Part shown: piece after piece, positions 1-64,000 of the stretch
Position numbering within the stretch: position 1 is the stretch's first letter
Layout: the number at the start of each line of letters is the position of its first letter
NCBI GenBank assembly: GCA_035454885.1
Contig: DATIGE010000040.1
Location: 1 to 64,000, forward strand
Length of the DNA stretch: 64,000 bases
Source: a bacterium
Lineage (GTDB): Bacteria > UBA10199 > JACPAL01 > GCA-016699445
Direction: 5' to 3'
The notes under the pieces: generated by a model
The model's database searches: none
The model's input: only the letters and a program-made list of their open reading frames with translations
Told to the model about the DNA's origin: nothing
Translations under genes and position numbers: made by a program

Positions 1-723
1 TTGGGGTTCGTGGCGGGCATTTGGTGGTCGACCCGAGAGGCGAAATTCGTCCGGATCAAGACGGACTTCGTCCTCGACCTCTCCTTCTACATCATCGTCG
101 CGGCCTTGGTCGGTTCCCGCATCCTTTACATCGCCATCGACTGGCAGCGGTACGTCGAACACCCGCTGGACGTGATCAAGATCTGGGAAGGCGGTCTCGT
201 GTTTTACGGCGGATTTATCGGGGCGGCCACCACGAGCCTCTATTACATCCGGAAGCACCGCCAGAGCTTCTTGAAGGTCGCCGACGTCTTCATGCCGGGG
301 CTGGCCCTCGGACATGCCATCGGGCGCCTGGGCTGCTTCGCCGCCGGCTGCTGTTACGGGCGCCCTGCGGACCCGCATTCCTGGTGGTCGGTCGTTTTCC
401 CGTCAAACCCTTATTCGCTCGCCCCGGCGGGCGTGCCGATCATTTCGAGCCAACTCTTGGAGTCCGGCTCCGAGTTCCTGATCTTTCTCCTACTCGTTTT
501 CTTCCGCCGCCGGAAAAGTTTCGACGGCCAGATCTTTCTCCTCTATTTGGTTTTTTACAGCGTCAGCCGCTCGTTTTTGGAGACGCTCCGGGGGGATTCC
601 GTGCGCGGATTCCTGATTCCCGGGTGGTTGTCCACGTCCCAATTCATCAGCATCGGGCTGGTGATTCTGGCGGGATTCATCTATTATTCTCTCCACAAGA
701 GAAGCCGGAGGACTCTGATATGA
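1..723 (+). CDS. lgt: Prolipoprotein diacylglyceryl transferase, 5'-truncated by the window edge
   Basis: Lgt transfers diacylglycerol from phosphatidylglycerol to the lipobox cysteine of prolipoproteins at the inner membrane. About 240 residues are visible and begin in what is normally the end of the first membrane helix (GFVAGIW), so roughly 40-50 N-terminal residues lie upstream and the TTG at base 1 is not a real start. Family marks include FYGGFIG (the family His-Gly-Gly region, with Tyr for His), GHAIGRLGCFAAGCCYG, and the C-terminal RSFLETLRGD carrying the conserved Arg and Glu. The stop overlaps the next ATG in ATGA, so the downstream lipoprotein gene is probably co-translated. Family assignment is secure. 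Confidence 0.93.
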   Translation: MGFVAGIWWSTREAKFVRIKTDFVLDLSFYIIVAALVGSRILYIAIDWQRYVEHPLDVIKIWEGGLVFYGGFIGAATTSLYYIRKHRQSFLKVADVFMPGLALGHAIGRLGCFAAGCCYGRPADPHSWWSVVFPSNPYSLAPAGVPIISSQLLESGSEFLIFLLLVFFRRRKSFDGQIFLLYLVFYSVSRSFLETLRGDSVRGFLIPGWLSTSQFISIGLVILAGFIYYSLHKRSRRTLI

Positions 724-1211
724 AAAAAATCGCCCTGCTGTTGATCGCGCTTGTCTCCCTCGCCGTCACGGCCTCCTGCACCAAGGTGCTGGTCCACGGG
801 CGCGACAAGGATATGGACCCGGTCACCAAGCTCTTCGGCACGTCCACCGAAGTGGCCTACAAGGTGGGCAAAGAGGCGCTGATCCGGCTGGGTTACAAGA
901 TCGAGAACGAGGACGACAAGACCGGGACGATCCTCACCAACTGGAACAGCACCAAGGCGACGTCCCATTATGTTGACCTCTTCGACCGCAAAGATTATGG
1001 GACCGTGGGTGCGTACTACCGGCTCAAGCTCGAGGTGACGGAGAGCGTGGGGGGCAAAACTCAGGTGGCGGTCTCGGCGCCGGTCCGTTCGCTCATCACG
1101 GGGCGGCTCAAGACGTCCAATCGCGAGGAGAAAAAAGTCCTGAAGAAGATCACCGATCTTTTGCGCACGGACGATTTTTCGATGACCAATGTCGGAGTTG
1201 AAGAAAAATAA
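720..1211 (+). CDS. Small predicted lipoprotein
   Basis: A 163-residue protein that I do not recognise. It begins MKKIALLLIALVSLAV followed by TASC, a type II signal peptide with an acceptable though not ideal lipobox, so the mature protein should start at Cys about 20. The rest is a soluble alpha/beta-looking domain (VAYKVGKEALIRLGY, DKTGTILTNW) resembling the many small outer-membrane lipoproteins of delta-grade bacteria, without a motif I can name. Its ATG overlaps the lgt stop by 4 nt and its 3' end overlaps ileS by 23 nt, so it is part of the lgt-ileS-lspA transcription unit. Confidence 0.8.
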   Translation: MKKIALLLIALVSLAVTASCTKVLVHGRDKDMDPVTKLFGTSTEVAYKVGKEALIRLGYKIENEDDKTGTILTNWNSTKATSHYVDLFDRKDYGTVGAYYRLKLEVTESVGGKTQVAVSAPVRSLITGRLKTSNREEKKVLKKITDLLRTDDFSMTNVGVEEK

Positions 1212-4002
1212 CGACTACCGCGCTACTCTCAACCTCCCGCAAACCGCCTTCCCCATGAAGGCGGAACTGGCCAAAAAAGAACCGGAGACCTTGAAGAGAT
1301 GGCGGGAGATCGGTCTCTACGGCGCGATCCGCAGGAAGAACGCCGGCGGGCCCAAGTTCGTCCTGCACGACGGCCCGCCGTACGCCAACGGCAACATCCA
1401 CTTCGGCCACATCCTCAACAAGACGCTCAAGGACATCATCGTCCGCTACAAGAGCCTCAAGGGATTCGACAGCCCCTACGTGCCCGGCTGGGACTGCCAC
1501 GGGTTGCCCATCGAGCATCAGGTCGACAAGGACCTGGGCGCCAAGAAGAAGGGCATGGGCAAGCTCGAAATCCGCAAGGCCTGCCGGGAGTACGCGAAGA
1601 AATTCGTCGACATCCAGAGGGAGGAGTTCAAGCGCCTGGGGGTCCTGGGCGACTGGGAGAATCCCTATCTCACGATGAACTACCCGTACGAGGCGGCGAT
1701 CGCCCGCGAGTTCGGGCGGTTCGTGCGCGGGGGCAACGTCTACAACGCCCTGCGGCCCGTCCTCTGGTGCGCGAGCTGCCGCACGGCACTGGCCGACGCC
1801 GAGACGGAGTACGAGGAAAAGGACTCTCCGTCCATCTACGTGCGTTTCGCGATCGACCCGAAAACGGCGGAGGAACTGTCCCCTCAACTCGCCGGCAAGA
1901 GAGTCTCGATCGTCATCTGGACGACGACGCCCTGGACGCTGCCGGCGAACCTCGGCGTCGCCCTGCACGCGAATTACGACTACATCGTCTTCCCGTACAA
2001 AGACGAATACTTCATCGTCGCCAAGCAGCTCCTGGCGGCCTTCGCCAAGTCCCTGGGCCTTGAAGAAGAACCCGACGCGGTCGTCCGCTTTTCGGGCAAG
2101 AAGTTGGAGAACAAGGCCTGCCGGCATCCCTTCTTGTCCCGGGAATCGAAGATCGTCGTCTCGGACCACGTCAGCCTCGACACCGGCACCGGCTGCGTCC
2201 ACATCGCGCCCGGACACGGCGAGGACGACTACCAGGTGGGGCTCAAGTACGGACTCCCCATTTTGAGCCCCGTCGACCACGCGGGCCGGCTGACCGAGGA
2301 GGCCGGGGTCCCGGAATGGACGGGACAAAAGGTCTTCGAAGCGAACCCCCTGGTCATCCAAAGACTCAAAGACCGGGGCGCCCTCGTCTCGGAGGAGAAG
2401 ATCCGGCATTCGTACCCGCATTGTTGGCGCTGCAAGAATCCCCTGATTTTCCGGGCGACGGAGCAATACTTTCTCTCTCTCGAAAAAAACAACCTGCGCG
2501 CCAAGGCCCTGGACGCCATCCGGCGGACCCAATGGATCCCGTCCTGGGGGCGGGAGCGCATCTACGGCATGATCGAGCGGCGCGGCGACTGGTGCCTCTC
2601 GCGTCAACGCAGTTGGGGCGTTCCGATCGTCTCTTACCGCTGCGGCGAGTGCTCGGAGCTTCTCCTGGACGCCGGCGTCATCGAGAAGGTCGCCGACCGG
2701 TTCGAGACCGAAGGCTCCGACATCTGGTTCGACGACTCTCAGAACGAAAAGCTGCTTCCCGCGGGGCGGCCCTGCCCCCGTTGCAAGGCGGAAAAATGGC
2801 GGAGGGAACAGCACATCCTGGACGTCTGGTTCGATTCCGGCGTCAGTTTCGCGGCCGTGTTGGAGGCGCGCAAGGAACTTAAGTTCCCGGCCGACCTCTA
2901 CCTGGAGGGGAGCGACCAGCATCGCGGGTGGTTTCATTCGTCGCTCCTGGCCTCCATCGGCACGCGGGGGAAGGCGCCCTACGAAACGGTGTTGACCCAC
3001 GGCTTCGTCGTCGACAGCAACGGCAAGAAATATTCCAAGTCCGCCGGCAACTACGTCCCTCCCGACAAGGTCTTGAAAGAGAGCGGCGCGGAGATCCTCC
3101 GGCTCTGGGTCGCGGCGGAGGACTACCGGAACGACATCCGCGTCTCGAACGAGATCCTCACGCGGCTGACGGAGGCCTACCGCAAGATCCGGAACACGGG
3201 CCGGTACCTCTTGGGGAATCTTTTCGATTTCGACCCGGCGACGCCACTCCAAGACGTGACCTTTCACGAAATCGACCGGTGGGCCCTCCATCGGCTGCAG
3301 AAGCTCGTTCAGAAGGCCGGCGACGCCTACGAGGGCTACAACTTCCACATCATCTTCCATGAGTTGAACCGCTACTGCACGGTCGAATTGTCGGCCTTCT
3401 ATTTGGACATCCTCAAGGACCGTCTCTACACCTTCGCCAAAAAGGATCCGGCGCGGCGGGGGGCCCAGCGCGTCCTTTTTGAGATCGCCTCGACGCTCGC
3501 CCAGATCATCGCGCCGATCCTCTCGTTCACGGCGGAGGAAATTTGGCAGCACCTGCCCTCGTTTTCGGGCAAGGCGGAGTCGGTTCACTTGACGGACTTT
3601 CCGGTCGCCGACGAACGGTGGGTCGACGAATCGCTGGGGGCCCGTTGGGACGACTTTCAAGCCGCGCGGGACGAGGTCCTCAAGGTCCTGGAGAAGGCGC
3701 GGCAGGCCAAGAGGATCGGCACCTCGCTTCAGGCCAAGGTCGTCCTCACGGCGACCGACGAGCCGGAACGCCTCTTTAAGAGCTTCGGAGCGGAGCTTCC
3801 CGATCTGCTGCAGGTCTCCCAGGTCGCCTGGGGCACGGCCCTTTCCCCCACGGCCGACCGGAGCGAGCGTTTTCCGACCCTTTTCATCGAGGTCCAACCG
3901 GCGGACGGAACGAAGTGCGAGCGCTGCTGGCGATTCAGCCCGCGCGTCGGCGAGTTTCCGGATCACCCGGCCGTCTGCGAGAGGTGCCGGGACGTCCTAT
4001 GA
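1189..4002 (+). CDS. ileS: Isoleucyl-tRNA synthetase
   Basis: Class I aminoacyl-tRNA synthetase that charges tRNA-Ile; 937 residues, the usual bacterial size. The HIGH motif is HFGH at about residues 71-74 in PPYANGNIHFGH. The CP1 editing region includes TTTPWTLPANLG and the Asp-rich DTGTGCVHIAPGHGEDDY. The KMSKS loop reads KYSKS at residues 614-618, with Tyr for Met. The C-terminus carries a zinc finger (CERCW, then CERC). ATG 1189 lies inside the preceding lipoprotein gene, and the stop overlaps lspA in ATGA. The ileS-lspA pairing is a common bacterial arrangement. Confidence 0.98.
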   Translation: MSELKKNNDYRATLNLPQTAFPMKAELAKKEPETLKRWREIGLYGAIRRKNAGGPKFVLHDGPPYANGNIHFGHILNKTLKDIIVRYKSLKGFDSPYVPGWDCHGLPIEHQVDKDLGAKKKGMGKLEIRKACREYAKKFVDIQREEFKRLGVLGDWENPYLTMNYPYEAAIAREFGRFVRGGNVYNALRPVLWCASCRTALADAETEYEEKDSPSIYVRFAIDPKTAEELSPQLAGKRVSIVIWTTTPWTLPANLGVALHANYDYIVFPYKDEYFIVAKQLLAAFAKSLGLEEEPDAVVRFSGKKLENKACRHPFLSRESKIVVSDHVSLDTGTGCVHIAPGHGEDDYQVGLKYGLPILSPVDHAGRLTEEAGVPEWTGQKVFEANPLVIQRLKDRGALVSEEKIRHSYPHCWRCKNPLIFRATEQYFLSLEKNNLRAKALDAIRRTQWIPSWGRERIYGMIERRGDWCLSRQRSWGVPIVSYRCGECSELLLDAGVIEKVADRFETEGSDIWFDDSQNEKLLPAGRPCPRCKAEKWRREQHILDVWFDSGVSFAAVLEARKELKFPADLYLEGSDQHRGWFHSSLLASIGTRGKAPYETVLTHGFVVDSNGKKYSKSAGNYVPPDKVLKESGAEILRLWVAAEDYRNDIRVSNEILTRLTEAYRKIRNTGRYLLGNLFDFDPATPLQDVTFHEIDRWALHRLQKLVQKAGDAYEGYNFHIIFHELNRYCTVELSAFYLDILKDRLYTFAKKDPARRGAQRVLFEIASTLAQIIAPILSFTAEEIWQHLPSFSGKAESVHLTDFPVADERWVDESLGARWDDFQAARDEVLKVLEKARQAKRIGTSLQAKVVLTATDEPERLFKSFGAELPDLLQVSQVAWGTALSPTADRSERFPTLFIEVQPADGTKCERCWRFSPRVGEFPDHPAVCERCRDVL

Positions 4003-4541
4003 CGATCTCAAACAAAGAGAAGGCCAAGACCCTCGCGGTCATCACGCCCCTCGTCTTCCTCCTCGATCAGGCGTCGAAGTGGCTCATCCGGCAAAACCTC
4101 GCCCTCGGCGACATTCATCACGTCTTGACGGGCCTTTTCGACATCGTCCACGTCCGGAACCGCGGTGCGGCCTTCGGTTTCATGGCGGGCCTGCCCGAGT
4201 CGGTGCGTCTTCCGTTCTTTTTCATCGTCTCCTTCCTGGCCCTCGGGCTTATCACGGCCTATTTTTTCCGCATGAAGGACGGCCGGAGATCCGTCGCCGT
4301 GTGTCTGGCCCTGATCTTGGGAGGCGCCCTGGGCAACATCTGGGACCGCCTGACCCTGGGAGAGGTCGTAGATTTTCTTTCATTTCACTGGTATGACCGG
4401 ATCGCGAACTTCAGGGTGGCCGGATGGGTGCTCCGGTTCCGCCTCGAATGGCCGGCCTTCAACGTGGCCGACATGGCTATCTCAATCGCCGTCGCCTGGC
4501 TCATGATTCTGATGCTGAAACCACCCAAGGAAGGAAACTAA
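3999..4541 (+). CDS. lspA: Lipoprotein signal peptidase (signal peptidase II)
   Basis: Inner-membrane aspartyl peptidase that cleaves the signal peptide of lipoproteins after Lgt has acted. 180 residues from ATG 3999, which overlaps the ileS stop by 4 nt; this start gives the expected N-terminal helix preceding DQASKW. Conserved blocks are DQASKW, HVRNRGAAFGF, GALGNIWDRL with VVDFL (first catalytic Asp), and WPAFNVADMAI (second catalytic Asp). Four hydrophobic segments are visible. The stop is followed 2 nt later by a second Lgt-like gene, which reinforces the lipoprotein-processing character of the cluster. Confidence 0.97.
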   Translation: MTISNKEKAKTLAVITPLVFLLDQASKWLIRQNLALGDIHHVLTGLFDIVHVRNRGAAFGFMAGLPESVRLPFFFIVSFLALGLITAYFFRMKDGRRSVAVCLALILGGALGNIWDRLTLGEVVDFLSFHWYDRIANFRVAGWVLRFRLEWPAFNVADMAISIAVAWLMILMLKPPKEGN

Positions 4542-4543
4542 CC

Positions 4544-5374
4544 ATGCGTCCGTTCCTCTTCACCGTCGGAAGCGTCAAAGTCCCGTCCTTCTTCTTCTTC
4601 ATCATGGTCGCGACGCTGGCCTGCACTTTCTACCTCTACTTCCGGTCCAAGAAGAACGGCATCCAGCCCGAGGCCATGCTCGACATCGGCATCATCGGAA
4701 TGCTGGCGGGGGTCCTCGGGGCGCGGATCTTCCACATCCTGGTCGAGGCGCCGGACTATTATTGGGAGAAGCCGATGCGCGTCTTCGAGTTTTGGCGCGG
4801 CGGCTTCGTGTCCTGGGGGGGATTTCTCGCGCTCGTCATCGCGCTCCCCACCTATTTCAAGATCCGGAAGCTGCCCATCATGGTCTACATGGACTACTTC
4901 GCGACAGGCGCGCCGATCATCAAGTTCTTCGTCCGCGTCGCGTGCCTTCTGACGGGCTGCTGCTACGGCAAGCCCACGGACCTTCCTTGGGCGATCACAT
5001 TCACCAACCCGGCCGCGACCGCCTACTATTATTTTCCGAACACGCCCCTCCACCCCTCTCAGGTCTATTCGATGATCCACGCGACCCTGCTCTTCTTCCT
5101 GGTCAAATGGTACTTCGGCTTTTCCCACGACGTCGTGAACGGAAAGGCCGTCTCCAAGAGGGGACATATCGATGGCGAGACGATCGCCGTCTTGACCATG
5201 GGCTGGACACTGCCCAGGGCCCTGCTGGAATTCTTCCGGGGCGACGCCGACCGGGGCCTCTGGTTCGGGGGGACGACCTCCACCGGCCAGATCACGGGGG
5301 GAATCATCTTCCTCGTCGCCCTCGCCGTCTTCCTGCTCCTCCGGCAAAGGGCCAAAAAGGCCGCCGGGGTCTGA
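4544..5374 (+). CDS. Divergent second Lgt paralogue
   Basis: 276-residue polytopic membrane protein of the Lgt family. It keeps the C-terminal RALLEFFRGDADRG block with the conserved Arg and Glu, and the TGCCYGKP block. It departs from the family elsewhere: the His-Gly-Gly motif is SWGGF, and the helix normally carrying GRxGC reads FVRVACLL, keeping the Arg but losing the first Gly. A polar insertion (about residues 199-221, VVNGKAVSKRGHIDG) lies before the last helices. It starts 2 nt after lspA and shares ATGA-type coupling with the CPBP gene. It could be a second diacylglyceryl transferase with another substrate set or a repurposed paralogue; the sequence does not decide. Confidence 0.85.
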   Translation: MRPFLFTVGSVKVPSFFFFIMVATLACTFYLYFRSKKNGIQPEAMLDIGIIGMLAGVLGARIFHILVEAPDYYWEKPMRVFEFWRGGFVSWGGFLALVIALPTYFKIRKLPIMVYMDYFATGAPIIKFFVRVACLLTGCCYGKPTDLPWAITFTNPAATAYYYFPNTPLHPSQVYSMIHATLLFFLVKWYFGFSHDVVNGKAVSKRGHIDGETIAVLTMGWTLPRALLEFFRGDADRGLWFGGTTSTGQITGGIIFLVALAVFLLLRQRAKKAAGV

Positions 5375-6030
5375 TGATCCAGGAAGTCTTCATCCTTTAC
5401 GGCTGTGTCCTAGCCGCCATCACGACCCTCTTTCATCTCAAGGGAGTCCCGTTCGTCCGCGAGTCCCTCTCGGCATTGGTCGCCGTCCTTCTGGTCTATC
5501 CGGCCTTCTGGCACACGCAAAAAAGGCGGCTCCCCATCGTCTTTTTCGAGAGGGACGCCGCGCACGCCCTGAGGTCCGTCCGGCTCTTCACCGTCACGGC
5601 CGCCGTGATCTTTCCCCTCTTCTTCCTCGCGGCGCATTTTTACCAGACGTTGATCTTCGGCCTGGAGTTCAGCACGCGCGGCCTCAACTGGAGCTGGAGC
5701 GAAGCCGCCATCCAGGTCCTGCTGGTCGCCCTTCCGGAGGAGTTCTTTTTCCGCGGCTATCTGCAAAGCGCCCTGGCGACTCGTTTTCCCAAACGCTTCC
5801 GCCCTTTGGGGCTCAAAGTTCTGGAGGTCTCCTGGGCCGTCCCCCTGACCTGCCTGATCTTCGCCGCCTCCCACAGCATCATCACCTTCCGCTGGTGGCA
5901 CTTCGCCATCTTCTTCCCGTCGCTCGTCTTCGGCTGGCTCCGCGACCGGACGGGCGGACTCATCGCCCCCGTCCTCTTTCACACCGCGAGCAACCTGGCG
6001 ATGCGGCATATCGGACAGTTATATAGATGA
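5374..6030 (+). CDS. CPBP-family (CAAX-type) intramembrane glutamic protease
   Basis: 218-residue polytopic protein. All three motifs of the CPBP/Abi family are present: EEFFFRG (EExxxR), FAASH (FxxxH) and FHTASN (HxxxN), each embedded in hydrophobic helices. Members cleave peptides within the membrane; some act in prenyl-protein or bacteriocin processing and some behave as sortase-like enzymes. No C-terminal sorting tag was seen in the proteins of this window, so the substrate is unknown. The start overlaps the Lgt-paralogue stop by 1 nt (TGATG) and the stop overlaps the next gene by 4 nt. Confidence 0.88.
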   Translation: MIQEVFILYGCVLAAITTLFHLKGVPFVRESLSALVAVLLVYPAFWHTQKRRLPIVFFERDAAHALRSVRLFTVTAAVIFPLFFLAAHFYQTLIFGLEFSTRGLNWSWSEAAIQVLLVALPEEFFFRGYLQSALATRFPKRFRPLGLKVLEVSWAVPLTCLIFAASHSIITFRWWHFAIFFPSLVFGWLRDRTGGLIAPVLFHTASNLAMRHIGQLYR

Positions 6031-6761
6031 CGGTCACGATCCATCTTGAAGACCCGGATTTCGTGATCGTGGAGAAACCGGTAGGTATTTCGACGCAGCC
6101 GCTGTCGTCCCGTAGGGGCATGGCGCGCCACAGCGCAGCAGTCCCGCCGCGGGATGCCCCTACATTGGCCCATCAGGTCTCCGCATCCTTCCCCGAGATT
6201 CAATCCGTCGGCGGTTCCGATTGGGGCGCCGTCCACCGGCTGGATCGGGAGACCTCGGGGCTCGTCGTCTTCGCCAGGAATCAGAAGGCCTACGAGGCCC
6301 TGCGCCGGGCGTTCTCCAAGAACGAGGTCGAGAAGGAATATGCGGCGTTGGTGGAAGGAGAAATTCAACAGGCCGGAACGATCAACTGGCCCATCGGGCC
6401 GGATCCCAAGAGCGACAAGCGGGTGAAGGTGTACCGGAACGTCGCGGAGGCGAGGAGGATGAAGGCACAGGAGGCGGTGACCATTTATATGCCCGTAGGG
6501 GCGAACCTCGTGTTCGCCCCATCAACGCTGCTTCGGGTTACCATCAAGTCCGGTCGCCGCCACCAGATCCGCGCACACTTGGCGGCCCTGGGGCATCCGA
6601 TTATCGGCGATGAAGTGTACGGGTCGCCACAGGCCGGGCGAACACAAGGTTCGCCCCTACGATTACACCTCCACGCCTCGCGCCTTAGATTCCGGCATCC
6701 GCGGACAGATCTGCGGGTGGAGGCGTCCTCCCCCGCCTCCTTTTCCGAAGCGCCTGTATAA
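6027..6761 (+). CDS. RluA-family pseudouridine synthase carrying three in-frame palindromic insertions
   Basis: Converts uridine to pseudouridine in structured RNA; target not determinable (rRNA or tRNA). 244 residues without an S4 domain. The catalytic Asp is D73 in AVHRLDRETSG; other blocks are KEYAALVEG, SGRRHQIRAHL and LHLHASRL. Three stretches that do not belong to the family fold come from palindromic DNA: residues about 29-46, 156-165 and 203-212, encoded at 6111-6164, 6494-6520 and 6635-6661, with lengths of 54, 27 and 27 nt that keep the frame. The last 77 nt overlap the 3' end of murJ on the other strand. The enzyme may be functional or damaged; the open frame favours expression. 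Confidence 0.9.
   Translation: MTVTIHLEDPDFVIVEKPVGISTQPLSSRRGMARHSAAVPPRDAPTLAHQVSASFPEIQSVGGSDWGAVHRLDRETSGLVVFARNQKAYEALRRAFSKNEVEKEYAALVEGEIQQAGTINWPIGPDPKSDKRVKVYRNVAEARRMKAQEAVTIYMPVGANLVFAPSTLLRVTIKSGRRHQIRAHLAALGHPIIGDEVYGSPQAGRTQGSPLRLHLHASRLRFRHPRTDLRVEASSPASFSEAPV
6111..6164. repeat. Palindromic element copy 1 (in frame in the pseudouridine synthase gene)
   Basis: Outer arms GTAGGGGCAT and ATGCCCCTAC enclose a GC-rich 34-nt centre. The 54-nt unit (18 codons) adds residues about 29-46 between the ISTQPLS segment and TLAHQ, a position where the family normally has only a short link. This is the longest of the copies seen. Confidence 0.8.
6494..6520. repeat. Palindromic element copy 2 (in frame)
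   Basis: CGTAGGGGCGAAC followed by a short loop and GTTCGCCCC; the outer TAC of the right arm is missing. The 27 nt add nine codons (PVGANLVFA region) just before STLLRVTIKSGRRHQ, interrupting the strand that leads into the conserved RHQIR motif. Confidence 0.8.
6635..6661. repeat. Palindromic element copy 3, opposite orientation (in frame)
   Basis: Reads GGGCGAAC, loop, GTTCGCCCCTAC on the + strand, the reverse of copy 2. It inserts nine codons (AGRTQGSPL region) between GDEVYGSP and RLHLHAS, motifs that are normally almost adjacent. Confidence 0.8.
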
Positions 6762-8304
6762 GCTCCCGGAACTCCTCCATCCTAAGGGCCCAGCCCGCCG
6801 CCGCGTAGGCCGCCACGCCGATGGCGATGTGAACGGACAATGTGGCGGCCGCCGCCCATCGTCCCAGCATCGACGCCGGACTTCCGCCGAGAAGAGGCAC
6901 GTAACGACGGATCGCCCAAACCGCCGCCGCCATCAGGATCGTCGCGACGACGGTGCGCCCCGTCCCAAAGAGGATCTTCGTCAAACCGAGGGCCCCGACC
7001 TTTTTCCTAAAATCGACCAAATGCATGACGAAGTTGAAGAGCGAGGCCAGACTGATGGCCAGCGCCAGCCCCAGGTGCTTCAGAGGTCCCATCAGAATCA
7101 GGGCGAGAACGAAATTCACGATGACCGACAGGTTCGCGGCGCGCACGGGAGTCTTGGAGTCCTGCAGGGAGTAAAAGGCATTGGAGGTCACGCGAACGCC
7201 CGAGATGAAGGGCAGTCCCGCCGCGAAACAGACCAGGGCCCACGACGTGGCCGCGGTGGAGGCGTCCCCGAAATTTCCGCGGTGGAAGAGCGTGCGGATG
7301 ATGTCGTCGGAGAGGATCATCAGGCCGCCGGCGGCGGGTATCGTGATAAAAAAAATCATCCTCAACGCGAAACCGAAGGTTTTCTTCAACTCGCCGAGGT
7401 TGTCCGCGGCGGCGTGATCCGAAAAGGTCGGCAGGACGACCGTCGCGAGCGATACCGCGAAGACACCCAGAGGGAACTCCATCACGCGGTCGGCGTACCA
7501 GAGATAAGACACGCTCCCCGTCGGAAGAAACGACGCCAGGAACGTACTGGCGATGACGTTGAACTGGTAGACGGCGGCCCCGTACGCGGCAGGCACCATC
7601 ATCCCCAGGATTTTCTTCACCGCGGGGTGCGAAGGGTCCCACGTAAGGCGGGGCCAGAAATGAAACTCCGCCAGAAAGGGAAAGTGACACGCAAGCTGCA
7701 GAATCCCGCCGCCGATCACCCCGACGGCCAGACCCAACACGGGAGGATCGAAATACTTCGTGAGCACCAAGGCGCCCAGGATGATCCCCAGATTCATGAA
7801 AATAGGCGCCGCCGCGGGCGAACTGAAATGCTTGCAGGAATTGAGGATCCCCATCGCCCAGGCGGCCATCGAGATCAGGAAGATGTAGGGAAACATCACG
7901 CGGGTCAGCTTCACCGTGAGCGCGAATTTCTCCGGATCGTTGGAGAACCCCCAGGCCGTGAGCTTGACCAGAACGGGCGAAAGAAGGATGCCGGCGAGCG
8001 CCACGCCGACCATCACCAAGGCCTGGATCGTGAACGTCACGTCCACCACCCGCTTGGCCTCGTCATGGGATTTCTTCAAATATTGCGTGAAGACGGGAAC
8101 GAAGGAGACGGTGAGCGCCCCCTCGGCGAAAAGGCGGCGCAGCAGGTTCGGAATCCGGAAGGCGACGAAGAAGGCGTCCGCCGAGGCGAGCGTGCCGAAG
8201 GCGTAGGCGATCGCCATGTCCCGGAGAAGCCCCGCCACGCGGCTGACCAGCGTGAAGAAACCGACGGTCCCCGCCCTCTTGGCGATGCTTCGACGCTCAG
8301 TCAT
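6685..8304 (-). CDS. murJ: Lipid II flippase MurJ (MviN family)
   Basis: Inner-membrane MOP-superfamily transporter that flips lipid II for peptidoglycan synthesis. About 539 residues with some 14 hydrophobic helices, the usual MurJ length. Recognisable blocks include GFFTLVSRVAGLLRDM, DAFFVAFRIPNLLRRLFAEG and SFVPVF near the N-terminus. I place the start at MTERRS (8304); an upstream in-frame codon would add eight residues but would run into the rpsT promoter region. The 3' end overlaps the convergent pseudouridine synthase gene by 77 nt. It is divergent from rpsT. Confidence 0.96.
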   Translation of the reverse strand: MTERRSIAKRAGTVGFFTLVSRVAGLLRDMAIAYAFGTLASADAFFVAFRIPNLLRRLFAEGALTVSFVPVFTQYLKKSHDEAKRVVDVTFTIQALVMVGVALAGILLSPVLVKLTAWGFSNDPEKFALTVKLTRVMFPYIFLISMAAWAMGILNSCKHFSSPAAAPIFMNLGIILGALVLTKYFDPPVLGLAVGVIGGGILQLACHFPFLAEFHFWPRLTWDPSHPAVKKILGMMVPAAYGAAVYQFNVIASTFLASFLPTGSVSYLWYADRVMEFPLGVFAVSLATVVLPTFSDHAAADNLGELKKTFGFALRMIFFITIPAAGGLMILSDDIIRTLFHRGNFGDASTAATSWALVCFAAGLPFISGVRVTSNAFYSLQDSKTPVRAANLSVIVNFVLALILMGPLKHLGLALAISLASLFNFVMHLVDFRKKVGALGLTKILFGTGRTVVATILMAAAVWAIRRYVPLLGGSPASMLGRWAAAATLSVHIAIGVAAYAAAGWALRMEEFRELIQALRKRRRGRTPPPADLSADAGI

Positions 8305-8319
8305 GGGTGGAGAGAGTCC

Positions 8320-8349
8320 TTGACACACTTTCCGCGCGAATGCTAGGTC
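8320..8349 (+). promoter_or_regulatory. Probable housekeeping-sigma promoter of rpsT
   Basis: A perfect -35 hexamer TTGACA (8320-8325) is followed after 18 nt by TAGGTC (8344-8349), preceded by TGC in extended -10 fashion, about 40 nt before the rpsT ATG. Confidence 0.55.
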
Positions 8350-8387
8350 TTCGCGACATTTTTCACGAAATATTAAGGAGTTAAGTC

Positions 8388-8699
8388 ATGGCGGAAGAAA
8401 AAGCGGCGGGCGAAAAAGCCAAACGGAAGGTCCCCAAGGGCCGTCACCTCTCGGCCATCAAGCGGCACCGGCAGAGCCTGAAGCGGAAAGAGCTCAACAC
8501 CGGATTCCGGGGGGCCATGCGGACCGCCGTGAAGAGGGTGATCGACGCCGTGAACAAGAAGGACGCCGCCGCCGCCAAGACCCTCCTCCGGGACGCCGTC
8601 TCCAAGCTCACCAAGGCCGGCAACAAGAACCGCGTGCATCACCGCCACGCCTCGCGCCACGTCGGACGCCTGTCCGCGATGGTCGCGCGCCTCGGCTAG
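8388..8699 (+). CDS. rpsT: 30S ribosomal protein S20
   Basis: 103-residue, very Lys/Arg-rich protein that binds 16S rRNA in the small subunit body. Typical S20 features are SAIKRHRQSLKR, RTAVKRVIDAV and the C-terminal KNRVHHRHASRHVGRL. The N-terminal MAEEKAAGEKAKRK tail is a little longer than in E. coli. A good ribosome-binding site (AAGGAG) lies 8 nt upstream of ATG. Its stop abuts the convergent holA stop, an rpsT/holA neighbourhood found in many bacteria. Confidence 0.97.
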   Translation: MAEEKAAGEKAKRKVPKGRHLSAIKRHRQSLKRKELNTGFRGAMRTAVKRVIDAVNKKDAAAAKTLLRDAVSKLTKAGNKNRVHHRHASRHVGRLSAMVARLG

Positions 8700-9608
8700 C
8701 TACCGGCAGAGTTCCATCAACAACCGCTCGAACAGCAGATTATTGTCGATCGGCGAGCTCTTGAGCGCCCAGTCGGCTTGAAAGATCTTTTCCCGCCTCC
8801 GTTCGAGGCCGGAGACGTCGAAGACCGCCGCTTGTCTCTGGTATTCCCTAAGAAAGAACGGCGGCACGCCTCCCGCGTCCCCTTCCTTGACCTTGCTCAA
8901 GATCCGGAAGTGCCTCGCGAGCAGGGCCAGGAGGGCGATCGGAGACTCCCCGGACGTCTCCATCTTGCGAAACAGCCTCAGAGCCCGCTCGAGATTCCGC
9001 GCAGCGACGGCGTCGGTCAGATCGAAGATCGACCTCCACGAAACTGCCGTCACGCAGGCCTCGACGTCGGCCAGGACGATCTTCTTGTCTTGGCCCTTCA
9101 GCAGATAAATCTTTTCGAGGGCCGACTGAAGGGCCGAGAGGTCGTTGCCCACCGCCTGGACGAGCCACTGGGAGGCCTGAAAGTCGATCGAATATTCCGC
9201 CTCCCGCGCCTCCTCCGCGACCCATTGAGGGGCCTCGCGCGCATCCAGCGGCTTGAACTCGCGCAGTTTGCCGGCCTTTCCCACCTTCTGCCAAAACGAC
9301 GTCCGCATGTCGGCCTTGTCGGCGCTCAAAATCACGTCGGTCGTCTCGGGGATCTTCGGCAGGAGCTCCGTCAGGCCCTCCATCTCCCCTTTTCTCAGGG
9401 CGTGAGCGTTCCGGACGAGAATCACGCGCCGGGCGGCCATCACCGGCAGAAGCCCGGCCAGATCGGCCAATTTCCGCGTCTCGACCTCGGGGCCTTCCAG
9501 GACGTCGAAATTGAAGTCTTTGGCGGCCGGATCGACGCGCTCCGCGAGGAGCTTGTCCAGGGCTCTTCGAAGGAGGAGGGCTTCTTCACCGACCAGTGCG
9601 AAAATCAT
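8700..9608 (-). CDS. holA: DNA polymerase III delta subunit
   Basis: Clamp-loader subunit that opens the beta sliding clamp. 302 residues with the family order: an N-terminal Rossmann-like domain (MIFALVGEEALLLRRAL, RRVILVRNAHAL), an AAA+-like lid region (WVAEEAREAEYSID, ALQSALEKIYLL) and a C-terminal collar domain ending SSPIDNNLLFERLLMELCR. It lies 3 nt downstream of leuS on the same strand, in a PLD-like/leuS/holA unit. Confidence 0.93.
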   Translation of the reverse strand: MIFALVGEEALLLRRALDKLLAERVDPAAKDFNFDVLEGPEVETRKLADLAGLLPVMAARRVILVRNAHALRKGEMEGLTELLPKIPETTDVILSADKADMRTSFWQKVGKAGKLREFKPLDAREAPQWVAEEAREAEYSIDFQASQWLVQAVGNDLSALQSALEKIYLLKGQDKKIVLADVEACVTAVSWRSIFDLTDAVAARNLERALRLFRKMETSGESPIALLALLARHFRILSKVKEGDAGGVPPFFLREYQRQAAVFDVSGLERRREKIFQADWALKSSPIDNNLLFERLLMELCR

Positions 9609-9611
9609 GGT

Positions 9612-12044
9612 TTATGACACCACGAGGTTGATGAGTTTGTTGGGGACGTGAATGACCTTGGCGACGCTCTTGCCCTCCAAGAAGCGTTTCACGTTCTCGT
9701 CCTTCAAGGCGAGGTCGCGGGCCGCGTCTTGGCCAAGCCCCGCGGGCGCCTCGAGCCTGGCGCGGACCGTGCCGTTGACCTGGACGACCAAAAGGATTGT
9801 CTCGACTTTGAGCGCCGACTCGTCAAAGGCGGGCCATCGCGACAGTGAAACCAGGTCCTGACGGCCCAGCAGTCTCCACAACTCCTCGCCCATGTGCGGC
9901 GCGAACGGGCTCAGGAGTTGCGCGAAGGACTCGAGAGAGGCCCGCGAGGGACTTCGCCCGAGATCGTGCAAGGCGTTGTAGTATTCCATCAGGGCGGCGA
10001 TGGCCGTGTTGAATTGAAAGCGGTCCAGGTCCTCCGTCACCTTCTTGACGGTTCTGTTCCGCCAGCGTTTTTCCTCCTCGCCATCCGGCCCGAAGGAGTC
10101 GATCGATTCTTGGACAAGTGTCCAAACGCGCTTGAGGAACCGGTAGGCGCCTTCGACGCCCTGGTCGTTCCAATCGAGATCCTTCTCCGGCGGCGAGGCG
10201 AAGAGCGAAAAGAGCCGGGCCGTGTCCGCCCCGTAACGTTCGATCAGGTAGTTCGGATCGACGACGTTCCCCTTCGACTTGCTCATCTTCGCGCCGTCCT
10301 TGATGACCATGCCTTGGGTCAGCAGGTTCTTGAAGGGTTCGCGGACGCCGGCGTCGAGGAAGCCCAGGTCGACCAGGACCTTGGTGAAGAATCGCGAGTA
10401 GAGGAGATGGAGGACGGCGTGCTCGATCCCGCCGATGTATTGGTCGACACCGCCGTCCTTCATCCAATAAGCGACGGCCTTGGGGTCGAACGGAGCCTTG
10501 TCGAACCTCGGGGAACCGTAGCGCAGAAAATACCAGGAGGACTCGACGAAGGTGTCCATCGTGTCTGTCTCGCGGCGAGCGGGTTTCGCACATTTGGGGC
10601 AATTCACGTTGACGAACGAGGCGATCTTCGCGAGCGGGGAGCCACCCTTGCCGGTGAACTCGACGTCGAGCGGGAGTTTCACCGGCAGGTCCTTCTCCGG
10701 CACCGGCACGGTGCCGCAGGCGTCGCAATATACGATGGGGATCGGTGCCCCCCAGTAACGCTGGCGGCTGATGCCCCAGTCGCGGAGTTTGTAGTTGAGG
10801 GTCTTGCGACCCATTCCTTTCTTTTCGATGTAGGCGACGATCTTCTTCTTTGCCTCCTCCGAGGGCAGGCCGGTGAATTGCTGCGAATTCACCAAAACAC
10901 CAGCATCTTCGAACGCCTTTTGTAGGGGCCGTTCATGAACTGCCCCTACGGGATCGATCACAACCTCGATCGGAATCCCGTAGTTCTTCGCAAACTCAAA
11001 ATCACGCTGATCGTGAGCCGGCACGGCCATGACGGCCCCCGTGCCGTATTCCATCAAGACGAAATTGGCCGCGTAGACCGGGAGTTTCTTCCCCGTGAGC
11101 GGGTTCATCGCAGAGACGCCGGTGAAGACCCCTTCTTTCTCGTAATCGTCGGTCAGGCGCTTGGCCCTGTCCATTTTGGCCGTCTTTTCCGCGAATTCCC
11201 GGACGGCCTTCTCCTGGGGAGTCCCTCTCGAAAGCTCCAAGGCGAGCGGGTGCTCGGCCGCCAGCGACATGAACGTGGTGCCGTAAAGGGTGTCGGGACG
11301 CGTCGTGAAGATCTTGATCGCTTGTTTCTTCCCCTCGATCGGAAAGTCGACCTCCGCCCCCTCGCTCTCCCCGATCCACTCGCGCTGCATGGTGAGCACG
11401 CGCTCGGGCCAGCCCTTGAGGTGGTTCGTTTCGTCGAGCAGCTCCTGGGCGTAGGCCGTGATCTTGAAAAACCACTGGTCGAGAGGCCGCTGCTCGACCG
11501 TCGAGTCGCAGCGCCAGCATCTCCCCTGCTCGACCTGCTCGTTGGCGAGCACCGTCTCGCACTTGGGGCACCAATTCACGAACGAGCGCTTTTTGTAGGC
11601 CAGCCCTCTTTCATACATCTTGAGAAAGACGAGCTGTTCCCAGCGGTAGTATTCGGGCCGGCAGGTCGCGATCTCGCGTTCCCAATCGTAGGAAAACCCC
11701 ATCTTCCGGAGTTGGACCTGCATGGAGGAGATATTCTGATCCGTCCACTTCGCGGGATGGGTCTTGTTCTCGATCGCCGCGTTCTCCGCGGGCATGCCGA
11801 AGGCGTCCCAGCCGATGGGGTGCAGGACGTTGAACCCCCGCATCTTCTTATAGCGGGCGATGACGTCCCCGATGGAGTAATTGCGGACGTGCCCCATGTG
11901 GATCCTGCCGGAGGGGTACGGGAACATTTCCAGGCAATAGTATTTGGGCTTGGAGCCGCCTTCGGAGGCGCGGAAGGTCTTTTGATCCTCCCAGACCTTT
12001 TGCCACTTCGGTTCGACGGATTGGGGATCGTAGGGTTCTTTCAT
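9612..12044 (-). CDS. leuS: Leucyl-tRNA synthetase with an in-frame palindromic insertion in the editing region
   Basis: Class I synthetase charging tRNA-Leu; 810 residues. HIGH is HMGH at residues 49-52 ([11 protein letters not shown]) and the KMSKS loop is intact (AKMSKSKGN). The CP1 editing domain is present (residues about 220-420; [24 protein letters not shown]). Residues about 365-375 ([11 protein letters not shown] region) come from a 30-nt palindrome at 10921-10950, located after the PIEVVID segment and before the [11 protein letters not shown] segment, which other LeuS proteins join with a short loop. Because LeuS is normally essential and the frame is open, the insertion is presumably tolerated. 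holA follows closely. Confidence 0.97.
10921..10950. repeat. Palindromic element copy 4 (in frame in leuS)
   Basis: Arms GTAGGGGC and GCCCCTAC around GTTCATGAAC; nearly perfect palindrome (one C/T mismatch pair inside). The unit is 30 nt, ten codons, and falls in a surface loop of the CP1 editing domain. Confidence 0.85.
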
Positions 12045-12085
12045 AGAGGATCTTCAGGTAGCATCCACCCCGAAGCCGCGTCAAT

Positions 12086-13174
12086 TTACAACCACACCCG
12101 GAACCAATACAGCACCCGTTCGCGCAATTTCTCCAGCCACGACCTATGCTTCCAGGCCTCCCAGACCACTTCCCGGGCGCCGGCCAGGTCCTTTCCGAAT
12201 TGCGCCTCAAGGACCGCCGCGGGCTTCTCGTCGAAGCCGAAGAGGTTGACCTCGTGGTTCCGGAAAAAGCTCAAGTGATCCAGGTTGGCCGTGCCCACCG
12301 TGTACCAGGCCCCGTCGACCGAGGCGCTCTTGGCGTGCAGGATGCGTTCGGTGTACTCGAAGATCCGGACGCCGGCCCGGAGCATGCCGCCGTAGACCGC
12401 GCGCCCGGCCCAGCGCGCGATCGGCACGTCGCTCTCCCCCGCCGTCAGAATGCGCACGTCCACGCCCCTCCGCGCCGCCCGTTTCAGCGCGCGCCTCAGC
12501 CCCACGTCGGGCACGAAGTAGGGATTCGTGATGAAGATGCTCCTCCTGGCGTGGACAATCGCCGCCAGGTACTCCTGGCGGATCAAACTCCTCTTCTGCC
12601 AGCCGTAATTGGCGACAATTTCCCCGCGCGGCCTCCCCCAGTCGGCCGGGCGGGGCCTGCGGCCGAGCAGATCCCGCGGGCGTCGGCGGACGTCGTTCCA
12701 CGACTCCTCAAAGAGGGCGCTCAAGCTCGCCACGAGACGCGGATCGGCCACCCGCGCCCCCGTGTCCCTCCACGCGGCGTCTCCGGAGGCAGCCCGCGAA
12801 TACTCGTCCGCCAGGTTGAATCCCCCCAAGAAGGCGGTGTGCCCGTCGATCACAAAGAACTTCCGGTGCGTGCGGCGCGTGAGCTGGGTCCCCAAGGACA
12901 GGAGGGGGTGGAAGGACTTCACCGCGACGCCGGCATGGTCGAGCCGGAGAATAAATTCCTCCGACGTTCCCCGGCAACCGATGGCGTCATAGATCAGCCG
13001 GACCCGGACTCCGGCGGAGGCCTTCCGGATCAGGAGGTCGGCGAAGCGCACCCCCGTGCGGTCGCTGGCGAAGTAATAGAGCTCGACGTCGATGGACCGC
13101 GTCGCCAGGGCGAGGTCCCGTTCGAGGGCCTCGAAGTAGTCGTCTCCTTCAAAATAGAAACCGCCCTCCGCCAT
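12086..13174 (-). CDS. Phospholipase D-like / cardiolipin synthase-type protein
   Basis: 362 residues with two HKD motifs: THRKFFVIDGHTAFLGGFN (about residues 112-130) and ILHAKSASVDGAWYTVGTAN (about 284-303), each followed by the expected Gly-Gly or Gly-Thr and Asn. Two-HKD proteins of this size transfer phosphatidyl groups, most often making cardiolipin from two phosphatidylglycerols, or act as phospholipases. There are no N-terminal membrane helices, unlike classical ClsA, so it is closer to the ClsB/YbhO type. It lies 41 nt upstream of leuS on the same strand. Exact substrate unknown. Confidence 0.88.
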   Translation of the reverse strand: MAEGGFYFEGDDYFEALERDLALATRSIDVELYYFASDRTGVRFADLLIRKASAGVRVRLIYDAIGCRGTSEEFILRLDHAGVAVKSFHPLLSLGTQLTRRTHRKFFVIDGHTAFLGGFNLADEYSRAASGDAAWRDTGARVADPRLVASLSALFEESWNDVRRRPRDLLGRRPRPADWGRPRGEIVANYGWQKRSLIRQEYLAAIVHARRSIFITNPYFVPDVGLRRALKRAARRGVDVRILTAGESDVPIARWAGRAVYGGMLRAGVRIFEYTERILHAKSASVDGAWYTVGTANLDHLSFFRNHEVNLFGFDEKPAAVLEAQFGKDLAGAREVVWEAWKHRSWLEKLRERVLYWFRVWL

Positions 13175-13238
13175 GAGGACCGACTGTACGCCATCCGAAG
13201 CGCTTTGCGAAACGGCGAAAATGTGCGATGAGTAGGGG

Positions 13239-14144
13239 ATGAGAAAGGCGGCATGGGTCGTCGCGCTCGCCTTGACGGTCGCCTCTTCGGCGGTCCAGGC
13301 TGAAGAGCACTGCTGCCCCTGCCCTCACAGGGAAGCGGAGCCCGCCCCCGCCAAGAAAAAGGACTTGAACTTCGGCCTCCCGGTCGCCGGCGGACCCAAT
13401 GCCGACAAGGCCGAGCCCATCGAGCTCAACCGCGACTACAGGCTCAATCACCATCAAAAAAAGGGGGCGAAGGATTATTTCTACCTCAAGCTCAAGCCCG
13501 GCGCGGAAATCACGCTGGGGCTCAAGGCCTTGGACAAGGGGATCGATCTCTCCTCCGGGCGGCCCAGGGAAACCTCAAAACCCTACGCCGGTGTGGAGCT
13601 TCAAGACCCCGAGGGCGAAAGGCTGGCCGCCCTTTCCATTGACGGCGAACCCCGCCGGCTCAGGCGGTCCGCCTATCAAGTCGTCCGGCCCGGCCGCTAT
13701 GTCCTGGCCGTCGGAAGCGACACGGGGGACATGCACAAGGACCAGACGGTTTTCAAGGTGAGCCTCGTTCCCATGGACCTCGACTGCCCGGAGGGCGCGA
13801 CTGGAGAAATCGACGTGGACGCGGCGGAGCCTCAAAGGAACTGCCTCGGTGGCGGCGATGAGCAGGATACCTTCCGTTTCAGGGCGCGCAAAAGGGAGAT
13901 CTACCGGATCGACGCCGCCATGCCCGAGGGGACCGTCGCCGACTTGAGGGCGAAGCTGACGTATCGGAACCGGCTGAAGAAGACAAAAACCGTCGCCGAG
14001 GCGAGCGGTTCGGGCGGACGCGTCGCCCTGGAATCCGTGCGAATGCCCCAGGACGGCGACTATGTTCTCGAGGTGAGCCTCGCCAAGGCCTTGGCGGAAA
14101 ATGTCCCCTACACGCTGACCCTGATCAAAACTTCGGGTCGTTAG
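13239..14144 (+). CDS. Secreted protein with two pre-peptidase-like beta domains
   Basis: 301 residues with a clear Sec signal peptide ([21 protein letters not shown], cleavage before EEHCC). After a Cys/Pro-rich linker come two similar beta-sandwich stretches of the kind seen in bacterial pre-peptidase C-terminal domains: [19 protein letters not shown] ending in GRYVLAVGS (about 80-165), and [19 protein letters not shown] ending in [10 protein letters not shown] (about 205-290). No catalytic motif was found. Probably periplasmic or surface-attached; function unknown. Its last 4 nt overlap the convergent SEC-C gene. Confidence 0.7.
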
Positions 14145-14701
14145 GCCGCCTTTTCCAGACAGCATTTCTTATACTTCTTCCCGCTCCCGCACGGGCACGG
14201 GTCGTTGCGGCCGGTCTCGGGGCCGGTGTTGACGATGGGCGTCTTGGTGGGGGGCAGGATCGGCGATTCGCGGAAGCGCTTTTTTTGATCGTCCTTGGAG
14301 AGCTGGGCAATCTCCCAGCGCTCGTTCTCCGAGAGCCCGTTCTGCCACCACTCCACGCCCGGCTGGACGACCTCCGAGATCGCCTGCATGTTCTTGGGCA
14401 CCTTTTTGCCCGTCGTCTCCTGATACCGCTCCAAGATGACCTTCAGGAGACGCTCCTGGGCCTTCTGGGTCTTTTCGTGGCGGTCCTTGGCCTCCTTGTG
14501 GGGGATGTTGTGGCGCTGTTCGAGGTCCTTCACGGCGCAATCGGCGCAGAGGATGACCACGACCGGCTTCTGAACCGTGGGCTTGGTCGTCGTGCCCATC
14601 TTGCCCTTCTTGTGGCAGAGGCCGCAGAGGCACCGGCCCCACTTGAGGACCTCGCCCTCGACCTTGGTCTGAATCCGTTTTTCGATGAATCGTTGCTGCA
14701 C
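14141..14701 (-). CDS. SEC-C motif zinc protein
   Basis: 186 residues ending in a canonical SEC-C zinc motif ([19 protein letters not shown]), the metal-binding tail also found on SecA and on many small proteins. The N-terminal half has two further Cys pairs ([17 protein letters not shown]), suggesting a second zinc site, followed by a helical Lys/Glu-rich middle region. Specific role unknown. It sits 18 nt downstream of the LOG-family gene on the same strand. Confidence 0.75.
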
Positions 14702-14719
14702 GGCACTCTCCTTGTTTGT

Positions 14720-15304
14720 CTAAGTCTCGCCGGGTTCGATCCACTTGTCCAGGCGGGGGGGATGGAACCGCTCGAATCGCTCGAGGAGCCCGTCCACGTC
14801 CGGCGAGGTCATCACGAGCGCCCGGTGTTTCTCCTTCACGAACCGCCTGCTCACCATTTCGTCCATGAACGCCAGAAGCGGGTCGAAATAACCCTCAACA
14901 TTCAAGAAACCGCAAGGCTTTTGATGGAGACCCAACTGCCCCCAGGTGAGGATCTCGAAAATTTCTTCAAGGGTTCCGATCCCGCCGGGCAAGGCGATGA
15001 ATCCATCGGAGAGGTCGTACATGAGCGTTTTCCGTTCGTGCATGGACTGGACCCGATGGAGCTTGGTCAGGCCCCCGTGCGCGACCTCCTTGGCAAAGAG
15101 GGCCTCCGGGATGACGCCGACCACCTCTCCGCCGGCGGCCAGGGCGGCGTCGGCGACGACGCCCATGAGACCCACGTTCCCCCCTCCGTAGACCAGCCGG
15201 ATCCCGCGGTGCGCAAGCGTCGTCCCCAAGGCCCGCGCCGCGTCCGCAAAGACCGGGCGGTCACCGGGGCTCGAACCGCAAAAGACGCATACAGCGCCGA
15301 TCAT
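14720..15304 (-). CDS. LOG-family protein (nucleoside 5'-monophosphate phosphoribohydrolase-like, TIGR00730)
   Basis: 194 residues. The family's two signature blocks are present: the LALPGGxGTxxE-type motif (FIALPGGIGTLEEIFE) and the MHERK motif, plus the N-terminal Rossmann strand VCVFCGSS and GGGNVGLMG. Experimentally studied relatives release ribose 5-phosphate from cytokinin ribotides or from AMP-like nucleotides. Formerly annotated as lysine decarboxylase, which is misleading. It is divergent from the AidB-like gene across an intergenic region with a 10-bp inverted repeat. Confidence 0.9.
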   Translation of the reverse strand: MIGAVCVFCGSSPGDRPVFADAARALGTTLAHRGIRLVYGGGNVGLMGVVADAALAAGGEVVGVIPEALFAKEVAHGGLTKLHRVQSMHERKTLMYDLSDGFIALPGGIGTLEEIFEILTWGQLGLHQKPCGFLNVEGYFDPLLAFMDEMVSRRFVKEKHRALVMTSPDVDGLLERFERFHPPRLDKWIEPGET

Positions 15305-15330
15305 TGAAAAACTCCTTTCAATCGGCGCAG

Positions 15331-15368
15331 TACCAATGAGAAATGGATCAGAAAATGACTCATTGGTA
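15331..15368. promoter_or_regulatory. Inverted repeat between divergent genes, candidate operator
   Basis: TACCAATGAG (15331-15340) and CTCATTGGTA (15359-15368) form a perfect 10-bp inverted repeat with an 18-nt spacer, about 50 nt upstream of the acyl-CoA dehydrogenase operon. Such symmetry is typical of dimeric repressor sites (for example TetR-type fatty-acid regulators), but no regulator gene is adjacent. Confidence 0.45.
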
Positions 15369-15418
15369 GACTCCGAATCGGTTTCATTCTAGGGGTTCCT
15401 TACCTAGGGAGGTTCCAT

Positions 15419-17053
15419 ATGTCCACGCATGAGGTCTTCAACCAGCCCCCTCCCCTCGAGAACCTGAACCTATTCACCTCCGACGCCGCCCTGGTCGACG
15501 CGGTCTCGCGCGAGGGCGCTGGGGCCTTCATCGACGATCTGGCCCGTTTCGGCGAACTCCTGGGGAGACCCGAATCGATCCGCCTGGGCTTCGAGGCGAA
15601 CGAAAATACCCCCGTCCTCAAGACGCATGACCGCTTCGGGAACCGCCTCGACGAAGTGGATTATCATCCTTCCTGGCACGAGCTCATGCGCCTCTCGGTC
15701 GAGAACGGGCTGCACAGCGGGCCGTGGAAGACGGACAAACCCGGGAGCCACGTCGCCCGCGCGGCCAAGATGTTCCTCATGAGCCAGGCGGAATTCGGAC
15801 ACCTCTGCCCGATCTCGATGACCTATTCGGTCGTTCCCGCGCTCCGGAAACAACCCGACGTCGCGGCCGAATGGGAAACTCTGATCACCTCCTCCGTCTA
15901 TGACCGGCGCTTCGTCCCCGCCTCACGCAAGAAGGGCGTGATCCTCGGCATGGGGATGACGGAGAAGCAGGGCGGTTCCGACGTGCGCGCGAACACGACC
16001 AGGGCCGTTCCTCAGGGAAAGGGCGGGCCGGGCGGCGAGTACGTCGTCACGGGCCACAAGTGGTTCGTCTCCGCCCCGATGAGCGACGCCTTTCTCATCC
16101 TTGCCCAGGCCCCCAAGGGTCTCTCCTGCTTTCTCCTCCCCCGCTGGAAACCGGACGGAACGAAGAACCCCTTTTTCATCCAGCGGCTCAAGAACAAGCT
16201 CGGCAACCGCTCGAACGCCTCCGGCGAGGTGGAAATCGACGGCGCCTGGGCGCGGATGGTCGGAGAGGAAGGCCGCGGCGTCCCGACCATCATCGAGATG
16301 GTCAACCACACGCGGCTGGATTGCACGATCGGCTCGTCGTCCCTCATGCGGCAGGCGTTGGTCCAGGCCTTGCACCACACCGGCCACCGGAACGCCTTCG
16401 GCAAGACGTTGATCGACCAACCCCTCATGCGAAACGTCCTGGCCGACCTGGCCGTCGAGTCCGAGGCGGCGACCCTCCTCGCCATGCGGCTGGCCCACGC
16501 CTACGACCACGAAAACGACGGCTTCGAGGACGCCTTCCGCCGGATCGCCACCGCCGTCTCGAAGTATTGGATCTGCAAGCGCGCGCCCTCACACGTCTAC
16601 GAAGCCCTGGAATGCCTCGGCGGCGGCGGGTTCGTGGAGGAATCCATCCTGCCCAGGCTTTACCGCGAGGCCCCGGTCAATGCCGTCTGGGAAGGGTCCG
16701 GAAACGTCATCGCCCTCGACGTCCTGAGGGCGGCGCAGAAGGAGCCTAAAACCCTGGAAGCCTTGATCGCCGAGATCAAGAAGGCTTCGGACATCCGCCT
16801 CGACCATCATTTGGACCGCATCTTGAATGCCGCAAAGAAGATTCCGGCCGACGAATCCCTGGCCCGGAGACTGGTCGAAGGTTTGGCCCTGGCCCTTCAG
16901 GCCTCGCTCCTCCTTCGCCGCGGACACCCGGCCGTCGCGGAAGCCTTCCTCGCCTCGCGCCTGGGCGGCGACTGGGGCCATGCCTTCGGGACCCTGCCGG
17001 CGACGGCGGATCTTGCGGCGATCATCGAACGGGCTCGGCCGAAGGTGGGATGA
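15419..17053 (+). CDS. AidB-like acyl-CoA dehydrogenase family flavoprotein
   Basis: 544 residues. The N-terminal HEVFNQPPPLENLNLF is characteristic of AidB, followed by MGMTEKQGGSDVRANTT (flavin-binding segment) and a C-terminal helical bundle with YEALECLGGGGFVEES and APVNAVWEGSGNVIALD; the Glu of WEGSGN sits at the usual catalytic-base position. AidB of E. coli is an alkylation-response flavoprotein that binds DNA; many homologues act on acyl-CoA instead. Its neighbour is a second acyl-CoA dehydrogenase 12 nt downstream, which favours a fatty-acid-degradation role here. Confidence 0.88.
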   Translation: MSTHEVFNQPPPLENLNLFTSDAALVDAVSREGAGAFIDDLARFGELLGRPESIRLGFEANENTPVLKTHDRFGNRLDEVDYHPSWHELMRLSVENGLHSGPWKTDKPGSHVARAAKMFLMSQAEFGHLCPISMTYSVVPALRKQPDVAAEWETLITSSVYDRRFVPASRKKGVILGMGMTEKQGGSDVRANTTRAVPQGKGGPGGEYVVTGHKWFVSAPMSDAFLILAQAPKGLSCFLLPRWKPDGTKNPFFIQRLKNKLGNRSNASGEVEIDGAWARMVGEEGRGVPTIIEMVNHTRLDCTIGSSSLMRQALVQALHHTGHRNAFGKTLIDQPLMRNVLADLAVESEAATLLAMRLAHAYDHENDGFEDAFRRIATAVSKYWICKRAPSHVYEALECLGGGGFVEESILPRLYREAPVNAVWEGSGNVIALDVLRAAQKEPKTLEALIAEIKKASDIRLDHHLDRILNAAKKIPADESLARRLVEGLALALQASLLLRRGHPAVAEAFLASRLGGDWGHAFGTLPATADLAAIIERARPKVG

Positions 17054-17065
17054 GGGGGTAACGCA

Positions 17066-18877
17066 ATGGACTACATCGTCAATCGACGCGACATTGATTT
17101 CATCCTCAAGGAGCAGATCGGCTACGACAAGGTCCTCGCGCTCCCGCCGTTCAAGGACTTCACGGGAGATATGTTCGACATGATCATCGAACAGGCCCTC
17201 AAGTTCGCCCAGCAGGAGGTGGCGCCTCTGAACGCCTCCGGCGACCGCGAGGGCGTGCGCTTCGACGGCAAGTCCGTCACGACGCCCAAGGGCTTCAAGG
17301 AGGCCTATCGGAAATACGCCGAGAACGGCTTCATCAGCCTGGACGTCCCGACGACCTACGGGGGGCAGGGCCTGCCGGTGACCGTCATGATGCCCGTTGC
17401 GGAATTCATCACGGGCGCCTCGGTGTCCTTCTCGATGTATCCGGGTCTCACGCGCGGCGCGGCGCATTTGATCGAGGTCTTCGGGTCCGAGGATCTCAAG
17501 AACCTCTATGTCGCCAAGATGTACGCGGGCGCATGGGCCGGCACGATGTGCCTGACCGAGCCCCAGGCCGGCAGCGCCGTCGGCGACCTGAAGACCGTGG
17601 CCGTTCCCCAGCCCGACGGAACCTACAAGATCAAGGGCGGGAAGATCTTCATCTCCTCGGGCGACCACGACCTGACGGAGAACATCATCCACCTCGTCCT
17701 GGCCCGGATCGAGGGCGACAAGGAAGGCTCCACGAAGACCATCACGCTGTTCGCGGTGCCCAAGATCCGGGTGAACAAGGACGGGTCGCTCGGGGACCCC
17801 AACGACGTCAAGACGGTGAACATCGAGCACAAGATGGGTATCCGCGCCCAGGCCACCTGCACGCTGGCCTTCGGCGACAACGACGGATGCTTCGGCCACC
17901 TCGTGGGCGAACCGCGCTCGGGCATGAAGCAGATGTTTCAAATGATGAACGAGGCGCGGCTGCTCTGCGGCATGCAGGGCCAGGCCATCGCGGCCGCGGC
18001 CTACGAGCACGCCGTCAAATACGCGAAGGAGCGCATCCAGGGACAGGGCAAGGCGATCGTCACCTACCCGGACGTCCGCCGCATGCTCATGACCCAGAAG
18101 GCACTCGTGGAGGGCCTCCGCTCGATGCTCTTTCACGCGGCCCTCTACATCGACCTGGCGAAGTGCCACCCGGATCTGGAGGAACGCGCCAAGTATCAGG
18201 GTTTTGCCGACCTCCTGACCCCCATGTGCAAGGCCTACGGGTCGGACATGGGATTCAAGGTGACCGAGCTCGCCATGCAGACCTACGGCGGTTACGGCTA
18301 CATCGCGGAGTATCCGGTTGAGCAGTACATGCGCGACGTGAAGATCTCCTCCATCTACGAAGGGACGAACGGCATCCAGGCCCTGGACCTCCTGGGACGG
18401 AAGCTGCCCCTGAACGGCGGGCAGACCGTCCAGCAATTTTACGCCATGGTGGACTCTTTCGTGACGGCGAATCAGAACGAACCGGCGCTCAAGGCCGAGA
18501 TGGCGGAGTTCAAAAAGGCGCTCGATCTGATCGCCCAGACGGCGATGAGTTTCATGGAGATGACGGGCAAGGGCGACTTCAATTACCCGATGCTCTCGGC
18601 CTCCGACTTCCTCAACATGTTCGCGACGGTCGTCGTCGCCTACTACTTGCTGGACCAGTCGGTGCGAGCGCACGCCAAACTCGCTAAGCTCCTCGATGAG
18701 AAGGTCGACGATCCCTCGCAACACAAGAGCTTCATCAGGCAAAACGAGGAAGCGGCCTTTCTGGACGGCAAGATCAAGACGGCGCGTTTCTTCGTCCACC
18801 GCATTCTCCCGCAGGTCCGGGCGTCCTTCAAGGCCATCCAATCCGGCGACCGGAGCGCCCTGGAAATCGTCTTTTAG
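17066..18877 (+). CDS. Acyl-CoA dehydrogenase, long (DmdC/AcdA-type)
   Basis: 603 residues, longer than the ~380-residue classical enzymes because of an extra C-terminal helical domain (from about residue 460), as in the DmdC-type group. Flavin and substrate segments: MCLTEPQAGSAVGDL and KIFISSGDHDL; the catalytic Glu is in SIYEGTNGIQALDLLGRK. GGYGYIAEYPVEQYMRDVKI is the conserved late motif. Substrate chain length cannot be read from sequence. A good Shine-Dalgarno (GAGGGGG) precedes ATG, and the gene follows the AidB-like gene in the same operon. Confidence 0.93.
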   Translation: MDYIVNRRDIDFILKEQIGYDKVLALPPFKDFTGDMFDMIIEQALKFAQQEVAPLNASGDREGVRFDGKSVTTPKGFKEAYRKYAENGFISLDVPTTYGGQGLPVTVMMPVAEFITGASVSFSMYPGLTRGAAHLIEVFGSEDLKNLYVAKMYAGAWAGTMCLTEPQAGSAVGDLKTVAVPQPDGTYKIKGGKIFISSGDHDLTENIIHLVLARIEGDKEGSTKTITLFAVPKIRVNKDGSLGDPNDVKTVNIEHKMGIRAQATCTLAFGDNDGCFGHLVGEPRSGMKQMFQMMNEARLLCGMQGQAIAAAAYEHAVKYAKERIQGQGKAIVTYPDVRRMLMTQKALVEGLRSMLFHAALYIDLAKCHPDLEERAKYQGFADLLTPMCKAYGSDMGFKVTELAMQTYGGYGYIAEYPVEQYMRDVKISSIYEGTNGIQALDLLGRKLPLNGGQTVQQFYAMVDSFVTANQNEPALKAEMAEFKKALDLIAQTAMSFMEMTGKGDFNYPMLSASDFLNMFATVVVAYYLLDQSVRAHAKLAKLLDEKVDDPSQHKSFIRQNEEAAFLDGKIKTARFFVHRILPQVRASFKAIQSGDRSALEIVF

Positions 18878-18888
18878 AGTCTGGACGC

Positions 18889-19656
18889 ATGAGATTTTAC
18901 AAGTATCTCGGCCTTCTTGTCGGACTGGTCCTCGGCCTCGGGGCCCCTCTCGGGGGCTTCTTGGTCAGCGCCCTTGTTCGGAACGGTTGGAACCTCGCCG
19001 CCCTGAACGCCGACGCGGAGGAACATCGTTACATCTACCTCTACATGACGATCTCGACCCCCTTCGTCTTCGCGGTCTTCGGGTCTTATTTCGGATTTCT
19101 CCTCGACAGGCTCGCCGTCCAAAAGGCGGCGCTCAGGCACTTGAACGGCATCCTGGAGCGCCAGTCGATGACCGACGAAATGACGGGCCTCCTGAACCGC
19201 CGCCAGCTCGATCTTGAGATCGAACGCGAGATCGAGCGCGCGAAACGCTACAAACATTCCATCGCCGGAATCATGATCGACATCGACGACTTCAAGCAGA
19301 TCAACGACACGCGCGGACACCTGATGGGCGACGTGGCCCTCAAAAAAGCGGCGACGGCCGTCCGGGACTGCATCCGCAAGGTGGACATCGCCGGCCGCTA
19401 CGGCGGCGACGAGTTTTTGGTGCTTTTGCCGGAGGCGATCATGGACGGGGCGCGGACGGTCGCCGTCCGCATCCAGGAGCACATCCGCGCGATCCGGATC
19501 GAGGTCCCCCGTCCGGTGCTCACGCTCACCGCATCCATCGGCCTCTTCGCCTTCCCCGACTGCAGTTTTCTGAACAAGAAGGTCTTCCTCGAGACGGTGG
19601 ACACGGCGCTCCTGAAGGCCAAAAAGGCGGGCAAGAACCGGATTGTTTCGGGATAG
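18889..19656 (+). CDS. Membrane-anchored GGDEF diguanylate cyclase
   Basis: 255 residues. Two N-terminal hydrophobic helices (about 7-30 and 53-75) flank a short periplasmic loop, then a coiled linker and a complete GGDEF domain (about 95-253). The active-site loop is YGGDEF, and an RxxD product-inhibition site (RKVD) lies five residues upstream, so the enzyme should make cyclic di-GMP and be feedback-inhibited. It starts 11 nt after the acyl-CoA dehydrogenase and may share its transcript. Confidence 0.93.
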   Translation: MRFYKYLGLLVGLVLGLGAPLGGFLVSALVRNGWNLAALNADAEEHRYIYLYMTISTPFVFAVFGSYFGFLLDRLAVQKAALRHLNGILERQSMTDEMTGLLNRRQLDLEIEREIERAKRYKHSIAGIMIDIDDFKQINDTRGHLMGDVALKKAATAVRDCIRKVDIAGRYGGDEFLVLLPEAIMDGARTVAVRIQEHIRAIRIEVPRPVLTLTASIGLFAFPDCSFLNKKVFLETVDTALLKAKKAGKNRIVSG

Positions 19657-19665
19657 GCATCAAAT

Positions 19666-19693
19666 TTGACAAACGGGCCCCATGTGTTAATAG
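19666..19693 (+). promoter_or_regulatory. Promoter of tRNA-Gly
   Basis: TTGACA (19666-19671), 16-nt spacer, TAATAG (19688-19693), about 66 nt upstream of the tRNA and just after the GGDEF stop codon. Confidence 0.6.
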
Positions 19694-19759
19694 CTCGGCC
19701 TGTTTTTTGCGGGAGCCCTGATCTTTGATCAGGACGACCCGCTCTTGGATTTTGAAGTT

Positions 19760-19831
19760 GCGGGAGTAGCTCAGTGGTAGAGCGCCACCTTGCCAAGGTG
19801 GATGTCGCGGGTTCAAATCCCGTCTCCCGCT
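19760..19831 (+). tRNA. tRNA-Gly (anticodon GCC)
   Basis: 72 nt without encoded CCA. Acceptor arms GCGGGAG (19760-19766) and CTCCCGC (19824-19830) pair fully; D-loop AGCTCAGTGGTAGAGC; anticodon stem CCACC/GGTGG with loop TTGCCAA, anticodon GCC at 19792-19794; T-arm GGGTTCAAATCCC; discriminator U. Confidence 0.97.
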
Positions 19832-19889
19832 CATTCTTCTCCTCGAAATAGTCATCAGCGCCGTTAATCCCTTTTTCTTCCGGACCGTC

Positions 19890-20672
19890 GTGCGCAAGTC
19901 CGCCGTCCGGGCCTTTGTCTACTACATGGTCTTCACCACCCTCTACACCCTGGCCGTCTGCGGCGTGGGCGTCTGGTGGCTTTCGCGGAACTGGACGCCG
20001 GCGCTTCAGGTCGCGAAGAACTCCCTTCCGCCTTTCGAGATCAAGATCGATCAGGGTCATCTCTCGACGACGCTTCCCGAACCCTTCGTCTTTTCCGATG
20101 CGGAATTCACCTTGATCGTCGATACCAGCGGCAAGGTCCTCAGCGCGGAGGACTTGGAGAACTACGAGCAAGCCCTCGTCATCACCAAGACCAAGGCCAT
20201 TATCAAAAAGAGCCGGTTCGAGAGCCGTGAATACCTCTGGTCGGCGGCGCCCGACTTCCAACTTACCTCGACCGACGTGATCGACTGGCTGATCGCCTAC
20301 AAGGACCGCATTCTTTGGATCTTGTTCGCGGCCGTGGCGCTGGGCGTCCTGCCCCTGTTGTGGCTCTTCCTGATCCCGGTGATCTGCTTCCTGGCCCTGC
20401 TACTGTTGATTCCGGCGAGGCTGTTTGGAACGGGGCTCCAGTACGGCCAGACCGCCTCGATCGCCTTTTACGCCATCACACTGCCGACGCTCCTTCAGAC
20501 CGTTCTCGTGACCCAGGGGCTGGCCAAGAGCGGGATCTTCTGGCTCGTCTATCTCGGATGGTCCGTCTTGGGGGTCGCCGTGACGCGCGGAACCCGGCCC
20601 CCGTCAACGGGCGAGGCATCCGCACCCCCGCCGCCTCCGCCTTCGTTCCCGCCGCTTCCTCAAAGATCCTGA
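19890..20672 (+). CDS. DUF1189-like inner-membrane protein
   Basis: 260 residues, GTG start. One N-terminal helix (about 12-32), an extracytoplasmic domain of about 100 residues with a repeated pattern (FVFSDAEFTLIVDTSGKV, ITKTKAIIKKSRFE), then four C-terminal helices (about 133-225) and a Pro-rich tail. This topology matches DUF1189/MalA-type proteins, whose function is not established. It follows the tRNA on the same strand and overlaps the convergent mtgA by 13 nt. Confidence 0.65.
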   Translation: MRKSAVRAFVYYMVFTTLYTLAVCGVGVWWLSRNWTPALQVAKNSLPPFEIKIDQGHLSTTLPEPFVFSDAEFTLIVDTSGKVLSAEDLENYEQALVITKTKAIIKKSRFESREYLWSAAPDFQLTSTDVIDWLIAYKDRILWILFAAVALGVLPLLWLFLIPVICFLALLLLIPARLFGTGLQYGQTASIAFYAITLPTLLQTVLVTQGLAKSGIFWLVYLGWSVLGVAVTRGTRPPSTGEASAPPPPPPSFPPLPQRS

Positions 20673-21403
20673 GGGATCGGCTCTCCCCTCTCGGGCCGCG
20701 GGTTTTCAGGGATCTCCTCGTCTTCGGGCAGTTCCGGCAACGGCTCGAGGGGTTTCTTTTTGGCCTGAAGGACGTCCATCCGCTTCCGGACGTACGGGCC
20801 CGGCGGCCATTGGCCCCATTTCCGCGGATTCGGCAGGATCGCGGCGAGAAACGCCGCCTCGCCGGAGGAGAGCGAGTCCGCCGTCTTCTTGAAGTAATGG
20901 CGGGACGCCGCCTCCGCCCCATAGACGCCCGGCCCCCATTCGACGAGATTCAAGTACAACTCCAAGATCCTCTCTTTGGGCAGGAGGGCTTCCATCTCGA
21001 AGGCCAGCGCGATCTCCAAAATCTTCCGGACGATGACCTTTTCGGGCGTCAAGTAGAGGTTCTTCGCCAGCTGCATGGTGATCGTCGAAAATCCGCGCGC
21101 GTATTTCCTTTTCCCGCGATTTTTTTTCAGGGATTCCCGCATTTCCCGAAAGTCCACGCCCCTGTGTTCGTAGAAGGTCGCATCCTCGGCGGAAACGACC
21201 GAGGATTGCAGGGCGGCCGAGATTTGGGGGAGCGGCACCCAGGTCTGTCCGACGGCGCCCGGCCTCTGCCACATGAAGGCCGTGCGGATGGGATGGGCCC
21301 AGCGGAGCGACGCCACGGGAGGCAACGAGAAAACGAAAAATCCCCCCAACGCGATGAAAGGCGACCAGAGGACGAAACGGAGGGTCTTTCCCAGGGTTGA
21401 CAC
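20660..21403 (-). CDS. mtgA: Monofunctional peptidoglycan glycosyltransferase
   Basis: 247 residues. An N-terminal membrane anchor (about 10-30) precedes a GT51 domain with the catalytic Glu E73 in SAEDATFYEHRGVDF, the STITMQLAKNLYL motif and the second conserved Glu region KERILELYLNLVEWG. There is no transpeptidase domain, which distinguishes it from class A penicillin-binding proteins. It polymerises lipid II in the periplasm. The Pro/Glu-rich tail after about residue 205 is an addition to the usual family fold. Confidence 0.93.
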   Translation of the reverse strand: MSTLGKTLRFVLWSPFIALGGFFVFSLPPVASLRWAHPIRTAFMWQRPGAVGQTWVPLPQISAALQSSVVSAEDATFYEHRGVDFREMRESLKKNRGKRKYARGFSTITMQLAKNLYLTPEKVIVRKILEIALAFEMEALLPKERILELYLNLVEWGPGVYGAEAASRHYFKKTADSLSSGEAAFLAAILPNPRKWGQWPPGPYVRKRMDVLQAKKKPLEPLPELPEDEEIPENPRPERGEPIPQDL

Positions 21404-21458
21404 GCGGTGCTATCTTAACCATAAAGGCGCCCGAATCAATGTCTCGAAGGAGAACCCC

Positions 21459-22016
21459 ATGATCGCAGCCACTCAAATCCGCGTCGGAATGGTCATCCTC
21501 TATGACGGAGAACTCTGCAAGGTGATGGGGATCGACCACATCACGCAGGGCAACAAGCGGGGCAAGGTGCAGGTGGAGATGCGGAACCTGCGCACCGGTA
21601 ACAAGCTGCAGTACCGGTTCCGGTCCGAAGACACCGTCGAAAAGGCGGTCCTGAACGAGAAAGAGATGGAGTATCTCTACAACGACGGCGACACCTACCA
21701 CTTCATGGATTCGGCGAACTACGAGCAGATCACCATCAACAAGGACGAACTGGGCAACGCCGTCAATTATCTCCAGCCCAACACCAAGGTCATGGTCCTG
21801 ATGCACGACGAAAGGCCGATCGGCGTCCAGCTCCCCACCACCATGACGCTCAAGATCGTCGAGACCCAGCCCCCCATGAAAGGCGCCACCGCTGCCGGGG
21901 GCGCCAAACCGGCCACCCTCGACAACGGTCTCACCATCAAGATCCCCCAATTCATCGAAGAGGGCGAATTGGTCCGGGTCAACACCGAGACCAACGAGTA
22001 CGTGGATCGGGCTTAA
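21459..22016 (+). CDS. efp: Elongation factor P with Asn at the modification position
   Basis: 185 residues in three OB-type domains. EF-P binds the ribosome E site and rescues stalling at polyproline. ATG 21459 follows AAGGAG closely and gives a standard N-terminus (MIAATQIRVGMVILYDG). The loop that normally reads PGKG reads TQGNKRGKV; aligning without gaps through GMxxLxDGE and RNL puts N32 at the site of E. coli K34, with K33 next to it. No epmA, earP or ymfI-like modifying gene was found in the window. The 3' end has an Ala/Gly insertion (GATAAGGAKP) between domains. Divergent from mtgA; a TTGACA lies at 21397. Confidence 0.95.
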   Translation: MIAATQIRVGMVILYDGELCKVMGIDHITQGNKRGKVQVEMRNLRTGNKLQYRFRSEDTVEKAVLNEKEMEYLYNDGDTYHFMDSANYEQITINKDELGNAVNYLQPNTKVMVLMHDERPIGVQLPTTMTLKIVETQPPMKGATAAGGAKPATLDNGLTIKIPQFIEEGELVRVNTETNEYVDRA

Positions 22017-22384
22017 GAATCTTCTTCTGGCACGGGCGGAGGAAGGTCGGGGCCCAGGCTGGACGTCATTTGCATGTCTTGGAGCTTTTGGCCCGCCTCG
22101 GCTATTTTCTCGACATGGCGGTTCTCCTCGGCGGTCATCTGCTGGCGATACTCGAGGACGGAGGTCTGCAGATGGGTGTCCAGTTTCTCGATCGAGAGCT
22201 CGAGATTGGCGGCGAGCTGCAATTCGCGGTCGAGGCTGGCCTGCTGCAAGGAGGCCTGCATGCCTAGAATCTGGCCCAGAGCGACGGTCTTGTTGTTGTC
22301 CGACGCGTACATCAGCGCTTCGTTCTGACTGGCGGATTGGGCCGCCTGCAGGGCCTGATTGATGATATCCATGATGTTAGACAT
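22013..22384 (-). CDS. Small Gln/Ala-rich coiled-coil protein
   Basis: 123 residues from ATG 22384, preceded by AGAGGGG; a GTG-type upstream extension of 17 residues is possible but lacks a ribosome-binding site. No signal peptide. The body is almost wholly helical (ALQAAQSASQNEALM, ILGMQASLQQASLDRELQL, LEYRQQMTAEENRHVEKI), with a short acidic Pro-rich tail (PPPVPEED). It looks like a structural or secreted helical protein; I do not recognise the family. It overlaps the efp 3' end by 4 nt, convergently. Confidence 0.55.
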   Translation of the reverse strand: MSNIMDIINQALQAAQSASQNEALMYASDNNKTVALGQILGMQASLQQASLDRELQLAANLELSIEKLDTHLQTSVLEYRQQMTAEENRHVEKIAEAGQKLQDMQMTSSLGPDLPPPVPEEDS

Positions 22385-22485
22385 AGACCCCTCTGATGAG
22401 ACTATTAGCAAGTCCCATGCCTGCGGGGCCGACATAGAAAGATCCGTCAGATCAAAGACTTACATACTTATGGTTCGGTCGATTT

Positions 22486-22518
22486 TGCAAGAATGGCTGC
22501 AAGGCCTGCATTCTTGCA
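22486..22518. promoter_or_regulatory. Inverted repeat upstream of the coiled-coil gene
   Basis: TGCAAGAATG (22486-22495) and CATTCTTGCA (22509-22518) form a perfect 10-bp inverted repeat with a 13-nt centre, about 100 nt upstream of the minus-strand start. Could be an operator or part of a longer untranslated structure. Confidence 0.4.
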
Positions 22519-22531
22519 TAGAAGACAATGC

Positions 22532-22569
22532 AAAACGGCCCCGGCAGGTTGCCCCACCGGGGCCGTTTT
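22532..22569. terminator. Bidirectional rho-independent terminator
   Basis: AAAACGGCCCCGG (22532-22544) pairs with CCGGGGCCGTTTT (22557-22569) around a 12-nt loop. A-tract on one side and T-tract on the other allow use on both strands; on the minus strand it would end the Cys/Asp-repeat lipoprotein transcript (stop at 22639). Confidence 0.8.
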
Positions 22570-22638
22570 CGCCCCCCCACAGTCGGGCGAACACGTGGTC
22601 AGCGCAGCGGCACCGTGGTTAGGTGTCGCCCCTCCATC

Positions 22639-23289
22639 CTAGAAGCCGAATCCTTGCTCGATCACGGGCTTTTCGAAGGGATCGGGGCAGCTCAGACAAA
22701 CCGGCCCCGGGCCGGGAAACGGTTTCTGGTCGACCGCCTTGAATTTCTCCAAGAGGCTCGGATCGATCTCCCACGGGCCGCCCCCGCCTCCGGAGCAGGC
22801 CGGGTCGCCCGCGCAGTCGGTATCGGAGCATTGGCCCTGACCGTCGCCATCCTCATCGGCCACCGTCGCGCAATCCTCAACCGCGACGGCGGGGGGAAGC
22901 GCGCAGGCCGGATCGGCTGCGCAGTCGGTGTCGGCGCAATCGAGGGCCCCGTCGGAATCGCCGTCGATGCCGTCCAGGCAATCGCCTTCGGCGACCGCCG
23001 GAGGCGGCAATGCGCATGCCGGGTCGGCGGCGCAGTCGGCGTCCAAACAATCCGCGACACCATCGCCGTCCTCGTCGCCGGCAACGGCGCAATCCTCCAG
23101 CGCCGCGGCGGGTGGAACGACCTCGTCGCCTCCCTCTCCCTCCGAAACCGTCCCCTCTCCGGGCGTTACGACATCGGAATCGTCCAGGGTCACTTCCGAT
23201 GTCCCGTCCGAGCCGCAACCCGCGGCTCCGATACTTCCCAAACCGAGCACGAACACACAGGCCATAAGGCCCCAAAAGCGATGACTCAT
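22639..23289 (-). CDS. Lipoprotein with Cys/Asp-rich calcium-type repeats
   Basis: 216 residues. Lipoprotein signal peptide ends at GAAGC (Cys about 25). After a Glu/Val-rich linker come three tandem units of about 35-38 residues, each with an EDC or GDC start, a DEDGDG or DGDSDG loop and a DxDCAxDPAC end, joined by Ala/Pro linkers; the pattern resembles myxobacterial metal-binding repeats with paired cysteines. The C-terminal tail holds CLSCPDP. Probably exposed on the outer membrane; function unknown. Many such repeats bind calcium, which is inference here. Confidence 0.7.
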   Translation of the reverse strand: MSHRFWGLMACVFVLGLGSIGAAGCGSDGTSEVTLDDSDVVTPGEGTVSEGEGGDEVVPPAAALEDCAVAGDEDGDGVADCLDADCAADPACALPPPAVAEGDCLDGIDGDSDGALDCADTDCAADPACALPPAVAVEDCATVADEDGDGQGQCSDTDCAGDPACSGGGGGPWEIDPSLLEKFKAVDQKPFPGPGPVCLSCPDPFEKPVIEQGFGF

Positions 23290-23336
23290 GGATCTTCCTC
23301 CCCTGATTGTTGTTTGCGTTAGCTTTCAGGTTACCT

Positions 23337-23430
23337 TAAGCCCCACACGCCTTATGCAGATGGGGGCTTATGGTACTAAAAGGCAGCCAATGAGAGTCCT
23401 AATTCGGACTGTCGTTTATCGCTGCCTTTT
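23337..23430. other. Structured intergenic element, two adjacent hairpins
   Basis: First hairpin: TAAGCCCC (23337-23344) with GGGGCTTA (23363-23370). Second: AAAAGGCAGC (23378-23387) with GCTGCCTTTT (23421-23430), enclosing an inner hairpin AGTCC/GGACT (23395-23399, 23406-23410). It lies between two minus-strand secreted-protein genes. Candidate terminator, small RNA or miniature element; nothing else is seen in 23290-23530 apart from the terminator at 23473. Confidence 0.4.
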
Positions 23431-23472
23431 ATGTATCGACCGTGGGATGATCTGCGGTTTCCAAGGACAAAA

Positions 23473-23502
23473 AAAGGCCGCATTCAAGTGAATGCGGCCT
23501 TT
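23473..23502. terminator. Terminator downstream of the Tudor-knot protein gene
   Basis: Perfect 14-bp stem AAAGGCCGCATTCA / TGAATGCGGCCTTT with a 2-nt loop, flanked by an A-run (T-run on the minus strand), about 30 nt after the stop of the minus-strand gene at 23531. Confidence 0.85.
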
Positions 23503-23530
23503 CACAATAACCAACGAAAACGGGCGGTTA

Positions 23531-23959
23531 TTATCTCGGACGGATCCGCGAGGGACCGACGTTCTCGTCCCACGAGCTGTCATAGCCGTCGTAATGGATG
23601 CGGTAGCGGCCTCCTCCGAGGACTTGGAGGACGCTCGCGTTCCACCACGAGCCCTTCCAATTGACCTGGACGGAGTCCCCAGCCTTGAAGGCCGCAGCCG
23701 GAGCGGCGGCCGGCGCCGAGGCCCCGGCGACCTTGATCCGGTCCGAGCCGACCCATTCGTCCCAATTGCTGCCGTAGCCGTCGTAGTGGATGAAGCATTT
23801 CTGCCCGTCGTCGCTGACGCGTTGGACGGAGGCCGGGTACCAGGTGCCCTTCCAGAGCACTTGCGCCCTGTCACCGGCGCCGCAAAGGGCGGCGGACGCG
23901 GACGAGGCGACGAAGACCGCGAATAAGGCGATGACGGCCGCGAGGGAAGTTTTCTTCAT
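23531..23959 (-). CDS. Secreted protein with two Tudor-knot/agenet-like domains
   Basis: 142 residues with a Sec signal peptide (MKKTSLAAVIALFAVFVASS, cleavage after ASA). The mature part is two copies of a small SH3-like barrel: GDRAQVLWKGTWYPASV to HYDGYGSNWDEWVG (about 28-75) and GDSVQVNWKGSWWNASV to HYDGYDSSWDENVG (about 93-138), linked by Ala/Pro. The HYDGYxxxWDE signature is that of Tudor-knot or agenet-type domains, known in eukaryotic chromatin proteins, which in bacteria occur mostly in exported proteins of unknown ligand. Confidence 0.75.
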   Translation of the reverse strand: MKKTSLAAVIALFAVFVASSASAALCGAGDRAQVLWKGTWYPASVQRVSDDGQKCFIHYDGYGSNWDEWVGSDRIKVAGASAPAAAPAAAFKAGDSVQVNWKGSWWNASVLQVLGGGRYRIHYDGYDSSWDENVGPSRIRPR

Positions 23960-23983
23960 GTCTCTCTCCTTATGACGGACGGA

Positions 23984-24187
23984 TCATTTTTCCAGAATGA
24001 ACGTGATCCGGCACTCGACCCGGTACTCCGTGATGCGCCCGTTCTCGACCTTCGCCTTTTGGCTGATGACTTCCATGCCGGTGATGCCCCTGAGCGTCTT
24101 CGCGGCGCGGGTCAGCGCCTGGCGGGCGGCGTCCTCCCAGCCTTCCTTCGATGATGCGATGATGTCGGTGACTCTTGCGACGGCCAT
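23984..24187 (-). CDS. Dodecin-like flavin-binding protein
   Basis: 67 residues from MAVARVTDI (24187), chosen because GGAGGTG lies just upstream. Pattern matches dodecins: an N-terminal strand, the helix EGWEDAARQALTRAAKTLRG, and two strands ending VENGRITEYRVECRITFIL. Dodecins form 12-mers that store or buffer flavins. It lies 24 nt upstream of the Tudor-knot gene on the same strand. Confidence 0.88.
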   Translation of the reverse strand: MAVARVTDIIASSKEGWEDAARQALTRAAKTLRGITGMEVISQKAKVENGRITEYRVECRITFILEK

Positions 24188-24201
24188 AAACACCTCCATG
24201 G

Positions 24202-24232
24202 TGTAGGGGCGAACGTGGTGTTCGCCCCCTAG
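24202..24232. repeat. Palindromic element copy 5, providing the pgsA stop codon
   Basis: TGTAGGGGCGAAC, loop, GTTCGCCCCCTAGG on the + strand. Read on the minus strand, the outer CTA is the TAG stop of the pgsA-like gene (24229-24231), so the element defines the end of that protein. Confidence 0.8.
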
Positions 24233-24882
24233 GTTTGAGTTTTCTTAGGACTGACGATGACGGCCTTGAAAAACGTCCAAACGTAATGCGCCCCCGATCC
24301 CATCGAGACGGCCAGCGTGACCCACAGGATCACCGTCCCGAGACGCTGCGGGTCGATCCCCCAGAACGGGTAGTGGACCATGAGGCATCCCAGGGCGACG
24401 GACAGGATGATCGTCTTCTTCTTGCCCCAGTCCGAGGCGGCCATCTCCAACCCTTCGGAGGCGGCCACGCCCCGCAGCCCCGTGATGGTGATCTCCCGGG
24501 CGACGAGAAGGATCGCGACCCAGGCGGCGACGCGGTCCAGGGAGACGAGCATGATGAGCCCGGCGGTCGAAAGGAGCTTGTCGGCGAGGGGATCGATGAA
24601 TTTCCCGAACGAGCTCGAGACGCCGTACTTGCGGGCGTAGATACCGTCGATCACGTCGGAAATCTGGGCGACGACGAAGAAGGTCATCGCGGTCCAACTC
24701 AGAAAAACATTCAGCGACTGGCGGTCCAACCGGTAGGGCTGGACGCCCATGAGGAGAAGAACGACGACGGGGACGATCGCGATGCGGGCGTAGGTCAGAT
24801 AATTCGCAATCCCCAGCAACTGATCGGTCGTCAGGGGTTTGCGCGGGCGCCATCTTCGTTCGAGGAAGCTCGGCTCCGACAT
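24229..24882 (-). CDS. pgsA: CDP-diacylglycerol-glycerol-3-phosphate 3-phosphatidyltransferase
   Basis: Makes phosphatidylglycerol phosphate, precursor of the lipid used by Lgt. 217 residues (24882 start; a GTG at 24900 is an alternative). The CDP-alcohol phosphatidyltransferase motif is complete: SDVIDGIYARKYG followed by FGKFIDPLADK, that is DG-x2-AR-x8-G-x3-D-x3-D. Five to six membrane helices. The stop codon falls in a palindromic repeat, so the C-terminus (SPKKTQT) may have been altered by its insertion. Divergent from nadB. Confidence 0.9.
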   Translation of the reverse strand: MSEPSFLERRWRPRKPLTTDQLLGIANYLTYARIAIVPVVVLLLMGVQPYRLDRQSLNVFLSWTAMTFFVVAQISDVIDGIYARKYGVSSSFGKFIDPLADKLLSTAGLIMLVSLDRVAAWVAILLVAREITITGLRGVAASEGLEMAASDWGKKKTIILSVALGCLMVHYPFWGIDPQRLGTVILWVTLAVSMGSGAHYVWTFFKAVIVSPKKTQT

Positions 24883-24956
24883 GGGGCAGGAAGTTAGCAC
24901 CGTCCCCCGTCAAAAAATAGGCCTTTTTTGCCGCCGCTTTGTGCGGGATAGTGATC

Positions 24957-26528
24957 ATGATGCAGACGGATTTCCTGGTCATCGGCTCCGGAATCGCCGG
25001 TCTGAGTTTCGCGCTCGAGGTGGCCAAGCATGGGACGGTCACCGTCATCACGAAAAAGACCCGGGCCGAGTCCAACACCAACTATGCGCAGGGCGGGATC
25101 GCGGCGGTCATGTCCGCCATTGATTCCGTCGACAAGCACATCCGGGACACCCTCGAGTGCGGCTACGGCCTTTGCCACGAGGACGCCGTGCGATTGGTCG
25201 CGACCCAGGGCCCGTCCGCCATCCGGAGGCTGGTCGACTGGGGCGTCCAGTTTTCCAAACAATCCGCCGGCGGCGGATTCGATCTCACGCGCGAGGGCGG
25301 CCACAGCGAACGGCGCGTCCTGCATTTCAAGGACACGACGGGCGCCGAGATCGAGCGCGCCCTCCTGGAGGCGATCAAATCGCACCCGGACATCCGCGTC
25401 TTGGAGCACCACTTCGCGGTGGACCTGATCACCAATCGGAAAGAGCCGCTCCGCTGCCTGGGGGCCTACGTCCTCGATCAGAAGTCCGGAAACATCGAAA
25501 GCATTGCGGCCGGCATCACCCTCTTGGCCACGGGGGGGGCGGGCAAGGTCTACCTGTATACGTCCAACCCGGACATCGCGACCGGAGACGGCATGGCGAT
25601 GGCCTACCGAGCCGGCGCGCGCATGGCGAACCTCGAATTCGTCCAGTTCCACCCAACCTGTCTCTTCCATCCGGAGGCGAAGTCCTTCCTCATCACCGAG
25701 GCCGTCCGCGGCGAGGGCGGCGTCCTCCGTCTGCCGGACGGCCGTGCCTTCATGGAAAAATACCATCCGATGAAGGACCTGGCCCCGCGGGACGTGGTCG
25801 CGCGCGCCATCGACGCGGAGCTCAAGCGGACCGGCTACGAATACGCGTGGCTGGACCTGACGCACAAGCCGGCCTCGTTCATCCGGGAGCGCTTTCCGGC
25901 CATCTACGAAAAATGCTTGAGCTACGGCATCGACATCACCGTCCGCCCTATCCCGGTAGTCCCCGCCGCGCACTACTTCTGCGGCGGCGTCGTGACGGAC
26001 CTGGACGCCCGCACGAACATTCAAGGGCTGCTCGCGGCTGGCGAAGTCGCCTGTACGGGGCTGCATGGGGCCAACCGGCTGGCCTCAAATTCTCTATTGG
26101 AGGCGGTGGTGTTTTCGGACCGGGCGGCAAAAACCGCGATGGACGAGGTGAAGGCGCGCGCAGGGACCAGCGAAGCGAGGTCCCTCCCCGCGTGGAACCC
26201 CGGCACCGCTACCGACAGCGACGAGAATGTCGTCATCGCTCAGAACTGGGACGAGATCCGGCGCACCCTGTGGAATTACGTGGGGATCGTCCGCTCCGAC
26301 AAGCGCCTGATCCGGGCGCGGAGTCGCGTCGATCTGCTCATGGAAGAGATCAACCAGTATTATTGGAACTTCCGGGTGACGTCCGACCTCTTGGAGCTCC
26401 GAAACATCGCGACGGTCGCCGACCTGATCATCCGATGCGCCCTGTGGCGGAAGGAAAGCCGGGGATTGCATTACAACATCGACTATCCGGATCCCCGGGC
26501 CGAATTCCAAACCGACACCCTTCTATGA
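24957..26528 (+). CDS. nadB: L-aspartate oxidase
   Basis: FAD enzyme oxidising L-aspartate to iminoaspartate in de novo NAD synthesis. About 523 residues. Dinucleotide fold: [17 protein letters not shown]; substrate and family motifs: [40 protein letters not shown], and the C-terminal [15 protein letters not shown]. Two ATGs (24957, 24960) are equivalent starts. A small palindrome (AGGGACC/GGTCCCT, 26162-26185) falls in the variable loop before the C-terminal helical domain and may be another inserted repeat. No nadA or nadC lies alongside. Confidence 0.95.
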
Positions 26529-26582
26529 CGCCTCGCAGGCATCGATCCATACGCATCTATCCACTTGATAAATGACGTCTTG

Positions 26583-26597
26583 TTATTGCGACAATAA
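26583..26597. promoter_or_regulatory. Palindrome in the AT-rich leader of the FtsX permease
   Basis: TTATTG, CGA, CAATAA: a 6-bp inverted repeat with 3-nt centre in the AT-rich gap 26529-26675, which otherwise stands out from the GC-rich surroundings. Candidate operator; no regulator identified. Confidence 0.3.
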
Positions 26598-26675
26598 TAT
26601 TCATTTCAATATGATAATTTTTTTGAGTCCCATCTCTTTTTAGACTATATTTTCAGGCTCCAGCTTCAGCAACTT

Positions 26676-27944
26676 ATGAAAATCATCCTGCTGTTGACGC
26701 GGATCGCCGCAAGAAACACGTTACGGAACAAACGGCGCACCCTGCTCACGATGTCCATCCTCGCGCTGGGCAGCAGCGGTCTCATCGTCATCGGCGGATT
26801 TTTCACCGACCTGATGGACGGGTTCCGTGAAGTCTTCATCCACAGCCAAACGGGACACCTGCAGGTGAACGCCCGCGGCTATGACCGGCTCGGGGCGACC
26901 GATCCGTTTCAGTTCCTGATCCCGGATCTCCCGCGCGTTCAGGGTGAGGTGGAAAAAACACCCCACGTTCTCTTCACGGCGCCCCGCCTGTCGTTTTCCG
27001 GCATGGCGAGCTCGAGCTCGGTCACCGTCGGATGCATGGCCCTGGGCGTGGACGCCCAAAGGGAACAATGGATGGGGGGATTCCGGACCAACGGACAGAA
27101 CATGCCCTCGATACGGATCGTGGAAGGCGCGGATCTCGACCCCGCGGAACCGGACGGCGTCGTGCTCGGCACGGGCCTCCTCGCGTCGTTGGGTCTCAAA
27201 GTCGGCGATTCCGTCGGCTTCGTGACCACCCGCCCCGGCGGGGCGCTGGACGGCGCCCAATTTCGAGTCCGTGGAACGTTCACGACCTTCATCAAGGACT
27301 TCGACGACCGGGCCATGAAGCTCAACCTGGGAAAGGCCCAGGCCATCCTGGGAACGCCCAATCAGGCGCAAAGCCTCTTGGTCGTTCTGGATAGGACGGC
27401 TCAAACGGATCACGTGAAGGCAGCCCTACTCTCCCGGATCGGAATAGAGGGGGGACACCTGAAGGACCTGGAGATCATCCCCTGGTATGAAATGGCCGAC
27501 TACTACCGCCAGAGCAAGTCCCTCCTGAACAAGATCTACGAGACCATCCAGTTGATCCTCCTGATCGTCTTTGTGATCAGCATCGGCAATACCGTCAATA
27601 TGGCGATCCTGGAGCGCACCCGCGAATTCGGAACCATGCTGGCGATCGGAGGCGGGCGGGAGACCGTGTTCGCGCTCATATTGATGGAAGGGTTCTTCTT
27701 GGGCCTGCTGGGAGCGGGATTGGGACTTCTCGTGGGAACCGGCGCGGCGGCCATCCTGTCGGCCGTCGGCATCGAGATGACTCCTCCTCAGGCGGCTCAA
27801 GTTTACGTCACCCGGGTGGCCGTGACCCCGCCGCTTCTCCTCCAGGCATTCCTCGTCGCCATGCTTTCCGCCGTGATCGCCGCGGTCTCGCCGGCCTACC
27901 GGATCTGCCGGACGCGGATCGTCGAGTCGTTGGGCTACGTCTAG
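26676..27944 (+). CDS. FtsX/LolC-type ABC transporter permease
   Basis: 422 residues. One N-terminal helix (about 25-45), a large periplasmic domain (about 50-285) of the MacB type, and three C-terminal helices with the FtsX domain (about 287-420; NTVNMAILERTREFGTMLAIG). No ATPase is adjacent. A matching ATPase and a second FtsX permease occur 5-7 kb downstream (33392-35295), and the three would make a LolCDE-like set. It is flanked by an AT-rich 147-nt leader and lies between nadB and unrelated minus-strand genes, suggesting separate acquisition or rearrangement. Confidence 0.88.
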   Translation: MKIILLLTRIAARNTLRNKRRTLLTMSILALGSSGLIVIGGFFTDLMDGFREVFIHSQTGHLQVNARGYDRLGATDPFQFLIPDLPRVQGEVEKTPHVLFTAPRLSFSGMASSSSVTVGCMALGVDAQREQWMGGFRTNGQNMPSIRIVEGADLDPAEPDGVVLGTGLLASLGLKVGDSVGFVTTRPGGALDGAQFRVRGTFTTFIKDFDDRAMKLNLGKAQAILGTPNQAQSLLVVLDRTAQTDHVKAALLSRIGIEGGHLKDLEIIPWYEMADYYRQSKSLLNKIYETIQLILLIVFVISIGNTVNMAILERTREFGTMLAIGGGRETVFALILMEGFFLGLLGAGLGLLVGTGAAAILSAVGIEMTPPQAAQVYVTRVAVTPPLLLQAFLVAMLSAVIAAVSPAYRICRTRIVESLGYV

Positions 27945-27948
27945 CACC

Positions 27949-28509
27949 TTACTTCCAAACCAGCTGGGACTTGGCGGGGACTCCGGCCATGCGGAGCGTA
28001 AAGGCGTCGCCTGGATGGAGGGTCTTGGGGAAGCGCACGTAGTAGGCCCGGGACCACTTGTCGAGGTGGGGATAAAGAACCTTCTCCACCTGCGTGACGG
28101 GCAGGCGCTCCATCTGAACGGGGGCGATCGTGGCGCCCTTCGTATCCAAGAAGACGCGCCAGAGGCCGTCGTCCTTGCCCACCTCGGGCGCCGCCGCGGA
28201 CCCGGCGTAGATCGAGAGGAAAAAGACGTCGTAGTCGGCCGATTCCTCCGCGTCCTCGCGAACCTGCGTCATGAGCTCCGCGTCGGTCCATTCGAGGAGG
28301 GCATCGAGCTTCTCCCGCCGGGCCGCACGAAAATCGGGGGAAAGGTAGGTCGCGTTCCAGATCAGTCGCGCCTCCATGTTGTCCCAGACGTAGACCTTTC
28401 CGGTCCGCGTCCACTCCTTGAGGGCGGACGGATAGGACTCCTTCGCCGCGGCCTGAGCGGCGGCGATGAGTAGGATGACCGCGGTGATTACAGCCTTTTT
28501 AAGATCCAT
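27949..28509 (-). CDS. Secreted chalcone-isomerase-like or uncharacterised periplasmic protein
   Basis: 186 residues with a Sec signal peptide (MDLKKAVITAVILLIAAAQ, cleavage after AAA). The mature domain contains VWDNMEARLIWNATYLSP, KLDALLEWTDAELM and a late WRVFLDTKG strand, reminiscent of the bacterial chalcone-isomerase-like periplasmic group, but the match is by impression only. It overlaps the upstream hydrolase gene by 22 nt on the same strand (dnaJ-hydrolase-this gene). Confidence 0.6.
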   Translation of the reverse strand: MDLKKAVITAVILLIAAAQAAAKESYPSALKEWTRTGKVYVWDNMEARLIWNATYLSPDFRAARREKLDALLEWTDAELMTQVREDAEESADYDVFFLSIYAGSAAAPEVGKDDGLWRVFLDTKGATIAPVQMERLPVTQVEKVLYPHLDKWSRAYYVRFPKTLHPGDAFTLRMAGVPAKSQLVWK

Positions 28510-29372
28510 AGCTCCATGTCCCGGAAGACCTGATTGCGGCCGACTTCGTTGAAAAGCTCGTGATAGAAACCCTCGTAGACCTTGAACCTCTTGTCCCGGA
28601 TGGGAATGTTCTCGAAGAACGCGCGCGTCCCCTCGGGCGAGCAGATGAGGTCGGCGCCGGCGTGCATCAGGAGGCTCGGCACCTTGAGCTTCTTGGCCAG
28701 GGCTATGATGGTGAGATGGTTCTCCAGGACGATGTCGGCGAGCCGCGTCGTGATCTTCTTCTGGATCTTCGGGTCACGGCGGTAGGCGTCCACGACCTCG
28801 GGGTCCCGCGAGACCATGCTGGGATCCAACTCGTTGCCCAACGCGAGCTTGGGGACGAGCCGCGAGAGGACCGGCGCCGCCAGGCGCTTGAGGAGGGGGA
28901 TGCGGACCTTGAGGCTCACGTTCGGCGACGAAACGATGATGCCCGCCAACCCCTCGGGATGCCGCACTCCGTAGTTCAAGGCGAGCTGGCCGCCGAAACT
29001 GTGGCCCACCAGGAAGACCTTCTTGCCCTTTTCGTGCTTCCGGATGCGGTCCAGAAAACGCCGGAGGTCCTCCATGAGATGACCGAGGGATTCGGCGTAG
29101 GCGCGCCTGCCCCCGGATTCGCCATGGCCCCGGAGGTCCATCGCGTAAACGGTATAGCCCCGCCGCGTGAAATACCGGACGGGGAATCCGTATCGCCCTG
29201 AATGCTCGGCCATGCCGTGAACGATGGCGATGACGGCGGGTTTGAGCGGCGCCACGGCCTTGCCTGTTTTTTGGGGCTTTTTGGGGGTCCAGGACTGGAT
29301 GAAGAGGTCCAAGTCCCCCGCCCCCTTGAACGTGCCCTTCTCGTGATGGATGTCCGGATTTCCGTGGGTCAT
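28488..29372 (-). CDS. Alpha/beta hydrolase, monoacylglycerol-lipase type
   Basis: 294 residues, no signal peptide. Nucleophile elbow GHSFGG, oxyanion loop VHGMAEHSGRY, the YAMDLRGHGES block typical of monoacylglycerol lipases and lysophospholipases, acid HAGADLICSPEG and catalytic His in YEGFYHELFNE. Likely hydrolyses glycerides or lysophospholipids in the cytoplasm. It begins 1 nt after the dnaJ stop on the same strand. Confidence 0.9.
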   Translation of the reverse strand: MTHGNPDIHHEKGTFKGAGDLDLFIQSWTPKKPQKTGKAVAPLKPAVIAIVHGMAEHSGRYGFPVRYFTRRGYTVYAMDLRGHGESGGRRAYAESLGHLMEDLRRFLDRIRKHEKGKKVFLVGHSFGGQLALNYGVRHPEGLAGIIVSSPNVSLKVRIPLLKRLAAPVLSRLVPKLALGNELDPSMVSRDPEVVDAYRRDPKIQKKITTRLADIVLENHLTIIALAKKLKVPSLLMHAGADLICSPEGTRAFFENIPIRDKRFKVYEGFYHELFNEVGRNQVFRDMELWILKRL

Positions 29373-29373
29373 A

Positions 29374-30486
29374 TCAGGAAAAGAACCCCTTCTTTTTCTT
29401 CTTCGGCGCCTCCGCGGCGTGCCCGGAGAGGGCCGCGAACTCGCGGAGGAGATCCTCCTGCTTGGACGAAAGATTCTTGGGCGTCTTGACGAGAAGCCTT
29501 ACCACATGGTCGCCGCGCCGCGACTTGCTTTGCGCCTTGAGTTCCGGCACGCCGAGTCCCTCGATGATGACCGTATCGCCCGTCTCGGTCCCCTTGGGCA
29601 CGCGGATCACGCGCTTGCCCTCCAGCGTGACGACCTCGATCTCGCCGCCCAGGGCGGCCGTCGTCATGGGAATCGTTTCCTCGGAAAAAATCGTCCTGCC
29701 GTCCCGTTCGAATCGCTCGTGCCGCGCGACATGGAGGAACACGTACAGGTCGCCGTTCCCTCCGCCGGACTCCCCCGCCTCGCCTTCGTTTTGGAGCACG
29801 AGACGGATGCCGTCGTCGACGCCCGGCGGGACCTTGACGGTGATCTTTTTGTGGCGGGCGACGCGCCCCGCCCCGCCGCAGGACCGGCACGGATCGCTCA
29901 CGATCGACCCCTCGCCCTGGCACTGTCCGCAGGTCGTGGTCACCGTGAAGAATCCCTGGCTTCGCCCGACCTGGCCCGACCCCCGGCACGACGGACAGGT
30001 CTTGCGCTCCGAACCCGGGGCCGCGCCCTGACCGCCGCAATCCTCGCAACGCTCCCGGCGCTTGACCTCGATCGTCCGCTCGACACCGAAACAGGCCTCT
30101 TCGAACGACAGCTCGATCTCGGAGGAGAGGTCGCGCCCCCGGCGGGCGCGGGACCGGCCGCGGCGACCGGGGCTGAAGCCGAAAAAGTCCTCAAAGATGT
30201 CGCCGAAGGAGGCGAAGATGTCGTCGACGTCTTCAAAGGGTCGGCTGCCTGCGGCCCCGACCCCGGCGTGGCCGAATCGGTCGTAGCGCGCCCGCTTCTC
30301 GGTGTCGGACAGGATCTCATAGGCCTCGGCGGCCTCCTTGAAATGCTCCTCGGACTGCTTGTCGCCGGGGTTGCGATCGGGGTGGAACTTCAGCGCGAGC
30401 TGGCGGTAGGCCTTCTTGATCTCCTCGGGCGAGGCGGACTTCGCCACCCCGAGGATCTCGTAATAGTCCCGTCGCGCGGAAGCCAC
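29374..30486 (-). CDS. dnaJ: Chaperone DnaJ (Hsp40, type I)
   Basis: 370 residues with all type I parts in order: J domain with HPD ([11 protein letters not shown], about residues 34-44), Gly/Phe-rich linker (about 75-115), zinc-binding domain with four CxxC repeats ([32 protein letters not shown]; about 146-210) and C-terminal substrate-binding domains. Stimulates DnaK ATPase. Unusually it is divergent from dnaK instead of following it, and grpE is absent from the window. Confidence 0.97.
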
Positions 30487-30542
30487 GTTTCAGCTCCTCC
30501 AAAAAATCATAATCCTGAATCGCACCCGTAGGGTGTGGAGCA

Positions 30543-30570
30543 AATTTAACCATCCCTCCCAATTTGTCAA
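30543..30570 (-). promoter_or_regulatory. Promoter of dnaJ
   Basis: On the minus strand TTGACA (complement of 30565-30570), 16-nt spacer, TAAATT (complement of 30543-30548), about 57 nt before the dnaJ start. No CIRCE inverted repeat was seen. Confidence 0.6.
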
Positions 30571-30588
30571 TTTTTCCGGCCCCTTAGC

Positions 30589-30617
30589 TTGACACAATGT
30601 CCCGGATGCTTAACTTA
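30589..30617 (+). promoter_or_regulatory. Promoter of dnaK
   Basis: TTGACA at 30589-30594 followed by a weak -10 (TAACTT at 30611-30616, 16-nt spacer), about 33 nt before ATG. It is back to back with the dnaJ promoter. The -10 is poor, so an alternative sigma factor cannot be excluded. Confidence 0.45.
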
Positions 30618-30649
30618 GGCTCGTAACCAATCCGGAATAGGAGAAATTC

Positions 30650-32569
<1,920 letters not shown>

Positions 32570-32582
32570 GAACACTCCTCAG

Positions 32583-33362
32583 ATGAAACCGCGGCGCTCC
32601 TTATTCGCGTTTCTTTTGCTCGACTTTCTGATGACCGCCCTTCCTTTCCCGGCAGGGAGCAGTCCCCCAGAAAAATCGGCCCGTCAATATATTGAGACGA
32701 TGGTGGAACAGTTGCGGAAGAACGCCAACGTCTCCGAAATTGAAATGACGATTCAGCGCCCCAATTGGAGCCGCACCCTTTTGATGGACGCGTGGGATGA
32801 TCGGGCCCATAAACGGGTCTTCATACGGATCCTGAAACCCCCCAAGGAGGAGGGGACGACCTTTTTGAGGCTGGGAGACAATCTCTGGAGCTATCTTCCC
32901 AAAGTCGAGAAGGTGCTGAAAATCCCGCCCTCGATGATGCTCCAGCCCTGGATGGGGAGCGACTTCACGAACGATGATTTGATGAAAGAGTCGAGTTACA
33001 CCGACGATTACGAACACCGGATCGCGGGCCGCGAGGAACGGGACGGCGAAAAATTGGTGCGGATCGAACTCCTACCCCACCCCGAGGCGCCCGTGGTGTG
33101 GGGAAAGGTGATTTTTTGGCTTCGTGAGAGCGACAGCCTTCCCGTCCAGCAGCACTTTTTGGACGAAAAAGGAAACCTGATCAAAGATTTGCGCTTTTCG
33201 GAATTTAAAAAGATGGACGGTTCCCTCGTCCCCACCCGATGGGAGATCATCCCCGAGACCAAAGAGGGGCAAAAGACCATCCTGAGAATCTTGACGATCG
33301 ACTTCAACCCGAGCCCGCCGATCCCCGAGGCCGTTTTCACGGAGAAGAATTTGAGGACTTAG
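32583..33362 (+). CDS. LolA-like outer-membrane lipoprotein-sorting protein
   Basis: 259 residues from ATG 32583 with a signal peptide (MKPRRSLFAFLLLDFLMTAL, cleavage near SS). The mature domain has the pattern of the LolA-like group found beside FtsX-type transporters (PF17131-like): DAWDDRAHKRVFIRILKPPK, NLWSYLPKVEKVLKIPPSMM, WMGSDFTNDDLMKESSY. These proteins are thought to carry a lipid or lipidated cargo across the periplasm. The gene starts 13 nt after dnaK and is less GC-biased than dnaK. Same strand as the ATPase and permease that follow. Confidence 0.85.
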   Translation: MKPRRSLFAFLLLDFLMTALPFPAGSSPPEKSARQYIETMVEQLRKNANVSEIEMTIQRPNWSRTLLMDAWDDRAHKRVFIRILKPPKEEGTTFLRLGDNLWSYLPKVEKVLKIPPSMMLQPWMGSDFTNDDLMKESSYTDDYEHRIAGREERDGEKLVRIELLPHPEAPVVWGKVIFWLRESDSLPVQQHFLDEKGNLIKDLRFSEFKKMDGSLVPTRWEIIPETKEGQKTILRILTIDFNPSPPIPEAVFTEKNLRT

Positions 33363-33391
33363 AGGGCCGAAGGATGGTATAAACGTCCTTT

Positions 33392-34069
33392 GTGAGCGCC
33401 TTGATCGAGTTGAGGGGGGTCAGCAAGCTTTATCTCAACCGCCTCTTTCAGGTCAACGCGCTTCGGAACATCGACCTCAACATTCAGCCGGCAGAATTTG
33501 CGGTCGTCGACGGACCTTCCGGTTCTGGCAAGTCGACTCTCCTCCACCTCATCGGAGCCCTGGACCGGCCGACCCAGGGCCAGATCGTCGTCGGCGAACA
33601 GGATTTGGGCCGTCTCTCGAAGAACCAGCTTTCCGAGTTCCGGCTCAAGAAGGTCGGCTTTGTCTTCCAGACCCATAACCTGGTTTGGGCTCTGACCGCC
33701 CTGGAAAATATTGAATATCCGCTTCTCTTGCTCGGCGTTGAAAGAAAGGAACGGCGGGAGAAGGCGTTTGACCTCCTTCAGCGCGTCGGCCTTTCCGACC
33801 AGAGCGACAAAAGGCCGGGCGAAATGAGCGGCGGACAACGGCAGAGGATATCCGTCGCGAGGGCCATCGTTACCAATCCCGCGATCGTTCTTGGTGACGA
33901 GCCGACCGCCAATCTCGATTCGCGTTCTGCAGTCGATCTCATTAATCTATTTTTCGATCTCAACCGGCAATTCAAAACGACATTTCTCATCGCGACACAC
34001 GACCGCGACATCATGAAAAAGGCAGACCGGAACATCCGGCTCCACGACGGGATGGTGGTGAACTCTTGA
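33392..34069 (+). CDS. LolD/MacB-type ABC transporter ATPase
   Basis: 225 residues, GTG start. Walker A GPSGSGKSTLLHLIG, Q-loop in FVFQTHNLVWALTALEN, signature MSGGQRQRISVARAI, Walker B VLGDEPTANLD and switch His in IATHDRD. The sequence places it in the LolD/FtsE-like group that drives mechanotransmission permeases without moving substrate through the membrane. Its stop overlaps the next permease start. Confidence 0.95.
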   Translation: MSALIELRGVSKLYLNRLFQVNALRNIDLNIQPAEFAVVDGPSGSGKSTLLHLIGALDRPTQGQIVVGEQDLGRLSKNQLSEFRLKKVGFVFQTHNLVWALTALENIEYPLLLLGVERKERREKAFDLLQRVGLSDQSDKRPGEMSGGQRQRISVARAIVTNPAIVLGDEPTANLDSRSAVDLINLFFDLNRQFKTTFLIATHDRDIMKKADRNIRLHDGMVVNS

Positions 34070-35295
34070 CCATTTTCGTTCGAATCGCCTTTCGCAATTT
34101 ATTTCGCCACAAGTTGCGTTCTCTTTTGGCACTCCTGGCGGTTGTGCTGGGACTCGGATCTCTCCTTCTGATCTGGGCATTTACAGACGGCGCGCACGGG
34201 CAGATGACGTCAAACATCAGGGCCATGATGACGGGCGACGCGCAGATCGTACCCAAGGATTTGGAGAATATGGTCCTGAGCACCAGCGGCGTGATCGAGG
34301 ATCCGGAACAGGTCCGGACCCTATTGAGACGTGACCCCTCGGTTGCCGGATTCGCCGAAAGGGTCATCGGCGGGGGAATCATTTTCACGGCGACCCACTC
34401 CCATCCGACCCGGCTCGTCGGCGTCGATCCGGTGCAGGAAAAGGCCATTGGAAGCCGTCCCCCCCTGCAATTCGGGAGATGGCTGACCCTCGAGGACAAG
34501 GGGGGGCTTTTCATGAGCACAACGCTGGCCCGATTTCTTGATCTTCAAATCGGGGACAAGGTCGTTGTGACGGTTCAGGATTATTACGGCGCCTTGAATG
34601 GAAATGTCCTCCGTATCATCGGTACGGGCGATACCGGCAATGAGTACCTGGACAGCGGCAATGTCTATATGTTGAGTTCGACGCTGCAGGGACTTCTCTC
34701 ATTGGACAAAAGGAATTCCGCGTTTGTTCTAAAGATCGACTCGCGTCACGCGATCGACGAGGCCGTCCTTTCGTTGCGGCCCAAAGTAGCCTCCCTGGGG
34801 CTATCGATTCTGAGCTGGGAGGAGCTCTTGCCGATGTTGTCCCAGTTGATCCGATATAACGAGGCCAGGAATTTCATACTGGTCTTGATTGTATTAGCCG
34901 TGGTGACCTTGGGGATCTTGAACACGCTCATGATGTCCGTCGTCGAAAGGACCTTTGAGTTCGGCCTCCTCATGGCGATCGGGACCAAACCGAGGCAGGT
35001 GATTCAGATGGTGATGCTGGAATCCTTTTTCATCACCGTCATCGGCTGCTCGCTGGCACTTCTCCTGGGTGCGGGGCTGACCTTCTATTTCGCGGACGTT
35101 GGCATCGATCTGTCGCGATTTTCGAGGACGTTCTTCAACATGATGATCGGTTCCCGCATTTATCCCAAGATCGTATGGACCCACTTGATCCCTTCCATCT
35201 TCATCATCTTCGCCGGAAACCTGACGGTCTCCCTGTATCCCGCCTGGCGGGCGAGCCGGCTCGATCCCATCGAGGCGCTGCGGCAGGTGGGATGA
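34066..35295 (+). CDS. FtsX/LolE-type ABC transporter permease
   Basis: 409 residues, TTG start at 34066 overlapping the ATPase stop. N-terminal helix (about 18-42), periplasmic domain, three C-terminal helices with an FtsX domain (ILNTLMMSVVERTFEFGLLMAIGTKPRQ). Together with the ATPase it forms half or all of a LolCDE-like exporter; the permease at 26676 could be the second half. Codon use is less GC-rich than in dnaK or nadB, consistent with foreign origin. Confidence 0.92.
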   Translation: MTIFVRIAFRNLFRHKLRSLLALLAVVLGLGSLLLIWAFTDGAHGQMTSNIRAMMTGDAQIVPKDLENMVLSTSGVIEDPEQVRTLLRRDPSVAGFAERVIGGGIIFTATHSHPTRLVGVDPVQEKAIGSRPPLQFGRWLTLEDKGGLFMSTTLARFLDLQIGDKVVVTVQDYYGALNGNVLRIIGTGDTGNEYLDSGNVYMLSSTLQGLLSLDKRNSAFVLKIDSRHAIDEAVLSLRPKVASLGLSILSWEELLPMLSQLIRYNEARNFILVLIVLAVVTLGILNTLMMSVVERTFEFGLLMAIGTKPRQVIQMVMLESFFITVIGCSLALLLGAGLTFYFADVGIDLSRFSRTFFNMMIGSRIYPKIVWTHLIPSIFIIFAGNLTVSLYPAWRASRLDPIEALRQVG

Positions 35296-36110
35296 GGAGA
35301 ACCGCGATCATCCTTGTTTGGCTCCATCTGCTCCCGGAATCCTTGTGCGCCACGGCATTGATCCAAGGGGACGGTTTCACCCGGGGCCTTAAAGGCTACT
35401 AAATAAGAATCTCTTTTTCACATCGAGGCAAAGAGAGGGCGGGGATTCTATCCCTGGGGACGTGAATCGGATCCGAACGGAATGGGATCTTCGCTACACC
35501 CCGGTCTTTTCCGCCATAGCGATTTGGGATCATGAGATCATTCTTTGAGATGCGGTGAATACTCCGGAATTTTCCATTGAGCAGGATCTTAGGGAAGAGC
35601 CTTATCTCGATCTGGAATGGGAATTGGCGCGGCGAAACAACATCTCCTACAGACAACGCCTCTACCGCGTTTATGGGAAATTTGAAACCCCTCCGGTGAC
35701 CACCGTCATTGGGCGGCAAAAAATCGATTGGGGGCCATACGCATCTTGTCCCCCGTGGATTTATTCACCCCGCTCACCACCTTTGCCATCGAGCGGGAAG
35801 AGAAGACCGGGGTTACGGCGGCCAATCTGACCGTCTCGGTCAACCCGGCCCTTCGAGTCAACCCGGTCTATGGCTTCGATCCTCATATCGACCGGTTCCG
35901 GATTGTCATGCGGATCACCCAGACTGTACGCCGTTTCGATGTCTCCCTGTTGGGCGGACGATTCCTGCGGGACGCCGTCGTCGGGTTTGATTTTTCGGGT
36001 GACTTCGAAGAGCCGGCCTTCGAGGGGGGTGATCTATGATCAGGTCAAGGCTCGGGTTTTGTTCAACTGGCCCTGGGAATCGATTATGGGCCCCATCGGG
36101 TGCGATCCAC
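35292..36110 (+). pseudogene. Decayed outer-membrane beta-barrel gene (DUF1302-like)
   Basis: Starts at ATG 35292, inside the permease stop, with a signal peptide (MRRTAIILVWLHLLPESLCA) but stops at 35400-35402. Homologous text continues in other frames: NRIRTEWDLRYTPVFS up to a TGA at 35546; LYRVYGKFETPPVTTVIGRQ to about 35726 in that frame; then a shift into SPVDLFTPLTTFAIEREE through FEGG (about 36030); then GSGFVQLALGIDYG (36049 onward). The GRQ-x-WG, P-x-D and barrel-strand patterns match outer-membrane proteins that accompany LolA/FtsX modules. At least one stop and two or three frameshifts make it non-functional unless sequencing error is involved. Confidence 0.72.
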
Positions 36111-36113
36111 TAC

Positions 36114-36155
36114 GTGTCTGACGTTCATGGGGCATTTCCCTTTCATCGACATGGA
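36114..36155 (+). repeat. Shared 40-nt sequence, copy A
   Basis: Contains GTGTCTGACGTTCATGGGGC then TTTCCCTTTCATCGACAT. A closely similar stretch with a 4-nt insertion occurs at 45036-45076. Copy A sits just before the right-hand dnaK repeat, at the boundary of the inserted segment. Possibly the terminal sequence of a mobile element. Confidence 0.55.
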
Positions 36156-36166
36156 CAAGGAGGCTC

Positions 36167-36216
36167 AGAAGGAACCGGACGCTGTGGACGCCGAATTCGA
36201 GGAAGCTAAGGAGTAA
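36167..36216 (+). repeat. Right copy of the dnaK 3' end (displaced gene end)
   Basis: 36167-36191 equals 32520-32544; the following codons encode AEFEEAKE and a TAA stop, the same residues as the intact DnaK tail with different third bases. It is in frame with the barrel remnant upstream (frame open from 36049), not with a chaperone gene, so it is a detached tail. Beyond it, 36217-36478 holds only AT-rich regulatory sequence. Confidence 0.8.
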
Positions 36217-36260
36217 AAGCCGACAAGGGTCCGCCGAAATATGTCTTTAAACATAACACT

Positions 36261-36280
36261 TTCTCAAAATGAGAATAAAT
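36261..36280. promoter_or_regulatory. Fur-box-like inverted repeat
   Basis: TTCTCA, AAA, TGAGAA (36261-36275) in an AT-rich stretch continuing TAAATT. Resembles degenerate Fur-type hexamers (gAGAAT, cAAAAT). It lies about 36 nt upstream of a promoter-like pair for the 1374-residue surface protein. Confidence 0.35.
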
Positions 36281-36315
36281 TAACCCACTATTCTTTATCA
36301 TTATGGATTGAAAAG

Positions 36316-36343
36316 TTGACACCAACGTCAAGAAGTGTAGCAT
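36316..36343 (+). promoter_or_regulatory. Promoter of the large surface protein gene
   Basis: TTGACA (36316-36321), 16-nt spacer, TAGCAT (36338-36343) preceded by TG; about 135 nt before the ATG at 36479. Confidence 0.5.
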
Positions 36344-36478
36344 TCCCAGCTAGATAATTGACATCTTTGATACGACCTTCTTCGTCCCACTCCCTCAGGA
36401 CGGTCAGGGCCGGGCGTTCCTTACAAGAATAAAGACTTGTCCTCAACGGAACCGAGTCATGAAGCGAGGGGGTGGCCC

Positions 36479-39400
36479 ATGGGCCTCAAGAAAATCTTTC
36501 GGGTGATGATCCCGGCGGCGATCTGTTTGCTGCCCGTCACGACATTCGCTCAAACAACATCGAAACCCCAGACCCTCGTCTGGCACGAGACGGCCATCGG
36601 CGGAACGGCCGTATCGCGGATTGATTCCGCGGGGACGGTCCAGCAACTCTTTGAGACGCGCGCCTTCGCCTGCCCGGTGGGACAGGAATGCCCCATGAGA
36701 CTCGCGGCGATTCCGGGCGACACACAGGCCGTGGGGACGGAGATTTGCCTTTCCGGCTCAGGGATCGCCTGTTTCGATGCGGCAGGGAACCTCCTCTCGG
36801 AACTCTCCGGCAACGGGATCGGTCCGATGGTCTTTTCAACAACGGACCGCCTTCTCTATTTCACCGATGCCGCCAATACCCTGAGCGCCTGGGACCCCAG
36901 AAACCCCGCGAAACCGCCGACTCGATTGGCCAATGTCGACTCTTCCGATTTCGTCGGAGATTATGTCTGGGATCTCACCTACGACACCGCCAAGAACCAA
37001 GTGGTGGGTGTGATGTCAGGCACCGACTTTGACTTTCACGCCATTTTTCTCCAATTCTTCGTTTTTTCACCGGTCGACCTCGGAATGACCTTTTATTCGG
37101 TCCTCGACGTGACCAACGCGGCACGGGAGGGCGCCCGACCTGCGGCCGCCGTCGACTCCACGGGGCGGCTGGTCGCCACTTATGGGGACAATGTCTACAC
37201 ATCGGTTGACGATGGATTCACCTGGGTTCCCGGCGTCTGGCGCAACCTGCCCCCGGGCCAGATCTGGGTGCCCGCCGACGTTGACGATCTCAACGACCTC
37301 GTCGTCGCCGACACCGTCGGCCAGAACGTCGATGTCCTCTCGCCCGACCTTCAAGACGTCCTCCAGAGCGTTGCCATCGGCGCGCCCATTTTGGACCTCG
37401 ACGTCGTCGTCCCCTCGGCGCCCGACACCGACGGGGACGGCGTCCCCGATTCGCAGGATAACTGCCCGACGAAACCCAACGCCGACCAGGCGGACGGCGA
37501 TTCGGACGGCGTGGGGAACGTCTGTGACAACTGTCCGACGGTCGCCAACGCCGACCAGACGGACACGGACCACGACGGTCGCGGCGACGCGTGCGACAAT
37601 TGTCCCTTGAATGTTAATCCGCACCAGGAGGACAGCGACGGCGACCGCGTCGGCGACCGGTGTGACGACGCCACGCTGAACGCAATCATCGAAAAGGACC
37701 TCTCGGGCGCCTATTTCGCCGGCGGGAAGGACTACCTCTTCAAGCTGGGCGCGGATGGCCCCCAGTTTGCGGGGGCCGGAAGCGGCGGCGGGGATATCGG
37801 CCTCCACCCGAACCTGACCAACATCATCGACTTTGCTCCGAGCCATGTCTGTCTGGGTGCCTCCTGCGCGAAGATGGTCTTGGGAACCCTCTCGGACATC
37901 CAGCAATACCACTGGCAGGGGGTCGGGGCGGACGGCGCCTTGAAGCTGCCGATCGACTTTCCGGATCCTCAGCTCGCACCGCGTGTCCACTGGGGGAGCG
38001 CCGGTAACTTCGTGTCCAACGGGGTGGAGATGAACATCCCCATCGCGGGCACGGACGCGGCCGTCACGTGGCAATACGTGTTGCCGCAAGGGTACACCGC
38101 CACACAGCCCGTCGCGTACGCGCCGATCGAGATCCGCGATGCCGCCGGCGGGAAGGTCTATGAGATCAGCGCCCCCGTCTGCGCAACCAACGGGCGACAG
38201 GAAACGGTCACCGACAACGGCACCGACGTCCTCGGCATCCAGGCAGCCATCGAGGAGTCGGGCTCGCCGCCCAAGACGGCGACGTCCGGTCCCCCGGATC
38301 TCGTGGGCATCGGGTGGCACAACAATACGGTTTCGAACAACATCAAGTTCCAGTACGACGCCTTCGCCGGCAGTGACTCGCAGCTGGCTTCGACCACCAT
38401 CGTGACGCAACCCGACGGCAGCATCGATATCACCGCCCGGTGCAGCCAGGCCTTCCTCGACCGGAACCGGACCTACGGATCCACCCGCGTGGCGGTCGGC
38501 ACCGAAATCCAGGTTGCCAATCAGGTCATTAATCCCCCGCCCCCCGGTACCGTCGTCCATCTCCGACACGGGGTCGCGCTCAAGAATGTCGAGGGTACCC
38601 TGAACGGCATCACGTTCATCGTCCATAACGATGGTCCCCGCACCTTTGACGGCGGCCCCATCGTCTATTCCAAATTCCCGTTCTTCGGGGGGGGCTGCGC
38701 CTACGAGGATTGCGCCGTCGCGGATACCGGAGTGGCCTTTCTCGGAAGCAATATCCACTTCGCGGGAACGTCCACGATCACCTCGAACGACGGTTTCTCG
38801 GGGGTCGCCGTCGGACCCGGCGACCGTGACATCCGCAATGCCCGCATCTCCGGGGTTCCGGAAACGGCCATCCACAAACGTTCGAGCTTCCTCTGTGACG
38901 GACCGGACGACCACCTGACGATCTCCGGGGCCCAGTTCGCCCTGGCCGGTGCGGAGTCGGATATCAAGTGCACCCGCCTGACGATCGTCGGTGGGAAGGA
39001 CCCGGACGCAGCCGGGAACCCCAGCCTGACCCTTGCCGCCGGGGGCGTCTCGATGGCCGCCACCAAGGGCAACGTCGTCGGGTGGAACCCCATCACCAAC
39101 CGATACGTCGGCGGGGGCGGTCCCGTGAATCCGGCGACGGGCTCGGCCCTGACCGATCCAGGCACGACCGGGATCGGCCGTCTGGAGATCAAACAGCTGA
39201 TCGCGACGGGCCAGTCGGACCCTCTTTCCCCGACGGGCACCGCGTTCAGCTGCGGCCAACAATACGGGACCTGCGCTCTCGGCGGATGGGAGTACAGCGG
39301 GAACGTCGAGACCAACGAGGCCACGATCCGGACGTCCGGAACCTACCCGGCGAGCGACATCTCCAATTATGAGGTGGGCGTGGCCGTCTCCGGCGGACCG

Positions 39401-40603
39401 AACGTGGACTTCCTGACGGGCGAGCCCCGCGACTCCACCGACGCGAACGCGGACGACGTCCGTTCCCTGGTGGCGGGCATCGCTAACGCATCGGTGGACC
39501 AGGTCGAGATCGGCGCCACGACGGGGGCCAACATCAATGCGACCTTCGCCAACATGGACATCCGCAACACCCAGTACACGCCCCTGCTCACGGGTTACTC
39601 CGCGGCAAACTTCGGCTGCGGCGACCCCCCGGGACCTTGCGAGACGGCCGCTACCCTTTATAGCCTCCCGAACGTCGGGTTCGGCGAAGAGGACTTCCGG
39701 GTCGCGACGGCAGGCGGCATCGCGGCGCCGGTCCGAGTCACTCTGCAGAATACGAACCTCGGTTGCTGCGATAACGGCGCCGGAGGTCTCGTCAACTGCA
39801 CGGGAGGGAACCCGATCGTTCCGAGGGTAAACTCCGACTTCCTCGAAACCGGGGAATTGACCTGCACGGGCACGAACGCCGACCTCAAGCTGTATGGCGC
39901 ACCCGCCTGCGGGATCACCCTCCCCGGTGCCTTCACCTCGGGACCCGACGTGGAGCGCTGGGGGACCGCGCTCTTCGATATCGAGGAGACCGGGGGCAAC
40001 TACTGCACCGCGAGCCCGGCCGGATACGTGAATACGACGTATCTGCCCGCATACGGCGGTTTCCCGGCCAAGAGCGTCGGCTCGATCGTCAACACCATCC
40101 GGGCCAGCGGGATCTGCTACCGGAAGGCCGACGGCACTTGCGAAACGTCTCCCGGCGCTCTTCTTCTCGTCGCCGACGTCGGCGATAGCAGCCTCGCCCA
40201 GAAGAATCAGGAGCTCGTTGCAAACGCCTCCCCGTCCCTCGTCCTGTCCTCCGGAATCGACACGGACGGCGACGGGGTCTCCGACCTGACGGAGAAATTC
40301 GTCCCGGGCTGCGGTCCGGCGGGCTGCGACACGACCACGTGCGAGGGCAATGTCGCCCTCGGCAAGGAGATCGTCAAACAAGGTAACACCGACGGCGCCG
40401 TCAATAACGGGATCAAGACGGCCGTCACGCTCCACCTGGATAAGGCCCTCATGGCCAGCCAGGACGGCGATTTGGTCAAGTGCGGAAAGAGGGTCCATGC
40501 TGCCCAATCGGTCGCAACGAACCAGATCCATGATGCGACCTTGAGCGCCCTGTTTTTCGGCACGTTGGACTCGGTCGAAAACCTGTGTTGCCAGAGTCAA
40601 TAG
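36479..40603 (+). CDS. Large secreted protein with thrombospondin type 3 repeats
   Basis: 1374 residues from ATG 36479 (GAGGGGG upstream) with a signal peptide ([20 protein letters not shown], cleavage after TFA). An N-terminal propeller-like region (about 25-310) with WD-type repeats is followed by three thrombospondin type 3 calcium repeats (about 315-397: [38 protein letters not shown]). The remaining ~950 residues are beta-rich with many short hydrophobic strands and scattered Cys pairs, resembling right-handed beta-helix passenger regions ([24 protein letters not shown]). A second DTDGDGVSD loop occurs near residue 1261. No anchor or sorting tag was seen at the C-terminus. Probably a surface or extracellular protein; ligand unknown. 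Confidence 0.75.
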
Positions 40604-40620
40604 ACGAGGAGGGACAAACG

Positions 40621-40950
40621 ATGAAGAAGACCACAGCAAAAAGAATCCTGGTCCTAGCGGGCTGTCTTCTCCTCGGGGCGAGCGGGATCCTGCTCCCGCC
40701 CCGGAACGCGGAGGCTGCGACCCTGGCCGAGATTCTCCAACAGATCGACGCCGACAGGGCTGCGGGGGAGATCAAGGATGCGAACCTCGCGGACGCGCTC
40801 CATCACATGATCTATGATGCCCAATTCCGCTCCGGCGATGCGGCCGCGCAGGACGACATCCTCGAAGCGTTCAAGGACACCGTCTCCTCCAACAGCGGGG
40901 ACCTGATCACCGCCGCCGCCGCCACTCGGCTCTTGGGGATGGCGCCGTAG
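40621..40950 (+). CDS. Small secreted protein downstream of the surface protein
   Basis: 109 residues from ATG 40621 with GAGGAGG upstream; Sec signal peptide (MKKTTAKRILVLAGCLLLGA, cleavage near AEA). The mature part is short and helical (LAEILQQIDADRAAGEI, DILEAFKDTVSSNSG). It follows the large protein by 17 nt and is almost certainly co-transcribed, suggesting a partner or chaperone. No family recognised. Confidence 0.6.
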   Translation: MKKTTAKRILVLAGCLLLGASGILLPPRNAEAATLAEILQQIDADRAAGEIKDANLADALHHMIYDAQFRSGDAAAQDDILEAFKDTVSSNSGDLITAAAATRLLGMAP

Positions 40951-40999
40951 CCGATCCTTTTGGACCCCGCTCCCGGTTCGTGCTACCTTGCCGGGGCGC

Positions 41000-43495
41000 A
41001 TGAGACCGGAACGCGGATCGTCCCTTTGGCAACGCTGGACCGACCGAGCCGTTCGCCACCGCCGTCTGACCCTGGCCTTGGTCCTCGCGACGACCTTCTT
41101 TTTCTCCTACGCCCTGATCCGCCTGCGGGTGAGCTCCGAGATCACCGACTTCCTCAGAACGGACACCGCCCGGGTGGTCCGAACGCTCCGCGACCGGTTC
41201 GAGATCGGCGCCTACCACGGCATGATCTTCGAATCCCAGTCGGGGAAAAGCCTTTTCGAGCCGTCGATGCTCCGGGAGGCCTTTCGCATCCTTCAGGAGA
41301 TCAAGAAGCGTCACAAGGTGACGACCATGAGCCCCCTCGACGCGATCGACGAGGGACTCCGAAGGACGAGGAAGATCTCCCTTTCCGAGGTCGACGACTA
41401 CGCCACGGTCGCCCACGCGATCCTCGCCCTCTCCGGTCCGAAGACGGTCTTCGACCTGGAGAGGGTGAGCCGAAGGTTCCTCTCCAACCCTGAGGCGATC
41501 GATTTCTACGCCAAACTCAATGTCGCGTCGGCGGTCGCTCCGCTCCGCGCCTTCGCAGGCGCGAGGACGGAGTTCCCGATCCCCGACGTGAGGGCAATGG
41601 CCGTCTATATGAGACTGGATCCCTCGTACCCGCCCGCGGAGCAGAAGCGGATCCTCGCGGATATCCGCCATCTGACGGAGGTCACGAGCCCGCCCGATTT
41701 CAAGGTTTATCACCACTCGGAGGTGCTCTCGTCCTACGACGTCGACGCCCACGCCCGCGCCAACGCGTTGTGGATGGCCTTGATCCTTTGTCTCGTCGAC
41801 GCTTCCCTCCTTTGGGGGCTCTTCCGGAGCGGCCGCGAGGTCGGACTCACGCTGTTCATCCTCGTCACCGCGTGTCTGTGGAGTTTCGGAGCAGCCGCCC
41901 TCCTCGGGATCAAGATCTCCTTCCTCCACCTGATCGCCCTCCCGATCCTGCTGGGCACCGGCATCGACGACAGCATCGTCTTCGGGTGGCGGCTCGCCGA
42001 GGAGCGCCGTTCCAAGGGCCTGAAGGAGGCGATCCAAGCCACGCAGCGGGCGACCGGAAGGGGGATCTTCCTGACGACCTTCACGACCTTTCTGGCCTTC
42101 CTGTCCGGGGTGCTGACCTCCTCCGCGGAGGCCCTTCGCGGCTTCTATTTGCTGGTCGCCCTGTCCATGGCCGTCGTCTTCCTCCTGACGGTCATCCTGC
42201 AGGAACCGATGAGGGCCGAGGCGTCCCGCGGCGGGCCGTCGCAAGGGCTTCCCGGCTCGCGTCCTCCCGCCAACCGTCTCCTCGACGGACTAAGCCGTTT
42301 CGCCACCGCCGCCGTCGTACGTCGGCCCCGAGAGACATTGGCCGCCGGTCTCCTGCTTCTCCTCCTCTCCGGAGTCGGCATCCTTCATCTGAAGCCCGAG
42401 TTCGACCGCCGCGTCTTTCTCAAGCGCACGATGCCGACCTTCGAGGCGGACCGGATCCAAGACCGCTATTTCGGACGCGAGATCTCCGGCTACCTCCTGC
42501 TCGAAGGGGAGGTCGAAAACCCGGCCCTCTTGGAAAAGATGAAGCGCCTGAAAGAGAGGATGAGGGACTATCCCATCGTCCAAAAAGTCCTCGGGGAACC
42601 GGATGTCGAATCGGTGGACGACCTCATCCGAAAGATGGGCCTTTCCGTGCCACCTGCCGTGCCGGTCCGCGAAATCTTTGACCGGATCACCGAGAGTGGA
42701 GATACGGCGAATTATGTCCTGAACGAAACCTATCAGGAGGCGGCCAAACACCTCGTTCGTAAGACGGGCGACCGTTACGATGCATTGGCCATGGAATTCG
42801 TGATCCAGGAACGCGGCGGCGAGGAGATCAGACAATTTCTCAAGTCACTGGAACGGGACCTTCACGAATTGGGATTCAAGGAGGTCCCGGGCATCCGCGT
42901 CTCCCTCGGAGGCGGCGCGATCGCCTACCGGATCGACGAGGGGGCTTATTTCCGCAGCTTCATTTATTCGTTCCTCGTCAGCGTCGTGATCAACTTCCTC
43001 GTTCTCTGGCTGTTTTGGAAGAACATTTGGACCGCCCTCCTGGCGATGATCCCCGTCCTATTTTCAGTCGCGTTGACCATGGGTGTCATGCCGCTTGTCG
43101 GGCTCAATCTCAACGTGTTGAACCTTTGCATCGGCGTGATCGTCGTGGGACTCGGAGTCGACTATCCGATCCACGTGATCGAGCGTTTTCACGAGGAACT
43201 CGAGCGAGCGGGTCCGGACGGACGCCTCCGGGCGGTTGAAACGGCGATGAATCGGATGGGTCCCAGCCTGTGGGCGGCGGCCCTGACAACCATCGTCGGG
43301 TTTTCGGCGGCCTGCGTGCTGGCCCTGCCGATCGCGGAAAATTTCGGGCTTCTGACGGGATTCGCGATCCTCGTCGCGTACCTTGCTTCCATCTTTCTCC
43401 TTCCGTCCCTTCTCCGTTCCACTCGTCTTAAAGACCCAGGCAGGAACGATTTGGGTCTACGGAATTTTTTGCGCGAAAAAGAGCGCCTCGTCTAA
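41000..43495 (+). CDS. RND-superfamily (MMPL/HpnN-like) exporter
   Basis: About 831 residues from ATG 41000 (a TTG at 40988 would add four). Two-fold repeat typical of RND proteins of this size: helix 1 (about 25-45), a periplasmic domain, five helices (about 250-400) with the GTGIDDSIVF motif of helix 4, then a second half with the same order and GVGVDYPIHV-like helix (VVGLGVDYPIHVIERF). Relatives export lipids, including hopanoids (HpnN) in some bacteria. There is no membrane-fusion or outer-membrane partner nearby. The 3' end overlaps the convergent radical SAM gene by 39 nt. Confidence 0.88.
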   Translation: MRPERGSSLWQRWTDRAVRHRRLTLALVLATTFFFSYALIRLRVSSEITDFLRTDTARVVRTLRDRFEIGAYHGMIFESQSGKSLFEPSMLREAFRILQEIKKRHKVTTMSPLDAIDEGLRRTRKISLSEVDDYATVAHAILALSGPKTVFDLERVSRRFLSNPEAIDFYAKLNVASAVAPLRAFAGARTEFPIPDVRAMAVYMRLDPSYPPAEQKRILADIRHLTEVTSPPDFKVYHHSEVLSSYDVDAHARANALWMALILCLVDASLLWGLFRSGREVGLTLFILVTACLWSFGAAALLGIKISFLHLIALPILLGTGIDDSIVFGWRLAEERRSKGLKEAIQATQRATGRGIFLTTFTTFLAFLSGVLTSSAEALRGFYLLVALSMAVVFLLTVILQEPMRAEASRGGPSQGLPGSRPPANRLLDGLSRFATAAVVRRPRETLAAGLLLLLLSGVGILHLKPEFDRRVFLKRTMPTFEADRIQDRYFGREISGYLLLEGEVENPALLEKMKRLKERMRDYPIVQKVLGEPDVESVDDLIRKMGLSVPPAVPVREIFDRITESGDTANYVLNETYQEAAKHLVRKTGDRYDALAMEFVIQERGGEEIRQFLKSLERDLHELGFKEVPGIRVSLGGGAIAYRIDEGAYFRSFIYSFLVSVVINFLVLWLFWKNIWTALLAMIPVLFSVALTMGVMPLVGLNLNVLNLCIGVIVVGLGVDYPIHVIERFHEELERAGPDGRLRAVETAMNRMGPSLWAAALTTIVGFSAACVLALPIAENFGLLTGFAILVAYLASIFLLPSLLRSTRLKDPGRNDLGLRNFLREKERLV

Positions 43496-45022
43496 CGGCA
43501 CAAGTTCTTGGTCCTTCCCTTGCTGACAGGAGGCCTGCGCCGCAGATTTCGCGGCGAAGGTCTTGATCGAAATCCCGATGACCCAGTCGCTCAAGACCAT
43601 GGGGAGCCTCCGGGGATCCCGTAGACCCAACCCTAACGAACGCAGGAAATAATACCACCGCCGGACCCCTCCCGTCAGGATCCCCCGCGCCAGCAGCCGC
43701 CCCATATAAAGGAGGAGCCGGGTCCTCGGCACATGGGAAAATGTGGGAGGGGCCCGGAAGGAGCGGAATTTGTTCCGGATCCGTTCGGCGATCGCCTTTT
43801 CATCGGTCAGCCGCCGTTGGAGGTCTTCATACCCGGAGAGGAGATCATCATAGCTCATCTGCAGGGGATCGACGTTGGTCGCGTGCACGGTGTTGTCGGG
43901 CGCAAAGGAGGACCGGAGCCTTCCTTCCCTCTGCAGGCGCTCGTACAGGGGGGTCTTGGGGAGGGCCGCCAGCAAGGCGACCATAGAAACCATGATTCCG
44001 GACTCGAGGATGAAGCGATATTGGCGTTCGAAGATGGTTCGGTCGTCGGAGTCGAATCCGACGATGAAACCGGCCAGCACTTCGATGCCGAACGAATAGA
44101 GGGTATGGACCGAAGCGAGAAGGTCGGCCCGCGTATTCTGCTCCTTCTTGGTCTCCCGGAGAGAGGCCTCGCTGGGACTCTCGATGCCGATGAAGCACCA
44201 GGCAAAATTCGCCTCTCGAAAGAGGCGCAACAGGTCCAAGTCCGCCGCCACGTTGATCGAGACCTCGGTGCCGAAGGTGAAGCGATAGTTGTGCCTCTTC
44301 TGATAGCCGGCCAGGAAGGCGAGCAATTTCCGGCAATCCGGCAGATGGCCGATCAGATTGTCGTCGACAAAAAAGACGTTTCGGACGCCCCGCATTCGAA
44401 GGAGATCGAGCTCTCGCTCCACCTGGTCGAGCCCCTTTGTGCGGGGCTTGCGGCCGAACATGACGATGATGTCGCAAAACTCGCAGCGGAAGGGGCACCC
44501 GCGCGAAAATTGCAGGGACACGGCGGCGTAAAGATCCGTTTTCAACAGGTCGAAGCGGGGAGCGGGCGAATCGCGGAGGCTCACCTCCCCCTCCTCGCGG
44601 TAAAGCGGCTGGGGTCTTCCGGCCTCGAAATCGGCGCAGAACCGCGGCCAGATGTACTCGGCCTCCCCGCTGACGGCCGTCTCCGCGATGCCGGCGTAGT
44701 CCTCGGGGCAGAGCGAGGCGTAGCTCCCCCCGGCCACGACATAGACGCCGCGGCGGCGAAATCGGGCCATGATCTCCTTTTGGCGCCCGAACTGGACTTG
44801 CATGCCGCACACTCCGACCAGGTCGGCCGGAAAGTCCCAGTCGATCTCCTCGACGTTCTCGTCGATGATGGTGATCTCCCAATGCGGGGGCGTCAGCCCC
44901 GCCAGCGTGGCCAATCCCAGCGGCGGATTCATCGTCTTTTTGTCCGTCATCACCTTCTCGACGACCCAGGAGAAGCTCCAAAAACTCTCGGGGAATTTTG
45001 GATTGATCAGGAGGAGACGCAT
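43457..45022 (-). CDS. B12-binding radical SAM protein with DUF4070-like tail
   Basis: 521 residues. An N-terminal cobalamin-binding Rossmann domain (RLLLINPKFPESFWSF; PPLGLATLAGL; about 1-140) is followed by a radical SAM barrel with the CxxxCxxC cluster in SRGCPFRCEFCDI (about residues 175-187) and a C-terminal DUF4070-type domain (about 370-500). This architecture includes the hopanoid methylases HpnP and HpnR as well as uncharacterised enzymes; without squalene-hopene genes here the substrate is open. Convergent with the RND exporter gene. Confidence 0.88.
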   Translation of the reverse strand: MRLLLINPKFPESFWSFSWVVEKVMTDKKTMNPPLGLATLAGLTPPHWEITIIDENVEEIDWDFPADLVGVCGMQVQFGRQKEIMARFRRRGVYVVAGGSYASLCPEDYAGIAETAVSGEAEYIWPRFCADFEAGRPQPLYREEGEVSLRDSPAPRFDLLKTDLYAAVSLQFSRGCPFRCEFCDIIVMFGRKPRTKGLDQVERELDLLRMRGVRNVFFVDDNLIGHLPDCRKLLAFLAGYQKRHNYRFTFGTEVSINVAADLDLLRLFREANFAWCFIGIESPSEASLRETKKEQNTRADLLASVHTLYSFGIEVLAGFIVGFDSDDRTIFERQYRFILESGIMVSMVALLAALPKTPLYERLQREGRLRSSFAPDNTVHATNVDPLQMSYDDLLSGYEDLQRRLTDEKAIAERIRNKFRSFRAPPTFSHVPRTRLLLYMGRLLARGILTGGVRRWYYFLRSLGLGLRDPRRLPMVLSDWVIGISIKTFAAKSAAQASCQQGKDQELVPLDEALFFAQKIP

Positions 45023-45035
45023 CGGTGTCCTATAT

Positions 45036-45076
45036 GTGTCCGACGTTCATGGGGCAAGGGTTTCCCTTTGATTGAC
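45036..45076. repeat. Shared 40-nt sequence, copy B
   Basis: GTGTCCGACGTTCATGGGGC, AAGGG, TTTCCCTTTGATTGACAT; matches copy A at 36114-36155 apart from a 4-nt insertion and a few substitutions. It lies immediately upstream of the start of the minus-strand radical SAM gene. Confidence 0.55.
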
Positions 45077-45112
45077 ATTCTCGCCGGCCATCAAAATATT
45101 CGGGAATGTTCC

Positions 45113-45142
45113 CGTAGGGGCGCGGAACCGCCACGCCCCTCC
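45113..45142. repeat. Palindromic element copy 6 (intergenic)
   Basis: CGTAGGGGCG with ACGCCCCTCC and an imperfect centre; 30 nt, in the gap between the radical SAM gene and the Cys-rich protein gene. One arm position has drifted (TCC for TAC). Confidence 0.7.
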
Positions 45143-45164
45143 ATTATTTCCGATTCCGGTCGGT

Positions 45165-45194
45165 CATAATAATTATCATAATGAGAATAATAAT
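45165..45194. promoter_or_regulatory. Fur-type hexamer array
   Basis: Five contiguous hexamers of the NAT(A/T)AT kind: cATAAT, aATTAT, cATAAT, gAGAAT, aATAAT. Runs of three or more such hexamers are the classic binding pattern of the ferric uptake regulator. About 90 nt upstream of the Cys-rich secreted protein gene. Confidence 0.55.
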
Positions 45195-45282
45195 ACACAA
45201 TATACGTTTAATCTTTACACTACGATCTATTAGGGTGACAATCTATCCACACTTAAATCAATGGAGGGGGGTGAAACAACCG

Positions 45283-45708
45283 ATGAAGAAATTACTGTTC
45301 CTTTCATTAACCGTTCTCGCGACGTCGTTCTTCGCACTCTCGCTCGCGCAGGCTTGCAACGACAACCAATTCGCCTGCGAGGCCGCTCCTGGCGAGGGCG
45401 ACGCGGACTGTTGTTCGTGCGCCGCCAACGAGGTCCCGGATGATTCGGACGGCAACGGAATTCCCGATGGTTGCAGCGAGGGCGTGGGGATCGAGGCCGT
45501 GAAGGCGGATGCCTGTCATGGCCAGTATGATCTGGTCGAAATCTCGCCGCTCTGCGACAATACAATATTTGCCTGTTGCCGAATTCCCCGGGACAGCGTG
45601 AACCGCAAGACGGCTTGTCACGGGCACGAGGCGTTTGCGGATTTCTGCCCCAAGGACGGAATCCCTGACGGCTGTTGTCTGGCGAATCGGAAGAAGGCGA
45701 CGCGGTAA
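45283..45708 (+). CDS. Small Cys-rich secreted protein
   Basis: 141 residues from ATG 45283; a GTG at 45271 is an alternative start, and GGAGGGGG precedes both. Signal peptide KKLLFLSLTVLATSFFALSL with cleavage near AQA. The mature 118 residues hold 14 cysteines and two similar acidic loops ending in GIPDGC (DDSDGNGIPDGC and PKDGIPDGCC), suggesting disulfide-linked calcium-type loops. No family recognised. Followed by a strong terminator; a Fur-type array lies upstream, hinting at iron-dependent expression. Confidence 0.7.
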   Translation: MKKLLFLSLTVLATSFFALSLAQACNDNQFACEAAPGEGDADCCSCAANEVPDDSDGNGIPDGCSEGVGIEAVKADACHGQYDLVEISPLCDNTIFACCRIPRDSVNRKTACHGHEAFADFCPKDGIPDGCCLANRKKATR

Positions 45709-45735
45709 CGTCTCTGTCGTTCGGTAGCACCTTGG

Positions 45736-45765
45736 AAAGAGGCCGTCCGATCGGATGGCCTCTTT
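45736..45765 (+). terminator. Terminator of the Cys-rich protein gene
   Basis: AAAGAGGCC and GGCCTCTTT pair around the self-complementary TCCGATCGGA, giving one long hairpin with a single G-T pair, ending in TTT, 28 nt after the stop. Confidence 0.8.
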
Positions 45766-45810
45766 GCGTCCGGCGCGGAAGGCTCCGCCAGGAGGCACCC
45801 TGTTTCATGT

Positions 45811-45826
45811 CTATCATTATGATAAT
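45811..45826. promoter_or_regulatory. Fur-box-like palindrome
   Basis: TATCATTATGATA core (hexamers cATTAT, gATAAT) about 90 nt upstream of the 115-residue secreted protein gene; the surrounding 45806-45880 is AT-rich. Confidence 0.45.
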
Positions 45827-45913
45827 CACAACAACATTTGTATTCATTTATCTTTACAAATTAGAAGTATAGGAAGAACATTAATCCAAAAAAACTGGGG
45901 GAGGTGAGAAATA

Positions 45914-46261
45914 ATGGATCTAAAGAAGACACTGTCTGCATTGACCCTAGCAGCCGGCATGACAACGGTCGCCTGGGACGCTTCCGCAATCACGTTAATC
46001 GAGCAGCCGGTCTCGGTCATCTTCGACATTGGCACGATCACGATCGTCAACAATCTGACCAGGACCATTAACACGGTCGATTGCTCGCCGGACATCAGAG
46101 TGAAGCAAAGGGCCCAGGCACTTGCGAATGCGGGCAACAATCAAGCGGAGCTTGCCGCTTCGGATGCCGAGGCGACAACGGTGGCGGATGAAACCATCGG
46201 CGACGTCAAACGGATTCTGACGCCGATCTGCGGCGTTTTCGTCACCGACACCGGGAACTGA
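45914..46261 (+). CDS. Small secreted protein preceding a B12-radical SAM gene
   Basis: 115 residues; strong GGGGGAGG before ATG. Sec signal peptide (MDLKKTLSALTLAAGMTTVA, cleavage after SA). The mature peptide has two cysteines (VDCSPDI and PICGVF) with an Ala-rich helix between them (ALANAGNNQAELAASDAEA). No family recognised. It is 79 nt upstream of a B12-radical SAM gene with an inverted repeat in between; a modified-peptide role is possible but unproven. Confidence 0.6.
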   Translation: MDLKKTLSALTLAAGMTTVAWDASAITLIEQPVSVIFDIGTITIVNNLTRTINTVDCSPDIRVKQRAQALANAGNNQAELAASDAEATTVADETIGDVKRILTPICGVFVTDTGN

Positions 46262-46305
46262 TTCAAGCGAGCTATGATCTCAGCGCCGTCGGCGCCTTGC
46301 TTATC

Positions 46306-46347
46306 GCGTCACGGGATGAAGGCATTAGGACCTCCATCCCGTGACGC
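46306..46347. terminator. Inverted repeat between the small secreted gene and the radical SAM gene
   Basis: GCGTCACGGGATG (46306-46318) pairs perfectly with CATCCCGTGACGC (46335-46347), 16-nt loop. No T-run follows, so it is a weak terminator or an attenuator; the right arm covers the GTG used as start of the radical SAM gene and could affect its translation. Confidence 0.5.
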
Positions 46348-47966
46348 CTAGGGAGATTGAACTGAACAAGATCTGCCTCATCAACCCTCCGACGTCGACC
46401 GGCGTCTGGGGCATCTACTTTCCGATGGGCCTGGTGGTACTGGGTTCCGTCTTGAAGGAACGCGGCTATGCGGTCGAGATCGTCGATTTCGATCTGGAGA
46501 TTCGAAAAGATCCTTCCCTCTGCGAATTCTCGCGCTTTCGTGAATACGCGCTGCAGAGACTGGAACAATCGCAAACCCAATTGTTTGGGATTTCCAGCAT
46601 CTGTTCCAATTTTCCAGCTTCCCTCCTTCTCGCGCGGGAAATACGCCGTCTCTGGCCGTCATCCAGGATCATCATGGGGGGGCCTCAACCTTCGGCGGTT
46701 CCCGAGGCGACACTTCGGCTTTGTTCCTGGGTCGATGTGATTGTGATCGGTGAGGGTGAAATGACCCTCGCGGAACTCGTCGCAAGCGATTTTCGCGAGG
46801 AGTCGTTGCGAGAGATCCCCGGAGTCGCCTTCCGGGACCGTGGTCAGATAATCCGTTCCTCGCCGAGGAACCTGATCGACGACCTGGACAAGACACCTTT
46901 TCCCGATTTTAGCCTCGTTCCATTGGAAGATTATTTAACCTTTGCGCCCGGTTTTGATTTGATTGAGGCAGGACGAGGCTGTCCATTTCTTTGCTCTTTT
47001 TGCTCGACAGCCATCATGTGGGAGAGGAAGTTCCGTGTTAAGTCGCCCTCACGAATTCTGGAGGAAATGCGACGGCTCAACCGCCGCTACGGACTGAAAG
47101 CCTTTCCCCTTACCCATGACAACTTCACGACGTCGCATAGCTGGGTTTCGCGCTTTTGCGAATACTTCAAGCAAAATAATCACGAGCGATTCGGATGGTC
47201 GGTCGCCGCGCGTAGTGACACGCTGAATCCCGATCGCCTTCGCCTCCTGCGGGAAGCGGGGTGCGCTGGACTTTTTTTCGGAGTCGATTCGGGATCGCCC
47301 CGAGTGCAGAAAGCCCTTCGAAAGCACCTCAACCTCGATCAATTCAGGGATCATTTAAAAATAGCGGTCTCTCTCGGACTGAAATGTACGACCTCTTTCG
47401 TTATCGGATTCCCGGAAGAATCGCCCGAGGATCTCGAGGCCACGATCAACCTTGGCCTTTGGTCGAAGCTCGCCGGAGCAAACGTCACCTCATTTCACGC
47501 GCTTTCCCCTCTATCGGGCACTGCGATTTACGAACAGAATGCCTCCGGGCTGGTCTTTGACCCCAGAAAGATGACCGATTTTGCCCTTCAGCCTTTCGTC
47601 GGATCTGAAACGACCAGACTCATTGCGAGCTCTCCGGAACTATTCTCTTCCTTCCACTCGGTGCCAACGCCGCTCCTGGAGCCCCTCAACGTGCCCGTCT
47701 TCGCCTATTTTTATGGCGAATTGGTCAACAACATGACTTCTGAACTGAAAAAGGTCTTCGACGATACGGCCTGGTCGCCATTGGAACTCTTTGTCCGCTG
47801 GATCAACTGGATGGTCGATCGATATGGCCCGAAAAATATGAACGGTCCCTTTATCCTTGAAACCTTCGCTGAGTTTCTCAAACTGCTCCCGCCATCCGAT
47901 CATTCCGTTTTGGTACAGGAGAAGAACCCTCGATCCGAGGGCAGCTTCGGGTCCGCGGGCCTCTGA
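46341..47966 (+). CDS. B12-binding radical SAM protein
   Basis: 541 residues. Cobalamin-binding domain (KICLINPPTSTGVWGIYFP; IIMGGPQPSAVP; about 9-140), radical SAM barrel with CxxxCxxC in AGRGCPFLCSFCST (about 210-225), and a C-terminal domain without recognised motif. The GTG start lies in a hairpin. Codon use is less GC-rich than in housekeeping genes. Such enzymes methylate or rearrange unactivated carbons in natural products, lipids or peptides. Neighbours are two small secreted proteins upstream and a predicted metallopeptidase downstream. Confidence 0.88.
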   Translation: MTPREIELNKICLINPPTSTGVWGIYFPMGLVVLGSVLKERGYAVEIVDFDLEIRKDPSLCEFSRFREYALQRLEQSQTQLFGISSICSNFPASLLLAREIRRLWPSSRIIMGGPQPSAVPEATLRLCSWVDVIVIGEGEMTLAELVASDFREESLREIPGVAFRDRGQIIRSSPRNLIDDLDKTPFPDFSLVPLEDYLTFAPGFDLIEAGRGCPFLCSFCSTAIMWERKFRVKSPSRILEEMRRLNRRYGLKAFPLTHDNFTTSHSWVSRFCEYFKQNNHERFGWSVAARSDTLNPDRLRLLREAGCAGLFFGVDSGSPRVQKALRKHLNLDQFRDHLKIAVSLGLKCTTSFVIGFPEESPEDLEATINLGLWSKLAGANVTSFHALSPLSGTAIYEQNASGLVFDPRKMTDFALQPFVGSETTRLIASSPELFSSFHSVPTPLLEPLNVPVFAYFYGELVNNMTSELKKVFDDTAWSPLELFVRWINWMVDRYGPKNMNGPFILETFAEFLKLLPPSDHSVLVQEKNPRSEGSFGSAGL

Positions 47967-48037
47967 CTTTTTCCCAAAATACCCGCAACTCCCATTTCTG
48001 ACTGAACGATCGACACTCCTGTCATAGGACATTCGAC

Positions 48038-50089
48038 ATGCCTGTTGCAATTTATTTGCCTATTTCGGCAATCCTCGGCGCCTCCGGAGCCTTGCCGGCA
48101 CACCTTGAGTCCCTCCCCCTCTCGGAGCGGTACTGCGATCTCCTCAACCGGGAGCTCGTCGACGAAAATACCCCATTTTCCGTCGCGCCCGCTCCAAACT
48201 CGTCGGAGGGGTCAAATCCATCGGTTACCGTCATCTTTGCCTCGAAGATCGTTCGAGACCGCTTCGTGAGGGAGCTATCTCTAATCCAAGGGCCTCTCCT
48301 CCAGGCCCGAAAGTCCGTGGAGCATCGGCGCCTGCGGGTGGTCGAAGCCGCCACGCGCCAAATGACGATCTCACGATCCACCACCCTGGAACACCTCAAT
48401 GAAGCGACGCCGGCCGAGCGCCTCTGGCTTCAACTAGCCGCCGAGCCCCTGGCGCGGATCGCCAACGACCTCTACGCGGCGCAGGCGAGCCCATGGTCGG
48501 ATCAGATCGATGGCTGGATGGCTCGATATGCGGATGCCGCCTCCTTGTGGCATTACCACCGAATCCGCACGCCGAAACTGCCGGGTTTGCTGCCCGCATT
48601 CGTGCCGGAGGACATCCCGGACTACGCCCTCTACGCGAGTTCCGTCGCTTTCTTTCCCCGGGAACCAGCCTACCATGCGATGCTTCCGGTCGATTTCACG
48701 GAGGACGAACTGGCCTACCTCGTTCAAGATTTTCCCCAGGACCACCCGATCCGTCTGCCTTACACCGTCGTCGAACGGATGGACGAAAGTGAATGCGATC
48801 CCGATAGGAGAGAAGGCGTCTGGATCGTCCGGGGACGCGAAGGCCGTGCCTACCGCGTGACCCACATGAGATTTCACCCGCGCTACGCCGCCTACTTTGA
48901 ACAATTCGCGGAGATTTTGGAACGAAACGCGGATCTATCGGCCGGGGGTCAAGGTCTGGATCCGGGATTTCGAGACTACACGCTCCGCATGGCCCGCAGC
49001 CTGCGTACCGGCGATTTTCTGGACATCCTCCGAGCGGACCTAGAGCAAAGCAGCGGAAATGTCTTTTTCACCTTCTTCCCGCACGAAGGATCTTGGGCGG
49101 ACAACCTAAAGTTCCCGTGGAGCTTCGAAGCAGGGATCCGGAGCCGATCGCTCGCCGAGACGATCCGGTGTCGAGGCGACGCCTTCGCCATGCTCGAGGA
49201 GCGCGCCCGCCGGATCGCGGAGTCGTACGGGGCGCCTGTCCCGAATCGCCCTGCCGAGACAGGAGACGTCGAGAAGATGTTCCAGTTGGTCTGGAACTAC
49301 CGAAACGGCGGTTTTCTCAGGACCTATCCTCATGGGGAACCCGCCGGTCACGACTACCCCAAGATCTTTTTTGCCGGCGTGGGGGGGCACAGATCAATTG
49401 CGATCGCGGACGCGATGGTCGCCGCAGCAGGTCTCGACCAGAAGTATGCGGCGGAGTTGCTCCCTCCGAAAGATGCCCTTCCGGACACGACTGAGACCTC
49501 GTTTCTATTTACGACCTGGCATGAAGGCTCCCACGGGGTCTTGGGCAACAAACCCGATACGGAACTCGTGGACGGACGCACACTGGGACAGGTTTACGGA
49601 CGCCTCTGGGGACGGCTAGTCGAACCCCAGTCGGATGCGGCCTTCGCCGTGGTCAATAGCTGGCTGCGCGATGCGGGGCGCATCACCAACGAGGAATTCG
49701 ATCTCATGCTCCGCTACGCCTTCCTGGCCATCGTTAAGAGAATGGCGCCGAAGGATCGTATTTGGGAGCCTGCCTATGACTTCGGCCATGAGGCAGGTTG
49801 CACGATGACATTCGGATGGCTGTCGCGGAACGGAGTCGTCCAACTGGAGGATGACGGCCGGTTCCAGGTCCGATGGCCCCGAATGGCTGGCGCCCTGGAG
49901 GATCTCTGGATCAAGCTGACCGAGTTCGCCTTTAACGGCTCGACGGAACCCTTTCGCGAATTCGTGGAACGATGTCTCGACGCCATCCCGCAATCCGTCA
50001 TGAATCGTGTCTTGGAGGCCCAAAGGCAGTTTCGCGTTCGACGGATTCTGACACGGGGAGACGTTCCTTCCCCTATCGAATTCCCTTGA
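48038..50089 (+). CDS. Predicted zinc metallopeptidase (HExxH, M49-like)
   Basis: 683 residues. Zinc motif TWHEGSHG with H495, E496, H499; a likely third ligand lies in the LVEPQSDAAF segment about 40 residues later, an arrangement resembling peptidase family M49 (dipeptidyl peptidase III) and its bacterial relatives, though the M49 consensus usually has one more residue between the histidines. The N-terminus is weakly hydrophobic and not a convincing signal peptide. Length fits DPP III (about 700). It is 71 nt downstream of the radical SAM gene and in the same orientation, so possibly co-transcribed. Confidence 0.65.
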   Translation: MPVAIYLPISAILGASGALPAHLESLPLSERYCDLLNRELVDENTPFSVAPAPNSSEGSNPSVTVIFASKIVRDRFVRELSLIQGPLLQARKSVEHRRLRVVEAATRQMTISRSTTLEHLNEATPAERLWLQLAAEPLARIANDLYAAQASPWSDQIDGWMARYADAASLWHYHRIRTPKLPGLLPAFVPEDIPDYALYASSVAFFPREPAYHAMLPVDFTEDELAYLVQDFPQDHPIRLPYTVVERMDESECDPDRREGVWIVRGREGRAYRVTHMRFHPRYAAYFEQFAEILERNADLSAGGQGLDPGFRDYTLRMARSLRTGDFLDILRADLEQSSGNVFFTFFPHEGSWADNLKFPWSFEAGIRSRSLAETIRCRGDAFAMLEERARRIAESYGAPVPNRPAETGDVEKMFQLVWNYRNGGFLRTYPHGEPAGHDYPKIFFAGVGGHRSIAIADAMVAAAGLDQKYAAELLPPKDALPDTTETSFLFTTWHEGSHGVLGNKPDTELVDGRTLGQVYGRLWGRLVEPQSDAAFAVVNSWLRDAGRITNEEFDLMLRYAFLAIVKRMAPKDRIWEPAYDFGHEAGCTMTFGWLSRNGVVQLEDDGRFQVRWPRMAGALEDLWIKLTEFAFNGSTEPFREFVERCLDAIPQSVMNRVLEAQRQFRVRRILTRGDVPSPIEFP

Positions 50090-50109
50090 ACGAAAAGGGC
50101 TTGGCCCCC

Positions 50110-50297
50110 GGAACATCCAGGTTCCCGCCGAAATAATACCCCAAGGAGAGGACCAGAAGGACGACGCCAATGAGATTGGTCCAGATAAGAAACGAGGTCC
50201 CGAAATAAGGGGCTACGAGCCGGGAGGCCGTCAGCTCCACCGCCATGACCGCCATGCCAGAGAGAAAGACCGTCGTATAGAGGAACTTCTTTCCCAT
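50110..50297 (-). pseudogene. N-terminal stump of a fused-membrane spermidine synthase-like gene
   Basis: The first 58 residues (MGKKFLYTTVFLSGMAVMAV, then ELTASRLVAPYFGTS and a second helix) match the N-terminus of the membrane-type spermidine-synthase family, but homology ends at about 50124 where GGRLADR-like text should follow; a short unrelated tail runs to a stop at 50073. The catalytic domain is missing and was not found elsewhere. It marks the end of the accessory block, probably a rearrangement or insertion scar. Confidence 0.7.
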
Positions 50298-50334
50298 CAG
50301 CGGCGCCGGAAAGCTCTCCCACGAAGCGCGCCGT

Positions 50335-50363
50335 TTGACAATCTAGCTCTCCTTACCTAGATT
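50335..50363 (+). promoter_or_regulatory. Promoter of the menaquinone operon
   Basis: TTGACA (50335-50340), exactly 17 nt, TAGATT (50358-50363). AATCTAG (50340-50346) and CTAGATT (50357-50363) form a 7-bp inverted repeat that overlaps both hexamers, a plausible repressor site. About 55 nt before the mqnA GTG. Confidence 0.65.
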
Positions 50364-50417
50364 CCCGCGTCGTCCCTTAGGGGACGATCGAAGCTTGGAT
50401 TCCTCAAGGAGTCTCAC

Positions 50418-51176
50418 GTGCTCTATAGACTCGGCGCGGTGCCGTATCTGAATGCGCTTCCCCTTGTTCACTATCTCAAGGAGCGACCGCGCCTCGAGCC
50501 GCCCGCGCCTCTCGCACGCCTGTTAAAGATTGGCGAGGTGGACATCGCCACGGCCCCCGTCGTCACTCTCTTTGAGAATCCCCAATACAGCCTGGTCCCC
50601 GGCGTCTGCATCGGCTCCCACGGGCCCGTCGGGAGCGTAAAGGTCTTCTTCGCAGCCCCCGGTATCGATCTCTCGAATGTGCGCACCCTCTATCTCGACA
50701 TGGAGTCCAAAACCTCGGCCCTACTCCTTAAGGTTTTGCTCAAGTTCAAATACGGACGGAACCTGGATGAGATCACGTTCTTTCACCCCATCCCGCCCCG
50801 CTCGTGCGAGGCCAAACTCCTGATCGGCGACAAGGCCATGAAGGAGCTCACGACCACGCCCCCGGCCGATTTGGGCTATGAATGGACGGCCTGGACGGGC
50901 CTCCCGTTTGTCTACGCGGCCTGGATCAGCCGCCACGCGGAGGTCAGCGCGCGGGCCATCCGCGACCTCCAAGACGCACGCGACAAGGGAACGTCGAACC
51001 TCGCGAGCGTCATCCCCGAAAAATCCGTTTTCGGCTTTCAGGCGGTCAAATCCTACCTGGAAAAACTGGTCTACACCCTGGGCCCCAAGGAAATGGAAGG
51101 GTTGAACCTCTTCCGCGACTACGTCTCCCGCGGCGGATTCCTCGAGGAACCGAAGTTCCAATATGCCGTCTCCTAA
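50418..51176 (+). CDS. mqnA: Chorismate dehydratase (futalosine pathway)
   Basis: Converts chorismate to 3-enolpyruvylbenzoate, the first step of the futalosine route to menaquinone. 252 residues from a GTG with CAAGGAG upstream. Family pattern: RLGAVPYLNALPLVHYL, GEVDIATAPVVTLF, the conserved SKTSALLLKVLL region, and PADLGYEWTAWTGLPFVYAAW. Cytoplasmic. It overlaps the next radical SAM gene by 14 nt. Confidence 0.95.
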   Translation: MLYRLGAVPYLNALPLVHYLKERPRLEPPAPLARLLKIGEVDIATAPVVTLFENPQYSLVPGVCIGSHGPVGSVKVFFAAPGIDLSNVRTLYLDMESKTSALLLKVLLKFKYGRNLDEITFFHPIPPRSCEAKLLIGDKAMKELTTTPPADLGYEWTAWTGLPFVYAAWISRHAEVSARAIRDLQDARDKGTSNLASVIPEKSVFGFQAVKSYLEKLVYTLGPKEMEGLNLFRDYVSRGGFLEEPKFQYAVS

Positions 51177-52461
51177 AGAGCTTTTTCTCGCCAAGGAGGG
51201 TTTTCCGGACATCCCGTTCGAGGCGATCCTCAAGACGGACCTGCTCCGCCAGGGCGTTTCCTTCTCGCCCGAGGCCCTGGAAATTTGCCGGACGGCGAAG
51301 CCGAAGTCCTACTTCATCTTTTCGTTCGACCGGGCGGAGCAGAAGGACCTTTCGGAGATGGAGCGCCGCTCCGTACCGGAGGAGATCGCTCTCATCGGCG
51401 GGCCTTTTGACCTGAAACGGACAATTGTGTCCGCGCGGGTGAATCCGGGGTCGGCGTATCGCATTGATGCTCCTGTAGGGGCGCATGGCCATGCGCCCCT
51501 ACAATTACGCACCGATAATTCCATTTTATCCGAGATCCAATTACCCCAATTCCCCGCCTACTACGGCGTCCCTTTGGCGAACGGCAAACCCGTCGCCGAT
51601 ATCGCGCCCACCATCGAATGGGGATATCTGATCTATCTGACCGCCTTCCGCCTCTGCCAGTATTTCGGCGCGGAGGAGGAATGCCAGTTCTGCGACATCA
51701 ATCACAACTACCGCCAGCAGAAGCACGTCGGTCGGCCTTACACCGGCGTGAAGTCGCCGGAGGAGATCCTCGATGCCCTCGCGATCATCGACGAAAGGGA
51801 CTCGGAGCGCCTCAGCCGCGCCTATACCGTCACCGGCGGGAGCGTGACCTCGACGCTGAACGGTCAAGGCGAGGCGGAGTTCTACGCCCAATACGCGCGT
51901 GCGATCGAAAAGAGGTTTCCGGGCCGATGGATCGGCAAGGCGGTCGTCCAGGCCCTGCCCGAAGAGGAAGTCAGGGTCCTCAAGGATGCGGGCTACACGA
52001 TCTACCACCCGAACTACGAGGTCTGGGACAAGCGCCTCTTCGAGACCCTCTGCCCGGGCAAGGCCCGTTACGTGGGCCGAGACGAGTGGGTGAAACGCAT
52101 CTTGGACGCCGCAAGGATCTTCGGCCCCGAAAACGTCATCCCGAACTTCGTGGCGGGCGTCGAGATGTCCAAACCCCATGGCCTCGATTCGGTCGACGGC
52201 GCGATCCGATCGACGGCCGAGGGCCTCGACTTCTTCATGTCGCAAGGAATCCTGCCGCGCTTCACGGTCTGGTGCGTGGAGCCAAACACGGAGCTCTCGA
52301 AGACCAACGACGGGCCGCCGCCGCTCGCGTACTACGTTCGTCTCTTGCAGGTTTACCGGGAGATCTTCCGGAAACACCGGTTGCCGATCCCACCGGGCTA
52401 CGGCGCGGCGGGATTGGGCAAGGCGGTCTTCTCGGTGAGCGCGTTCATGGACATTTTGTAG
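51163..52461 (+). CDS. Radical SAM protein with CX8CX2C motif, in the menaquinone cluster
   Basis: 432 residues. The cluster motif is CQYFGAEEECQFC (about residues 165-177), CX8CX2C in place of the usual CX3CX2C, set in a TIM-barrel with TGGSVTSTL and later PNFVAGVEMSKPHG. It is not MqnE or MqnC by its cysteine pattern. Ten residues (about 104-114) come from a perfect 30-nt palindrome at 51474-51503. Translation overlaps mqnA, so a step linked to menaquinone is likely; the chemistry is not known to me. Confidence 0.75.
   Translation: MPSPKELFLAKEGFPDIPFEAILKTDLLRQGVSFSPEALEICRTAKPKSYFIFSFDRAEQKDLSEMERRSVPEEIALIGGPFDLKRTIVSARVNPGSAYRIDAPVGAHGHAPLQLRTDNSILSEIQLPQFPAYYGVPLANGKPVADIAPTIEWGYLIYLTAFRLCQYFGAEEECQFCDINHNYRQQKHVGRPYTGVKSPEEILDALAIIDERDSERLSRAYTVTGGSVTSTLNGQGEAEFYAQYARAIEKRFPGRWIGKAVVQALPEEEVRVLKDAGYTIYHPNYEVWDKRLFETLCPGKARYVGRDEWVKRILDAARIFGPENVIPNFVAGVEMSKPHGLDSVDGAIRSTAEGLDFFMSQGILPRFTVWCVEPNTELSKTNDGPPPLAYYVRLLQVYREIFRKHRLPIPPGYGAAGLGKAVFSVSAFMDIL
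51474..51503. repeat. Palindromic element copy 7 (in frame, perfect)
   Basis: A perfect 30-nt palindrome: left half TGTAGGGGCGCATGG, right half its reverse complement. Ten codons inserted between the ARVNPGSAYRI segment and RTDNSILSEIQ. Confidence 0.9.
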
Positions 52462-52504
52462 CAACAACGAGCATTTTTCGCCGAAAAGGGCCATCAGGAT
52501 AGGG

Positions 52505-53242
52505 ATGACGATGTCCTCCATGGTCAACATGCTCTTGCCGCTCGCCGAACCCTTCGTTCTGCAGACCCTATCCGCGACCGCTTCCCAGGCCCTCCCCTCG
52601 GCCCTCCACGCCGCCGCCCGAATCTTCAGTGAGAGGCCGGAACCGGGCGTCACCGCGCCGAGGGACATCCTCCGAGTCGGACTGTGGGGATGCGTCCGCA
52701 AATTCAACGAGTGGGCCGATTTTGAAATCACGGGGCCCGAGATCCGCTTCGTGAAGGGTCTCCCTGCCGCGGGGATACAGACCGAGGCGCATGTTCATCA
52801 GAGGCTGGCGGATCTCGGCTTCCGTCACATTCGGCGCGGAACGTTCGAATCGAAGGCCCTCGATTGCTACTTTTACGCGAAGCCGATCCATCTGGTCCGC
52901 GACCTCTCCCGAGCCCGGGAGATGCTGGCCACGGCGATCGATTTGACCCGACGGGGCGTTCTCTTTCCAGGAACGCGATGGGGGATTTATGAGACGGCGG
53001 ACGGCGGCTACCAGCTCTTCGCCGTGACGCGCGCCTTGAAACACCCGCGCGCGATGTGGAACACGCCCGACCGGCTTCCGGAAAGCGACAAGAGGCTCAG
53101 TGAATGGCTGCAGCGGGTGCCTCCCGGCCTTCAAAACGAAGCTTTGAATCCCGCCGAGGCCATGCACCTGCCGAACTGGGGCTGGTCGATGGAGCGGCGT
53201 CAGTGGTACCCCGTCGACGTCGAGGTCATCGATTTCGCGTGA
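52505..53242 (+). CDS. Uncharacterised cytoplasmic protein
   Basis: 245 residues without signal peptide or membrane helices. Tryptophan-rich with conserved-looking blocks RVGLWGCVRKFNEWADFEI, GTRWGIYETADGGYQLF and the C-terminal NWGWSMERRQWYPVDVEVID. No family recognised; the middle (YFYAKPIHLVRDLSRAREM) has a vaguely kinase-like helical look that I cannot substantiate. It follows the radical SAM gene by 43 nt and overlaps convergent mqnC by 17 nt. Confidence 0.55.
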   Translation: MTMSSMVNMLLPLAEPFVLQTLSATASQALPSALHAAARIFSERPEPGVTAPRDILRVGLWGCVRKFNEWADFEITGPEIRFVKGLPAAGIQTEAHVHQRLADLGFRHIRRGTFESKALDCYFYAKPIHLVRDLSRAREMLATAIDLTRRGVLFPGTRWGIYETADGGYQLFAVTRALKHPRAMWNTPDRLPESDKRLSEWLQRVPPGLQNEALNPAEAMHLPNWGWSMERRQWYPVDVEVIDFA

Positions 53243-54257
53243 CCGCCAGGGGGCGTCTCATGATCGGCTCGATCCCCGCCGCCCGCACCCAACCCAGGAC
53301 GTTCGCGACATTCGCCTCGATCTTGGCCCCCGCGAGCTGGGTCACCTGATCCTCCAAGGGGATGTCAAAGTCATGGGCGCCCCAGGTCAGGGCCTCGGGG
53401 CCCCGTTCGTGCTGCGTCAGGAACGAGGCGCGCACGATGGGAATGTTGTCGAGGTAAAGCCGGCTGAGGGCGACCGCCTTCAGGTACTCCTCGTTGGACG
53501 CCTTCGCCCCCCTCCAAACCGTGTTGTCCGGCTGGTAGGTCCAGAGGAGAAAGCTCGCGAAGCCGCCGGTCTTGTCCTGGAGGTCGCGGACGCGGCGCAG
53601 ATGCTCGATGCGGTCCTCCCAGGTCTCGCCGAAGCCGATCACCATCGTGGCGGTCGTGCCGAGACCGACCCGTTGCGCGGCCTCCATGCCGTCCAAGTAC
53701 TCCTGAACCGAATATTTTTTGGGCGAGAGCTTCTTCCGCCATTCGTCGGTCAGGATCTCCGCCCCTCCCCCCGGAATCCAGCGCAAGCCCGCCTCCTTGA
53801 GACGGACCAGGACCTCCTCCAAGGAGACCCGCGAGCTCCGCGCGATGAAGATCGCCTCGACGATCGTCGGCCCGTAGACCTCGACGGCGTCGCCGTAGCG
53901 CCTTCTCACGGCCCGGAAGAGGTCTTCATAGTGGTCGATCCGGAGCTTGGGATTGAAGCCGCCTTCCATGGCGACGAGAGATCCGCCGGCCGCGATCAGT
54001 TCGTCGATCTTTTGTGAAATCTGATCGTTCGTCAGGACGTACGCCTCAGCGTCCCCCGGTCGCCGGTAGAAGGCGCAGTAGCCGCAGTCCGCCACGCACA
54101 CGTTCGTGTAGCTCACGATCCGCATGACGACGTAGCTCGCCTTGCCGCCGGGATAGCGCTCGCACCGCGCCGCGTGGGCGCGCGCGCGAAGCCCCTCCGG
54201 GTCGCCCCTCAGGAGTTCCAAGGCCTCCGATGCGTTGAGCCGTCCGTTCGTCGACAT
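53226..54257 (-). CDS. mqnC: Dehypoxanthine futalosine cyclase
   Basis: Radical SAM enzyme cyclising dehypoxanthine futalosine in menaquinone synthesis. 343 residues. CxxxCxxC in CVADCGYCAFYRR (about residues 53-65), LTNDQISQKIDELIAAGG, LRWIPGGGAEILTDEWRK and SFLLWTYQPDNT are MqnC-type blocks. On the opposite strand to mqnA but in the same cluster; MqnB, MqnD and MqnE are not in the window. Confidence 0.93.
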   Translation of the reverse strand: MSTNGRLNASEALELLRGDPEGLRARAHAARCERYPGGKASYVVMRIVSYTNVCVADCGYCAFYRRPGDAEAYVLTNDQISQKIDELIAAGGSLVAMEGGFNPKLRIDHYEDLFRAVRRRYGDAVEVYGPTIVEAIFIARSSRVSLEEVLVRLKEAGLRWIPGGGAEILTDEWRKKLSPKKYSVQEYLDGMEAAQRVGLGTTATMVIGFGETWEDRIEHLRRVRDLQDKTGGFASFLLWTYQPDNTVWRGAKASNEEYLKAVALSRLYLDNIPIVRASFLTQHERGPEALTWGAHDFDIPLEDQVTQLAGAKIEANVANVLGWVRAAGIEPIMRRPLAVTRNR

Positions 54258-54301
54258 AAGAAAGGATCGAATAGCTCAGGGAGGGCCGCCGATCAAGCCG
54301 C

Positions 54302-55108
54302 TCATCGGGTCAGGCGGCCTTTCAGAGGGCCTTTGAGGACGGCCCCTTCGGGCAGGGACAGGGGGGTGCGGGTCAAGGTCATTTTTTCCAAAGGCGTCAG
54401 AGACTCGTCGGCCGCCAGTTGAAAGTCCTCGTGCCCCGAGTAGGGCACGAGGCCGCGCCGGTAGGCTCCGTGCAGGGCGAACGTCTTCCCGCGCAAGAAG
54501 GCGCGTTCCGGGGTGCAGGCATCGCGCACCGAGGGGTCGGTCGGCCGGGTCGAGGTGAGGATCAGGGTGACCTTCAAGGACGTCGGTCCCGGCGGGATCT
54601 CCCCGGACCCCTCGCCGACCCTGTGGACGGCCCCACTCCGGAAGGCGTCGCCAATCCCCTCCAAGAGGCCGTCGGGGAGGGAGATCCGCGTCTCCACGGC
54701 GATGGAATGATCCTCCAAGGGTTCCTCCTCGCCGGTCTCCGGATTCCTCACCTTGAGATTCACGCCCAGGGTCCCCGTCTCCATCGCCGCCCCATCCTCG
54801 AGCGACACGCTCGCCTCCGCCCAGAGGGCCTCGTGGCAGCCGATGAATCCGTCGGTGGGGGCCATCCAGGTGGGGCTGGCCTCCGCGATCCGTTGTTCCC
54901 CGGCCTCGGGCGGCGGGGCCTCTTCCTCCGAAGGACCCTCTTCCTTCGTCGCACCCAAGGGAGACGGGGCCGGGACCGCCGCAGGGGCGGCGGAGACGGT
55001 CGTCCCCTCCGGACCCGCCGTCGTGGGGGACACGGCCGGGATCGGGCAGCCGGCAAGAAGACCCAACAAGCCGAGAAGACAGGGAAATTTGACTCGGGAC
55101 GAATTCAT
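54302..55108 (-). CDS. Lipoprotein with Pro/Ala/Glu-rich linker
   Basis: 268 residues. Signal peptide with lipobox LLAGC (Cys about 21), an unstructured Pro/Ala/Thr/Glu linker to about residue 75, then a beta-rich domain (VSLEDGAAMETGTLGVNLKV, DHSIAVETRISLPDGLL, TSLKVTLILTSTRP) with two further cysteines. Outer-membrane lipoprotein of unknown function. It lies downstream of the sigma-54 activator on the same strand (38-nt gap). Confidence 0.65.
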   Translation of the reverse strand: MNSSRVKFPCLLGLLGLLAGCPIPAVSPTTAGPEGTTVSAAPAAVPAPSPLGATKEEGPSEEEAPPPEAGEQRIAEASPTWMAPTDGFIGCHEALWAEASVSLEDGAAMETGTLGVNLKVRNPETGEEEPLEDHSIAVETRISLPDGLLEGIGDAFRSGAVHRVGEGSGEIPPGPTSLKVTLILTSTRPTDPSVRDACTPERAFLRGKTFALHGAYRRGLVPYSGHEDFQLAADESLTPLEKMTLTRTPLSLPEGAVLKGPLKGRLTR

Positions 55109-55145
55109 CTTTGGCTCTGTCCTTAGAATATCGGCCCTTACGGGG

Positions 55146-56867
55146 TCAGGAGTTTTCCTTCAAGCGATTATAAAGGGTCTTTCGCGTCACGCCGAGCCTC
55201 TTGGCGGCCAGCGTCCGGTTCCCTCCGACCTCGCGGAGGACCTTCCAGATCTTCCGCGCATCCGCCCGTCCGTGACGGAGTGAGAGTCCGTATTGCCTCA
55301 TCTTTTGATAGAGCCGCATCCGCGACACTTGAAGGGCCTCCGACGCCTCGCTCTTGTTGCCCTCCCTCTCCTCCAGCGCCCGGAGGATCATCTTTTTTTC
55401 GAAGTTCCGGACAGCCTCGTCCAAACCCAAGCCCGTCGGCGGCAAGTCCGACTCCCCCGCGTGCTCCAAGATCTCCGGCGACAAGAGCCCGGCCGTGATC
55501 CGTCCCTTCCCGAGCGCGATCCCGCGATGGATCTCGTTCTGGAGCTCGCGGATGTTGCCGGGCCAGCTGTAGCCCACCAGGAGCTTCATGGCGTCAGGGT
55601 CCACCGAGACCTCCTCCGCGGGCAGGCCCACCGGATTGTTCTTGAGAAAGTGCCGCACCAGATCGGGAATGTCCTCGGGGCGGTCTCTGAGGGGCGGGAG
55701 GCCGATCCGCACCACGTGAAGGCGGTAATAGAGATCCTCCCGGAAGCCCCCCTCCCGCACCATCTTTTGCAAATCGCGGATGCTGGCCGAGACGACGCGG
55801 ACGTCCACTTTTTTCGTGAGATTGGAGCCGACGGGCCGGATCTCCTTCTCTTGGAGCACGCGCAGGAGCTTGGCCTGCATCCCGGGGCTCATCTCGCCCA
55901 CCTCGTCCAGGAAGAGAGTCCCCCCGCTCGCCTCCTCGAAGAGGCCGCGGCGGTCGCGGTCCGCCCCCGTGAAGGCCCCGCGGACGTGGCCGAAGAACTC
56001 GCTGTCCAGGACCTGCTCGGAAAAAGCGGCGCAGTTGACGCCCAGGAAGGGCTTGTCCCTCCGGGGCGAGTTCCGGTGGATCGCGCGGGCGAAGACCTCC
56101 TTGCCCGTCCCCGACTCGCCGTGGAGAAAGACCGGGGCCTCCGAATCCTTCAGGCGGACGATGGTCTTGAAGATCTCGCGGATCGGCTTCGAGTTTCCGA
56201 CGATCCCCTCGAAGCCCTCGCGGAAGGAGGCCACGCCGAACATCTCGCAGACGCGGTCCCGCTCCGCACGCGCCGATTCGGCCTTCTCCTCCAGCGTCTC
56301 GTTCAAGAGGGAGAGCTGCCTCTGGAGGCGCTCCATCTCCTCCGCGTGGCGGCGCGCCTCCTCCAGCGAGTCGATGGCGTTCAAGGCCAGCGCGGCCTGG
56401 TCGGCAAAGAGCGACACGACGCGGACCTGATCCTCTTGAAAGGCCTTTTCGGTGAACCGGTTGTCAAGGTAGAGCGCCCCCAGCGGACGGTCCGCGATCC
56501 GGACGGGCACGCAGAGGATGGACCGAAGCTTCATCCGCATGACGCTCGGCGCGCCCTTGAGGCGCCGGTCTTCGCCCGCGTCCATCGTCAAGAGCGCCTT
56601 GCCCGTCTCCATGACCTCCTTCAAGACCGTCTGGCTGAATTTGTCGTCCGCTTTTTTGAGGTCCTCGCGGTCGAAGCTCCGCGCGGCGGCAACCTCGCAG
56701 TCCCCGCCCTTGCGGAAGATCACGAAGCCGCGCTCCGCCCCGGAGAGGCGGACCGCCTGGTCCAGGACGAAATCGAGCATCTTTTGCTTTTCCCCGAGTG
56801 CGACGAGCCTCTTGTTCGTCTCCAAGAGGTCCAAGACCTGATCGACCGCGATCGCCCGTTCGCTCAT
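55146..56867 (-). CDS. Sigma-54-dependent activator with GAF domain and tandem Fis-type helix-turn-helix motifs
   Basis: 573 residues. A GAF sensor domain (about 20-170) is followed by a coiled linker and an AAA+ sigma-54 domain: Walker A GESGTGKE (250-257), GAFTGA loop (297-302), Walker B GGTLFLDEVGEMS. The C-terminus has two Fis-like helix-turn-helix segments: KSEASEALQVSRMRLYQKM and NRTLAAKRLGVTRKTLYNRL, where one is usual. It remodels sigma-54 polymerase at enhancer-dependent promoters; the GAF ligand is unknown. Overlaps the kinase gene by 4 nt, so the two are translationally coupled and probably form one signalling pair. Confidence 0.95.
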   Translation of the reverse strand: MSERAIAVDQVLDLLETNKRLVALGEKQKMLDFVLDQAVRLSGAERGFVIFRKGGDCEVAAARSFDREDLKKADDKFSQTVLKEVMETGKALLTMDAGEDRRLKGAPSVMRMKLRSILCVPVRIADRPLGALYLDNRFTEKAFQEDQVRVVSLFADQAALALNAIDSLEEARRHAEEMERLQRQLSLLNETLEEKAESARAERDRVCEMFGVASFREGFEGIVGNSKPIREIFKTIVRLKDSEAPVFLHGESGTGKEVFARAIHRNSPRRDKPFLGVNCAAFSEQVLDSEFFGHVRGAFTGADRDRRGLFEEASGGTLFLDEVGEMSPGMQAKLLRVLQEKEIRPVGSNLTKKVDVRVVSASIRDLQKMVREGGFREDLYYRLHVVRIGLPPLRDRPEDIPDLVRHFLKNNPVGLPAEEVSVDPDAMKLLVGYSWPGNIRELQNEIHRGIALGKGRITAGLLSPEILEHAGESDLPPTGLGLDEAVRNFEKKMILRALEEREGNKSEASEALQVSRMRLYQKMRQYGLSLRHGRADARKIWKVLREVGGNRTLAAKRLGVTRKTLYNRLKENS

Positions 56868-59584
56868 GCCTCACCTCCCAGGCCCCTCAGGGCCTCCGCG
56901 CATTCCTTTTCCATGGGCGCGTTTCCGTGCGCCGCGAAATGACGCCGGGCCTCCTCCACGCAGGCCTTGGCCTCGGCCGTTTGACCCCGGCGGCCGAGCG
57001 TCCTGCCCAGGACCAGCCGCGCCTGGGCCGCGAGATCCGCGGCCCCGATCGCCCCGGCCCGCTCCAGGGCCGACCGGGCATCGGACTCGGCCGCGTCGAG
57101 ACGGCCGGCCGTTTCGTAAAAATAGGCCCGATGGATCCGGGCTTGGGCGGCCTCGAAGGCGAATCCCGCCTTTTCGAAGATCGCGACCGCCTCCGAGAGG
57201 CGCTCATCTTGGAGGGTTGTCCGGCCTTCCTTTTCGTGGATCATGGCCAGGAGGAGGAGCGCGCGACCTTGGGTCAGCTCGTACCGCGCGTCGACGGCCC
57301 GGCGGAGGGCCTCCCGGCAGAGATGCGCCGCCTTGAGGAGTTTTCCTTGAAAATGCGCGAGCGCCGCGTAGTTGAGATGGGCTTGGGCCGTCACCGCCGC
57401 GTGACGCGTCTCCTTCAAGGACTCGATGCTTTTTTGGTAGAACCCCTCGGCCCTCCCAAGGTCCGCCAGGTCGTAGAAGAGATTGGCGAGATTGAGCTCG
57501 CCGGTCCCCTGAACCAACAGAGGCCGCGGGGTCTTCGGCGCGAGCACCACGGCCCTTTCGTAGAGGGTCAGCGCCTCGTCCCTCTTCCCGGCGCGATGTT
57601 TCAGGACGCCCAGGAGCAGGAGGGCCCGGGCGAGCCCGTCGTCGTCGCCGGCCTTTTCGGAGGCGGCCGCCGCGGCCGTCAGATCGCGGGCGGCTTCCTC
57701 CATCCGTCCCGAAAAGATCAGCGCCTTTCCGCGCGTCTCCAGGGCGTCGGGTCTTTCCGCCTCAGGGAGGTTGGCCAGGAAGTCGTCGGTCAAGATCTCC
57801 AACGCCTCCGCATGGGACCCCGCGCTCGCCAGGTGTTTGGCCCGGAGACGGAGGATCGAGGGTGGGCCGTCGCGCTCCCGCCCCCTCAAAAGATCGAGCC
57901 CGTCGCGATAACGGCCTTCGTCGTAGAGGTCCTGCAGGAGCCGCGCGAGTTTTCCGGGATCGGACTCGGCAACCCCGTCATCCCCCGCGTCGAATGACCG
58001 GTATTGCGTCCGGCCTCCCTCCACGCCCCTCTGCAACCATCCGTCTTGCGCCAGTTCCTGAAGCGTCTCCTCCACCTCGGCGACGCTCTGATCGGTCCAG
58101 AGGCCAAGCGTCTCCGCCTCGAGGGAAATGCGGCTCGACCGCAGGATCCCCAAAAGGCGGCGCTTCGGCCCTTCGACGGAGGCGAAGACGTTCAGGGGTG
58201 CGCCCTCCCACCGCCAACCGGCGCCCTCCTTCCGGACGGCGCCGCCTCGGAGAAGCCCACGGCCCATGCGGACGAAGTCGCGCGGAATCCCGCGGCAACC
58301 CTCCGTCCAGGGCCTTGCGGGTCCTTGGGAAATCTTTCCGGCGGAGATTTTTCCGAACAGGGCCTGCAGGACGTCCTCCATCTGGTCGTCCGTGAGAGGC
58401 TTGAGGTCGACGGCCGTCCACGGCGGAGAGACGCAGTCCTCCAAGGTCTCGCCCAGGGCGATAACCGTTCCCTGGCCACGGGCCGCCGCCCAAGCCGCGA
58501 CGGGGCCCCGGTCGGCGTCATCGATAATCGCCACGCCAGCCTGATGAGGAACCTCCCCCGAGAGGACGAGGCGCTCGCCCGTCCAGGAAACGACCGGTCG
58601 CCGCTCCCTCCAAAAGGCCCGCTCGAGCCATCGCGCGAGAAAGGTCTTTCCCATTCCGGGCGCGCCCCGGATCGCCCAAAGGCCGCCGCGATCGCGAATC
58701 CTTCGAAAGAGACCCGGGACCTCGTCCTTCCGGAAGATCAGGTCCGGGTCTTCAAAGAGCGGGATGGGCACCGCGCGCGCGACGGGAAAGGACTCTCCCA
58801 GTGCCTCGCCGAAGGCGCGCAGGGCCGCCCTCGGATTCTCGAACCGTTCCGCCGAATCGCGGGCCATGAGGCGCTGCACGAATCCGCTCAAATCGCGGGA
58901 CACGGGCGCGACCTCGTGAAGGGGGACGGGATCCCTCTTGAGTTGTTGATTGAGGATGGCGACCAGGTCTTCCCCGTCATAGGGGAGCCGTCCGGATACG
59001 GCGGCATAGAGGAGCGCCCCCGCGGAGTAGAGATCGCTCCGCGTATCGAGCCTCCGTCCCAGGGCGAGTTCGGGCGCGGTGAACGGCGGCGAGCCGATCG
59101 CCCCCGGAGGGGGGTCTTCGAGGCCAAAGGCCAAAGTCGAGAGTCCGAAATCGATAAGTTTGACGGCCGCGCCTTGGGAACCGTCCGGAGGACGCACGAG
59201 GACGTTCTCCGGCTTGAGGTCCAGGTGAACGACGTTCCGGAAATAGAGGTGATCGAGGGCCTCGAGGACCTGGACGAAGATCGCGGCGACGGTGTCGAGA
59301 TCGGCGCCACGAAGGTGGTCGAGGATCGTCCTTCCCTCGACGAACTCGCTCACCAGGTAGAACGAATCGCCGTCTTCTCCGAAATCCTCAATGGCCGCGA
59401 CGTGAGGGTGCGAGATGCCGGCGAGCGTCCGGAATTCGCGGTCGACCAGATCGGGATGGTTCCGCGACCACTCCGGAAAAAAGACCTTCCGCGCCACGAG
59501 CCTTCCGCCGCGCAGACGGTCGCTGCACAGAAAGGTGTCCGCCGTCTCCCCCCCGCCGAGCCTGCGCAGTCGCTCATAACGCAC
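56864..59584 (-). CDS. Ser/Thr protein kinase-NTPase-TPR signalling protein
   Basis: 906 residues, cytoplasmic. Kinase domain (about 1-270): Lys33 in LVARKVFF, Asp122 in VHLDLKPEN (HLD in place of HRD, so a non-RD kinase), Asp145 in DFG, APE region FTAPELALG. Then an NTPase with Walker A GAPGMGKT (307-314) and a degenerate Walker B (VAIIDDADRG), and TPR-like repeats from about 540 to the end (RDGLDLLRGRERDG, ALTLYERAVVLAPKT, AEGFYQKSIESLKET). This kinase-STAND-TPR layout fits a sensor acting with the coupled sigma-54 activator. Start at 59584 is the first ATG with full kinase homology. Confidence 0.9.
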   Translation of the reverse strand: MRYERLRRLGGGETADTFLCSDRLRGGRLVARKVFFPEWSRNHPDLVDREFRTLAGISHPHVAAIEDFGEDGDSFYLVSEFVEGRTILDHLRGADLDTVAAIFVQVLEALDHLYFRNVVHLDLKPENVLVRPPDGSQGAAVKLIDFGLSTLAFGLEDPPPGAIGSPPFTAPELALGRRLDTRSDLYSAGALLYAAVSGRLPYDGEDLVAILNQQLKRDPVPLHEVAPVSRDLSGFVQRLMARDSAERFENPRAALRAFGEALGESFPVARAVPIPLFEDPDLIFRKDEVPGLFRRIRDRGGLWAIRGAPGMGKTFLARWLERAFWRERRPVVSWTGERLVLSGEVPHQAGVAIIDDADRGPVAAWAAARGQGTVIALGETLEDCVSPPWTAVDLKPLTDDQMEDVLQALFGKISAGKISQGPARPWTEGCRGIPRDFVRMGRGLLRGGAVRKEGAGWRWEGAPLNVFASVEGPKRRLLGILRSSRISLEAETLGLWTDQSVAEVEETLQELAQDGWLQRGVEGGRTQYRSFDAGDDGVAESDPGKLARLLQDLYDEGRYRDGLDLLRGRERDGPPSILRLRAKHLASAGSHAEALEILTDDFLANLPEAERPDALETRGKALIFSGRMEEAARDLTAAAAASEKAGDDDGLARALLLLGVLKHRAGKRDEALTLYERAVVLAPKTPRPLLVQGTGELNLANLFYDLADLGRAEGFYQKSIESLKETRHAAVTAQAHLNYAALAHFQGKLLKAAHLCREALRRAVDARYELTQGRALLLLAMIHEKEGRTTLQDERLSEAVAIFEKAGFAFEAAQARIHRAYFYETAGRLDAAESDARSALERAGAIGAADLAAQARLVLGRTLGRRGQTAEAKACVEEARRHFAAHGNAPMEKECAEALRGLGGEA

Positions 59585-59648
59585 GAAGGGATTCTTTCAT
59601 ACCTCCATGCAGAAGAAAATGATTTATTGAGACATTCCTACTCGTCCC

Positions 59649-59660
59649 ATTGACGTCAAT
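59649..59660. promoter_or_regulatory. Palindrome in the divergent intergenic region
   Basis: Perfect 12-nt palindrome ATTGACGTCAAT between the kinase gene and the lipoprotein gene, upstream of an extended -10; candidate operator or cAMP-receptor-type half-site. Confidence 0.35.
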
Positions 59661-59680
59661 AAATACCAACAAAACTAGCA

Positions 59681-59689
59681 TGTTATAAT
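59681..59689 (+). promoter_or_regulatory. Extended -10 promoter of the lipoprotein-HEAT operon
   Basis: TGTTATAAT is a perfect extended -10 in the AT-rich 59600-59720 region; no good -35 is present at the expected distance. About 105 nt upstream of ATG 59795. Confidence 0.5.
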
Positions 59690-59794
59690 AATATTTTAAA
59701 CTCATAGTCATTTTTACTCACTATCACGTCCTCTCCCCCGATGGGATTTCTTGGCAAGCGTCTTGCTCTGACAGGGACTCAACAAGGGGGAGTT

Positions 59795-60862
59795 ATGAAA
59801 AAGATTCAATCCATTGCGATCATGGCCGCGTTTGCGGGCCTCACGCTCGCGGGCTGCGAGTACCATCATTATCAAACGTTCGCATCGAGGGGGTGGACGC
59901 CCGTCTCCCAAGCCTCGCCGGCTCCGGAGGAGGAAACGGGGGTCGCGGAGGAGGAAATCGTGCCGACGGACCCCGGTCCCGTCACGGAAGACGCCGTTGC
60001 CGGCGACGCCGTGGTCGGGTCGGGGAACGAATCGCCGGAGGACGAAGCCGAGTTCCCGTACTTCCAGGCGACCGTCGTCGAGACGAGGCCCTCCCTTCAT
60101 ACATCGGAATCCGCGGAGGATCTCCTGGGACGACTGCGGGGGGATGCGGGCGAAAGCACGATCACCGAAAGGATTCGGGAAGCCGCCCGGACGGGGCCCC
60201 TCACGCTCGACTCCCGGCCGAAACAGTACATCGTGTCCCTCGCGCCTCCTTTCCGTCCGGAGGGATCGACAGCCCGAGAGGGAGGCATTGCGAAAGAAGG
60301 AAACGAGTCGTCCGTCGGGGATTGCGATCCTCTGGCCTTCGAAATCGGCGCAGGATTCAGCGCCGCCAGGTCGGAGGTCCGGCGCAACGGCATCCAGCCT
60401 CTTCTCGATTTCTCGCTGGGCTGCCTCGATTCGTGGAGTTGGACCGACCCGTTCGCGTCAGTGACGCCGGAGACCCAATCCCGCTGGGAGGAGGACATCC
60501 GTTACGGTGAGGTCGCCGGCGAGGCCTTCTCCACGGCCGGTCGCGCCTTGAAGGGATTCCGTCTCTTCCGTTGTTACTCGGGGGGACTCCCGGGGGGGAT
60601 GCTGGATGACGCCTTCTGCGGCGTCGAAGGGCTGTTCGTCCCTGTGCGACCGGACGGCGACGTGGTCGGGGAAGCCCAGGGGCTCACGTTTCCCGGATCC
60701 TCTTACGACTACTCCCATGACGCCAGCGTCGTGACGGTGCAATGCCAGGAGGCGGAGCAAGTTGTCACCGCCATGAAGGTTTGGCGCTCCAAATCCCATC
60801 CTCTCCACGACGAAACCGTCCGCTGGATCGAGATCACCTGCTCCCGGATCGTCAAGAGGTAG
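59795..60862 (+). CDS. Large predicted lipoprotein
   Basis: 355 residues from ATG 59795 (AAGGGGG upstream). Lipobox LAGC after a short leader (MKKIQSIAIMAAFAGLTLAGC). A Glu/Pro-rich acidic linker (about 35-75) leads into a mostly beta domain with Cys residues (GLFRCYSGG-like FRLFRCYSGGLPG, TVQCQEAEQVVTAMK, ITCSRI). No family recognised. Divergent from the kinase and followed by two large unknown proteins; probably one operon with them. Confidence 0.7.
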   Translation: MKKIQSIAIMAAFAGLTLAGCEYHHYQTFASRGWTPVSQASPAPEEETGVAEEEIVPTDPGPVTEDAVAGDAVVGSGNESPEDEAEFPYFQATVVETRPSLHTSESAEDLLGRLRGDAGESTITERIREAARTGPLTLDSRPKQYIVSLAPPFRPEGSTAREGGIAKEGNESSVGDCDPLAFEIGAGFSAARSEVRRNGIQPLLDFSLGCLDSWSWTDPFASVTPETQSRWEEDIRYGEVAGEAFSTAGRALKGFRLFRCYSGGLPGGMLDDAFCGVEGLFVPVRPDGDVVGEAQGLTFPGSSYDYSHDASVVTVQCQEAEQVVTAMKVWRSKSHPLHDETVRWIEITCSRIVKR

Positions 60863-60910
60863 AGAATCGCATCCGCAATCTTAACGGAAAATGAAGGAGG
60901 AGATGAAATC

Positions 60911-62113
60911 ATGAGCTCACCGCAATCAATTTCAGGGACGTCGCCTCAATTCCCGCAAGACCTCTCGGCGAACGGCGAAACGATCGAACCGATGGGTCAG
61001 GCAGGGGTCGCGGATCCGGAGCCGCTTCCAGCCGCCCCAATCCTTTCCGGCGCCTCGAGCGCACTCTCCTCTCTGGAGCAGAACATGGAACCGGCGGGCG
61101 CTTGGAACCGAAACGCCAATCGCTTCGGAGACGCGGCGCAGTTTCTGGGCCGACCGCGCCCGCAACCTTCCTCATTCGCGGCCGCTTTGACCGACGAGGT
61201 CCTCGATGAAATCATCCCCGATCTCTCGCTCGTTGCGGCCGACGATCCTTCCGTCGATCTGGCGGAGATCGACGCGGCCCGCGAGCGGCTCCTGAACAAT
61301 CCGAACACCCTGCCCGTCCTGTCGGAAATGGATTTGGAGGACGCCGCGACGCTGCTCGGAATCGCCGAACCGCTGGCCGCGGTCAACCTCGCCGCTCTGA
61401 GAGGGGACTGCGAGATCAGGCAAGTAGCCCTGGCCGCCCTCGGAGACCGTCAGGCCGCGCTCCAGCGCGGCGACTATGAAGAAGTATCCCGAATCGAAGA
61501 GGCCCGCTCGGCCCTCCGCCAAGATCCAAGGGCCGGAACGGCCCTTCCCGTGATCATCGCCTCCGGGGCCCCGGGGGCCGCCGACCTGGCCGCCTCAATC
61601 GTCATTCAACATCCCGAGACCCTCCGCCGCTTGGAGGAAATCCTGACCGATGAGGACGTCGCGGAATCCGCCCGGGCCGGAGGGATCGGAGCCCTGCCGC
61701 GGATCGCCCGGGAGGTTCCTGAGCTTCATGAGAATATCCGTGAGTTTCTGGGCGATCTCCAGAGGACGGACGGTGATTCGGCCACCCGTGCCCGGGCCCT
61801 GACCGTCCATCACCGGTTGGGATTCAGCAATTACGGGGAGGCGGTCGCGCTGGTCAGCAGTCTTGAGTGGACCCTTTGCAACGATCCGGACCCGGACCTG
61901 CGCATCGACGCGGCCTATCACCTGGCCCAGGTGGCCCGCGAGGTCTCATCGGGAACCTCCTACCCCGACAGTTACCCCGTGGAACTGGAGCGATCGGACG
62001 GCGAGGCGCTCATACGCCACATTCGAGAGGACATCCTGGAAGAGGAACTGCGAAACGCCGCCCTATCCGAGGTGTCGGCGGCAATCGATGAGAGTTTGGA
62101 GTCGCTCCGCTGA
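60911..62113 (+). CDS. HEAT/armadillo-like helical repeat protein, no signal peptide
   Basis: 400 residues from ATG 60911 with a strong GAAGGAGGA site. The first 70 residues are Ser/Pro/Ala-rich and disordered-looking; from about 85 the protein is a series of helix pairs of the HEAT/armadillo kind (DAATLLGIAEPLAAVNLAAL, ARAGGIGALPRIAREVPEL, RIDAAYHLAQVAREV). HEAT repeats scaffold protein contacts. No catalytic motif. Cytoplasmic, or exported by a route other than Sec. Operon with the neighbours on both sides. Confidence 0.6.
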   Translation: MSSPQSISGTSPQFPQDLSANGETIEPMGQAGVADPEPLPAAPILSGASSALSSLEQNMEPAGAWNRNANRFGDAAQFLGRPRPQPSSFAAALTDEVLDEIIPDLSLVAADDPSVDLAEIDAARERLLNNPNTLPVLSEMDLEDAATLLGIAEPLAAVNLAALRGDCEIRQVALAALGDRQAALQRGDYEEVSRIEEARSALRQDPRAGTALPVIIASGAPGAADLAASIVIQHPETLRRLEEILTDEDVAESARAGGIGALPRIAREVPELHENIREFLGDLQRTDGDSATRARALTVHHRLGFSNYGEAVALVSSLEWTLCNDPDPDLRIDAAYHLAQVAREVSSGTSYPDSYPVELERSDGEALIRHIREDILEEELRNAALSEVSAAIDESLESLR

Positions 62114-62125
62114 TTGTGAACGCTC

Positions 62126-64000
62126 ATGAGCTTCACTCCCACCCCATTTTCCGGCCCGGGGAGCCCCGATCATAACCCACCGCAAACGGTGGAGGGCCCT
62201 GCCGCCGGCGGCACGGTGCCGCTGGCGGGGGGCGAAAATCCTCCCCCAGGGGCTCCCCGGCCGGATTCCTTCTCGATTCCGTCGGCCTTGGGCGGGCTGG
62301 GAGAAATCTTGGGCGACGCCGCCCGGACGGTCATTCGGATCCCGAGGATCTTCGCGAACGCGGCCAACGCGTCCGCGGAAACGCGGGAGGCCCGGGCCCT
62401 GCGAGCCGAATGGAACTCGGCCGCCGAAAATGCGGGAGTCGCCGAGAACCTGGCGACGCTGGCCGAACTTCTGGGACAGTATGAAGAATCCCAGAACGAC
62501 GGGCCCGTCTTAAGCGTCGCCCTGACGGCCCTCGAGTTGTGGGGGACCGGCGATGCGGACCTCCATCGGGAGCTGACGGATCACCGCCTCCGTCTCTCCC
62601 AGGCGCTGGAGAGCGGCGACGACGAGGCCGCCGCGGCGGCGGAGGACGAGGCCCTCGCCTGGATCCCGCGTTACGCCGCCGGCATGCTTCGTATCTCGGG
62701 GGATGAATGCGTTCCCCGCGAACTCTTAACCTTCCTCAGTGAACAGCCCGCGGAGGAGATCGCCGTCGTCGACGTCGCGGCCCTCGCGCTGGAGGCGGCC
62801 TTCCAGCCCTACCACACGGGAGACGGCTACGGATTCCTCCATGAGATGACCGCCTCCGTCGAGAGCGCGGATTACCGCCTCGCGGAATGGAGCCGCGCCT
62901 ACTTGGACACCGCGAGACACTGGCTCGCCTGGCGCTTGGACGGGATCTACGGGCGCGAGGCCTTGGAGGCGGGGCTCCCTCCAGCCGATGAGTCGCACGG
63001 CGACGACGCCCTCGCCCTGACGGCCTACTTTTCGCGACCCGTTGCGGATGCCTACGAGGCGTTTCGCTCCGCGGACTATGAAGAGGCGACGGCACTCTTC
63101 ACGGATTTCCGCCGCCTCGTCCGCATGGCCTCGGTCACGGACCGCATGAACACGCTGTGGGACACGCGCGAGATCACGGATCAGTACAACACGCAGGACG
63201 ACCTGCGCTGGAACGAGCTGCTTTGGTTCTCGCCGGGTGCCGACCACCTCGATCAGCCGATCGGCCCGTGGGACGCCGCCTTCGTCGATTCCGACTACTT
63301 CGAGCGCATGAGGGACTTCGGCGAGGAGTGTTTTTCCCGGCTGGGACTCCTCGAGGGGATGCTGACGATCTTATCGCGCGCGGGGACGACGGAGGAACGC
63401 ACCGGGGCACTCCGTGAGACGGCCGGTCTCCAGGCGCAGCTCGAAGAGCGGTTCGGGACCGATGTGGCCTTCTACGATCAGCTCCCGAGGACGGTCCGGG
63501 ACCTGGTGGAGAACAACGCCGCCCGGAGCCAGATGTCCTCGCTCCTCGAAACCGTCGTCGTTTCGGCCTTCACCTTCGGGACGGGTGCGGTCCTCCGGAA
63601 CCTCGCCGAGGCCGGACGAGCCCTGCCCTGGGCCTTTCGCGCGGGTGAAATGACGCGGCTCGGGCGGGCCTATTCCTGGGTCCGGGACGCGGCCCTCTTC
63701 GAAGGCTCGTCCCTCGCGATCGACGCCGCGCTGGATCCGGGACGGCGGGTTTCCCCGGAATCCTCGACGGGGGCGAACCTCGCGCGGACCGCGCTGGGCT
63801 ACGTCGAAACCGTCGGCCTCTTTGGCGTCCTTCACGCGCTGGGTGCCCCATTTCAAGCGGCCGAGAACCGGATCGTCCGGGGCCTTCGTCTCGCGTCGGG
63901 ATGGGGCGAGCGGCTCTCGCTTCATGCGGAGGATCTCATCGTCCGCCTGTCCCGGTTGGGAACGGAAGCCAGCGGCATGGCGGCCTACAGCACCACCTTC
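62126..64000 (+). CDS. Large uncharacterised protein, 3'-truncated by the window edge
   Basis: An open frame from ATG 62126 runs 625 codons to the window end with no stop, so the protein is longer. The first 60 residues are Pro/Gly/Ser-rich and disordered-looking, like those of the upstream HEAT-like protein (both begin MS with FxGPGSPD or SISGTSPQF style), with no signal peptide. The body is helical (LATLAELLGQYEESQNDG, ADAYEAFRSADYEEATALF, ETVVVSAFTFGTGAVLRNL); one moderately hydrophobic segment sits near residues 480-500. No family recognised. It follows the HEAT-like gene by 12 nt. Confidence 0.55.
   Translation, partial: MSFTPTPFSGPGSPDHNPPQTVEGPAAGGTVPLAGGENPPPGAPRPDSFSIPSALGGLGEILGDAARTVIRIPRIFANAANASAETREARALRAEWNSAAENAGVAENLATLAELLGQYEESQNDGPVLSVALTALELWGTGDADLHRELTDHRLRLSQALESGDDEAAAAAEDEALAWIPRYAAGMLRISGDECVPRELLTFLSEQPAEEIAVVDVAALALEAAFQPYHTGDGYGFLHEMTASVESADYRLAEWSRAYLDTARHWLAWRLDGIYGREALEAGLPPADESHGDDALALTAYFSRPVADAYEAFRSADYEEATALFTDFRRLVRMASVTDRMNTLWDTREITDQYNTQDDLRWNELLWFSPGADHLDQPIGPWDAAFVDSDYFERMRDFGEECFSRLGLLEGMLTILSRAGTTEERTGALRETAGLQAQLEERFGTDVAFYDQLPRTVRDLVENNAARSQMSSLLETVVVSAFTFGTGAVLRNLAEAGRALPWAFRAGEMTRLGRAYSWVRDAALFEGSSLAIDAALDPGRRVSPESSTGANLARTALGYVETVGLFGVLHALGAPFQAAENRIVRGLRLASGWGERLSLHAEDLIVRLSRLGTEASGMAAYSTTF

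Follow-up and report, generated by a model that had tools for sequence, protein, structure and literature searches.

In-frame GTAG-type REP elements in an RluA-family gene and other conserved genes of an uncultured bacterial lineage

A single RluA-family pseudouridine synthase gene carries three short palindromic elements in frame. They are GTAG-type REP units of two families, A and B, both of which are dispersed through the genome; family A is associated with a RAYT gene. The units sit in frame in loops of conserved proteins, and in sister lineages the same loops are used again. The gene lies in a stretch of 64,000 nucleotides (the window), part of a 2.76 Mb draft genome in 82 contigs (G000). 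To explain these elements, we propose that they are selfish GTAG REPs, probably moved by RAYTs, that landed independently and were kept only where a surface loop tolerates them. We consider this explanation very likely. The gene is thus a rich, well-supported example of a known phenomenon: coding-sequence GTAG REPs that behave like Rickettsia palindromic elements (RPEs) but are not RPEs.

Three REP units in one intact gene

The product of the host gene matches PF00849 (E 4e-30, profile search) and TIGR00005 (rluA_subfam, 156 bits). Foldseek matches of its predicted model are 2i82 (RluA) and 1qyu (RluD). A CAAX-protease gene lies directly upstream, as it does at loci L007, L008, L009 and L017 from four other families, and MurJ on the other side is shared with L007 (one family). 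By this synteny, the gene is a true orthologue of its counterparts in other families within the order or class.

A preliminary description of this DNA reported three GTAGGGGC/GCCCCTAC-type palindromes in one open frame, which is what we find (Table 1). The proposed lengths of 54, 27 and 27 nt had taken in neighbouring bases. The exact units measure 52, 25 and 25 nt, so that divisibility by three does not belong to the elements themselves. The three were also described as copies with shared arms. Sites 2 and 3 are indeed the same family A unit, but site 1 belongs to family B and contains an insert of 24 bp.

Table 1. Features of the window discussed in the text
Feature	Position	Strand	Basis
RluA-family pseudouridine synthase gene, 244 aa, all three elements inside	6027..6761	+	PF00849, TIGR00005, fold, synteny
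Site 1: double-foot REP of family B, coding for RRGMARHSAAVPPRDAPT; its 28-bp palindrome, GTAGGGGCATGGCGCGCC..ATGCCCCTAC, is interrupted by 24 bp	6112..6163	.	insert flanked by exact family B sequence
24-bp in-frame sequence within site 1, outside the family B palindrome	6130..6153	.	palindrome interrupted after nt 18 or 19
Site 2: REP unit of family A, GTAG+GGGCGAACCTCGTGTTCGCCC; product VGANLVFA, located in the turn that joins two strands	6495..6519	+	0 mismatches to family A pattern
Site 3: family A REP unit in opposite orientation, encodes GRTQGSPL, loop after GDEVYG	6636..6660	-	0 mismatches to family A pattern
Further family A REP unit, not in frame in a gene	24203..24227	+	family A pattern search
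GTAGGGGCGCATGGCCATGCGCCCCTAC, a palindrome with two feet, read in frame (VGAHGHAPL) within a long ORF resembling a radical-SAM protein	51475..51502	.	identity by eye; no Pfam match for the ORF

Sites 2 and 3 are one asymmetric unit of 25 nt, GTAG followed by the hairpin GGGCGAACCTTGTGTTCGCCC with a variable loop, in opposite orientations. Each has one exact GTAG foot beside the hairpin, which is normal for an asymmetric REP. Between them lie 116 nt of conserved RluA coding sequence, which rules out a single REPIN spanning both sites; they are two solo units. Site 1 has GTAG and CTAC feet at its two ends, and its undivided form, GTAGGGGCATGGCGCGCCATGCCCCTAC, is a double-foot palindrome of 28 bp. 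The right half of the split element matches nothing else in the genome. All three sites fold into hairpins better than every shuffle (z of -3.6, -6.0 and -4.5 for sites 1, 2 and 3).

The catalytic motif HRLDRETSG (HRLDxxTSG with the catalytic Asp) and the other invariant residues are intact. An AlphaFold2 model built on an alignment of 35 sequences has a mean pLDDT of 89.7. Confidence is low only at residues 31-40 (site 1), at residues 201-210 (site 3, where the loop has a pLDDT of about 62) and at the C-terminal end. In the same model, DSSP strands 151-156 and 166-173 flank the turn at site 2. The enzyme core is untouched, three loops are extra or rewritten, and the enzyme is probably still active. 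The REP loops may be neutral for the enzyme. A decaying pseudogene, which the preliminary description had named as the finding that would speak against it, has no support: the frame is open, the catalytic residues are in place and the model matches RluA and RluD.

The protein gains fewer residues than the elements encode

For site 1, the span between fixed residues is 49 residues compared with a median of 37 in 34 distant homologues. For site 2 it is 23 residues, where most of the 34 homologues have exactly 20. The span at site 3 is 16 residues, compared with 9-10 in the relatives L007, L008 and L019 and 17-19 in others. The net gain is therefore about 12, 3 and 6 or 7 residues, in total about 22 and not the 36 or so first suggested. 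A precise absence of segments of 18, 9 and 9 residues, as an insertion of the proposed lengths would predict, finds no support in the homologue lengths.

MoeA gains 4 residues from a 28-bp element and RluD 3 to 4, so that here too the element is longer than the net gain. TsaD differs from these two with a gain of 11 residues. Plain insertion does not account for everything, since the elements often exceed the net gain. Either the arrival of an element removes host bases, or compensating deletions came later. Among the relatives compared there is no clean empty site (the genus is represented by one species), and in the nearest orthologues the same loop is filled.

The units are dispersed through the genome

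The arms seen in the window gene recur across the genome. Our catalogue, compiled from pattern searches and selected stretches, contains about 90 GTAG-type units in G000, while controls contain about 0. The family A pattern (25 nt, at most three mismatches) has 6 matches in the window compared to 0.02 in shuffles. Across G000 there are about 66 non-redundant family A units and 0 matches to the reversed pattern. Family B, the 28-bp kind, is present in 17-18 copies with three arm variants; beside these copies we saw no target duplication. GTAG-type elements are found in 23 of 60 genomes.

Stem variants of family A change on both sides (GAAC/GTTC, GATC/GATC and GAAT/ATTC). This covariation yields 7 double-changed cells, against 0 of 500 shuffles. 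Since both sides of the stem change together, the hairpin is what is kept.

In-frame units in many conserved genes

In G000, 18 conserved genes contain at least 24 in-frame units, including the three in the window gene, and the RAYT gene carries further ones. PurL, QueA, TsaD, Tgt, PBP1C, Lnt, TyrA, RluD, GltB, MoeA, HemD, an ABC-F ATPase and RimO contain such units. RibD, the E2 acyltransferase and the NAD(P)HX epimerase/dehydratase (NnrDE) contain two each, and the 18th gene encodes a probable radical-SAM protein (no Pfam match). Hence, the window gene exemplifies an RPE-like load that extends over the whole genome. PBP1C carries two intact units and a decayed third; genes therefore differ in their tolerance.

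That three units in one gene are unusual, as the preliminary description stated, holds for random scatter over genes: three units in any one gene have a probability of about 0.001, assuming 2,600 genes and a length distribution. Carrying in-frame units is less special, as about 17 other conserved genes do so. In the RluD paralogue of G000 (L181 1501-1524; G000:C3:38205), a family B palindrome lies in frame just before the HRLD motif.

The two families differ in how often they are found within genes. For the 28-bp kind 12 of 18 copies are in genes, compared to 11 of 59 for the 25-nt kind outside the RAYT locus (Fisher P 2e-4). A deletion of 28 bp would break the frame, which may lock these copies into genes. 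Family A can be read without a stop in five of six frames and family B in four of six. In-gene copies of family A use every open frame, while the frame that contains TAG is unused.

Most family A copies are not in frame in genes. For copies outside verified genes this status comes from a codon-usage score and ORFs rather than from an annotation. The score is unreliable near elements (it missed all three RluA sites), and thus in-gene status was taken from homology.

A RAYT gene carries the same units

G000 contains a RAYT-type gene on contig C68, with the HUH motif MPNHIHG and the Tyr region WQRNYYERIIRN. Against NF047646 it scores 58.8 bits; the match is split, which keeps it under the cut-off of 80. 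Family A units lie upstream and downstream of this ORF, and also in frame inside it, between the HUH and Tyr motifs. RAYTs of this type are present at C68 and C32, and there is a third, weak NF047646 match; a RAYT specific to family B was not found in G000.

A search with the C-terminal half of the RAYT as query yielded 27 loci with the full HUH-to-Tyr stretch, and in 27 of 27 this stretch contains one or more feet (GTAG or CTAC) of such an element. Across the class, the HUH strand of RAYT genes (L005 1141-1782; L259 1172-1666; L260-L278; L279-L307) is followed immediately by a REP or REPIN in frame. Quentin et al. 2018 (PMC6006769) have described in-frame REPs inside the RAYT gene, together with double-foot REPs, in TnpA-REP subclass 2.4.

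Sister lineages fill the same loops with unrelated palindromes

The loop of site 2 in RluA is occupied differently in two sister genomes. In G003 it contains a complete REPIN, whose unit occurs about 18 times in G003 and is absent from G000. In G001 it contains a different palindrome of 42 bp. GTAG elements with other stems are found at the same place in MoeA and RimO (G003), RibD (G002), TsaD (G001), PurL (G004) and RluA (G003). Non-GTAG palindromes fill the same loops in RluA and RluD (G001), Tgt (G002) and RibD (G003); those in RluD of G001 and Tgt of G002 are CCCCCTTTGTCAAAGGGGGA-like. Several sister genes have no element at the loop.

In a list of 16 orthologue palindromes, merged by hand, 9 are no more than 5 residues away from the G000 site, where 0.8 are expected (P 4e-9). 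For GTAG elements alone it is 5 of 9 (P 1e-5). The null model treats every position in a gene as equally likely, so that general loop tolerance is part of this signal. Because unrelated elements share places, loop tolerance is the simplest reading. A single earlier case is known from recB, in which two Xanthomonas species carry different REPs at about the same site (PMC3733652).

In MoeA the agreement is exact to the base. The GTAG palindromes of G000 (L196 1506-1533) and G003 (L220), which represent two families of bacteria, have different stems, yet begin and end at the same bases, and their ends coincide with conserved V-G-x-P-L codons. Other repeat families, with peptides of the SRNP..RFHGDD, GPPLAKGG and PPLSKGETGG types, are found at the same or nearby loops in other genomes (RluA-like L012, L018 and L019; Tgt L207; RluD L214).

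Origin of the elements

REPs of the GTAG type are mobile DNA of the non-autonomous kind, cognate to RAYT (REP-associated tyrosine, Y1/HUH) transposases. RAYT-driven movement, filtering by selection and neutrality for the enzyme are the parts of our explanation that we infer. A RAYT such as the one on C68 would recognize GTAG plus hairpin on single-stranded DNA. It would then cut and rejoin the unit, copying it elsewhere without target duplication. For the E. coli TnpA-REP, cleavage and rejoining of REPs have been reported (PMC6006769). Given the few stops in the units, copies that arrive in a tolerant surface loop and keep the frame could survive, and other copies would be purged from genes or left between genes. 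In the RluA-family gene of the window three tolerant loops would have been filled.

Alternatively, a REP may have entered each place only once, in the ancestor of the order, and whichever REP family is active in a lineage may later have overwritten its sequence there, through gene conversion or replacement by a RAYT. Such a history would leave behind what is seen in MoeA (the same base at both ends in G000 and G003), RimO, TsaD, RibD, PurL and RluA, namely GTAG elements that differ in sequence but share their position. The non-GTAG palindromes in the same loops instead point to loop tolerance, and several sister genes have no element there, which is why we regard a single ancestral entry as unlikely. 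A related and similarly doubtful idea is that certain loops are long-lived docking places for REPs. Elements would be exchanged by whichever family is active in the lineage, and host codons would often be replaced and not just added to. If so, the sequence turns over but orthologous positions remain occupied from family to family.

Independent landings also have to be weighed against usefulness and chance. Selection could keep the elements as useful peptides or RNAs, for example as regulatory mRNA hairpins or RNA-binding loops, and the arms of many in-gene copies are perfectly paired. Recent copying explains intact arms as well. Moreover, the proteins are unrelated, every open frame is used, the sequences involved are unrelated, and orthologues lack or exchange the elements, so that we think a useful function very improbable. 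That the palindromes arise by chance in a GC-rich genome (the window has a GC content of 62%) or through the assembly of a draft in 82 contigs is practically out of the question. Controls are near zero, the same type is found in 23 of 60 genomes and frames are conserved; copy numbers and in-frame positions refute it.

Relation to known repeats

A GTAG foot beside a hairpin of 20-40 bp defines the GTAG superfamily of REPs, in which copies within genes are an accepted minority (PMC3733652). The elements of the window have this tag and hairpin, occur in many copies and, for family A only, flank a RAYT. The word 'extragenic' in the REP name does not fit the three elements described here, all of which lie within a gene. 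The dispersed REPs of Di Nocera et al. 2013 (PMC3733652) share the GTAG foot and hairpin, and some are located wholly within ORFs in frame. They also include several inserts in one gene (uvrA of Opitutus) and tRNA pseudouridine synthase genes among the targets. Our case differs from theirs in the uncultured lineage, in the three units from two families that one RluA-family gene contains, and in a same-loop effect across many genes in one order.

TnpA-REP subclass 2.4, or RAYT group 4, likewise has double-foot REPs (ends GT[AG]G and C[TC]AC) and in-frame REPs between the HUH and Tyr motifs, as in the RAYT on C68 (PMC6006769). We liken the C68 gene to this group by these features. In contrast to subclass 2.4, the units of the C68 RAYT are also found in many host genes. 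REPINs consist of two inverted REP units and a spacer (PMC3116915). This arrangement is seen in the C68 RAYT and in the RluA orthologue of G003, unlike at sites 2 and 3.

The preliminary description compared the elements to RPEs. The behavior is indeed comparable, since RPEs are in-frame palindromic repeats in conserved genes (Ogata et al. 2000, 2002, as cited in PMC3733652 and PMC2229807). Membership is ruled out by the tag, which is GTAG and not CGTC. According to PMC3733652 and PMC2229807, RPE-4 and RPE-6 carry CGTC, RPE-1 measures 105-146 bp, and there is apparently no transposase dedicated to CGTC repeats. The units here measure 25-28 nt, and a RAYT is present in the genome.

Earlier work had already described REPs that lie in frame in genes (Di Nocera et al. 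2013), REPs within RAYT genes (Quentin et al. 2018) and the RPEs of Rickettsia. New are the host lineage, the RluA-family gene with three elements together with its decorated RluD paralogue and, as the freshest part, the reuse of loops in many genes. The genome provides a clear and countable case in which conserved enzymes have amino acids written into them by mobile DNA, and it has a transposase gene that carries the same units. Unrelated palindromes occupy the same loops in sister genera, so that the set of elements maps insertion-tolerant loops in conserved proteins. Whether REPs target loops or selection merely spares them there becomes testable.

Other repeats in the window

Two more hairpins of the GTAGGGGC...GCCCC type, with other stems, are located at 10922-10949 (GTAGGGGCCGTTCATGAACTGCCCCTAC) and 45115-45142 (GTAGGGGCGCGGAACCGCCACGCCCCTCC). 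An AT-rich repeat with a AATGAGAATAA core, reminiscent of Fur boxes, occurs at 36261-36296 and 45173-45208. A direct repeat of 49 nt (88% identical) at 32520-32568 and 36167-36215 is apparently part of two similar genes.
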